From IMG/VR virus record IMGVR_UViG_3300025327_001276, positions 1 to 33,851 of that record: a stretch of DNA of 33,851 bases; one strand, written 5' to 3'. A program made the position numbers and the translations under genes. The stretch is from a virus. Every line of letters starts with the position of its first letter. Position 1 is the stretch's first letter. Under the pieces are notes generated by a model. The model was given only the letters and a program-made list of their open reading frames with translations, did not search any database and was not told where the DNA came from. Below, one piece after another: positions 1-33,851 of this stretch.

Positions 1-11
1 AGATTAACCTA

Positions 12-1886
12 ATGAGTAAGCAATACCCCTTTGATGATATTATATACGCTGAAGGATGGAAAATTGAAAATAAGCTAGGAAAAAGAATAGTTATTATTGG
101 AAATAAAGAGTTTACTTATAATCATCCTTTTGCAATGCACGCTAAGCTTTATAGAGAAAGTAAAAATTCTGAAGAAAAATACCTACATATAAAAGCTATG
201 CATGATTATGCGTGGCCTCATTTAATTCCTACATGGAACTATTGGGACGAAAGAAGGCTTCAAGCACACTGTAATGGTCATAACTATATAAGTTATGCAG
301 GCGGTGCAAGTACTGGTAAAAGTCATATGGCAGCTAGAATTGCAATATTATTTTGGTTAGCTGCTCCTAATAAAAGAACGGTAATTGTCGCTTCTACTAC
401 CCTAGAATCAGCTACAACACGTATCTGGGGATATATCACTCGTTTATTATCTGAATTAGCGATTCAATATCCTTATAGATACTTTCGAGGTAATTGCCCA
501 AAAGTTTTATATGATAAAAATGATCCAATTCACGGTATGTACGCGGTTGCCGCAGGGCGCGGCACTGATGAACAAACAATTTCAAATTGGATAGGAAAAC
601 ACCCTAAAGAAGCTATAATGGTAGTTTTAGACGAAGCTACTGATTTAAATCCAGCAATTTTAAAAAGCTTACCTAATTTAGAAGCAGGTGGAGTAGAATT
701 TAGCTGTATTGCCATAGGAAACAGCGCTTCTAAATTTGATCTACATGGGGCACTCAGCACTCCTTTAGCAACTTGGAATTCAGTAGATCCTTATAAAGAC
801 AACAAATGGGATACTACACAAAAAAATGGAATATGCCTATTTTTTAGCTGCTACGAGTCCCCTGCTATCCATGAGGGAGATCCTGAAAAAAAAGTATTAT
901 TAGAAAGATTTTTTGTAACACAAGAGCAAATTGAAGAAAAAGAAAAGCTTTATGGTAAAGAATCTGACTCATTTTGGCGTATGGTAATTGGCTTTTGGAA
1001 ATTAGATAGCACAGAAGAAACAGTTATAAGTAAGCTATTTATTGATGATTTTAGAGTATTTGAAAAAGCTGAATGGTCAGGAATAGATAAACTTAAAGTT
1101 ATAGCTGGTTTAGACCCCGCCTTTAGCACGGGCGGCGATCAATGTATTTTAAGACTAGCTATACTTGGTCAAGATGTGACTGGAAAAATAATATTAGATT
1201 TTAGAGGAAATGAATTACTATTTAAAATACCAATAACAGCACATAGTAAAGACAGTGCCGATATTCAAATAGCAAAAAAAGTTATAAGTATTTTAAAAGA
1301 TTATGGTGTTAGATTAGCGGATTTAGCAATTGATGCTAACGGGCAAGGCAGAGCACTTGGTGAAGTAATAAGACTTCAAGCAGGCGCACTAGATGTGCCA
1401 ATTAAAATATATTGTACTAAATCAGGGCAATTAGCTGTAAAAAGCTTTGATGTCACTATAAAAAATCCATATGAACTATGGTTTTGCTTTAGAGATTTTA
1501 TTCAAAATAAACAAATAAGGGGATTAGATAATATAACAATTTATCAACTTACAACAAGACAAGTTCACTATAAAAATGGAAAAGCTAGTTTAGAACAGAA
1601 AAAAGATTATAAAAACCGTATGGGGGCAATCATGCCTAGTTTAGCGCGTTCGCCTGATGAAGCAGATGCGGCGGCACTATGCCTTCAAGTAGCTATAATT
1701 AATTATGGCTTTCATGCAGGACAAATGGTTAGAAAAAAAGAAGATAAAGCCTTTGAATATGATAAATTCAGTACCTATCAAGCGTTACTAAAACAAGAAA
1801 GAGAAATTAAAGCAGTTAGTAGAATGGGCGGAATAGAAGCATCATTTACTGGCGATTTAGCAGATATTAAATTCCCTTTCTCTTAA
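12..1886 (+). CDS. terL: Terminase large subunit (packaging ATPase-nuclease)
   Basis: This is the motor that cuts concatemeric phage DNA and pumps it into the prohead. The 624-residue product has both catalytic halves. The N-terminal ATPase has a Walker A at residues 97-104 (GGASTGKS) and a Walker B at 204-210 (VVLDEAT, D207/E208). The C-terminal RNase H-like nuclease has acidic clusters at GLDPAFSTGGD (D368), AIDANGQG (D441) and RSPDEADAA (D549/D552). The length is usual for the family. The ATG at 12 is the first available, but only 11 upstream bases are visible and no Shine-Dalgarno is seen, so the start is provisional. The 3' end overlaps the tail of a convergent minus-strand gene by 20 bases. 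No small-terminase gene lies directly upstream in the window. Confidence 0.95.
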   Translation: MSKQYPFDDIIYAEGWKIENKLGKRIVIIGNKEFTYNHPFAMHAKLYRESKNSEEKYLHIKAMHDYAWPHLIPTWNYWDERRLQAHCNGHNYISYAGGASTGKSHMAARIAILFWLAAPNKRTVIVASTTLESATTRIWGYITRLLSELAIQYPYRYFRGNCPKVLYDKNDPIHGMYAVAAGRGTDEQTISNWIGKHPKEAIMVVLDEATDLNPAILKSLPNLEAGGVEFSCIAIGNSASKFDLHGALSTPLATWNSVDPYKDNKWDTTQKNGICLFFSCYESPAIHEGDPEKKVLLERFFVTQEQIEEKEKLYGKESDSFWRMVIGFWKLDSTEETVISKLFIDDFRVFEKAEWSGIDKLKVIAGLDPAFSTGGDQCILRLAILGQDVTGKIILDFRGNELLFKIPITAHSKDSADIQIAKKVISILKDYGVRLADLAIDANGQGRALGEVIRLQAGALDVPIKIYCTKSGQLAVKSFDVTIKNPYELWFCFRDFIQNKQIRGLDNITIYQLTTRQVHYKNGKASLEQKKDYKNRMGAIMPSLARSPDEADAAALCLQVAIINYGFHAGQMVRKKEDKAFEYDKFSTYQALLKQEREIKAVSRMGGIEASFTGDLADIKFPFS

Positions 1887-2130
1887 TTCTTTTATTAAGT
1901 TCTTTTTTTATAACAGTCTTCATTTTGGATTTAATATCATTAATTAAACTTTCTGGATGCACTATAAGAGTGCCGTCCTGTAATTCTACACCATGAGCAC
2001 GGTCTGAGGTAATAAGATAATGTTTAAGATAGTTTATATTTATATTTAAAACACTAGCAGCTTTCTCTTTTGAATAGAATTTTTCAAGCTTAATACGCTT
2101 TAAGCGTGGGCAACGCTTATAAAAAGCCAT
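1867..2130 (-). CDS. Small HTH-like protein, convergent with terminase
   Basis: This 87-residue basic protein is not firmly recognised. The segment FYSKEKAASVLNININYLKHYLI, broken here as FYSKEKAASVL then NININYLKHYLI, has the spacing of a helix-turn-helix. It is followed by GVELQDGTLIVHPESL, resembling the wing of excisionase/MerR-like small DNA-binding proteins, and the C-terminus is Lys/Arg-rich. I chose the ATG at 2130 because it lies one base after the stop of the upstream gene (2132), a termination-reinitiation arrangement. The longer frame to 2184 would overlap that gene heavily. Its last 20 bases overlap the end of the terminase gene. A small-terminase or regulatory role is possible but is inference only. 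Confidence 0.65.
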   Translation of the reverse strand: MAFYKRCPRLKRIKLEKFYSKEKAASVLNININYLKHYLITSDRAHGVELQDGTLIVHPESLINDIKSKMKTVIKKELNKRIKRKGI

Positions 2131-2131
2131 T

Positions 2132-2428
2132 TCAATCAATTGGGTTAATGAAATCGCTCTTGAAGCTGATACTTTTAGCACCATATTGCTGCATTAAAAT
2201 GTTGCGTCTTTCTTTAATCGCATTAAACGTAGCGGCTGAGAGCTTACACACTTGTCCAATAGTAGTTACTTTGCCCCAAGCAGCATGCATAGCATGTAAT
2301 ATCCCATTAGCAAATCTTAGATCTGCCTCAACAATATCTTCTATGGTAGAATCACGATGCACAGGAAGCGGCTCTTCAATACTAGCTAACGGATCATCTA
2401 AGTCTGTTTCTACTGGTATTAAAGCCAT
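2132..2428 (-). CDS. Hypothetical small phage protein
   Basis: The 98-residue product begins MALIPVETDLDD, has an acidic N-terminal third, and then a helical segment around EADLRFANGILHAMHAAW and KLSAATFNAIKERRN. I do not recognise the family. An upstream in-frame ATG at 2443 exists, but the ATG at 2428 has an AAAGGA Shine-Dalgarno about five bases upstream on the minus strand, so I use it. Its stop is one base from the start of the next minus-strand gene, so the two form a coupled pair. The pair is divergent from the methyltransferase gene at 2481 and convergent with terL. A link to packaging is suggested only by position. Confidence 0.7.
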   Translation of the reverse strand: MALIPVETDLDDPLASIEEPLPVHRDSTIEDIVEADLRFANGILHAMHAAWGKVTTIGQVCKLSAATFNAIKERRNILMQQYGAKSISFKSDFINPID

Positions 2429-2449
2429 AGTTTCCTTTGACATAGAAAC

Positions 2450-2479
2450 AGTATAACAGCTTCATTGGAGTTTAAACAA
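2450..2479 (-). promoter_or_regulatory. Candidate promoter for the minus-strand pair
   Basis: Read on the minus strand, TTGTTT (2479-2474) and TATACT (2455-2450) are separated by 18 bases. They lie just upstream of the ATG at 2428. The -10 is good and the -35 is weak. Confidence 0.35.
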
Positions 2480-2480
2480 T

Positions 2481-3017
2481 ATGCACGATAAACTAGATTT
2501 TGTATGGGAAGCAGCACAAAAATTTAAAATAAAAGCCAAGAAAGACGAGTTTCTAGCACTTATTAGAATAATGCATGGAAGAAAAGTAAAGTCTATATTA
2601 GAAATTGGCACTGGCACTGGCGGTTCGGCACGTGGATTCCTTGAACTATTTAATAGAGTTACAAGTGTGGATAAGATAAAATATGTAGGAGTCGATGCAC
2701 TGATAAAGAAATTCGGCTGGCGTTTTAATTTTATATTGGGGGACAGTCGTGACGTAGAAGTTATTGGAGAATTTGACGTACTTTATATAGACGGTGATTA
2801 CGAATATGCTGGAGTCAGGAATGATTTTGAAAGATTTAGTCCACTAGTTAAACACGGTGGATTAGTAATATTTAATAATATAGTAAAAAATGATAACGAA
2901 GCAATTAAAGGGCATGAAGTATGGAAACTATGGGAAGCACTAAAAATGCAATACATGCACATAGAATTAGTATATGAAGATCCTAAATGGGGTGGGGTGG
3001 GGGTGCTATTTGTATAG
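2481..3017 (+). CDS. Class I SAM methyltransferase-like protein
   Basis: The 178-residue protein has a Rossmann methyltransferase motif I at residues 41-48 (EIGTGTGG), a VDAL strand near 71-74, and the pattern LYIDGDYEYAGVRNDF at 101-116. That pattern is typical of Methyltransf_24/CmcI-like enzymes (iDGdH-Y-gv--D). In that family a later strand usually ends in HD, a metal or catalytic position. Here the equivalent reads FNN (131-133), so activity or substrate may differ. A GGAG Shine-Dalgarno lies at 2467-2470, about ten bases before the ATG. The gene stands alone, divergent from the minus-strand pair and followed by a large noncoding block. The substrate cannot be told from sequence. A host- or DNA-modifying role is inference. 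Confidence 0.75.
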   Translation: MHDKLDFVWEAAQKFKIKAKKDEFLALIRIMHGRKVKSILEIGTGTGGSARGFLELFNRVTSVDKIKYVGVDALIKKFGWRFNFILGDSRDVEVIGEFDVLYIDGDYEYAGVRNDFERFSPLVKHGGLVIFNNIVKNDNEAIKGHEVWKLWEALKMQYMHIELVYEDPKWGGVGVLFV

Positions 3018-3057
3018 GTGCATATTCAATCAAATAGAATGCTTTATATAGGTATAA

Positions 3058-3138
3058 CAATCAAAAAGATTGCTTGTGTATGAGGGAAGCTGCGGAATGA
3101 GTAGTTCAATATAAGTATTTCAATCAAAAAGATTGCTT
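3058..3138 (+). repeat. 18-base direct repeat containing CAATC-N5-GATTG palindrome
   Basis: The 18-mer CAATCAAAAAGATTGCTT occurs at 3058-3075 and 3121-3138, 63 bases apart. Each copy contains the perfect palindrome CAATC/GATTG with a five-base centre. A degenerate third copy is at 3024-3044. The TTGCTT at the end of the second copy could act as a -35, with a poor TAAAAA 17 bases later. These resemble the operators at 3463 and 4545. Confidence 0.7.
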
Positions 3139-3258
3139 ATATATGACGATGTGAGTAAAAAATACGGATGTACATATAGAGTACATACGGGGGTGGTCTG
3201 AATTATCCTACTCATCTTGAATTCCTATAAAAAAGAAATTGTTTATTTTTAACCTTCC

Positions 3259-3327
3259 AGTCCTAATCTAATCAAAGTCTAGATCACGAGAATTATTATT
3301 CTCGGGATGTGATGCATAGTAAGGACT
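3259..3327 (+). other. Nested stem-loop (possible structured RNA or cis site)
   Basis: An outer stem pairs AGTCCT (3259-3264) with AGGACT (3322-3327). An inner arm pairs GATCAC with GTGATG imperfectly (3282-3287/3309-3314). A perfect seven-pair hairpin, CGAGAAT/ATTCTCG, closes on TATT (3287-3304). There is no T-run, so it is not an intrinsic terminator, and it lacks the T-arm of a tRNA. Its function is unknown. Confidence 0.5.
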
Positions 3328-3462
3328 TAGCTAATAACACACATAATATATACATATAATACATTGAATATACTGAATTAATATACTAATAAGTGCGAGG
3401 CTTGCGGCATGAGCTAAATGTGTGAGTGTTTTTATGTGTGAGTGTGAATAATTTTTATTATT

Positions 3463-3504
3463 TCAATCAAAATGATTGACACATATTAAAAATTATGCGA
3501 AAAT
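3463..3504 (+). promoter_or_regulatory. Promoter with overlapping palindromic operator
   Basis: The palindrome TCAATCA-AAA-TGATTGA (3463-3479) overlaps a consensus -35 TTGACA at 3476-3481. Seventeen bases later is GAAAAT (3499-3504), preceded by TG as in an extended -10. It should drive the gene cluster from 3564. A repressor on the palindrome would cover the -35. Confidence 0.65.
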
Positions 3505-3563
3505 GTTTTTATTGCAAATAATGCAATAATTTAATCAATTAAATCAATCAGAAGGATTAAAAA

Positions 3564-4118
3564 ATGAATAAAAAATTAAAATTAGAAATTGGCTGCTACT
3601 TAGACATGAGTATTAGAGATAATCGTAATGTACTTGGTTTTTTGCATGACTTACTAAATGAAAGTCTAACAATACAATTAGCTATAAAATGCAATAAAAC
3701 AAAGGCTTTATTACTTGAAATAGGTAAATTTATTAGTTCAACTAATAAAGAACTAAATGAAATATATCGTAATTCTAATGTAGATTCTGATCTAGATGGT
3801 GAACTAGAATCTATTGCAGATGAGTTAGTCACTGAAGCATGTGATATACTTAATACCTACACTCCAGACTATACATACCTAGGTTTTAACGATGGATCTT
3901 TTGGCTTATGGTGCAGCATAGAAAATGTAAAATATGACTTTGACGGTATAATTTTGCAAGGTCTCGATACTCATTATCTTATACCAAAAGACTTTATGCA
4001 TCTTGTACCAGAAAAATTTACTGGACACATATTATTAACTGATAATTCTAATAATCCATTAGAATTATTATTAAAAACAGAAAATGTTGAAAAAATAGAA
4101 GTAATTTGGCGTATATAA
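3564..4118 (+). CDS. Hypothetical protein, first gene after the early-type promoter
   Basis: The 184-residue product is not recognised. It starts MNKKLKLEIGCYLDMS, has a helical N-terminal half ending in an acidic stretch near residues 72-90 (SDLDGELESIADELVTEA), and a more beta-like second half rich in aromatic and aliphatic residues. No catalytic motif, signal peptide or membrane segment is seen. AGAAGGA lies about six bases before the ATG, a strong Shine-Dalgarno. It is the first gene downstream of the promoter/operator at 3463-3504, which fits an early, possibly host-takeover, protein. That role is positional inference only. Confidence 0.75.
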   Translation: MNKKLKLEIGCYLDMSIRDNRNVLGFLHDLLNESLTIQLAIKCNKTKALLLEIGKFISSTNKELNEIYRNSNVDSDLDGELESIADELVTEACDILNTYTPDYTYLGFNDGSFGLWCSIENVKYDFDGIILQGLDTHYLIPKDFMHLVPEKFTGHILLTDNSNNPLELLLKTENVEKIEVIWRI

Positions 4119-4130
4119 TTACTGTAATTG

Positions 4131-4184
4131 ATAACTCACATTGCATTATTAACATATGAGTTATTATTAGAGTAATTATACTCT
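4131..4184 (+). other. Two intergenic hairpins
   Basis: ATAACTCA (4131-4138) pairs with TGAGTTAT (4157-4164). AGAGT (4169-4173) pairs with ACTCT (4180-4184). Neither has a clean T-run. They may be weak terminators or RNA-processing sites between the two genes. Confidence 0.4.
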
Positions 4185-4202
4185 CTTAAAGAAAGGCATA
4201 AT

Positions 4203-4430
4203 ATGGACTATACAAAAAAAGCTAAAAACGAGCAAAGTTACTATAAACTAACTGATAACGATTATTACAATGCTGCAATAGCTGATTATGTGCAGCAGTA
4301 TAATAAACGACCTCCACATAAAGATATACCAACAAAACATATGATTAAGGCTTTGCGACTCATGCCGTGGGAAAATACATGTGAGGATTGGGCTAGACTG
4401 CATGTAACTGAAATGTTTTTAAGAGCATAA
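4203..4430 (+). CDS. Hypothetical small protein
   Basis: The 75-residue soluble protein is not recognised. It is rich in Tyr, Lys and Asn at the N-terminus (the first 35 residues carry seven Tyr) and ends with a Trp-containing segment, LRLMPWENTCEDWARLHVTEMF. A Shine-Dalgarno, AAAGG, precedes the ATG by about eight bases. It lies between the first early-type gene and a tiny membrane-protein gene that begins three bases after its stop. Confidence 0.65.
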   Translation: MDYTKKAKNEQSYYKLTDNDYYNAAIADYVQQYNKRPPHKDIPTKHMIKALRLMPWENTCEDWARLHVTEMFLRA

Positions 4431-4433
4431 TAT

Positions 4434-4538
4434 ATGATACAACTACTTGATTTTATTAAACCTTTTGTACAAATAACTCTAACAGCAATTATTCGTATAA
4501 TTGGATTAATTATTATATTAAATTTATTTTGTATTTAA
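4434..4538 (+). CDS. Very small membrane protein
   Basis: The 34-residue open frame starts MIQLLDFIKPFV and is almost wholly hydrophobic from residue 11 on, with one Arg and an LIIILNLF run. It would form a single membrane helix. It begins three bases after the stop of the 4203 gene, so translation is probably coupled. No separate Shine-Dalgarno is obvious. Small phage membrane peptides of this kind can be lysis or superinfection-exclusion proteins, but nothing here decides that. Confidence 0.45.
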   Translation: MIQLLDFIKPFVQITLTAIIRIIGLIIILNLFCI

Positions 4539-4539
4539 C

Positions 4540-4568
4540 TTGACTCAATCATTTTGATTGATTATACT
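4540..4568 (+). promoter_or_regulatory. Strong promoter with operator filling the spacer
   Basis: TTGACT (4540-4545) and TATACT (4563-4568) are separated by exactly 17 bases. The palindrome TCAATCA-TTT-TGATTGA occupies 4545-4561, nearly the whole spacer. A bound protein would block RNA polymerase. A second imperfect copy, CAATC-ATAAA-AATTG, lies downstream at 4582-4596. This drives 4627 onward. Confidence 0.8.
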
Positions 4569-4626
4569 TAAGAAGTAAATTCAATCATAAAAATTGAAGA
4601 TTTTAACTTCAAAAAAGGTATAACTT

Positions 4627-5025
4627 ATGAATAACACTGAAGAAAAAAGAGAATTAACGCAAGCTGATTTAAATCAATTTTATGGTACTTTTAACTATCA
4701 TAAACTCACATTGTTTAAAAATGTCGTATTCACAGACGGCATGGCTTATTTAGCTAATGAAGCAAATTGCTATTGGTTAATGAATGAAATAGCCGCTAAA
4801 ACATTAGAATTATACAAGAAAAATAATGATAATGTATTTATTGTAGTTAGATTATTTAAAAAAGGAAAAGAAGCGGTTATTCAATATTCCGACGGTAACA
4901 ATAATATTCTAGATCAAACTAAACTAAGTTTTACTGACTTTCCGCTTAGTCCTTTTCAATGTTACAGCCAACTAGCTGATTATGACCCCGTTAAGTTTGT
5001 CATAATGCTCACCACTGAGTATTAG
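4627..5025 (+). CDS. DUF6876-like protein
   Basis: The 132-residue product matches the layout I know for DUF6876: LTQADLNQFYGTFNYHKL, then VFTDGMAYLANEANCYWLMNEI, a central strand region, FTDFPLSPFQCY, and a C-terminal LTTEY resembling LPSEY. The family is scattered through phages, plasmids and integrated elements and has no known biochemical function. AAAGG precedes the ATG by about nine bases. It is the first gene after the strong promoter/operator at 4540-4568. Family recognition is from memory, with moderate to good confidence. Confidence 0.75.
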   Translation: MNNTEEKRELTQADLNQFYGTFNYHKLTLFKNVVFTDGMAYLANEANCYWLMNEIAAKTLELYKKNNDNVFIVVRLFKKGKEAVIQYSDGNNNILDQTKLSFTDFPLSPFQCYSQLADYDPVKFVIMLTTEY

Positions 5026-5069
5026 GCTAAGTCATTGATGCTAGGTACATGGTCTAGCATGTACTTAGC
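5026..5069 (+). other. Extended intergenic hairpin
   Basis: GCTAAGT (5026-5032) pairs with ACTTAGC (5063-5069). Inside it, ATGCTAG (5038-5044) pairs with CTAGCAT (5054-5060). It starts on the base after the stop of the DUF6876 gene. No T-run follows, so RNA stability or processing is more likely than termination. Confidence 0.55.
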
Positions 5070-5109
5070 TAAAATCGTTTAACCTAGACCTTAAAAAGGG
5101 CTAAAAATT

Positions 5110-5463
5110 ATGAAAGCAACAACTAAAAACTTAGAAGGCATCTTTAAAGTATTTTGTGACAGTTACGGATATAGAGTAGCTAAAAATAGATTAGACGAAG
5201 GCGCATTGGCACTATGGGATAATGGTACTAATTCATGGTCTATAGCCCGTATGTTAGATAATTATGGAATTACTATGCCGTTTGGACATGAAACATACAC
5301 TAAAACAGAACTATACTATAATTTAAAGTTTGCTATTGAATTATCAAGAGATATTAAACGCGCACAAGCTATGCCAGCAAATGCAAAATTAATAGGTAAT
5401 GATGATAAAGGCAAAGATTTGTACACTCAACATTTAATTAACAATATACAAGGCAACTTATGA
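5110..5463 (+). CDS. Hypothetical phage protein
   Basis: The 117-residue soluble protein is not assigned. It shows a GALALWDNGTNSWSIARMLDNYG segment (quoted in two parts: GALALWDNGTNSW, SIARMLDNYG), then PFGHETYTKTELYYNLKFAI, a pattern resembling small conserved proteins of phages and integrative elements whose function is unknown. AAAGGG lies about eight bases before the ATG. Its stop overlaps the next start by four bases (ATGA), so the two are coupled. Confidence 0.65.
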   Translation: MKATTKNLEGIFKVFCDSYGYRVAKNRLDEGALALWDNGTNSWSIARMLDNYGITMPFGHETYTKTELYYNLKFAIELSRDIKRAQAMPANAKLIGNDDKGKDLYTQHLINNIQGNL

Positions 5464-5813
5464 ACAAAGCAAAAGAACTAGCAGAATCGTGGATAAATGG
5501 TAATTTATCGCATGTGTTTAGTGAATTAAATTACGACTTTGATCTTATATTTGATGTATCGGTTCAATTGGACACTCAAAACAAAATTAACTTTCTTACA
5601 TTTTGTGTGCAACAATTAATTAATAAACCGTATAAATCTGAAAATGAAATATCTCACACAGTCAATATCTCACATATTAAAGCTCTAAATACTAAACTCT
5701 CTAAAGCACAAGCCAGAGAAGTATTAAATCACCTCAATAACAATATTGATGATGAATTCGGACTAACCGACACTACAATAAAGTGCGCTATTGAAGAATT
5801 ATTTGATTTATAA
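5460..5813 (+). CDS. Hypothetical protein
   Basis: The 117-residue product is unrecognised. It is mostly helical, with NKAKELAESWINGNLSHVF at the start and SKAQAREVLNHLNNNIDDEF near the end. It starts inside the stop of the preceding gene (ATGA overlap), and the next gene follows within 14 bases. No motif, membrane segment or signal peptide is seen. It belongs to the plus-strand early-type cluster driven from 4540. Confidence 0.65.
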   Translation: MNKAKELAESWINGNLSHVFSELNYDFDLIFDVSVQLDTQNKINFLTFCVQQLINKPYKSENEISHTVNISHIKALNTKLSKAQAREVLNHLNNNIDDEFGLTDTTIKCAIEELFDL

Positions 5814-5826
5814 AAGGAATAAATAT

Positions 5827-6582
5827 ATGAATAACAATATATTAACTGAACTAATTGACATTATGCATAGTGATTTACATGCTTGTTTTTTTGACGCTGA
5901 ACAGCATCCTAAAAACACATTTCAACCGACTAGTAATTTGTCTGATTATAGTAAAATAGTTTATTATGCACCTTCATTATTAGTTTACGGCGATTACACT
6001 GGATGCAGTGTAACACGTTCTAATCATGAAGTTTTTTATGAAAATTTTAAAAATATGCCATGGCTGGAAGTGTATAAAGAGATGCATAATTCTAAATCAT
6101 TACTTATAAATATAAAGCTATTTGACAGCATAGAAGCCCTTAAAACTTTAAAAGACTTAGAAAATTATCCATTAATTAATGAAGAACACCATAGTAATCT
6201 TGAAAATGATTTAGAATGGGAAGCCTGGGAATCAATTTATAGATCTGATTTTAGCTATAAATTAGTAGCTCATTTAGAAAATAATACTGATTTTAGCCCT
6301 AAGTTTATAGAAAAAGTAGAATTATTATGTGATGCAGCACTATTTAGCTTATTTCAAACCCTAAAAGAAACAACTAACACATATTTTTCACATGAAACTG
6401 GCTGTGAGTGTTCAATTGATCTAGATAGGCTTATTAATCCCATTGGCACAAGTAAAACTTTTGATATTTATCATAATTGTGAGCCTATAACTCTCTTAGA
6501 TGTTACTTTATCAGAGCAAACACTGGATAAAATCATAGATCCGTATAAATATCATGATCCTAAGCAAGTAAAACTTTTATAA
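5827..6582 (+). CDS. Hypothetical protein, end of early-type cluster
   Basis: The 251-residue acidic protein is not recognised. The frame opens at 5791, but that overlaps the previous gene. The ATG at 5827 follows AAAGGA by about nine bases and gives MNNNILTELIDIMHSD, so it is preferred. Aromatic residues are frequent (WEAWESIYR, NTYFSHETGCECSIDLDR). No catalytic pattern is clear. The 3' end overlaps the convergent minus-strand gene by six bases. Confidence 0.7.
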   Translation: MNNNILTELIDIMHSDLHACFFDAEQHPKNTFQPTSNLSDYSKIVYYAPSLLVYGDYTGCSVTRSNHEVFYENFKNMPWLEVYKEMHNSKSLLINIKLFDSIEALKTLKDLENYPLINEEHHSNLENDLEWEAWESIYRSDFSYKLVAHLENNTDFSPKFIEKVELLCDAALFSLFQTLKETTNTYFSHETGCECSIDLDRLINPIGTSKTFDIYHNCEPITLLDVTLSEQTLDKIIDPYKYHDPKQVKLL

Positions 6583-6996
6583 ACTCATATTACTTTTATT
6601 AGGTAATTTAAAATTAATACCCCAATCCCAGTCTTTAGGCTTATATATAGTTGCGTTTATATTTAATTTAAAAGCTTTTACTTTCCAATTTAACATTAAA
6701 GCTGCTGTAATCATTACGCCATTAGAAATATAAGAGCTTAACCAGCGCTCACAAACATGTTTTAAGCTATAAGAACTAAAGTTATTACCTTTACTTAATA
6801 TTTTAGGCTGAAGTTTAGCATACAGCAAAAATAACATAGCTGATTTTATGCTCGATTCGGCAGTTATTAGTTTATTTCTTGAAACTAAAAACTCCTCTTT
6901 AAATAAATCCTCCCCCCAAGAAAAACCAAAAATATGTAAGTTTTCATATATAGAAAGCACTTCATAGAGTTTATAGTTAAATTTCTTATTCATCAT
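6577..6996 (-). CDS. Hypothetical protein beside the candidate origin
   Basis: The 139-residue protein has a central patch, SYSLKHVCERWLSSYISNGV followed by MITAALMLNWK. This resembles a motif (SYxLKHxxE...YxSNGxxIxAAxxxGF) in uncharacterised proteins of bacterial mobile elements, which I recall but cannot name. The frame extends to a TTG at 7035 that lies inside the first iteron. I prefer the ATG-ATG at 6996/6993, although neither start has a clear Shine-Dalgarno. It is convergent with the 5827 gene and downstream of the primase on the same strand, across the iteron block. A replication-related role is inferred from position only. Confidence 0.6.
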   Translation of the reverse strand: MMNKKFNYKLYEVLSIYENLHIFGFSWGEDLFKEEFLVSRNKLITAESSIKSAMLFLLYAKLQPKILSKGNNFSSYSLKHVCERWLSSYISNGVMITAALMLNWKVKAFKLNINATIYKPKDWDWGINFKLPNKSNMSL

Positions 6997-7020
6997 AGGT
7001 TTAATTGACTTAAACCAGGT

Positions 7021-7423
7021 TGTCCACCCTTGCAAATTGACTTAAGTTATTCATAATAATGTAATTTTCCGAAAATTTGTCCACCCTGAGGACAGGCTAG
7101 GACACTCTGATTCTTATAACCTATTGATATTGTTCCACTGTCCACCCTGTCCAGGCTATTCGGGCATCTCTTTCCTATATATAAATATATACACTATATG
7201 TCCACTCTATAGTATACCTATATAATATTTTATATAGAATAAGGTTAAGTAATATAAGACACAGCCTGGACACACATACTTAACTTATTGATAAATATAA
7301 ATATGTTTGTCCAGTCCAGGCTAGCCCAGGCTAAAAAAATCGCTTAGCCTGGACACGGAAACACGGTTACATATATATTTATCAATAAGTTATGTGTTAA
7401 GCGAAAAAAGTACAGCCTGGACA
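7021..7423. repeat. Iteron cluster with inverted repeats (candidate replication origin)
   Basis: Ten-base units built on TGTCCA recur. TGTCCACCCT is at 7021, 7078 and 7139. TGTCCAGGCT is at 7148. TGTCCACTCT is at 7199. The inverse AGCCTGGACA is at 7263, 7346 and 7414. A compound TGTCCAGTCCAGGCT is at 7308-7322. Left copies face right and most right copies face left. An 18-base perfect inverted repeat, AACTTATTGATAAATATA, sits at 7282-7299 and 7374-7391. A nine-pair hairpin, CCAGGCTAA/TTAGCCTGG, lies between them at 7326-7352. AT-rich DNA fills the gaps. The block adjoins the primase-helicase gene, as phage and plasmid origins often do. Confidence 0.7.
7037..7065 (+). promoter_or_regulatory. 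Promoter inside the iteron block, facing the primase 3' end
   Basis: TTGACT (7037-7042) and TGTAAT (7060-7065) are spaced by exactly 17 bases, a near-consensus sigma70 promoter on the plus strand. It would start at about 7072, traverse the iterons and then run antisense to the primase gene. No plus-strand gene follows for 3.4 kb, so a priming or antisense RNA is a reasonable guess. Confidence 0.55.
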
Positions 7424-7429
7424 CGGAAA

Positions 7430-9955
7430 TTATTTTATTAATAAAACCCGCATTTTTACGCAATAAAACGTGGCTTTCACCTTATTTTTGTGTGTTCGTA
7501 ACTTTAACACTTTTTGCTTAGATGTTAAAATAGTGCCCAGTTGTTGGATACTTATCGGTGTTAAGCTTGAATTTTTATTATACCATTCTTGGATACTATT
7601 TAATGAGTGCCAGTCGTTTTTGTTGTTTTCGTCACCTTTTATTATTAATTCTGCTGCTGTTTTCTCATGTATAAAGTTATCTGCCCTGTATTCAATAAGC
7701 TTTACCGTACATTCTTCAGGATAATTAAAACTATCTAAAATTTCCTCACCGTTTTCATCTTTTTTGATTTCTAAGTAGCGTACTAGCCCTTCTATTGCCC
7801 AATTTAATATACCTGAGCTTTCTTCTCTTATCATTTTTTGTAATAATGCTTCTTTAGCTGCATTAGGGGTAAATTCTCTATTGTAAGGGATAATGCATAG
7901 TCGTCGAAGCAGTGCTTCACTTTCGCTCTGTGTTTTAGGTATATCATTACAGCCTATATGGAATTTAGCTCTATTTAGTACTTCCTCCTCTTCACCAAAG
8001 AGCTTTCTTGATAATACATATGCTCCTAGTAGACTTTTAACTAGTGCCTCTCCCCATACCGAATCTGTGTCAACTTCATCCATAATAGCAATTCTTTTAC
8101 CTACTAATTTAACTCCTATTCTAAGTGGATCTTTTTGTATTCCATATTTTGTAGTGCTTAAAGATTTACAGTCTAAGACAGCGGCATAATTATCAAGTAA
8201 ATAACGTAAGCAATATAACACAATACTTTTGCCGTTTGAGCCACTGCCGCAGTGTATGAATAACTTTTGTGCTGCAATAGAGGCAGTTAAACTATAGCCG
8301 AATACTTCTTGCAGAAAAGAAATCATAGCTTCTGGTGCTTCGTTATTTTCAAAAATCTCAGCTAAGAATTGTTTCCATTTTGGGCATTTTGCCGAAGCAT
8401 CAAAAGAGATTTTTGTTTTTAAAAGCAGATAGTCATTGGATTTTGGTGCTCTAATTGTGCCTTCAATTAAATTTACATAGCCATTTTTGCAGTTAAGATG
8501 TGCTTTATCACTATCAAAATCATCTAAATTCTTTGTTTCAATATTAAATACTGAGTTTTTTAACTGTGCCAGCACTCCTGATATACGATTATTTGATAAA
8601 TATTTTTCTGTTTCTTTATCGTACTTAAGTGTAGAAAAGCCTTTTTTATCGTAACATCTTTCTTTAAACTTTTGTTCAGTGAAAACATCTTTAACGCATT
8701 CAATTGCAAACGCATTAACTACGCTTGTATTGTCTTTTTGCGAATACCAATTATTATCATGTTGGTTAAAAGCATAAATTACGTTGCCTACCGCGCATAA
8801 ATACTCCTTATAACGTTGTACTATTCTTGCTTTAATAGACACGTCTGATATTGTGCCTGTCATTATGTGTGGGTCGCTATAATCGTATTTAAAGCTCTCA
8901 CACCGCTTTTCTTCACTCACACCACCTTGACTGCCCTTTTCCTCATAATGTCCGTTCTGCGGCTCGCTTTTAGCCTCTAATCCTCTTGTTATAGCGGAAG
9001 TTATAGTTTTAGTGATTTCTTCTTGACTAAGTGGTTTCTCAAAATGAGAGTTAGCATATTGTGCCAGTGCCGCAACTTCCTCACACAGCCTTTTTTTACT
9101 TTTCATAGCTTTATTTTTCCTAATATATGTAGAAAGTATACTATATAAACTATTGTTTCTATGACCGATTTTGCCTAGTTCAGTAGCTAGTGCTGTGTCA
9201 ATTGATTCACTAAAACAGCCGTTTGATTTATTTTCAAATGCTCGTGTTATTAAATTATGTATCTTTTTTTTATCTTTACTTTGTGTTAAAATTGCTTTCT
9301 TGCCTTTTCCTAATATCCCTGGAAATATCGCAGTTAAATCAGTTAGGACATAGGGTTTATGAGGTAGGTCGCAGTCGTATAGAGTCGGCATAAAACGCAC
9401 ATCGGCGACACCTTTACATATGCGCTCACATCCAGGCACACGAACTGTGTGCTGCACCTGTGCTAAATTTAGATCACCATCAAACTTGGCAGCAATTCCT
9501 GCTTGCAATAGTTTCCAATTTTCTAGGCTGATTCCTGGATCAATTTTCCAGTAAAAGTGATAGCGTTTCGGCGACGTTTCGACTACAAAATTTACCTCAT
9601 ACCGTACTATTTGTTCCCACTCCTTTCTATCCAATTCTCTATCAATATCCAAACATAATACCCTTGGTGCTACCATGTGCTCACGACGTCTGCCTTTAAA
9701 ATTGGTTTGGTTTAAGCACACGTGCAGCGTGAACGGTTCACATATTCTAGCTAAGTATTCACTCACTTCCAAAGACTGTAGCTGCACTGTGCCACAACCT
9801 GGAAGCACTTTTTTACTTTCTAAATCCATAAAGCTAAAGCAGAGCACATCACAATCAATGACACTTAACAGTTTTAAGTATCTCAGTATTTCTTCTATTT
9901 TATAATTGACTTTGTTATTTCTAGGTGTTATAGATGATTCATACTTATCATTCAT
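7430..9955 (-). CDS. AEP primase / D5-like SF3 helicase
   Basis: This 841-residue replication protein primes and unwinds DNA. The N-terminal archaeo-eukaryotic primase domain has LCLDIDREL (D103, D105), TSPKRYHFYWKI (H133) and VRVPG (171-175), like RepB/PrimPol-type phage primases. A PriCT-like helical segment spans about 260-325. A D5_N-like region then leads to an SF3 helicase with Walker A GSGSNGKS (570-577), Walker B RIAIMDEVD (621-629), a sensor asparagine in HIGCNDIP (N670) and an arginine finger around R684/R685. Full length, no defect seen. AAGG lies about nine bases before the ATG at 9955. It is the only replication gene here on the minus strand, reading toward the iteron block at 7021-7423, its likely target. 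The initiator function is inferred. Confidence 0.92.
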   Translation of the reverse strand: MNDKYESSITPRNNKVNYKIEEILRYLKLLSVIDCDVLCFSFMDLESKKVLPGCGTVQLQSLEVSEYLARICEPFTLHVCLNQTNFKGRRREHMVAPRVLCLDIDRELDRKEWEQIVRYEVNFVVETSPKRYHFYWKIDPGISLENWKLLQAGIAAKFDGDLNLAQVQHTVRVPGCERICKGVADVRFMPTLYDCDLPHKPYVLTDLTAIFPGILGKGKKAILTQSKDKKKIHNLITRAFENKSNGCFSESIDTALATELGKIGHRNNSLYSILSTYIRKNKAMKSKKRLCEEVAALAQYANSHFEKPLSQEEITKTITSAITRGLEAKSEPQNGHYEEKGSQGGVSEEKRCESFKYDYSDPHIMTGTISDVSIKARIVQRYKEYLCAVGNVIYAFNQHDNNWYSQKDNTSVVNAFAIECVKDVFTEQKFKERCYDKKGFSTLKYDKETEKYLSNNRISGVLAQLKNSVFNIETKNLDDFDSDKAHLNCKNGYVNLIEGTIRAPKSNDYLLLKTKISFDASAKCPKWKQFLAEIFENNEAPEAMISFLQEVFGYSLTASIAAQKLFIHCGSGSNGKSIVLYCLRYLLDNYAAVLDCKSLSTTKYGIQKDPLRIGVKLVGKRIAIMDEVDTDSVWGEALVKSLLGAYVLSRKLFGEEEEVLNRAKFHIGCNDIPKTQSESEALLRRLCIIPYNREFTPNAAKEALLQKMIREESSGILNWAIEGLVRYLEIKKDENGEEILDSFNYPEECTVKLIEYRADNFIHEKTAAELIIKGDENNKNDWHSLNSIQEWYNKNSSLTPISIQQLGTILTSKQKVLKLRTHKNKVKATFYCVKMRVLLIK

Positions 9956-9981
9956 AATTTATGCCTTAATTAATCGTAGAG

Positions 9982-10023
9982 TGCTGGAATTTAACTTACT
10001 TAACTTCCAGCATTTTTTATTTT
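9982..10023 (+). terminator. Intrinsic terminator, plus-strand sense
   Basis: TGCTGGAA (9982-9989) pairs with TTCCAGCA (10005-10012), can extend inward through TTAA/TTAA, and is followed by TTTTTTATTTT. It faces plus-strand transcripts, although no plus-strand gene precedes it. On the minus strand it lies in the primase leader. Confidence 0.6.
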
Positions 10024-10038
10024 AAAGAGCCAATATTA

Positions 10039-10075
10039 CAATATTTTTGATTGCATACACTCGAATTGAGTGTAT
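10039..10075. promoter_or_regulatory. Operator-like palindromes upstream of the primase
   Basis: CAATA-TTTTT-GATTG (10039-10053) is a one-mismatch copy of the window's recurrent operator. It is followed at once by the perfect palindrome ATACACTC-GAATT-GAGTGTAT (10055-10075). On the minus strand, TAATAT lies beside the first site with a poor -35, so the primase promoter may be here. Confidence 0.45.
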
Positions 10076-10207
10076 TAAAAATATATACGCTAATGAAATT
10101 AATTTGGCTAGCTAAATTTAAAATAATCAGTTATTATAATTTTTAAGCAGTCAAAGTACGACTGTTCTCCTTAAATAGACTTAACATAAATAACAATAGT
10201 ATTTCGG

Positions 10208-10246
10208 CAGCCTCTTAGAATTAATATTTTAAGGGGCTGTTTTATT
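10208..10246 (+). terminator. Intrinsic terminator upstream of the tRNA
   Basis: CAGCCTCTTA (10208-10217) pairs with TAAGGGGCTG (10230-10239) through ten pairs, one of them G-U, followed by TTTTATT. It ends a plus-strand transcript of unknown origin; a short RNA starting after the TATAAT at 10135-10140 is possible. Confidence 0.7.
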
Positions 10247-10262
10247 GTACTGATTATAATAT

Positions 10263-10334
10263 GGTTTAGTAGCAAAGTGGTAATGCATTGGATTGCAAAC
10301 CCAATATTCGTGAGTTCGATTCCCACCTAAGCCT
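10263..10334 (+). tRNA. tRNA-Cys (GCA)
   Basis: A cloverleaf fits well. The acceptor GGTTTAG (10263-10269) pairs with CTAAGCC (10327-10333) with one G-U. The D arm is GCA...TGC. The anticodon loop is TTGCAAA with GCA at 10295-10297. The T loop is TTCGATT. The discriminator is T and no CCA is encoded. Two A-C mismatches stand out, one closing the anticodon stem (31-39) and one inside the T stem. It sits between a terminator and the 10352 promoter with no clear promoter of its own. It directly precedes a run of Cys-containing small genes. Confidence 0.8.
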
Positions 10335-10338
10335 AGTT

Positions 10339-10380
10339 CATATCAAAATGATTGACAGCTTTTAATTCTCGTGCTAATCT
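10339..10380 (+). promoter_or_regulatory. Strong promoter with half-conserved operator
   Basis: The consensus -35 TTGACA (10352-10357) and TAATCT (10375-10380) are spaced 17 bases apart. The operator half-site ATCA-AAA-TGATTGA overlaps the -35; its outer left arm is degenerate. A start near 10387 would transcribe the hairpins ahead of 10481 and probably the long block beyond. Confidence 0.75.
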
Positions 10381-10384
10381 TTAT

Positions 10385-10403
10385 AAAAGTTGATCAAACT
10401 TTT
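10385..10403 (+). other. Leader hairpin at the start of the transcript
   Basis: AAAAGTT (10385-10391) pairs with AACTTTT (10397-10403) around GATCA. It lies at the predicted 5' end of the RNA from the 10352 promoter. Confidence 0.4.
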
Positions 10404-10420
10404 AAAAAAGCATGGGCTTT

Positions 10421-10467
10421 CTGTGCGCCGTAGTACAATCATGCTGCGGTGCATAGTTTTTATTTTT
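10421..10467 (+). terminator. Attenuator-like intrinsic terminator in the leader
   Basis: A 13-pair stem joins CTGTGCGCCGTAG (10421-10433) and CTGCGGTGCATAG (10444-10456), with several G-U pairs, around a ten-base loop, and TTTTTATTTTT follows. It lies between the 10352 promoter and the ATG at 10481. It could therefore release an RNA of about 80 bases or gate expression of the operon. Confidence 0.75.
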
Positions 10468-10480
10468 AATAAAGGTATAT

Positions 10481-10744
10481 ATGTCAGAAGCTTTTAAAAT
10501 CGGAGAAAAAGTATTTATTAGAACTGTGACGTATCATTGCACAGGCGAAATAACTGAAATAGTAGGTGGTTTTATATTTTTAAAAGATGCTGCTTGGGTA
10601 GCAGATTCAGGACGTTTTGGTGAAGCTATTGAGACGGGCACTTTAAGTGAAGTCGAATGTGTTACGTGCCCAATTAGAGTTTCAATTGCATCTATTGTTG
10701 ACGTGTATGAATGGCGACATCCTTTGCCAAGAGAAACTAAATAA
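10481..10744 (+). CDS. Conserved small phage protein of unknown function
   Basis: The 87-residue protein opens KIGEKVFIRTVTYHCTGEITEIVGG, given here as KIGEKVFIRTVTYHCTGEI and then VGGFIFLKDAAWVADSGRF, and ends SIVDVYEWRHPLPRETK. I recognise this pattern (IGE-yLIRTVTyh-TG ... LeDAAWIADtGRF ... AIVDa-eWrHaLPr) as a widespread phage family without known function. In my recollection it commonly precedes a short gene for a low-complexity protein, as it does here. AAAGG precedes the ATG by about seven bases. It follows the attenuator at 10421-10467 and shares its stop with the next start (TAATG). Confidence 0.75.
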   Translation: MSEAFKIGEKVFIRTVTYHCTGEITEIVGGFIFLKDAAWVADSGRFGEAIETGTLSEVECVTCPIRVSIASIVDVYEWRHPLPRETK

Positions 10745-10980
10745 TGATTTATTTTATAATTAAAAAGCCTTATTATTGTTCTAGATCAAAAAGCGCTTAT
10801 TTTAAAATGTGTGGTTCAGTCTGTAGAGTACATAAATATGAGTATAAATTTACTTCTTTTTGTGCATCTCGACTAGATTCCAGATGGAGAGTTTGTTCTA
10901 GATCTTACTCTAGATTTAAAGATGGATTTTTTGGTTTTGCATATTCTAATTCACTTTGTAATTCAGGTAGACATTTATGA
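10744..10980 (+). CDS. Small Ser/Arg/aromatic-rich protein, paralogue A
   Basis: The 78-residue product alternates polar and aromatic residues, for example CSRSKSAYFK, YEYKFTSFC and RWRVCSRSYSRFKDGFFGF. By hand alignment it is identical at 53 of 78 positions, with no gaps, to the product of 11299, and most differences are conservative (K/R, I/V, S/T, F/Y). Cys 27, 40, 51 and 72 are shared. It starts in the stop of the 10481 gene and its stop overlaps the next start, so it is translated by coupling. No signal peptide or membrane helix is seen. The alternating pattern could be beta-strand or low-complexity. In related phages I recall Gly/Tyr/Ser repeat proteins at this position. Function unknown. 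Confidence 0.75.
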   Translation: MIYFIIKKPYYCSRSKSAYFKMCGSVCRVHKYEYKFTSFCASRLDSRWRVCSRSYSRFKDGFFGFAYSNSLCNSGRHL

Positions 10981-11120
10981 TGCACTTTATACGCAATTAT
11001 AAAAATAATAGGTTTTCATATTCCCACACATATCATTGGCAGTATAGATGGTCATATTCAAGAAGCGGAATGTGGGAGTTACCATATAGCGATTCTACTT
11101 CTCAAAGCTTAAAACCATGA
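10977..11120 (+). CDS. Micro-protein of the coupled cluster
   Basis: The 47-residue open frame starts MMHFIRNYKNNRFSYSHTYH and contains WQYRWSYSRSGMW, the same aromatic/Ser/Arg alternation as its neighbours, and ends SQSLKP. It begins with ATGA overlapping the stop of paralogue A and ends in a TGA overlapping the ATG at 11117. It has no Shine-Dalgarno of its own. The tight overlaps on both sides and the shared composition are the evidence that it is real. Confidence 0.6.
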   Translation: MMHFIRNYKNNRFSYSHTYHWQYRWSYSRSGMWELPYSDSTSQSLKP

Positions 11121-11302
11121 CTCATTTAGTAGCTAATAAATTGAAACCCTGGATTTGGTCAAGATCATTTTCTAGACAAAAATTTCTATCTACTTCATTA
11201 AATTGGTCTTTAACTAACCCAAAACCTTGGTCATGGATGTGCTCTAACTGCAAGTCTAAAATGTGGAAAAGATATAAATCTAATTCTGGTGAAAGATTAT
11301 GA
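11117..11302 (+). CDS. Trp/Ser-rich small protein of the coupled cluster
   Basis: The 61-residue product has six Trp residues (PWIWSRSFSRQ, LNWSLTNPKPWSWMCSNCKS, KMWKRY) and a CSNC pair. It lies between the two paralogues, overlapping its neighbours by four bases at each end (ATGA). It is not similar enough to the paralogues to align end to end, but shares the W/Y-S-R-S alternation. Function unknown. Confidence 0.65.
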   Translation: MTHLVANKLKPWIWSRSFSRQKFLSTSLNWSLTNPKPWSWMCSNCKSKMWKRYKSNSGERL

Positions 11303-11535
11303 TTTATTTAATGGTTAAAGAGTCTTATTATTATTCTAAATCTAGAAGTGCTTACTTTAAAATAGGTACTTCAATTTGTAGAACACATAACTATGAATAT
11401 AAATTCAGTTCTTTTTGTAGGTCTAAAATAGATTCGAGCTGGAGAGTTTGTTCAAGATCTTATTCTAGATTTAAAGACGGATTTTATGGGTGTGCCTATT
11501 CTACTTCACTGTGTGAATCAGGAAGAAACGTATAA
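11299..11535 (+). CDS. Small Ser/Arg/aromatic-rich protein, paralogue D
   Basis: The 78-residue product is the same length as, and collinear with, the 10744 product (53 of 78 identical). The most conserved block is WRVCSRSYSRFKDGF (48-62 in both). Cys 27, 40, 51 and 72 are retained, and a further Cys is at 65. It starts in the stop of the 11117 gene (ATGA), and its TAA overlaps the ATG of the helicase gene. The conservative substitutions argue for selection on the protein after a duplication of the unit. Confidence 0.75.
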   Translation: MIYLMVKESYYYSKSRSAYFKIGTSICRTHNYEYKFSSFCRSKIDSSWRVCSRSYSRFKDGFYGCAYSTSLCESGRNV

Positions 11536-12833
11536 TGCTGCAAACTCCTTTAAAACTTTTTACATTTCAGGAAGACACGGTAGGTCAAATACTTTATTTT
11601 CTAAAAGAGAAAAATAAAGAAAGGTCTTGCTACTGTGCTTTGGAAATGGGACTGGGTAAAACTATATGTGCTATTCGTGCTGCCAAGTATTTAAATGCTG
11701 AAAATATTCTTATAATTTGTCCCGCCATAATGCGCTATACTTGGGAAGCTGAGATTATGAAATGGGGTGTTAGTGCGGACATTGATGTTATATTAGCATC
11801 TAAGCAGACGCTGCTTTATAAAAAGTACACTATTGTGTCTTACGACATTGCTCGTTCTGATGTATTTATAAATAAATTGCCAGCTAAAATTGATTTACTT
11901 ATTCTCGATGAAAGTCACTACATAAAAACCAGAAAAACAAAACGAACTGTAGCAATATTAGAAAAAATTTGGCATCTAGCTGCTTATCGCCTAGCATTAT
12001 CGGGCACTCCTTTCACGCAATCAGTCGCAGACGGATATACTCTTTTTAATAAAATGCTGCCTGAAAAATTTACTAATTACTATAGTTTTATTAATGAATA
12101 TGCTTACCAGAAACCGACACCTTGGGGCGTTAAAATTATTGGTGCTAGGAACACTAAGAAACTTTCTAAAATAATTAAAAGTAATTTCTATATAAGACTA
12201 AAAAAAGATGAAGTCTTAAAAGATTTACCGCCTAAGATTTATACTGAAATAAAACTTGGTGCTGAGTATTTACTTAAAACTACTAAAGAAGAAAACGATA
12301 GATTAGAAACTGACATTGCGGATTATGCAAAAACTGCGGTTGTGCCTCATTCTTTAGCAGAGCATCGCCGCCTTCAAGCAGAGCTTAAAGTGCCTGCTAT
12401 AGCTGAGTTTGCAAGTAATTTATTAGAAAATAATATACCAGTAGTGCTGTTTGCTTATCATAGAGAATTCATAAGAAAACTAAGTGCTGCATTGGCTAAA
12501 TTTAAACCAGTAATAATTACTGGTGACACAAGTGCTAAAGACAGGTTTGATTATGTAGAAGCTTTTCAAGAAGCTAAAACTAATTTATTTATTGGGCAGT
12601 TTACTGCGGCCGGCACTGGTATAACTCTAACTCGCGCTAGTCACGTAATATTAGCAGAACTAGATTGGAGTCCTGCGGTTATAAACCAAAGTGTAGATAG
12701 GCTGCATCGGATAGGACAGAAAAATTCTGTTAATATTTATTACTTTGTAGTAAAAGATTCATTAGAAGAATATATTGTAAAAGTATTAATTAATAAAACA
12801 GAAACATTTAAAGCAGTACTTGATAGGAAATAA
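11535..12833 (+). CDS. SNF2-family (SF2) DNA helicase/translocase
   Basis: The 432-residue protein has all the main SNF2 motifs: motif I EMGLGKT (37-43), motif II DESH (125-128), motif III SGTP (156-159), a motif V region in QFTAAGTGITLTRASHVI, and motif VI QSVDRLHRIGQ (385-395). It is a compact SMARCAL1-like enzyme of the sort that accompanies phage DUF2800/DUF2815/PolA modules. It probably remodels forks or branched DNA during phage replication. Its ATG overlaps the TAA of the micro-gene at 11299, so its translation depends on that cluster. No defect is seen. Confidence 0.92.
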   Translation: MLQTPLKLFTFQEDTVGQILYFLKEKNKERSCYCALEMGLGKTICAIRAAKYLNAENILIICPAIMRYTWEAEIMKWGVSADIDVILASKQTLLYKKYTIVSYDIARSDVFINKLPAKIDLLILDESHYIKTRKTKRTVAILEKIWHLAAYRLALSGTPFTQSVADGYTLFNKMLPEKFTNYYSFINEYAYQKPTPWGVKIIGARNTKKLSKIIKSNFYIRLKKDEVLKDLPPKIYTEIKLGAEYLLKTTKEENDRLETDIADYAKTAVVPHSLAEHRRLQAELKVPAIAEFASNLLENNIPVVLFAYHREFIRKLSAALAKFKPVIITGDTSAKDRFDYVEAFQEAKTNLFIGQFTAAGTGITLTRASHVILAELDWSPAVINQSVDRLHRIGQKNSVNIYYFVVKDSLEEYIVKVLINKTETFKAVLDRK

Positions 12834-12836
12834 ATT

Positions 12837-12962
12837 ATGAAAGAATCTAATATTTGGGTTAATCTTATATTTGCTTTTATTTTAGGTGCGGCTTTATTTT
12901 CGAGCTGTGGGCATAATTATTATTCTCCTACAGATGATGATTATCCTTTTGATGTGATGTAA
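12837..12962 (+). CDS. Small lipoprotein
   Basis: The 41-residue protein starts MKESNIWVNLIFAFILGAAL and has a lipobox, LFSSC, with Cys24 followed by Gly. After cleavage an 18-residue acidic, Tyr-rich peptide would remain (CGHNYYSPTDDDYPFDVM). It starts three bases after the helicase stop, within reach of translational coupling. Size and form could fit an outer-membrane spanin subunit, but no partner i-spanin is adjacent. An exclusion or envelope role is equally possible. Confidence 0.6.
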   Translation: MKESNIWVNLIFAFILGAALFSSCGHNYYSPTDDDYPFDVM

Positions 12963-12983
12963 AAATATTTAAAAAGGAACTTT

Positions 12984-13247
12984 ATGGCAAAGAAAAAACT
13001 ATCTACTGAAGTAGAATTAAAAGAATTAAAAAAAGAATTTTTAAAAGAGTCAGTTCCTGATTGGAAAGCTGACTTATTTAAACAAAAAAAAGATATAATA
13101 ATAATCATAAAACAGTATCAAAAAATAGGCATAGACTCTGAAGGTTGGGTAGAACGGGGTAGGCTTTCAATAAATAACTATATTAAAAAAAGAAATGCTT
13201 TAACTGGTGTTAAGAAAGCATTTAGAAAAATTATTGCTAGCAGGTAA
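12984..13247 (+). CDS. Basic hypothetical protein
   Basis: The 87-residue protein is rich in Lys (MAKKKLSTEVELKELKKEFL) and predicted helical, ending in KKAFRKIIASR. AAAGGA precedes the ATG by about six bases. No family is recognised. Charge and size would suit a nucleic-acid-binding protein, but nothing specific is visible. Confidence 0.65.
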   Translation: MAKKKLSTEVELKELKKEFLKESVPDWKADLFKQKKDIIIIIKQYQKIGIDSEGWVERGRLSINNYIKKRNALTGVKKAFRKIIASR

Positions 13248-13267
13248 AAATGATGAGAGGAAATAAT

Positions 13268-13486
13268 ATGAAAGAAACTGAAATGACAAGTGAACTAGAA
13301 ATAAGTAGGCTTGAAGCTAAATTAGATAAAAATTTAGAAATTATTAACGAAAGACTGGATGTTGTTTTTAAAAATCTAGAACTTACTCGTAGTAGTCTTA
13401 TTGTGCATTTAGACGCAATTAAAGGATTAAGAAATATGTTTACAAATATTACTAGGAAGTCTGATTCTACGGAAAAAATAGTATGA
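13268..13486 (+). CDS. Coiled-coil small protein
   Basis: The 72-residue product (MKETEMTSELEISRLEAKLD at its start) has heptad-like spacing of Leu/Ile over most of its length, and is probably a short coiled coil. An ATG at 13250 is in frame, but AGAGGA lies about six bases before the ATG at 13268, so I use the latter. The stop overlaps the next start (ATGA). It is unrecognised. Confidence 0.65.
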   Translation: MKETEMTSELEISRLEAKLDKNLEIINERLDVVFKNLELTRSSLIVHLDAIKGLRNMFTNITRKSDSTEKIV

Positions 13487-13656
13487 ATAACGAACCAATT
13501 CTCTATATACTAGCTATAATTTTACTGCTTATTATTTATATACTGCACACTCTTTATGATATAACTGTGTGTAAGTTTAAATCTGATAAAGAGATAGTAG
13601 ATATTATAATAAAACATTTAGAAGCACATGATGACTTTTTAAGAAATAAAAAATGA
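13483..13656 (+). CDS. Single-pass membrane protein
   Basis: The 57-residue frame encodes MNNEPILYILAIILLLIIYI, a clear membrane helix at about residues 6-22, then a charged cytoplasmic-type tail (SDKEIVDIIIKHLEAHDDF). It overlaps the stop of the upstream gene and the start of the downstream gene by four bases each. N-in or i-spanin-like topology is conceivable, but the tail is short for a spanin. Function unknown. Confidence 0.65.
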   Translation: MNNEPILYILAIILLLIIYILHTLYDITVCKFKSDKEIVDIIIKHLEAHDDFLRNKK

Positions 13657-13844
13657 AACATTTTTGTTCGTTTCAAATAGCTAAAACAGATGATAAGCAC
13701 TACGTTCTATATTATAAAACTATGCATTCTTCGGAAGAAATAGTTGAAGTTTATAATTCTAAACAATTTAGAGAGCTTTCTAATAGAATTACTTCTATAT
13801 TATTTGATTGTAATGAAGACGAAGAGACCCCTCCAAATGAATGA
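13653..13844 (+). CDS. Hypothetical small protein
   Basis: The 63-residue acidic product starts MKHFCSFQIAKTDDKHYVLY. It sits in a chain of overlapping small genes, starting in the stop of 13483 and overlapping the start at 13837. No motif is seen and no family is recognised. Confidence 0.6.
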   Translation: MKHFCSFQIAKTDDKHYVLYYKTMHSSEEIVEVYNSKQFRELSNRITSILFDCNEDEETPPNE

Positions 13845-14043
13845 CAAAAAAAGTAGTATTGAACCAGTTTTTTATGTAAATGATAAAAAACAAGATACTT
13901 ATTCTAAATGGGTAATATGCGATAATTGCGGTCATTATCATGTGGCTACTTACAAAAAAAGAATATTGGAAGTTAACCAAACAATTATTTGTAAAAGATG
14001 TGAAGTACCGTTAGGTAGTGTTACTAAACTTGTAAAGGACTGA
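13837..14043 (+). CDS. Zinc-ribbon small protein
   Basis: The 68-residue protein has two Cys pairs, CDNCGHYH (C28, C31) and CKRC (C52, C55), spaced as a treble-clef/zinc-ribbon knuckle. The frame is open from 13744, but that region duplicates the coding of the 13653 gene. The ATG at 13837 overlaps that gene's end by eight bases and is the better start. The methylase gene starts two bases after its stop. Zinc binding is inferred from the motif, and the partner is unknown. Confidence 0.65.
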   Translation: MNDKKSSIEPVFYVNDKKQDTYSKWVICDNCGHYHVATYKKRILEVNQTIICKRCEVPLGSVTKLVKD

Positions 14044-14044
14044 G

Positions 14045-14479
14045 ATGCCTAAATTTTCAAAAGTCCTTTGGTCTAAAAAATCTGATGAGTGGGAAACACC
14101 TCAAAAATTATTTGATGAATTAAATGAGGAATTTCATTTTACATTAGATTCTTGTGCGACTGCTAAAAATGCAAAATGTATGAAATTTTATACTAAAAGA
14201 GATAATGGATTAGAACAGGATTGGGTAAGTCAGAATGTTTTTATGAACCCACCTTATAGTGAAATATATAATTGGGTAGAAAAAGCCTATAATACTAATC
14301 TAAATCACACCTATGCTATAACTGTAGCACTACTTCCAGCTCGTACTGATACTAAATGGTTTCATGAATTTTGTTATAAAAATTCTAATTGCGAAATACG
14401 TTTTATAAAAGGTAGACTTAAGTTTAATGGTGCTAAAAATTCAGCACCTTTTCCTTCAATGATTTGTATTTTTAGGTAA
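14045..14479 (+). CDS. dam: Phage DNA N-6-adenine methyltransferase (Dam family)
   Basis: The 144-residue protein fits the short phage Dam family (PF05869 type). It begins SKKSDEWETPQKLFDEL, as members usually do, then FTLDSCATAKNAKC, and has the catalytic NPPY at residues 68-71 and a late GRLKFNG...APFPSM block. It should methylate adenine in phage DNA, probably protecting it from host restriction or marking replication. AAAGGA precedes the ATG by about five bases. It is small but full-length for this family. The recognition site cannot be told from sequence. Confidence 0.88.
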   Translation: MPKFSKVLWSKKSDEWETPQKLFDELNEEFHFTLDSCATAKNAKCMKFYTKRDNGLEQDWVSQNVFMNPPYSEIYNWVEKAYNTNLNHTYAITVALLPARTDTKWFHEFCYKNSNCEIRFIKGRLKFNGAKNSAPFPSMICIFR

Positions 14480-14484
14480 AATTT

Positions 14485-14886
14485 ATGCCAGAATTTATAC
14501 GTTATTATATACCAAATATTTTTGTCGACAAAAAAGCAAATTGTGAAATAAAAGATGCTTTTATATCTGCTCTTGGTGCAACTGCTAATCAATTATTAGT
14601 AGCTGGTATTCCTGGTAAAAAATTAGTGATTTTATCGGGATGTGTATCAAGTAGTGGTATTGTAACAGCGATAACATTTAAAAGTGACAGTGGAGCTAAT
14701 GCTGTAATTAAGAGAGCTTATTGGACACCTTTGAATACAGGTGGTGGGCAACTAGGTGGTGTTACTGAAATGTATTTTAATCCGACTGGAATCTTTAGAT
14801 GTGATGCTGGTAAAGGTTTATTTATTGATAATTCTGCTGCTGTACTTGCACAAGTGGCGGTAAGTTATATTGAAGTGAATGTTTAA
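14485..14886 (+). CDS. Beta-rich virion-type accessory protein
   Basis: The 133-residue product is Gly/Ser/Val-rich, with predicted strands such as KKLVILSGCVSSSGIVTAI and AVLAQVAVSYIEVNV, and a GLFIDNSAAV turn. It resembles short beta-sandwich phage proteins carrying the pattern NPTGxFxxxxGxxLxxxxSA, usually unannotated and probably decoration or adhesion proteins. The assignment is from memory and tentative. AGGTAA precedes the ATG by about six bases. It sits directly before the exported fibre-like protein, which suggests a related role. Confidence 0.6.
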   Translation: MPEFIRYYIPNIFVDKKANCEIKDAFISALGATANQLLVAGIPGKKLVILSGCVSSSGIVTAITFKSDSGANAVIKRAYWTPLNTGGGQLGGVTEMYFNPTGIFRCDAGKGLFIDNSAAVLAQVAVSYIEVNV

Positions 14887-14898
14887 AAAAGGAAATTT

Positions 14899-15873
14899 AT
14901 GTTAAAGAAAATATTATTAAGTTTATTACTTACTAATTTATCTTATGCGGCTGATGTAACTGTATCTGGAGCAGATGATGCGAGTTCTTATACTATAGAA
15001 GGTGGCTTAGGCTTTACTGATACGGATGGAGCTATTATTCAAATATTTGGTAATACTCATGCTACTCAACCAGGTCGAGCAGCACTTTTAACTGGGACAG
15101 CTAGCTATATGTCTATTGGTACACGTGGCCCAAATTCAATTTTCTTTTTCAATAATAATATAAATACTATGACCATGAAAAATAATGGTAAAGTAGAATA
15201 TTTAGGAGATTCAACAAATTTTAATACTCAAGATATTTCAATGACTGCTAATACTTCTAGAATAAAAATAGGAGGTGGTTCTGATTCTGATACTTCTACT
15301 GGTGGAAGATTATTACTTCACGGCATTGATCACACTTTAGCTTCAGGTCAAGCGGGGATAGATGCAGGAGATACAAATAATGTCGGCTCTATTGCTGGTG
15401 CTAGTGCTTATATTTATACACATAGTCAACAACGTGTTTATTTTGGTACAGATTCCATGGAAAGGTGGGCTATTTCTGGAGGTCTAGTTGGTGACGTTGG
15501 GGAGCTTTATCAAGAATCAATTAATGGAGATGATATAGTTTTTAATAAAAGTTCTACACAGGTAAGAAACACTGTGACAGAATCTCTAGCTGCAACTGGT
15601 GCGACTCAAGGAACTGCTTTAGCTTTACCATCTACTATAAATGAAATAACTACAGCTAGCGTCACAGATTTAGCTCTTAAACTTCCAATAGCTGAGCGCG
15701 GTAAACAAATTACAATTATAAATAGTACTAGTACTGTTTTAACTGTGTTTCCAGATACAGGAGATCAAATTGCACCTAAAGCAGTAAATATAGGTCAGCC
15801 TATGCATAGTAATATAAATATGGTTTTTTTAGCTTTAAGTGACTCAAAATGGATAATATTAAATGCTTGGTAA
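14899..15873 (+). CDS. Exported fibre-like protein with signal peptide
   Basis: The 324-residue protein starts MLKKILLSLLLTNLSYAADV, a textbook Sec signal peptide with cleavage likely after SYA (residues 15-17). The rest is rich in Gly, Ser, Thr and Asn, with appendage-like strand repeats. It includes VYFGTDSMERWAISGG, a pattern common just before the end of phage tail-fibre and S74-chaperone-type proteins. The C-terminal part (GKQITIINSTSTVLTVFPD) looks like a beta-sandwich cap. AAAGGA precedes the ATG. A secretion signal on a fibre-like protein is unusual for a virion component. A host-surface-modifying or secreted adhesin role is inference. Confidence 0.75.
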   Translation: MLKKILLSLLLTNLSYAADVTVSGADDASSYTIEGGLGFTDTDGAIIQIFGNTHATQPGRAALLTGTASYMSIGTRGPNSIFFFNNNINTMTMKNNGKVEYLGDSTNFNTQDISMTANTSRIKIGGGSDSDTSTGGRLLLHGIDHTLASGQAGIDAGDTNNVGSIAGASAYIYTHSQQRVYFGTDSMERWAISGGLVGDVGELYQESINGDDIVFNKSSTQVRNTVTESLAATGATQGTALALPSTINEITTASVTDLALKLPIAERGKQITIINSTSTVLTVFPDTGDQIAPKAVNIGQPMHSNINMVFLALSDSKWIILNAW

Positions 15874-16072
15874 AGTAACTATAGAAGAAGATCCTAATTT
15901 AAAATTAAAACAAAAAATTCATAATTTATTTTCTAAGTTTAATAAAAGAAAATTTAATAAAAGAAGATTCAACTTAGTAAAAAGAATAAATGGCTTATTA
16001 AATAAAATAAAAGAATTAGAACCTGATTATTACAATAAAATGTGTGATAAAATAAAGGAGTTACTAAAATGA
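15863..16072 (+). CDS. Basic helical small protein
   Basis: The 69-residue Lys/Arg/Asn-rich protein contains SKFNKRKFNKRRFNLVKRIN, followed by a helix (NGLLNKIKELEPDYYNKM). It starts 11 bases before the end of the fibre-like gene, and its stop overlaps the next ATG. Its net positive charge would suit RNA or DNA binding. It is not recognised. Confidence 0.6.
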   Translation: MLGKVTIEEDPNLKLKQKIHNLFSKFNKRKFNKRRFNLVKRINGLLNKIKELEPDYYNKMCDKIKELLK

Positions 16073-16296
16073 AAGATACTAATATAGATGGATTTAGAGA
16101 AGGCTTTTATACGGCTAAACTTGCTATAATAATACTACTTAGTAAATTCTTTTTTGAAAGTAAAAGTAATACCTTTAGAGGGCTATCTACTGTAATTAAA
16201 ATAAAACAGTTTGATATCAATGATCTATTTAGATTAATTGAAGCCCTAGAATTAGAAGTATTTGATTTTGATTTAGATAATCAAATAATACATTAA
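16069..16296 (+). CDS. Hypothetical small protein
   Basis: The 75-residue product has a hydrophobic stretch around AKLAIIILLSKFFF (18-31) and an acidic C-terminus (LIEALELEVFDFDLDNQ). It starts by an ATGA overlap with the preceding gene. The hydrophobic run is short for a membrane span. It is unrecognised. Confidence 0.55.
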   Translation: MKDTNIDGFREGFYTAKLAIIILLSKFFFESKSNTFRGLSTVIKIKQFDINDLFRLIEALELEVFDFDLDNQIIH

Positions 16297-16301
16297 TTAG
16301 C

Positions 16302-16330
16302 TTGCTATCAATCTGATTGAGTGCTATAAA
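16302..16330 (+). promoter_or_regulatory. Promoter with compact operator variant
   Basis: TTGCTA (16302-16307) and TATAAA (16325-16330) are 17 bases apart. The spacer holds TCAATC-T-GATTGA (16308-16320), the same half-sites as elsewhere but with a one-base centre. The predicted start is about 16337, the A of an ATG. It should drive the lipoprotein and metalloprotease genes. Confidence 0.6.
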
Positions 16331-16336
16331 AACTAT

Positions 16337-16432
16337 ATGAAAGAGGATAGAGCTGTTTTAATTAGTTGTGTTATAATTGTAGCTATTTATATTATAGTAC
16401 AAGCTTTAATTGTTTTTATATTTACTAGGTGA
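16337..16432 (+). CDS. Micro membrane protein, possibly leaderless
   Basis: The 31-residue frame encodes MKEDRAVLISCVIIVAIYII and more hydrophobic residues, a single membrane helix. The ATG coincides with the predicted start of the 16302 promoter, so the message would be leaderless; no Shine-Dalgarno is present. Its end overlaps the Shine-Dalgarno of the lipoprotein gene. It may be real or only a leader peptide. Confidence 0.4.
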   Translation: MKEDRAVLISCVIIVAIYIIVQALIVFIFTR

Positions 16433-16437
16433 CTTTT

Positions 16438-16647
16438 ATGAAAAAATTAATTTTTATATTTTTTTTATTATTTGTTTCTTGTGGTGATACTAGCACATCT
16501 GTATCAGTAGATACTGATCAACAGCAAGGAGATGATTCACATGATACTGATAATTGTAATATCTGTAATACTTCTCAAGATTGTGCTGATTTAGGTTGTT
16601 TTGATAGTGATAAAACAGAAGAAAGTACAGAAGAAAATTCTTTATAA
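16438..16647 (+). CDS. Cys-containing acidic lipoprotein
   Basis: The 69-residue precursor starts MKKLIFIFFLLFVSCGDTST, with a signal sequence ending in a lipobox-like LFVSC (Cys15). The mature part is acidic and low in hydrophobics, with four further Cys residues in CNICNTSQDCADLGC. The frame opens at a GTG (16429), but AGGTGA lies five bases before the ATG at 16438. It sits nine bases ahead of the metalloprotease gene and is probably co-expressed. The cysteines suggest periplasmic disulfides. Its role is unknown. Confidence 0.7.
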   Translation: MKKLIFIFFLLFVSCGDTSTSVSVDTDQQQGDDSHDTDNCNICNTSQDCADLGCFDSDKTEESTEENSL

Positions 16648-16656
16648 TAAAATTTT

Positions 16657-17295
16657 ATGTATAAATTTTTAAGCTATTTATTAATAGTAATATATTTTTT
16701 TAACTTAAATCCAGCCGAAGCTCTCTTATCACTTAAAGAAAGAACGTTTTATGTAAAATTTATAGTAGCTGACTATGCTATAAATAAATTTATTCTTAAA
16801 GAATCATTTAAATTAGCTAAAGTAAAATTTAGAAAAATAGGAGTTATTATAAAACTCAGAAAAATTTATTATGTTAAAGATTTTACAAGTTCTTTACGTG
16901 CACCAGAATATTTTTATACTAGGTTTTACAAATGGATAAATGCATATAAAAATAAAAGAGTAAAAAGAAAAACTTTTACAATGTTTATTGTAACTCCTAT
17001 TGTAAATGAATTTGGTGGTAATCTTTATGGTGGACTTGGGTACGTTTGTGGAGAAGTAGGTCATAATTTTAGCATGATTCATGCTCATTATAATATTTAT
17101 AGAGTAGCTTTAGTTATGGCGCACGAACTTGGACATAATTTAGGAGCTATACATGATGATTATATTATTCCTAGTGTTATGAATAGTAATGCAAGCTTTA
17201 CCTGCGCTCCTAATTACAACTGCGACTTTAGTTTAGAGAGTAAAAAAGATATTAAGTATTGGCTAAGATTTGAAAAAAGAGAAGGAGAAATCTAG
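16657..17295 (+). CDS. Exported reprolysin/ADAM-like zinc metalloprotease
   Basis: The 212-residue protein starts with a hydrophobic signal peptide (MYKFLSYLLIVIYFFNLNPA) and carries the extended zinc signature HELGHNLGAIHD at 156-167 (H156, E157, H160, H166). This is followed by SVMN with Met175, placed as the Met-turn of metzincins. A Cys near GLGYVCG (131) and later C183 and C189 could form disulfides as in reprolysins (M12B). The domain is near minimal size and has no propeptide or cysteine-switch that I can see. It would act outside the cytoplasm, on host envelope or external protein. It is preceded by a lipoprotein and followed by a GTG-start micro-gene inside its stop. This is a very unusual phage cargo. 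Confidence 0.85.
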   Translation: MYKFLSYLLIVIYFFNLNPAEALLSLKERTFYVKFIVADYAINKFILKESFKLAKVKFRKIGVIIKLRKIYYVKDFTSSLRAPEYFYTRFYKWINAYKNKRVKRKTFTMFIVTPIVNEFGGNLYGGLGYVCGEVGHNFSMIHAHYNIYRVALVMAHELGHNLGAIHDDYIIPSVMNSNASFTCAPNYNCDFSLESKKDIKYWLRFEKREGEI

Positions 17296-17411
17296 TGGAA
17301 TATATTAGTTGTTTCCAAACTACGGGTTCAACTGGAACTTTTTATTATGGCAATGATAATTGTTATTTATATTATTGGAATGGCTATTTTTGGGTCGGTA
17401 GAAAGTTATGA
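17295..17411 (+). CDS. Aromatic/Gly-rich micro-protein
   Basis: The 38-residue frame begins at GTG sharing a base with the protease stop, with GGAG about seven bases upstream. The sequence is rich in Tyr, Trp, Gly and Asn (YYGNDNCYLYYWNGYFWVG) and has two Cys. Its stop overlaps the next ATG. The good Shine-Dalgarno and the overlaps support it. Function unknown. Confidence 0.5.
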   Translation: MEYISCFQTTGSTGTFYYGNDNCYLYYWNGYFWVGRKL

Positions 17412-17764
17412 ACGATGATTCAATAAAAAAAATATTACAAGATGGACTAGATAATCCAAACACTATAGCGATAAAAAGTCTAAGTATAATATATCTCGAT
17501 AAATCATCGAAGCCTTATACTGAACTATTAGATGGTATACAAATTGAATGTGAAATAGAAGGCGAACAAAGGTTAACTGCTTATTCGATCATAAAACTAA
17601 CAATGAGTCAACTTATAGAAGCTGTAAGAAGGTCTCACGAGCTAGGTCTTCATAATAAAAATAAAGAATTTAGAGAAAAAATTAGATACGAGCATGAAAG
17701 AAAGAAAAATAATTTAAAAAATTTAGAAAAAATAAAATATTTTTCTACAGGGAGTGAGGTTTGA
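17408..17764 (+). CDS. Hypothetical protein with basic C-terminal helix
   Basis: The 118-residue product has an N-terminal mixed region (IAIKSLSIIYLDKSSKPYTE) and a long charged helix near the end (KEFREKIRYEHERKKNNLKN). It starts by an ATGA overlap with the micro-gene at 17295. It is not recognised. Confidence 0.6.
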   Translation: MNDDSIKKILQDGLDNPNTIAIKSLSIIYLDKSSKPYTELLDGIQIECEIEGEQRLTAYSIIKLTMSQLIEAVRRSHELGLHNKNKEFREKIRYEHERKKNNLKNLEKIKYFSTGSEV

Positions 17765-17786
17765 TTAAGCAAATAATAGAGGAAAT

Positions 17787-18029
17787 ATGAAAAAGAAAAT
17801 AAAAATTAAAGAGCGTATAACGAGTAGTGAGGAGTTATTAAAAAAGATTATGAAATCTAAAAGAGCTTTAGTTTTTGACTATACTTACGAACATGGAGAT
17901 TTAATTATACTAATCTATTCGTACGATATTAAAGGGATTGCTTTTGCAAAAATCTCGATCAAAGAGTTGATCGAACGTAGGAAAAATCTTAAAGGCATTG
18001 GTAAGAAATTTAAAAAACTAATTAAATAA
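17787..18029 (+). CDS. Basic hypothetical protein
   Basis: The 80-residue Lys-rich product has two charged helices around a strand-rich core (RALVFDYTYEHGDLIILIYS). GAGG/AGGAA precedes the ATG by about six bases. No family is recognised. Confidence 0.6.
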   Translation: MKKKIKIKERITSSEELLKKIMKSKRALVFDYTYEHGDLIILIYSYDIKGIAFAKISIKELIERRKNLKGIGKKFKKLIK

Positions 18030-18046
18030 GGGAATATAAGGAAAAA

Positions 18047-18550
18047 ATGACAACTAAGACAATATCAGAATTAGGTGAGGAATACCGCAATTTTAATCAA
18101 CCAGCACAGGGACGAACTTATATAACAACCGATAATACTGAAACGCTAGAAGAAAAAGCTGAAAAATATTTAGAATATCAATGTTGTGATTTTTACTTTT
18201 CTACTGTAGAGAAAACTTATCTTTCTTATTCTAAGAATCATCTCAAAAAAGCATATGCAGATGGTTACGAAAGAGGTTACAAACAACGCGATATAGATTT
18301 AGATAAAGCAAGCGGCGCAGATGATATTGAAAGAACAGCAGCACTTGCTAATTATAATCCAATGCCTGAGTGGAGATTAGGTGATGCTCTTTTACATGAA
18401 GATTACGGATCTGTAATTATAACAGATATCCAAGCTTTTAATACATACGCACGTAGTGCAACTGGGGTAAGAATTGAAATAACATCAGTGTGGATAAAAT
18501 GTATCTATCGCGATGGCAAACTTATTTGGAGTAAAAATAATGACAAGTGA
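18047..18550 (+). CDS. Hypothetical protein
   Basis: The 167-residue product has a helical N-terminal half with KKAYADGYERGYKQRDIDLD and a beta-like C-terminal half (WRLGDALLHEDYGSVIITDI...SVWIKCIYRDGKLIW). It is not recognised. An AAGGA lies about four bases before the ATG. It is the first of a run of overlapping genes leading into the DUF2800 nuclease. Confidence 0.65.
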   Translation: MTTKTISELGEEYRNFNQPAQGRTYITTDNTETLEEKAEKYLEYQCCDFYFSTVEKTYLSYSKNHLKKAYADGYERGYKQRDIDLDKASGADDIERTAALANYNPMPEWRLGDALLHEDYGSVIITDIQAFNTYARSATGVRIEITSVWIKCIYRDGKLIWSKNNDK

Positions 18551-18770
18551 ATTACAAAAAGCAGCAATTGCTTATGGGCTTGCAATATCAAACTTTTCTG
18601 GTAATGACTTTGACAGATTTTTACCACAACAAGATTTCATAAAAGGTGCTCTATGTCTTTTAGGGCAGGCTGAGAAATATGAGGAAAATATGATGTGTGT
18701 AAATGAGGAGGCAATAGGAGTTTTTGATTATTTAAGAGAATTTTGTGAGAAGGAATCAAATGACAGATAA
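18540..18770 (+). CDS. Hypothetical small protein
   Basis: The 76-residue product starts MTSELQKAAIAYGLAISNF. The frame extends upstream to 18513, but the ATG at 18540 has GGAG about seven bases upstream and overlaps the previous gene by only 11 bases. It is mostly helical and acidic. It is unrecognised. Confidence 0.6.
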   Translation: MTSELQKAAIAYGLAISNFSGNDFDRFLPQQDFIKGALCLLGQAEKYEENMMCVNEEAIGVFDYLREFCEKESNDR

Positions 18771-18984
18771 AACACCAAAGATAGAAGTAACTGCACCACC
18801 TAATAGTTTTATGTTTCTTAATAAAGATAATAAAACAGTAATAACTATATATGGTGACGGTACAATTAAATTTAATAAAGAAGATTTTCCTAATTTAACA
18901 GCAGATGACTTTGCTAAAGAATTTATAGAAGTAATTGAAAAACATGTTTTCCGTTATTCAGGAGACGCAAAAGATGACAAATGA
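18760..18984 (+). CDS. Hypothetical small protein
   Basis: The 74-residue product (MTDKTPKIEVTAPPNSFMFL...) contains a strand pattern TVITIYGDGTIKFN and an acidic helix. I use the ATG at 18760, with AAGGA about six bases upstream, rather than the frame opening at 18745. Similar short proteins with a YGDGTI motif occur in phages, but I cannot name a family. It overlaps the start of the nuclease gene by 11 bases. Confidence 0.6.
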   Translation: MTDKTPKIEVTAPPNSFMFLNKDNKTVITIYGDGTIKFNKEDFPNLTADDFAKEFIEVIEKHVFRYSGDAKDDK

Positions 18985-20167
18985 CCATTCTGACCGCACA
19001 CATGCTGCACTTGGCGGCTCTACTGCTGAAAGATGGCTTAATTGCCCAGGTTCAGTATTTTACATTAGGGATTTACCTAAAGAAATTCCTAGTGAAGCAG
19101 CACTTGAAGGTACAAAAGCGCATGAATATGCTGAAGTAATATTAGAAGGCTTTTTAAGTTATAAATTAGATGGAGTTCCACAAGACCCTCTTCTTGTTTT
19201 AAACGATGAATTATTTACTTTAGGAGAAACTTATAAAGATTTAGTTTGGAAAAATGTATTACAAGAATCAATTACTGATAAAAGTTATGCGTTAGAAGAT
19301 AAATTAGTGTTAGACAAACATTTAGAAATGTTTGGTTTTGTAGACTTTTGGGCTATTTATATTGACGATCACGGTAAAAAAACAGGAGTAATTGTAGACT
19401 TTAAATCAGGTTACACAGAAATCACTGTTAAAAACAATGCACAACTTGCTTTTTATGCCTGTGCTTTACGTGAAGAAATAGTTAGAAAAGGAAAAGATTT
19501 AGACAGAGTAAGGGCTATAATAATTCAGCCTAAAGTACATGAACCTTATAAAGAAGTTAATTTTACAGCGAAGCAATTAGATGTTTGGAGAACTAAATTT
19601 TTTAAAGCGGCTGAGCAGATTTTTGTTAAGAAAAAAGCTACTTTCAAAGTTGGAAGCTGGTGTAAATTCTGTCCCGCCCAAAGTATATGCAGTGTATATG
19701 CTAAAAAATTACAAAGTGAATTAAGTTTAAAATTAATTGAACCTGACGAAGAACTACTTCCTTTACCAGATAAATTAACTAATGAGCAATTGATAGCAGT
19801 CGTTTCAAAAGAAGATAAACTCATAGAATTTATAAAAGAATGTAAAAAATATATATTTAATAAAATAGATAGTGGTGATAAAAGCTATCCTTTTAAAATT
19901 GTGGAAGGTGTAAGTCGTAGAAAATGGCAGGAAAATCAAACTAAAATAGGGCTAGCACTTACTAAAGCTGGACTAACAGACGTGTATAGAACTGAATTAC
20001 GAACAATTACTGAAATAGAAAAAATGTTAAGTGATGAACATGGAAAAGATGATGCTAAAAATATTGTAAGTAAATATTGTGAGATGACTACTCCAAATAA
20101 AATTTTAGTTCCTATAGATGATAAAAGAGAAAGTGTAAAAACTAAATTAGATTATCTTAAGAACTGA
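18974..20167 (+). CDS. DUF2800 nuclease (RecB/Cas4-like, Fe-S type)
   Basis: The 397-residue protein fits DUF2800, a PD-(D/E)XK nuclease family paired with DUF2815 in phage replication modules. It opens HAALGGSTAERWLNCPGS and then has EAALEGTKAHEYAE, with the catalytic GFVDFW (D124) and VDFKSG (D142, K144). Cys24 and the C-terminal trio in SWCKFCPAQSICS (C230, C233, C239) have the arrangement of the iron-sulfur-cluster cysteines of Cas4/AddB/Dna2 nucleases. The frame extends to 18935, but the ATG at 18974 has AGGAG about eight bases upstream. It probably resects DNA ends for recombination-dependent replication with the DUF2815 protein. Confidence 0.88.
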   Translation: MTNDHSDRTHAALGGSTAERWLNCPGSVFYIRDLPKEIPSEAALEGTKAHEYAEVILEGFLSYKLDGVPQDPLLVLNDELFTLGETYKDLVWKNVLQESITDKSYALEDKLVLDKHLEMFGFVDFWAIYIDDHGKKTGVIVDFKSGYTEITVKNNAQLAFYACALREEIVRKGKDLDRVRAIIIQPKVHEPYKEVNFTAKQLDVWRTKFFKAAEQIFVKKKATFKVGSWCKFCPAQSICSVYAKKLQSELSLKLIEPDEELLPLPDKLTNEQLIAVVSKEDKLIEFIKECKKYIFNKIDSGDKSYPFKIVEGVSRRKWQENQTKIGLALTKAGLTDVYRTELRTITEIEKMLSDEHGKDDAKNIVSKYCEMTTPNKILVPIDDKRESVKTKLDYLKN

Positions 20168-20209
20168 AAATTAAAAACTTAAAAAACTTAAAATATAAGG
20201 AAATATAAA

Positions 20210-20959
20210 ATGAAAAAATATAAAAGTAAATATTATAAACACCCAAAATTCGGTCACGTTTACGGAGAACCAATTATGACTCCAGTAGGAAGATTCTGCT
20301 GGCCTAGTCTCATAAAACCAAAAGATGTGCCGCAAGGTTTTGATGGTGCCCCTCGCTATGAAGTAACTCTACTTCTTGATCAAAATGATAAAAAAGTTAA
20401 GGAATTTTACCGTAAAGTAAATTTTATGGTTAAAGAGATGTTAGAACTTTATAATCATAAAAATCCTGCTAAATTAAGTGGCCTTGACGCTGCAAAAGAC
20501 GGCGATGGATTTGACTTAGAAAAATATCCTTACTATGAAAATAGATTTATTCTAGTTGCTCGTAATGCAAAAGCAGTAGATATTTATAGTAAAGATGAAG
20601 AGAAAATTATGCCGTCTGAAATTATTGGTGGTGCTGAAGGTCGTATTTTAGTGACTCCAATTATAACTGCTAAGGGAGTCAGCTTTAAACTAGAATTAGT
20701 GCAGTTTATAAAAGACGATGGTACTCGTTATGGCGGTGCTAATCGCGACTTAAGTTCATTTTTAACAGCTCTAGATGAAGATTCAAAAGAGGAAGATGAA
20801 GATGAAGATGATGATGATTCAGAAGATGATAATGATGAGGATGAGGATGAAGACGAAGAGAAAGAGGAACATGATGATGAAGAAATTCCGACAAAGCTTG
20901 CAGCTAAAGGAAAAGGAAGACCCAAAAGAAAATTAGATTCAGCTTTAAATAAACTATAA
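20210..20959 (+). CDS. DUF2815 ssDNA-binding-like protein
   Basis: The 249-residue protein fits DUF2815, an OB-fold family thought to bind single-stranded DNA. Conserved-looking blocks are FCWPSLIKPKDVPQGFDGAP and RYEVTLLLDQND near the start. The C-terminus carries a Glu/Asp-rich run (about residues 186-225), longer than the usual acidic tail of SSB proteins, followed by a basic end (KGKGRPKRKLD). AAGGA precedes the ATG by about eight bases. A terminator hairpin follows at 20978. It acts with the nuclease before it and the polymerase after it. Confidence 0.85.
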   Translation: MKKYKSKYYKHPKFGHVYGEPIMTPVGRFCWPSLIKPKDVPQGFDGAPRYEVTLLLDQNDKKVKEFYRKVNFMVKEMLELYNHKNPAKLSGLDAAKDGDGFDLEKYPYYENRFILVARNAKAVDIYSKDEEKIMPSEIIGGAEGRILVTPIITAKGVSFKLELVQFIKDDGTRYGGANRDLSSFLTALDEDSKEEDEDEDDDDSEDDNDEDEDEDEEKEEHDDEEIPTKLAAKGKGRPKRKLDSALNKL

Positions 20960-20977
20960 ACTACCGACCATACTTTA

Positions 20978-21015
20978 GTGGGTTACTTTTGTCACAAGTA
21001 GCCCACATTTTTCTT
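20978..21015 (+). terminator. Intrinsic terminator immediately before polA
   Basis: GTGGGTTACTT (20978-20988) pairs with AAGTAGCCCAC (20996-21006) with one G-U and a seven-base loop, followed by ATTTTTCTT. The T-run ends at the base before the polA ATG at 21016, leaving no room for a Shine-Dalgarno. Confidence 0.75.
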
Positions 21016-22857
21016 ATGAAAATTAAAAAATTTAGAATAAAATTTAACGGCGAAACTTATAAAGCTAAGTATATAACTAACGATACTATGCTTGAAAACG
21101 CACTTAAAGTTTTAAATAAGTGTGATAACTTACTTGGTCTTGATATTGAAACAGCACCATTATCTGAATATACACATTTAGGAAAAACGGCAGGATTATC
21201 GCCACATCTTGCTTATATTAGACTCATTCAAATTTTTGATGGTGTTACTTCTTACGTAATTGACATGAAAAAAGTTAATTGGGAAAAATTTGAATTAGCT
21301 AAATTACTTCAAACTAAAAGGTTTATAGCACATAACGCGATGTTTGAAATGAAATTTCTACTTAATTACGGTATAAAAAAGCCAAATATAGGTTGTACTA
21401 TGATATTAGCTAAACTCATTATGCATGCAACATACCCAAATGATGCTGGACTATCCTTTGGACTAGATGCACTTATTGAAACAGTTTTTAAGGAAAAAGT
21501 TAATAAAGAGTTACAAGCTTCTGCTTGGGGTAATAAGTTTCTTACCTTTGAACAAATTGAATATGCTGCTCTTGATGCAGTGTTAGTTTTAAAATTAGCG
21601 GAAAAATTAGTAATCGGCTTAGAGAAATTTAAACTAGAAAGAATTTATAAACTATATAAAGATGCAATTTATCCAATAGCTAAATTAGAACTAAACGGTC
21701 TTAGAATTAATAAAGAACACCATCAAGAAATGATATTAAAATGGCGTGAAGACCTTTATAAAGCTAAAAAAGAAGTTGAACGCATAACTGGACTTAGTAA
21801 AATTACAAGTCATACTATAGCTACTTGGCTAGAAGAAAAGTTACCTAAAGATGTACTAAGTATATGGCCTAAAACTGAAAAAGGAAAACTTTCTACAGAT
21901 AATCATACCTTTAGTGACTTTTCTTATTTACCTATTGTGAAACCTTTTCACGAATTTCAAACTAAAGAAAAGCTAACAAGCACTTACGGATTTAATTTAA
22001 TTAGTATGATTAACCCTAATAGCGAGAGAATCCATGCAAGTTACAATATATGCGGCACAAGAACAGGTAGATTATCTAGTACTCGACCTAACATGCAAAA
22101 TGCCCCGAAAGACTCTGGTATACGCGGTAACTTTATACCAAAAAATGGTTACACATTTATCTGTGCCGATTATAATCAAATAGAACTTAGAGTAGCAGCC
22201 GAAGTGAGTCAGGATAAGAATATGCTTAAAGCTTATAGAGATGGTCTAGACTTACATGCGTTAACTGCCGCTAAAATATCAGGAAAAAATATTAAGCATG
22301 TAACAGAGACTGAACGCCAAAGTGCTAAAGCTGCTAATTTTGGGTTTCTTTTTGGTTTAGGCGCTAAGAAGTTTTCACACTATGCTAAAAAATCTTATGG
22401 TGTAGAAGTAAGTGACGATGAAGCATATGACGCAATAAATGCTTTTAGAACTACTTACTCTGGCTACACTAAATGGCAGATGAATCAAGTCGATATTGGT
22501 TCAAGTACTCTTAGAGTAACTACACCATGCGGTAAAGTAAGAAAATTAGATAAAGAAAATACTTATGGTACTGCTATGAATACTCCTATTCAAGGCGGTG
22601 CTGCTGAAGTTATGCTTTATGCTTTAGTTATTTTACAAAATATTATTGACGAAAAAAAATTAAATGCTCATATTGTAAATTGTGTGCATGATGAAATTCT
22701 AGTTGAATGTTCTGATGGTAAAGTTAATAAATTAATAGTAAAAAATGCTATTAAAAAAGCTATGATTGATGGCTACTTAAGTGTTTTTCCAAATGGTGTT
22801 ATAAATAATTTAGTTAAAGTAGGAAGTGGTAACTCTTGGGCTGCGGCAAAAACATAA
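21016..22857 (+). CDS. polA: Family A DNA polymerase with 3'-5' exonuclease
   Basis: The 613-residue replicative polymerase has an exonuclease domain with DIET (D43, E45), HNAMFEMKF (N107) and YAALD (Y183, D187), and a polymerase domain with TRTGRLSSTRPNMQN, motif A ADYNQIELR (D385), motif B RQSAKAANFGFLFG (434-447) and motif C VHDE (557-560). The motif B residue equivalent to E. coli Tyr766 is Phe446. There is no 5' nuclease domain, as usual for phage PolA. The frame runs back to a TTG at 20989, but that codon is inside the hairpin at 20978-21015, so I use the ATG at 21016. No Shine-Dalgarno is present. Confidence 0.95.
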   Translation: MKIKKFRIKFNGETYKAKYITNDTMLENALKVLNKCDNLLGLDIETAPLSEYTHLGKTAGLSPHLAYIRLIQIFDGVTSYVIDMKKVNWEKFELAKLLQTKRFIAHNAMFEMKFLLNYGIKKPNIGCTMILAKLIMHATYPNDAGLSFGLDALIETVFKEKVNKELQASAWGNKFLTFEQIEYAALDAVLVLKLAEKLVIGLEKFKLERIYKLYKDAIYPIAKLELNGLRINKEHHQEMILKWREDLYKAKKEVERITGLSKITSHTIATWLEEKLPKDVLSIWPKTEKGKLSTDNHTFSDFSYLPIVKPFHEFQTKEKLTSTYGFNLISMINPNSERIHASYNICGTRTGRLSSTRPNMQNAPKDSGIRGNFIPKNGYTFICADYNQIELRVAAEVSQDKNMLKAYRDGLDLHALTAAKISGKNIKHVTETERQSAKAANFGFLFGLGAKKFSHYAKKSYGVEVSDDEAYDAINAFRTTYSGYTKWQMNQVDIGSSTLRVTTPCGKVRKLDKENTYGTAMNTPIQGGAAEVMLYALVILQNIIDEKKLNAHIVNCVHDEILVECSDGKVNKLIVKNAIKKAMIDGYLSVFPNGVINNLVKVGSGNSWAAAKT

Positions 22858-22859
22858 GC

Positions 22860-22888
22860 TTGTAATTACAATCGTTTTGATATATAAT
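22860..22888 (+). promoter_or_regulatory. Promoter of the HTH gene with operator-like site
   Basis: TTGTAA (22860-22865) and a perfect TATAAT (22883-22888) are 17 bases apart. The spacer holds CAATC-GTTTT-GATAT (22869-22883), matching eight of ten arm positions of the recurrent operator. The predicted start, about 22895, is the A of the ATG. Confidence 0.65.
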
Positions 22889-22894
22889 GAAGTT

Positions 22895-23269
22895 ATGAAA
22901 AATAAAAAATTAGATCTTCGTGGTGGAGAAAGACATACTCTTAAAAGAACGCAAGGTCAAGCACTACTTATTCAATATCTTTGGGAAAAGTTTGGGGGGG
23001 TTACTGAAGTAAGTAAACTTTTGAGAGTGCATCAACAAGCTCCTCTTAATTGGAAACTTAGGGGCAAAGTACCTCTACATTTAGTAGGGCATGTTTCTAG
23101 AAAACTTAAAGTACCGAGACTTGGGCTTAATTATGAAGATGTAGTACTTTATGAAGGTAAAGGAGTCCCTTGGGAGGATATAGTTAAAGGAATTGGCTTT
23201 GATGCCAGGACTACTAATCATATTCTAAATAGTATCCATCCTAAAAGCATTAAAGAGATATTAATTTGA
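22895..23269 (+). CDS. YdaS/Cro-like HTH regulator, possibly leaderless
   Basis: The 124-residue protein carries a helix-turn-helix in LIQYLWEKFGGVTEVSKLLR then QQAPLNWKLRGKVPLHLVG, the layout of YdaS/Cro-type repressors (GG-tevakllgv----v--W--rG-vP). The C-terminal half is unassigned. The frame opens at 22826 inside polA, but the ATG at 22895 lies seven bases after a perfect TATAAT, so the mRNA may have no leader, as with lambda cI from PRM. An operator variant lies in its own promoter. Autoregulation and control of the other CAATC-N5-GATTG promoters are inference. Confidence 0.75.
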   Translation: MKNKKLDLRGGERHTLKRTQGQALLIQYLWEKFGGVTEVSKLLRVHQQAPLNWKLRGKVPLHLVGHVSRKLKVPRLGLNYEDVVLYEGKGVPWEDIVKGIGFDARTTNHILNSIHPKSIKEILI

Positions 23270-23427
23270 GATTAATACTTATTATAATTATTATAGAATT
23301 TATCGCGTTATTTATTATAGTATTTTTAAGCAGTTGTACGCCTCTTACAGTTAATAAAAAATGTATTCGTTATCAATATATAAATTGTCCCACAGATAAT
23401 TTTTGTTATATGGATTATCATTGTTGA
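23266..23427 (+). CDS. Small Cys-rich lipoprotein (TTG start)
   Basis: The 53-residue frame begins at TTG overlapping the stop of the HTH gene, with AAAGAGA about seven bases upstream. The product RLILIIIIEFIALFIIVFLS leads to a lipobox LSSC (Cys24). The mature part is a short Cys-rich peptide (NKKCIRYQYINCPTDNFCYM...HC), with five more Cys. It could be an envelope-exclusion lipoprotein or an o-spanin-like protein. The non-ATG start lowers certainty. Confidence 0.55.
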   Translation: MRLILIIIIIEFIALFIIVFLSSCTPLTVNKKCIRYQYINCPTDNFCYMDYHC

Positions 23428-23458
23428 CTTAACCTGCATTCCATATTATTTTGATTGA
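23424..23458 (+). promoter_or_regulatory. Promoter before the Acb2-like gene
   Basis: TTGACT (23424-23429) and TATTTT (23447-23452) are spaced 17 bases apart, with one intact operator half-site, TTTTGATTGA (23449-23458), overlapping the -10. The left arm is degenerate. It overlaps the end of the lipoprotein gene and precedes the ATG at 23484. Confidence 0.55.
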
Positions 23459-23483
23459 AACTTTATTTTTTAGGGAAATTAAT

Positions 23484-23756
23484 ATGGAAACTAATTGTAA
23501 AAGAAACTCTACTTGTAATTTTGCTTATATTTCTGATTTATCTGATGATAATAAGCTTAAATGCGAACTTCTAAGAGAAATGTTTAGTCATTTAGAACAA
23601 ATGCTTAGATCTAATTTAAGCTGTTCTCGTGAAACAGCTCTTTGCTATACTAAGTTAGAAGAAGCACTTATGTGGGGTATAAAAGGAATTTGTTTAGATG
23701 ATGTGGCTAGCAGAAATATTAATGGAGAAGAAATAGAACAATCGCCATGCGCTTAA
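23484..23756 (+). CDS. Acb2/Tad1-like cyclic-nucleotide sponge (anti-CBASS/anti-Thoeris)
   Basis: The 90-residue protein contains SRETALCYTKLEEALMW followed by GIKGI (48-69), which I recognise as the conserved helical hairpin of the Acb2/Tad1 family (consensus SREKALALTKLEEAVMWANAAIA). These small proteins trap the cyclic-nucleotide second messengers of CBASS, and in some members those of Thoeris. The N-terminal 45 residues are divergent and Cys-containing, with a helix DDNKLKCELLREMFSHLEQM. AGGGA precedes the ATG at 23484; the frame opening at 23451 lacks this. It has its own promoter (23424) and is followed by a terminator (23762), so it can be expressed alone. Confidence 0.8.
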   Translation: METNCKRNSTCNFAYISDLSDDNKLKCELLREMFSHLEQMLRSNLSCSRETALCYTKLEEALMWGIKGICLDDVASRNINGEEIEQSPCA

Positions 23757-23761
23757 TTAAA

Positions 23762-23796
23762 TACTCCATATTCTTTAAAATATGGAGTAATTTTAT
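23762..23796 (+). terminator. Intrinsic terminator after the Acb2-like gene
   Basis: TACTCCATAT (23762-23771) and ATATGGAGTA (23780-23789) form ten pairs around an eight-base loop, followed by ATTTTAT. Confidence 0.7.
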
Positions 23797-23810
23797 AAAG
23801 GAAAAATAAA

Positions 23811-23987
23811 ATGCCATTAACTAGTAAAGGCGCTAAAATTCTTAAGAGCATGCTTAAACAATATGGAGCAAAAAAAGGAAAGCAAGTATTTTATGCAATG
23901 GAAAATGAAGGTAAATTAGAAGGAATTACTAAAAGTAAGCATGGAAAAAAGCGAAGAAAGAAAAAACGAACTAAGTCTAAAAAGTAA
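23811..23987 (+). CDS. Small basic phage protein
   Basis: The 58-residue protein starts MPLTSKGAKILKSMLKQYGA and then KKGKQVFYAMENEGKLEG, ending in a run of Lys/Arg (KHGKKRRKKKRTKSKK). I recognise the pattern MPLT-KG-KIL--M---YG-KKGe-VFYAs-NkG-i-GV as a common phage protein of unknown function, often near structural genes. AAAGGA precedes the ATG by about nine bases. Its last 47 bases overlap the next gene in another frame. Confidence 0.75.
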   Translation: MPLTSKGAKILKSMLKQYGAKKGKQVFYAMENEGKLEGITKSKHGKKRRKKKRTKSKK

Positions 23988-24360
23988 ATATGTAGTTTTT
24001 AGAGGTAAAGTACTAGAAATTACTAAAGATGTTTGGGGATTTTGGAGAGATAAAAGTAATACTATTTATGCTTTTTATAATATTGATTCTTCAGTAGATC
24101 CTGTAAATAGATGTGGTGTAGGAAATATTTCATTGCCATATGACCATGTTTTAACTGATGTTTGTAAAGTACATGATTATATGTATTCTAGTCCAGTTTA
24201 CCAAGTATTTCATACGAGAAAAGAAGCCGACCTTTACCTTTATAAAAATATTATCTTGATTGGTAAAGGAAAATGGTATAAATTTTTAGCAGTTCCATTC
24301 TATTATTTAAGTAGAATTTTTGGAAGGAGTTTTTGGGAAAATGACAACAGTAACACCTAG
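23941..24360 (+). CDS. Phospholipase A2-like protein
   Basis: The 139-residue protein has a region like secreted and parvovirus-type PLA2: RCGVGNISLPYD (C58, G59, G61), then DVCKVHDYMY with the His-Asp pair (H78, D79), and later RKEADLYLY (D97). A DUF1353-type protein, which also has an HDYLY...R-EAD pattern, is an alternative. The C-terminus (KFLAVPFYYLSRIF) is hydrophobic and could bind membrane. The start overlaps the previous gene by 47 bases, and the Shine-Dalgarno is weak. A role in lysis or in membrane attack during entry is inference. Confidence 0.65.
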   Translation: MEKSEERKNELSLKSKYVVFRGKVLEITKDVWGFWRDKSNTIYAFYNIDSSVDPVNRCGVGNISLPYDHVLTDVCKVHDYMYSSPVYQVFHTRKEADLYLYKNIILIGKGKWYKFLAVPFYYLSRIFGRSFWENDNSNT

Positions 24361-25348
24361 TTCTTTTGAAGTACTTTGGATACAACACGAAAATAAATTA
24401 GCTGTGCTTGAGCCTCTTTTTCAACAATTTAGTGCTGAACTTGCAGCACTAGTTGTTAATATAAATAATAGTCAAGCGACTTTAAATACAAAAGTAGATA
24501 CAGCTTTAGCATTAATTAATCCTGTAGCTATAGCTGCTTTAGTTTCTGATGTAGAAACTCTTAAACAAGATATGATAGATGTTAAAGCTGCTTTACAATC
24601 CATAAATGCAGATGAAGTAGTCGCTCTTAGTGCAGATGCTGTACTAATTAAACAAGATATAATTGATATTAAGTTAACTTTAGAAACTCTTAATACAGGC
24701 GCAGTACTTATTTTGACTGAAGATGTGGCGACTGCTAAAACAGATATAGTGAATATTAATGCAAATTTAGCTACTATTGATTCAGATTTAGATACTGTAG
24801 AGGCAAATTTAGTAGCTACTAATATACTTGTAGGTAATGTTGATGCAAATTTTGCCGCTACTAACGCTAATGTAGCTGCTCTTAATGCTTCTGTAGTTAC
24901 TCTTACTACAAATTTAGATATTACTAGTACAAATGTATCTACACTTAGTACTCTTATATCTTCAGTTGATACAAATTTATTTGCTACTAATAATAATGTT
25001 GCTAATCTTGATACTAGTTTAATAGCTACTAATAATAATGTATCTGCTATTAGTGCGGCTACAGCTATTGTTGAATCAGGGTTAATAACTACTAATGCTA
25101 ATGTATCAGCTATTAATACTAATGTTGCTAATCTTGATTCAAGTCTATCAATAGCTACTACTGATATAACTTCAATTAATACAAATATCGGTCTTATAAA
25201 TTCTAATGTAACAACTATTCAATTAGATGTAACTTCTCTTAGAACAGATGTAGATCAAAGTAAAAATGATATAGTAGTTATTAATACAGATTTAGTATCT
25301 ATTCATGCAGATATAACAGAACTTCAAACTCTTTTACCTCCAATATAA
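24341..25348 (+). CDS. Long coiled-coil repeat protein (fibre- or whisker-like)
   Basis: The 335-residue product is almost entirely heptad-patterned, with repeated units of the form TNxNVxxLxTxL (for example ATNNNVANLDTSL, TTNANVSAINTNVANLD). It is rich in Ala, Thr, Asn, Asp and Ile, lacks Cys and has no signal peptide or terminal knob. It is probably a trimeric coiled-coil rod. I use the ATG at 24341, just after GGGA, rather than the frame opening at 24320. The gene overlaps the end of the PLA2-like gene by 20 bases. A fibre or whisker is one reading; a host-interaction protein is another. Confidence 0.7.
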   Translation: MTTVTPSSFEVLWIQHENKLAVLEPLFQQFSAELAALVVNINNSQATLNTKVDTALALINPVAIAALVSDVETLKQDMIDVKAALQSINADEVVALSADAVLIKQDIIDIKLTLETLNTGAVLILTEDVATAKTDIVNINANLATIDSDLDTVEANLVATNILVGNVDANFAATNANVAALNASVVTLTTNLDITSTNVSTLSTLISSVDTNLFATNNNVANLDTSLIATNNNVSAISAATAIVESGLITTNANVSAINTNVANLDSSLSIATTDITSINTNIGLINSNVTTIQLDVTSLRTDVDQSKNDIVVINTDLVSIHADITELQTLLPPI

Positions 25349-25359
25349 AGGACTGTAAT

Positions 25360-25539
25360 ATGGCTAATAATGAACAATATATAAATGATATTTTAACTGG
25401 TGTTATAAAACAAAAAGGAGCAAAAAACATGCCAAAAGCAAAAAAAGTAAAGAAAGTAAAAGCTGTAAAAAAAGCTAAAAAAGTAAAGAAAACCAAAAAA
25501 GTTAAAAAAGCAAAAAAACTAGCAGCCGCTGGTTACTAA
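25360..25539 (+). CDS. Lys/Ala-rich histone-H1-like protein, two possible starts
   Basis: The 59-residue protein has a short N-terminal part and then repeats of KKVKK and KKAKK to the end (AKKLAAAGY). It resembles the Lys-rich tails of H1-like bacterial and phage DNA-binding proteins. The first ATG (25360) follows AAAGGA. A second, in-frame ATG at 25429 follows AAAGGAG by about eight bases and would give a 36-residue, purely basic form. Both products may be made. DNA compaction or RNA binding is inferred from charge alone. Confidence 0.65.
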   Translation: MANNEQYINDILTGVIKQKGAKNMPKAKKVKKVKAVKKAKKVKKTKKVKKAKKLAAAGY

Positions 25540-25596
25540 GCTTTTTTAATGATATAATTGGTGTTGTAAGTTGTTCTTTTAAAAAGGATTTAATAT

Positions 25597-25941
25597 ATGA
25601 GTAAATTCATAGAAAAACTGTTATTCAAATCTAAGGGAGTAAAGCGAGGTATTGCTGGTGCTTTATCAGCTCTATCTAGTTTAATTGCCTTAATTCCTGG
25701 AGCTGATACTGTTAATCAAATAGTTCAGTTATTAGCTGGTTTATTTGGAGCTACTGGATTAGGTCATGCTGTTATAGGCAGTACTTTAGATAAAAATAAA
25801 TTAAGTAGTTTTGCTTCAGTAGCAGCAACTTTACTTACTTTATCTTATGGTATTCCTTGGTTACTGCCTTATAGTAATGAATTACAGATTATAGCAGCTA
25901 CATTAGGTGCTGCTGGTTTTGGGGCTAATTTAAAGAAGTAA
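25597..25941 (+). CDS. Holin-like membrane protein
   Basis: The 114-residue protein has three to four hydrophobic segments (about 18-34, 41-60, 70-90 and 95-110), with Gly/Ala-rich helices, a short basic N-terminus (MSKFIEKLLFKSKGVKRG) and a basic end. Size and topology fit class I holins. AAAGGA precedes the ATG by about nine bases, and a possible TATAAT is at 25553. No endolysin is adjacent; the only muralytic domain seen is in the virion protein at 26914. The holin assignment is by topology, not by motif. Confidence 0.6.
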   Translation: MSKFIEKLLFKSKGVKRGIAGALSALSSLIALIPGADTVNQIVQLLAGLFGATGLGHAVIGSTLDKNKLSSFASVAATLLTLSYGIPWLLPYSNELQIIAATLGAAGFGANLKK

Positions 25942-25951
25942 TTATATTTAA

Positions 25952-25974
25952 GAACCGTTATTAAGTAACGGTTC
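25952..25974. other. Strong hairpin after the holin-like gene
   Basis: GAACCGTTA and TAACGGTTC make nine pairs around TTAAG. There is no T-run on either side, so it may be a factor-dependent terminator or a processing site. Confidence 0.5.
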
Positions 25975-25986
25975 ATCGCTTTATGT

Positions 25987-26409
25987 ATGAATGATATTAA
26001 TGGTTGTACGAACGGCATTAATTATAAACTAGATGAAAATTTAATAAATTATTATTCGCCAGAACATTTGCCTGTTATATTACTTTATGGTGCAATGCTT
26101 CAAAGAGCACTTTGGGATCTTCAGAGTCATGCACCATATCGGTTCAGACGCGATGCTATTTTATGGTTTACAAGAAATTATAATGGATCAAACAATGAAT
26201 ATATTAAATTTGAAGATGTAAAAGACCTTTTAAATTTAAATGAAAAACATTTAACTTACATAAAATATAGAGTAGACTATGCAATTAAGCTCAATCGAAG
26301 AATCCTTAAAAGTGTTAGAGAAGAAGATGCTCTCGAAGGAGAAATTGGGAAAAATATATTCTCATACGGGGAAGAAATCAAAACACAAGGGGTCGAGAAG
26401 AGAGCGTGA
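25987..26409 (+). CDS. Hypothetical phage protein
   Basis: The 140-residue helical protein has LLYGAMLQRALWDLQSHAPY, then RRDAILWFTRNYNG and DLLNLNEKHLTYIKYRV. This resembles small phage proteins with RR-AI-WF followed by a second helix-turn-helix-like region, of unknown function. No clear Shine-Dalgarno precedes the ATG. The last 131 bases overlap the next gene in another frame if that gene starts at 26279. Confidence 0.65.
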   Translation: MNDINGCTNGINYKLDENLINYYSPEHLPVILLYGAMLQRALWDLQSHAPYRFRRDAILWFTRNYNGSNNEYIKFEDVKDLLNLNEKHLTYIKYRVDYAIKLNRRILKSVREEDALEGEIGKNIFSYGEEIKTQGVEKRA

Positions 26410-26710
26410 ATGGGCTAATTTTCTAAAATTTCATGGTGCTAAATCAGCACGTAGGTCAGCCCAATTTAATGGTAAAGAAGGATTGGGAGATGTAATTGCT
26501 CCAGATGATTTACCTGAATTTTCAATGGAAGTTAAAGGCACTGAGAATTTTCCAGTACATAAATATATGAAACAAGCTAGGCACGATGCTAAAGGACTAA
26601 TCCCAATGATAGCACAGAAAAAAAGCAGTGAGCCTTGGCTAGTAGTTATGGATGCTACAGATTGGCTTAAATTAGTACTTAAGGAAAAGTATATTGAAGA
26701 CGAAGCTTGA
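26279..26710 (+). CDS. PD-(D/E)XK Holliday-junction-resolvase-like nuclease
   Basis: The 143-residue protein has the archaeal Hjc/phage resolvase-like pattern: KGSRREREWANFL with E43, then GLGDVIAPDD with D71, then FSMEVKGTE with E84 and K86 (the ExK of the fold), and a helix with KQARHDAKG. It probably resolves recombination or replication intermediates. The start is uncertain. The ATG at 26279 overlaps the upstream gene by 131 bases, and an ATG at 26327 (MLSKEKLGK) follows a purine-rich AGAGAAG and still keeps the whole domain. Confidence 0.75.
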   Translation: MQLSSIEESLKVLEKKMLSKEKLGKIYSHTGKKSKHKGSRREREWANFLKFHGAKSARRSAQFNGKEGLGDVIAPDDLPEFSMEVKGTENFPVHKYMKQARHDAKGLIPMIAQKKSSEPWLVVMDATDWLKLVLKEKYIEDEA

Positions 26711-26924
26711 ATTTTTAATTGAATCAATAGAAGATGAAGAAAGATTAGAAGCCATTATACGTGCTGAAGACCTTAAATATGCTTTAAAAGAAGTTATAGG
26801 AGAAATAGATAAATTAGCTAAAACGTATTCTATGAGTTTACTAGGTGAAGCTATAGTAGAATGTCAAAAAAAATGTTATAATATAGTAGAGAATTTAGAA
26901 TTAAAATATTTTGTTAATATTTAA
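26694..26924 (+). CDS. Hypothetical helical protein (TTG start)
   Basis: The 76-residue acidic product (MKTKLEFLIESIEDEERLEA...) is predicted all-helical, with two Cys near the end (ECQKKCYN). The only reasonable start is TTG at 26694, with AAGGA about nine bases upstream, overlapping the nuclease gene by 17 bases. It is the last plus-strand gene, and its end overlaps that of the convergent giant gene by 11 bases. It is unrecognised. Confidence 0.55.
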   Translation: MKTKLEFLIESIEDEERLEAIIRAEDLKYALKEVIGEIDKLAKTYSMSLLGEAIVECQKKCYNIVENLELKYFVNI

Positions 26925-26931
26925 AATATTT
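26904..26931. terminator. AT-only bidirectional terminator candidate
   Basis: AAATATTTT (26904-26912) pairs with AAAATATTT (26923-26931), followed on the plus strand by AATTTTT. It lies exactly where two convergent genes end. The stem is weak, being A-T only. Confidence 0.35.
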
Positions 26932-29900
26932 AATTTTTGCATTACGTCTTGCTTCTTTAGTCATTTTTTCTATTTCATCTTGTAATTTTTCACCAGTTAA
27001 TTTTTTATTCATAAGTCTATTTATACCTTGTTTTATCTGTGGTCCAGCTAATTTAGTAAGTTCATATATTTCATCATAAGTAAGAACATCATAAGCTGCT
27101 CGACCTAAAGTTTCTACTCTTTGTTTTTTAAGTCTTTCTTCTTTTATCTCTTGCACAGCACTTTTACCTGAAATACCAATTGACGTATTAGTTCCCATTT
27201 GAGGCACATAAGCACCGTTTTCTACTAAAAATTTCCACTCTGGATTTACTGTTTTAGTAGTAGCAAATCTGCCAGCAATTGGAGTTACAAAAGTAGATAA
27301 TGCGGGATAATCTTTTAAAAATTGATAAGTTTCAATTGGTTCGCCAAAAGCATTAAGTGCTGGTTTACCAGCATATCCTTGAATAAAGGGCAGTCCTCTA
27401 ACTGTAGCTGCTAAAAATGATTTTGGGTCAGTTTCAAATGCGTCAGTAGTTTTTGCTATATCATTTAAAAGTCCTTTAAAAGGTATAAGTGATTTTGTTG
27501 GATTAAGAACTAAATCTCTTGGAGATTTTTCACCACGAATAGTATCGACTAAATTAGCTGCTCCTTTTAAAAAGCCAGTGTCAAGTACTACTTTACCTAC
27601 ATTTGTAAGACCTATTAGAAATTTTTCTCCTGGATCTTTTTTATTAAAGGAAGGACTATACCTATAAGCATCATGAAGTTCTCCGATCCAAGCTAAAAGC
27701 GGCGCAAGGGGTGTTTCTGAATATCTTAAATAAGTATCACCTATTTTAATTGTATAAGGTTTAAATCCAGCACTTTTTAAAGTAGCAGCTTCACCTTTAT
27801 TTGTCGGACCTCTAGCATATATAGAAAATTTAGGATCAGGATCATCTAAATATTTTTCAGCTTCTTTATAAATTACAGCTCCTAAAGTAGTTCCTATTAT
27901 GCCAGCACCTAATCTTTGAAGTCTTTCTTCTGGTCCAAATGTAATTCCTGATGTTTTGCCTCCAAGTTTTTGCTGCATAAAATCAGTAATATGTTCACCA
28001 AGAGCTGCTCTTGCTATTCCAATAGGAGAAAAATCTAAACTTTGTGAAAGCACATTTGAAACTACATCAACAAATGGAAATATAATTTTAAGGGGCGATA
28101 TATATTCCATACCAGCTTTAAGCATTTTAGCAATACCTCCTAAAGAACCTGCTGGTGGCTCAGTGAAAGTAATTAATTGCCCAAACCTTTTTGATATTTC
28201 TTTTATAGCTTCTGAACGTAAATTATCAATAATTTCATAAGCTCTTAAGTTAACATCTCTATCTTTAAATTTAAGTCCTGAAGCTTCCCATTCACGAGTA
28301 GCTTGTTCTTTCGCGTTAATAAATTCATTAGTTGAATTATGAAGTTCTTCAGATATTTTAACTCTTAATGCTTCACCACGAAGTCCTTCTTGTTTAAGTG
28401 CACGTTTTGTTGCAAAATAAGCTTGTCCTTCTTTTCCAGTTACATAGAAAAAAGCATCAGCACTATTCATAGCTTTAAAAACAAATGATAATTTATTATT
28501 TAAAAAGTTTAAAGGTTTAGCCATTAAATTATTAAATAATTTATTCTCAAAACCAGTTATAGGTATTATTGTTTTACCTAATATTCTATTTTCATATTTA
28601 CCTGAAATTGGATATTTTCCAGTAAAAACTCCTTTTGCAGATTCAATTGCTTTTGGTGCTGCTTTGACAATACCTTTAATAAATGCATCAAAATTTTTAG
28701 GATTAGTTATAGCAGTAGCTAATCCTCTTCCAAATAAGTTCATACCAGAGCCAGCTATATTTATAGTTTGAGTGGAAAGACCACTTAACATATTAGCATA
28801 CCAATAATATGAAAGTGCTTTAGAAAGTGGTGCTTTTATTTGAGTAGAAATTAAATTAAGTGCTTCTCTTGTAAGAGCATCGACAACTAAATTACTTGTT
28901 TCTTTAATTTCATTAGTTGGTATTTTTGCTTCAGTGAATACTTCTTGTATTTTATTATGTATAGCTTTTATTTGCTCTTCTAGTTCAGGAGGTATTTCAA
29001 AATCTTTACCATTAAATTTTTTAAGATCTCGTTTAAACTTTTTAAGCATGCTTTCTCTACTCATAGAACTGAAAAGAGTAAAAGCTTGTACGCCTTGTCC
29101 AAGACGAGTTCCTTCTTCTGCCATTTTACCCACTAAATCAGCTTCCTTTGAAGTAAGTGCATCTATAGATTTACCTTCTTTTTTAGAAGTTTCAATCTGT
29201 CTTCTAAGTTCATTTATAATTTCAATACCGTAAGCAGTTCTATCTTGATAACTTAAATTATTATCAAAATCAGTTGCTTCATTTATATTTTCATCTATAG
29301 TTTCTGGTTTAATTTTTTCTCTAAAAAACTTAGCAGCTTCTTTAGGGCTTTTTGGTTTATAAGATTTTTTACCTATTTTTTCTGCTGTTTCAGCAGTCGT
29401 ACTTTCTGCTTCCCGAACACGTTTAGCAAATTTACGTTCTTTTTCACCTTCTTTAAATATTTTAGTTGGTTCTTTTTCTGGAGGCAATGTTTCTAAAAAC
29501 TCTTTACCACGTGTAGTATCAAAATAGTCATTTAACCAATTTTGTATAGATTCGCTTGGTCTAAATGCGTTTTTAAGTCCTGTCCAAAGTTCTTTAAATT
29601 TTTCTGCTATATTTTTATAAAAGCTATCAGCTAAAGTAGCTGGTCTTTTTTTTGGATTAAGTAAAAATTCAGAAACATTATTTGCAAAATATTCAGATTG
29701 ATGTAAAAGATAGGATTTTTCTTCAGGAGTTAAACTATTATAAGGCCTAGTATCTCCCTCAAAAATACTATCTGGTCCTATTATTTGAGATGCCCACTTA
29801 CTTACAGGATCGTTTAAATTGAGTCCTCCTATAGCTTTAGCTAAGTCTTTAGATACAGCATCTTTCATTTTAGGAGAAGCTTCTTTAAATGCACTAGTTT

Positions 29901-32900
29901 CAAGTACGTGTCCTATTTCATGAGAAGCTACTCTTGCTGATTCATAATTAAGATCTCCTTTACCTAATATAACAATTCCTTTGTCTCCTACAGTTTTACC
30001 AGCTCCTAATAAAGTTTTTGGAGTAAATTGTTTAGTAACTTCATCTACAAATTTTAATTGTTCTTCTGATAAATGTTTTCTAAATTCAGGATTATTTATA
30101 TCTTTAAGAGTAGCAAAAATAGTTTCTGGAAGTTTTAAAGCATGTGCCCAATAGTTAAGTAAATTTCTAAATTCTGGTTTAATTTCATCAGAATACATAG
30201 CTCCAGTTAATTTAGATCTTTTCATAGCTGGAATTTCTTCAGCTATTTTAGGAACTTCTATAGTCTTTTTAAATTGAAGCGGTTTTTCTATTATTCCTTT
30301 TTCTACACTTGGTATAAAACCACGTTCAGCTTCTGTACTTATAATCCCTTTAGCTGTATTTGCAGCATCTATAAAATAATCCATACCATTACTAAGTGCT
30401 TCACCTTTTTCATTTAATACATACCATTTTTTTTCAAATGGATAAATATAACGTTTACCTTTTTTAGTTTCTATGATTGCGCCTTGCTGCTCTCTACGAA
30501 CTTTTTTAGCTATTTCTTTTTCCTGAGATACTCTTTCAAGTTCTCCAATTTCTTTAGTAATAATTAAATCTTTAAGTTCATTTTCTTTAGCTTTAATATT
30601 ATTTAAATAACTTGGTCTACCTATTTGTTTAATATTATCATTTACTAATTTAAGTTCAGTTTTTAATTCAGATAAATTATTTTCTAAAGGATGTTCTTTT
30701 AAAAATGTATTTATAATAGCTACTTCATTTCTAACATCAGCTAATCTAGATTTTATAAGAGCTTTATTTGCTCCTTCTTTTTTAGAAGATCTTTTTAAAG
30801 TGGTCACCTCTTTAATAAGTTCTTGTCTTTTAGGTATAAGCTCATTTACAGTACCAATAATTGCTTTAGTTTGTGGTTCTAACTCTTTTATTTTTGTTTG
30901 AAGTTCAGTTCTTCTTGCTATTAAATTAGGTACTTCCTCTTGTTTTGGTATAACTGCTAATTCTTTAGAAAGCATTTCTATACGAGGAATAGTTCCTTCT
31001 GGTGCTTCGCCTGTTATTTCTTCTGGTACGTGTGTAGTTTCTTTAGTAACTTTAAGCCTTCCATCTGGAAGTATTTCTGGTACATAACCAAAATTAGCAA
31101 CTAGTTCAGGATCTACATCTGAAGGAGATCTAATTATAAAAGTTCTTTCCATATCAGGAGAATTTTGAAAGTCTTCAAATGATTTTGCAAGTCTTATCTG
31201 TTCATCAGGTTGAGGTAAATCTAACGCATGTAACTTTGTTCCTGCTTCAATTGGTGTAGGGTCTTCTGGATTATAAGGAAGTAATTTCTTACCTTCTGCT
31301 GACCAAGGAAGTTCTCTTGTTTCAGGAGCTGAAAGTGCTTTTTGTGCTTCAGGCACAGGAAAATCTTTATCTAAAACTTCTGGTCTAACTTCGTATTTTG
31401 AAGTAAAAGGATAAGTAACTGCACCAGCTATTCCCATAGCTAAAGCTGCTTTACCTGTTTCTTTTAAAGAAGTTACATCTTTATTAATTGCAGCACTTAC
31501 TCCTAAATCTTGTACATATTTTTGAGCAGCACCTGATGCTCCCATTATAAAAGCACCTTTTCCTGCTTGAGTGGCTATAGCTTTAGCTCTATTTACTGGT
31601 CCAAGACCTTTTATCCATGCTTTACCTCCGCCTGCTACTATAAAGTCTCCTAATGCTCCAGCAAGTACTGAAGGTTCGGCAAATAAAGCAGCTTTTAAAG
31701 CTTCGTTGTCAGTTACTCCTTCTTCTTTAGCTTGAAGATAGGCACTATTTGCTGTAAGTAATACATTTTGACTTATACCAAAAGCTACTGCTGCACGAGG
31801 CATATTAGCCGCTTGAAGAGCTTTGTAAGGAGCTATAAAAGAAAGTACATTTCCTACTGCTCCTGTCCATTCGGCTTGAAAAGTAGTAATAGGGCGACCA
31901 TATTCATCTCGCCTTATATAACCTTTATCATCTACAGAATAGACTGTGTTTCTAGCTGGATCTGGTAAAAGTTCTGAAGTTTTATCTATCATTTTAGCAA
32001 AATCTTCATATCCAGCTAATCTGAAAGGTGCTGCTGCCATACCTGATAAACCACTTACAAATCCTTTACCAACTAATGCTGCTGTACTAGTTCCCTCTGA
32101 AAGTGCAGTTCCTACTAGTCCTCTATTTCTATATCTTGAAGCTGTTTTTTCATTATCAATAGCCGCATCTAAATAACCAATAATGCCGTTTCCAAGAAGT
32201 ATAGGATCATAGCCACTAGATCGTAGCATTTCTAATTGTTTATTTTTCCAAGTATTTAATAATTTATCTGGATCTTTTTCATTACCCGTAATTTCTGGTA
32301 CAGAATTTATAAGTGATCCATAATTAGGCTTTTCATTAGGCATAGCACTATCCCAAATTTCAGTTGAAAGTTTTTGAATAGTATCTCTAGCTTTTTTATT
32401 CCAAAAAGTTTTTGAGTCATAAACTCTTTTAAGAACTTGCATTGACTGAGTAGCACTTAATGTATTAAAAGCAGGATCACTTATAATTGGATCTAATACT
32501 TTTTTTAAATCTTCTTCTGTACCTAATGTTTCACCAGAACTATAAGAATTTAAAGTATCTTCTTTTGAAGCATATAATTTTGATTTTACAGATGGTACAT
32601 ATTCTTGAGTTATATCTGGTAAATATGCTTTAATATCATCAAATGTTATATTTTTAGCATCTTTTATAGAATAACCAGCTTTTTCTATTGCATTGATTAC
32701 AGCAGGACTACCTGCATTATAAGCAGCTAATGCTAAATCTTCATTTCCTGAAAAACGTGTAATTTCATCTAATAATATATTTGCCCCAATATCTACATTT
32801 TCTTCTACATTATAAGGGTCTTCTCCTCCACCATATTTTTTCCAATTGGTAGGCATTATTTGCATAAGTCCTGTTTCACCAGAAGTTCCTTTAGCATTTG

Positions 32901-33156
32901 GGTTAAAACCTTCTTTTGTACCTGATTCTTGCTTTGCTATAGCTTTAAGTAAACTAGGTTCTAAATTATATTTATAAGCAGTTTCTTCTAAAGTAGTTTG
33001 GATAGGATCATTACTTATCGCTTCTTCTGTAGTTGAAATTTGAGTAGTAATAGGGCTTCCTTCCACTGAAGATACTGTATTTTGAAAATCTCCTTCAAAG
33101 TTTGTAACAAACTCATCAGGTGACAATAATTCAACACTTTCCTCTCCATTAGCCAT
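26914..33156 (-). CDS. Giant virion/ejection polyvalent protein: lytic transglycosylase plus HExxH
   Basis: The 2080-residue protein looks like an internal virion or ejection protein. Near the N-terminus is a lytic transglycosylase (SLT) domain: AIAKQESG with catalytic Glu77, GLMQI (96-100) and AYNAG (145-149). Hydrophobic, Gly/Ala-rich stretches follow (AFGISQNVLLTANSAYLQA region). A long coiled coil spans roughly 700-900. A zinc-protease-like ASHEIGHVLE has H1079, E1080 and H1083. A C-terminal region has the ANMLSGLSTQTINIAGSG and NSADAFFYVTGKEGQAYF segments seen in phage large polyvalent proteins. It would cut peptidoglycan and reach the cell interior during DNA entry. Its ATG lies inside the stop of the upstream gene (8-base overlap). 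No frameshift is seen. Confidence 0.85.
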   Translation of the reverse strand: MANGEESVELLSPDEFVTNFEGDFQNTVSSVEGSPITTQISTTEEAISNDPIQTTLEETAYKYNLEPSLLKAIAKQESGTKEGFNPNAKGTSGETGLMQIMPTNWKKYGGGEDPYNVEENVDIGANILLDEITRFSGNEDLALAAYNAGSPAVINAIEKAGYSIKDAKNITFDDIKAYLPDITQEYVPSVKSKLYASKEDTLNSYSSGETLGTEEDLKKVLDPIISDPAFNTLSATQSMQVLKRVYDSKTFWNKKARDTIQKLSTEIWDSAMPNEKPNYGSLINSVPEITGNEKDPDKLLNTWKNKQLEMLRSSGYDPILLGNGIIGYLDAAIDNEKTASRYRNRGLVGTALSEGTSTAALVGKGFVSGLSGMAAAPFRLAGYEDFAKMIDKTSELLPDPARNTVYSVDDKGYIRRDEYGRPITTFQAEWTGAVGNVLSFIAPYKALQAANMPRAAVAFGISQNVLLTANSAYLQAKEEGVTDNEALKAALFAEPSVLAGALGDFIVAGGGKAWIKGLGPVNRAKAIATQAGKGAFIMGASGAAQKYVQDLGVSAAINKDVTSLKETGKAALAMGIAGAVTYPFTSKYEVRPEVLDKDFPVPEAQKALSAPETRELPWSAEGKKLLPYNPEDPTPIEAGTKLHALDLPQPDEQIRLAKSFEDFQNSPDMERTFIIRSPSDVDPELVANFGYVPEILPDGRLKVTKETTHVPEEITGEAPEGTIPRIEMLSKELAVIPKQEEVPNLIARRTELQTKIKELEPQTKAIIGTVNELIPKRQELIKEVTTLKRSSKKEGANKALIKSRLADVRNEVAIINTFLKEHPLENNLSELKTELKLVNDNIKQIGRPSYLNNIKAKENELKDLIITKEIGELERVSQEKEIAKKVRREQQGAIIETKKGKRYIYPFEKKWYVLNEKGEALSNGMDYFIDAANTAKGIISTEAERGFIPSVEKGIIEKPLQFKKTIEVPKIAEEIPAMKRSKLTGAMYSDEIKPEFRNLLNYWAHALKLPETIFATLKDINNPEFRKHLSEEQLKFVDEVTKQFTPKTLLGAGKTVGDKGIVILGKGDLNYESARVASHEIGHVLETSAFKEASPKMKDAVSKDLAKAIGGLNLNDPVSKWASQIIGPDSIFEGDTRPYNSLTPEEKSYLLHQSEYFANNVSEFLLNPKKRPATLADSFYKNIAEKFKELWTGLKNAFRPSESIQNWLNDYFDTTRGKEFLETLPPEKEPTKIFKEGEKERKFAKRVREAESTTAETAEKIGKKSYKPKSPKEAAKFFREKIKPETIDENINEATDFDNNLSYQDRTAYGIEIINELRRQIETSKKEGKSIDALTSKEADLVGKMAEEGTRLGQGVQAFTLFSSMSRESMLKKFKRDLKKFNGKDFEIPPELEEQIKAIHNKIQEVFTEAKIPTNEIKETSNLVVDALTREALNLISTQIKAPLSKALSYYWYANMLSGLSTQTINIAGSGMNLFGRGLATAITNPKNFDAFIKGIVKAAPKAIESAKGVFTGKYPISGKYENRILGKTIIPITGFENKLFNNLMAKPLNFLNNKLSFVFKAMNSADAFFYVTGKEGQAYFATKRALKQEGLRGEALRVKISEELHNSTNEFINAKEQATREWEASGLKFKDRDVNLRAYEIIDNLRSEAIKEISKRFGQLITFTEPPAGSLGGIAKMLKAGMEYISPLKIIFPFVDVVSNVLSQSLDFSPIGIARAALGEHITDFMQQKLGGKTSGITFGPEERLQRLGAGIIGTTLGAVIYKEAEKYLDDPDPKFSIYARGPTNKGEAATLKSAGFKPYTIKIGDTYLRYSETPLAPLLAWIGELHDAYRYSPSFNKKDPGEKFLIGLTNVGKVVLDTGFLKGAANLVDTIRGEKSPRDLVLNPTKSLIPFKGLLNDIAKTTDAFETDPKSFLAATVRGLPFIQGYAGKPALNAFGEPIETYQFLKDYPALSTFVTPIAGRFATTKTVNPEWKFLVENGAYVPQMGTNTSIGISGKSAVQEIKEERLKKQRVETLGRAAYDVLTYDEIYELTKLAGPQIKQGINRLMNKKLTGEKLQDEIEKMTKEARRNAKIKYFKY

Positions 33157-33851
33157 TATTTAATATACTTGAAAAAGTTGAAGATCTTGAACCAAATTTA
33201 GCTAATGCTTTTTCGGAAGCAGATATTTGACTTCGCACATTAGCTACAATTTGATCTAACATTTCATTATAAAATCCTTGTTGTTTTATACTATATAAAT
33301 CTTTTGGAGAGGATACTTTAACTAATTGATCTAATGTAATGCCTTTATAATTATTAGCTAAATAAGCAGCCATACCAAATCCTTCAGCCATTGGATCTTT
33401 TATAAAATAATTAAATTCATCTACAATTTTATTATGTAAATCTACCATTTCAGGAGTAAATGTTTTTTGAAGTTCAGGTGACTTCTCAAATTGAAGTCCT
33501 GAAGTATATTTACCTATTTTATCTTTAGCATCATTTAATTTTATAAGTTGTGAATTACTGTATTTATTATATTTATCTTCAGGTGCAGCACTTATTTCAG
33601 TAAGTAAGTTTTTAATCACTGGCATTATTGGTTTAAAATCAGGTTCAGCTAGTCCTAAACTTTCTTGCACAGCTTTATACATTTTTGGGTTATTAGTTAC
33701 ATTTATTTGCTTACTTTTAGTCACAATCGGAACTTTTCTAATATCTTTAACCGCTTCTATATTAGGAGTAACTTTTCCTTCTTCTAAAGTAGTTGACACT
33801 TCTTCAGTAGTTTCAGGAGCAAAACCAGTAAATTCTTGAGGAGCTTGAGTA
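33149..33851 (-). CDS. Partial virion-associated protein (5' end outside window)
   Basis: The open frame continues past the right edge. The visible 216-residue part from a GTG at 33799, plus 17 upstream codons without a stop, suggests that the true start lies beyond 33851. The sequence is helical and charged (YNKYSNSQLIKLNDAKDKIG, EMVDLHNKIVDEFNYF, LDQIVANVRSQISASEKALA). It overlaps the start of the giant gene by eight bases and is surely in the same late operon, perhaps another ejection protein. No family is recognised. Confidence 0.65.
   Translation of the reverse strand, partial: TQAPQEFTGFAPETTEEVSTTLEEGKVTPNIEAVKDIRKVPIVTKSKQINVTNNPKMYKAVQESLGLAEPDFKPIMPVIKNLLTEISAAPEDKYNKYSNSQLIKLNDAKDKIGKYTSGLQFEKSPELQKTFTPEMVDLHNKIVDEFNYFIKDPMAEGFGMAAYLANNYKGITLDQLVKVSSPKDLYSIKQQGFYNEMLDQIVANVRSQISASEKALAKFGSRSSTFSSILNNG

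Follow-up and report, generated by a model that had tools for sequence, protein, structure and literature searches.

Our analysis firmly supports the conclusion that many phages carry a gene with a predicted Sm-like fold coupled to tiny genes encoding basic repeats, and that the phage analysed here has an eroded, cysteine-bearing version of this locus. The locus recurs among phages with its coupling, it is constrained at the protein level, and the tails of its repeat proteins turn over fast. The window, that is, the whole 33,851-nt stretch of viral DNA under study (IMG/VR record IMGVR_UViG_3300025327_001276, positions 1 to 33,851), belongs to a virus record and is a fragment of a tailed phage, with genes for a terminase, a DNA polymerase, an exonuclease and a ssDNA-binding protein.

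In the window, the operon is opened by gene 10481 (10481-10744, plus strand, 87 aa), the Sm-like gene that defines what we call the 10481-type family. Four micro-genes of the SX type defined below follow on the same strand: m1 (10744-10980, 78 aa), m2 (10977-11120, 47 aa, with the motif ...RWSYSRSGMW...), m3 (11117-11302, 61 aa, with ...WIWSRSFSR...) and m4 (11299-11535, 78 aa). The next gene of the operon, also on the plus strand, encodes a SNF2-type helicase (11535-12833; SNF2-rel_dom, 4e-23). The first-pass annotation, made from the letters of the window, had described four overlapping micro-genes between 10481 and the helicase, and this arrangement was confirmed: all four frames are open from positions 10744, 10977, 11117 and 11299, the m1/m2, m2/m3 and m3/m4 junctions are 4-nt overlaps (ATGA), and single-nucleotide overlaps join 10481 to m1 (TAATG) and m4 to the helicase. 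It had also claimed that the helicase start depends on reading through the whole array. This received no support, and the helicase start has an AGGA-type site of its own, TCAGGAAGAAACGTATAATG. A tRNA-Cys(GCA) gene (10263-10334, plus strand, detected by ARAGORN and Rfam) lies directly upstream of the operon, whose m1 and m4 are Cys-rich; a link between this tRNA and the Cys-bearing micro-proteins is no more than possible.

The gap-free paralogy of m1 and m4 noticed at first reading was reproduced by alignment, with 53 of 78 residues identical and Cys 27, 40, 51 and 72 common to both. At the DNA level, 188 of 234 positions are identical (80%), and dN/dS is 0.37, not near 1 (Nei-Gojobori; dS 0.47, dN 0.18), the excess of silent changes having a Fisher p of about 0.003-0.008. 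Among viral contigs, m1 had direct homologues in four near-identical strains only (99.5-99.99% identity), which are uninformative on selection because they show zero differences inside the array. All four micro-proteins are basic (+12, +4, +11 and +8 for m1 to m4) and aromatic-rich. Ser-x-Ser exceeds its shuffled expectation in m1 (p=0.02), in m2 (p=0.0002) and weakly in m3 (p=0.07), giving a combined p of 4e-5, and m1, m2 and m4 are top-ranked among the small ORFs of the window by S+R+K+W+Y+F content. The four-frame set is therefore more than chance. A weak start tag (ATGAYKYAYTTW...) is moreover common to the four frames (p<=0.009 for m1-m3, m1-m4 and m3-m4, p=0.02 for m1-m2), which makes it probable that m2 and m3 also arose long ago as tandem copies; all four may stem from one micro-gene through such duplication. 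No match was obtained in Pfam or PHROGs with the micro-proteins as queries.

Gene 10481 and its relatives likewise matched no family in Pfam or PHROGs, with no LSM match, and a sequence search of the PDB returned nothing relevant. An AlphaFold2 model of 10481, produced from a 60-sequence alignment (pLDDT 93.9, pTM 0.85), was compared with the PDB by Foldseek. The best 50 matches were all Sm/LSm-fold entries, the top one being archaeal SmAP1 (1i8f; E 2.4e-3, probability 1.00, TM 0.58/0.72), and 3by7, whose description likens it to Sm/LSm-like RNA-binding proteins, was among the matches. The models of the 10481-type family and of DUF6948 (see below) both adopt the small bent beta barrel of the Sm fold, with E values of 2e-3 to 4e-3 at best. 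Because Pfam, PHROGs and PDB searches gave no sequence match to known Sm/LSm families, we describe 10481 as having a predicted Sm-like fold and do not assign it to the Sm/LSm proteins. With an Sm-fold E of about 2e-3, a TM of about 0.6 and no LSM match in Pfam, it may possibly play the role of another small SH3-like barrel.

A first scan for relatives of 10481 gave six loci and the annotated phage sequence MW202573.1; an alignment-based scan gave 91 relatives in viral contigs, 80 of which were kept, and 2 more in GTDB contigs. A second upstream gene family, termed family B and detected only through its repeat neighbours, is a clear homologue of 10481 (hhalign probability 96.6, E 6e-10). The sole cellular-genome contigs with a Sm-like gene, L095 and L096, come from Falkowbacteria and Woesearchaeota MAGs, and could be phage contigs that ended up in the bins of tiny groundwater cells. 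When 287 genomes from the phylum of the Falkowbacteria MAG were searched for a host, the seed genome alone matched; DUF6948 was searched for in 100 genomes from the phylum of the second MAG, a search in which the control queries gave no match.

We define SX micro-genes as (Ser-[Trp/Arg/Gly])n genes, and scored them with a strict detector as same-strand SX ORFs within -1000/+1500 of the Sm-like gene. Such an ORF was present in 63 of 72 loci. Among the nine negative loci, four are cut off at a contig end, and in four (L022, L026, L037, L056) the SX frames are eroded or short; L092 is the sole informative locus of the 72 that has no SX frame beside its Sm-like gene. The reverse search used the DNA pattern (GGTCNN)6GGTC and ignored the neighbours. 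For the W/R/G-mixed loci with enough upstream DNA, a Sm-like gene was found within 700 nt in 46 and was absent in 5, two of which (L138 and L149) do not resemble SX genes. As background, 981 kb of other viral DNA yielded 2 SX ORFs, both marginal. The suggestion of the first-pass annotation that a widespread and undescribed locus is present here in divergent form is thus supported by 80 viral and 2 GTDB relatives, with SX genes at all informative loci but one.

The SX frame typically overlaps the stop codon of the Sm-like gene or comes after it, as with MNAAIIRAGLDASWSWSWSWSRSRSWSWSGSRSGSRSRSGSGS in MW202573.1; when missing downstream, it sits just upstream or somewhat farther along. SX proteins are 25-109 aa long (median 68), have a charge of +2 to +21 (median +10) and are 15% aromatic, and the succession of W, R and G in them is almost random (ratios 0.78-1.15). 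Tandem arrays are common and comprise 2 to 14 copies (14 in L100, 8 in L142, 5 in L113, 2-5 in others), which share a constant, locus-specific N-terminal tag and have a reshuffled tail. In L100, a run of 8 copies lies at 5477-7056 and one of 6 at 7662-8955 (reverse-strand coordinates); the copies are mostly ATGA-coupled and start with the tag MITKRTRWRR; the tag of the L142 array is MRYLFEGS. Since tagged tandem copies are common elsewhere, the four-gene array of the window is ordinary for this locus type. The first reading has to be corrected in that the micro-genes are not a four-gene invention special to the window phage. The tails evolve faster than the Sm-like gene: between L084 and L086, the Sm DNA is 98% identical and aligned tail residues are 71% identical, with indels, and assembly errors in metagenome repeat regions may add to this apparent turnover. 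An ORF resembling a homing endonuclease was observed in L021 (3218-3781), between the Sm-like gene and the SX micro-gene.

The window has lost the pure SX repeat, and its micro-genes agree with an SX array beside a Sm-like gene in position, overlaps, charge, Ser-x-Ser excess and nearest relatives. In a tree of the Sm-like proteins, that of the window is nearest by path, without strong support, to those of L037, L044 and L047, whose micro-proteins are eroded, Cys-bearing and aromatic-rich (for instance MIKTQGTYWFGSWFKSRSWFKSRSGSWCWSRFGSECRARFWSQYGR), with Cys at scattered places. L044 shows the layout of the window, two ATGA-coupled copies and then a coupled gene. The gene after the array is methyltransferase-like in L037, terminase-like in L044 (as judged by eye), also other than a helicase in L047, and a helicase in the window. 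As this following gene varies between phages, the helicase cannot be counted as a fixed component of the system.

A scan for Gly-alternating frames uncovered a sister cassette. GX micro-genes, (Gly-[Tyr/Asp/Asn/Ser])n, were found at 56 loci, in most cases preceded by the gene of a DUF6948 or related protein, and they are acidic (median charge -7, against +10 for SX). The GX frame was directly behind DUF6948 in the four cultured phages examined, Iodobacter phage PLPE, Pectobacterium phage Abuela, Vibrio phage IKEMa6-1 and Chlorobiaceae phage CV-1-33. In PLPE (NC_011142.1, L339), an unannotated Gly-Tyr-Asp-Ser micro-gene was seen just behind YP_002128518.1. The first-pass annotation had mentioned Gly/Tyr/Ser proteins behind the same upstream gene as in the window; such proteins do exist, but mostly behind the sister DUF6948 or a related family of the same predicted Sm fold. 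The DUF6948 model (pLDDT 96.9) has Lsm3, Lsm1-7 and archaeal Sm proteins as best PDB matches, and its best 50 matches are Sm/LSm-fold entries. The 10481-type and DUF6948 (PF22253) families are alike in predicted fold, in the dipeptide-repeat micro-genes directly behind them and, in L068, in their N-terminal leader. They are unlike in the repeat, basic Ser-[Trp/Arg/Gly] versus acidic Gly-[Tyr/Asp/Asn/Ser], and their profiles match weakly (hhalign probability 21-45). The Pfam cut-off of DUF6948 was reached by the sister proteins of L309, L212, L280, L292 and L222, and not by 10481 or its relatives. Common descent of the two families is likely but, given the weak profile match, not proven.

The two cassettes are together in L068, in the order SX-SX-DUF6948-GX-Sm-SX-SX-SX (1909-3925), where both Sm-like proteins start with MGIDEMTLGELKEINKLFDG. 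L021 and L067 also have both, and a GX gene is directly upstream of the 10481-type gene in L020, L056 and L068. The window contains no GX gene, and a search with an 'RGW' sister protein matched no annotated phage. A tandem set of four Gly-[Tyr/Asn/Asp] micro-genes, starting with MNNNG or MSNG, is present in L098 (2367-3445, reverse strand).

What would such a locus do? We give about an even chance to the proposal that the micro-genes of the window are an eroded SX array, whose products would be disordered sticker-spacer partners of the Sm-like protein and build RNA-protein assemblies with it. The SX chains would be disordered, with Trp and Arg as stickers and Ser and Gly as spacers; made beside and together with the Sm-like protein, they would serve as its detached, multivalent RNA-binding tails. 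RNA and the Sm-like protein, possibly as a ring, would be gathered into ribonucleoprotein assemblies or condensates, which would protect or manage phage RNA. Eukaryotic SR/RS domains, the RGG tails of Sm proteins and FUS-type low-complexity domains combine Arg or aromatic residues with Ser or Gly beside an RNA-binding fold. SX chains resemble them, in composition only, by having stickers and spacers near a predicted fold of this kind, and differ from them in being separate arrayed micro-genes of phage origin, with strict two-residue alternation and Trp as the aromatic residue. In phages with both cassettes, DUF6948 and acidic GX could supply the complementary acidic chain. A broader proposal, tentative and on the unlikely side, is a two-part phage condensate system of oppositely charged hypervariable dipeptide polymers, each beside its own Sm-like ring protein, with function set by composition and not by order; it would give viruses of prokaryotes an equivalent of the SR/RGG and FUS-type proteins of RNA granules. 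If phages do pair a Sm-like protein with detached sticker-spacer chains, the natural arrays would offer dozens of versions that share one composition and differ in order, and the question of composition versus sequence in disordered proteins would become directly testable.

The alternative of greatest weight, although we think it unlikely, is that the Sm-like protein and the micro-proteins act on some machinery of the host, such as Rho, the ribosome or RNA polymerase, the variable tails evading or matching host factors. The Sm-like fold predicted for 10481, its place as the gene opening the operon and the fast turnover of the tails would all suit this, and there is a precedent in Rof, a Sm-like protein that inhibits Rho (PMC11018626). 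Against it, the near-random order of W, R and G is what composition, rather than a specific interface, would produce.

Next in weight comes the possibility that SX chains are membrane-active Trp/Arg peptides (antimicrobial-like, or used in lysis or superinfection exclusion) that merely neighbour the Sm-like gene. SX chains, with a charge of +2 to +21, resemble RW antimicrobial peptides in being short, basic and Trp/Arg-rich. We hold this to be improbable, given that SX is constantly tied to the Sm-like gene and not to lysis genes, that the chains of the sister cassette are acidic and built of Gly, Tyr and Asp, and that Ser at every second position leaves little hydrophobic moment. Third, in the window m1 and m4 have lost their repeats and kept their Cys and gap-free alignment, which is equally compatible with a small folded protein and a disordered chain. 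In this lineage they might have taken on a new function as folded proteins, perhaps metal-binding or disulfide-bonded via Cys 27/40/51/72, as could be argued from the purifying selection on these gap-free paralogues, their shared Cys and the tRNA-Cys just upstream. This too seems to us quite doubtful, because Pfam and PHROGs gave no match, m2 and m3 are devoid of the Cys pattern, and Cys is scattered in the related eroded forms (L037/L044/L047).

Codon usage bears on whether the repeat matters as peptide or as DNA. Within a locus, the dominant Ser codon accounts for a median fraction of 1.00, and in 45 of 52 loci its share is 0.95 or more. Which codon dominates differs between loci, and each of the six Ser codons does so somewhere (TCG 23, TCT 9, TCA 6, AGT 4, AGC 4, TCC 1), with a switch between TCN and AGY that is impossible in one silent step. 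Arg is encoded by AGG only in 24 of 47 loci and by CGG only in 17, a choice that tracks genomic GC (rho 0.69, p 4e-8), and GGG makes up 300 of the 309 Gly codons. Since Ser and Arg codons differ between phages, Arg according to GC, and the amino-acid pattern persists, the peptide pattern, and not the DNA, is constrained across phages. A DNA-level role of the repeat was rejected on this codon evidence, so that a selfish repeat or one acting as DNA or RNA (hexanucleotide microsatellite, recombination or structured-RNA element), with peptides as by-products, is the least probable reading and a very unlikely one: near-perfect hexamer repeats, a single Ser codon per locus and block duplications would suit it, but the unit DNA changes between phages (TCN vs AGY for Ser, AGG vs CGG for Arg) and the peptide stays, the window keeps a dN/dS of 0.37 and Ser-x-Ser with the repeat gone, and coupled starts and stops are kept in arrays of up to 14.

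Each locus is thus a homogenised hexamer, in which the sole variable site is the first base of the second codon (T, G, plus A or C). The fourth base, which is not used, would leave the Arg unchanged, so that free mutation at this base is not the source of the variety, and shuffling of a few unit types would be the simpler explanation for the W/R/G variety. Diversity-generating retroelements produce adenine-directed variation. SX units are like their targets in that one codon position varies and the rest is constant, and unlike them in that the variable base is T, G or one of A/C per locus, with no adenine signature. Block duplication accounts for much of the SX variety.

Sm/LSm proteins (SmAP1 1i8f, the Lsm1-7/2-8 rings, 3by7) have the fold predicted for 10481 and DUF6948, and 10481-type proteins differ from them in having no LSM match in Pfam, the likeness being one of modelled fold. 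To our knowledge, no companion repeat micro-genes have been described for Sm/LSm proteins. Sm-like proteins other than the families of cells themselves are known in kind (3by7), as is DUF6948 as a named family; the pairing with hypervariable dipeptide-repeat micro-gene arrays matches no system that we found. Our literature searches, which covered mainly papers outside subscription journals, returned no paper mentioning DUF6948 and, for phage dipeptide repeats and phage condensates, nothing on this locus. In a survey of low-complexity regions in prokaryotes and phages, aromatic residues and Arg are under-represented (PMC6821194). The locus type is spread over many uncultivated and some cultured phages, and annotation pipelines skip its genes or call them hypothetical, because low-complexity filters and family libraries miss them. 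Elsewhere in the window, on the reverse strand, an open frame of 2080 aa extends over positions 26914-33156.
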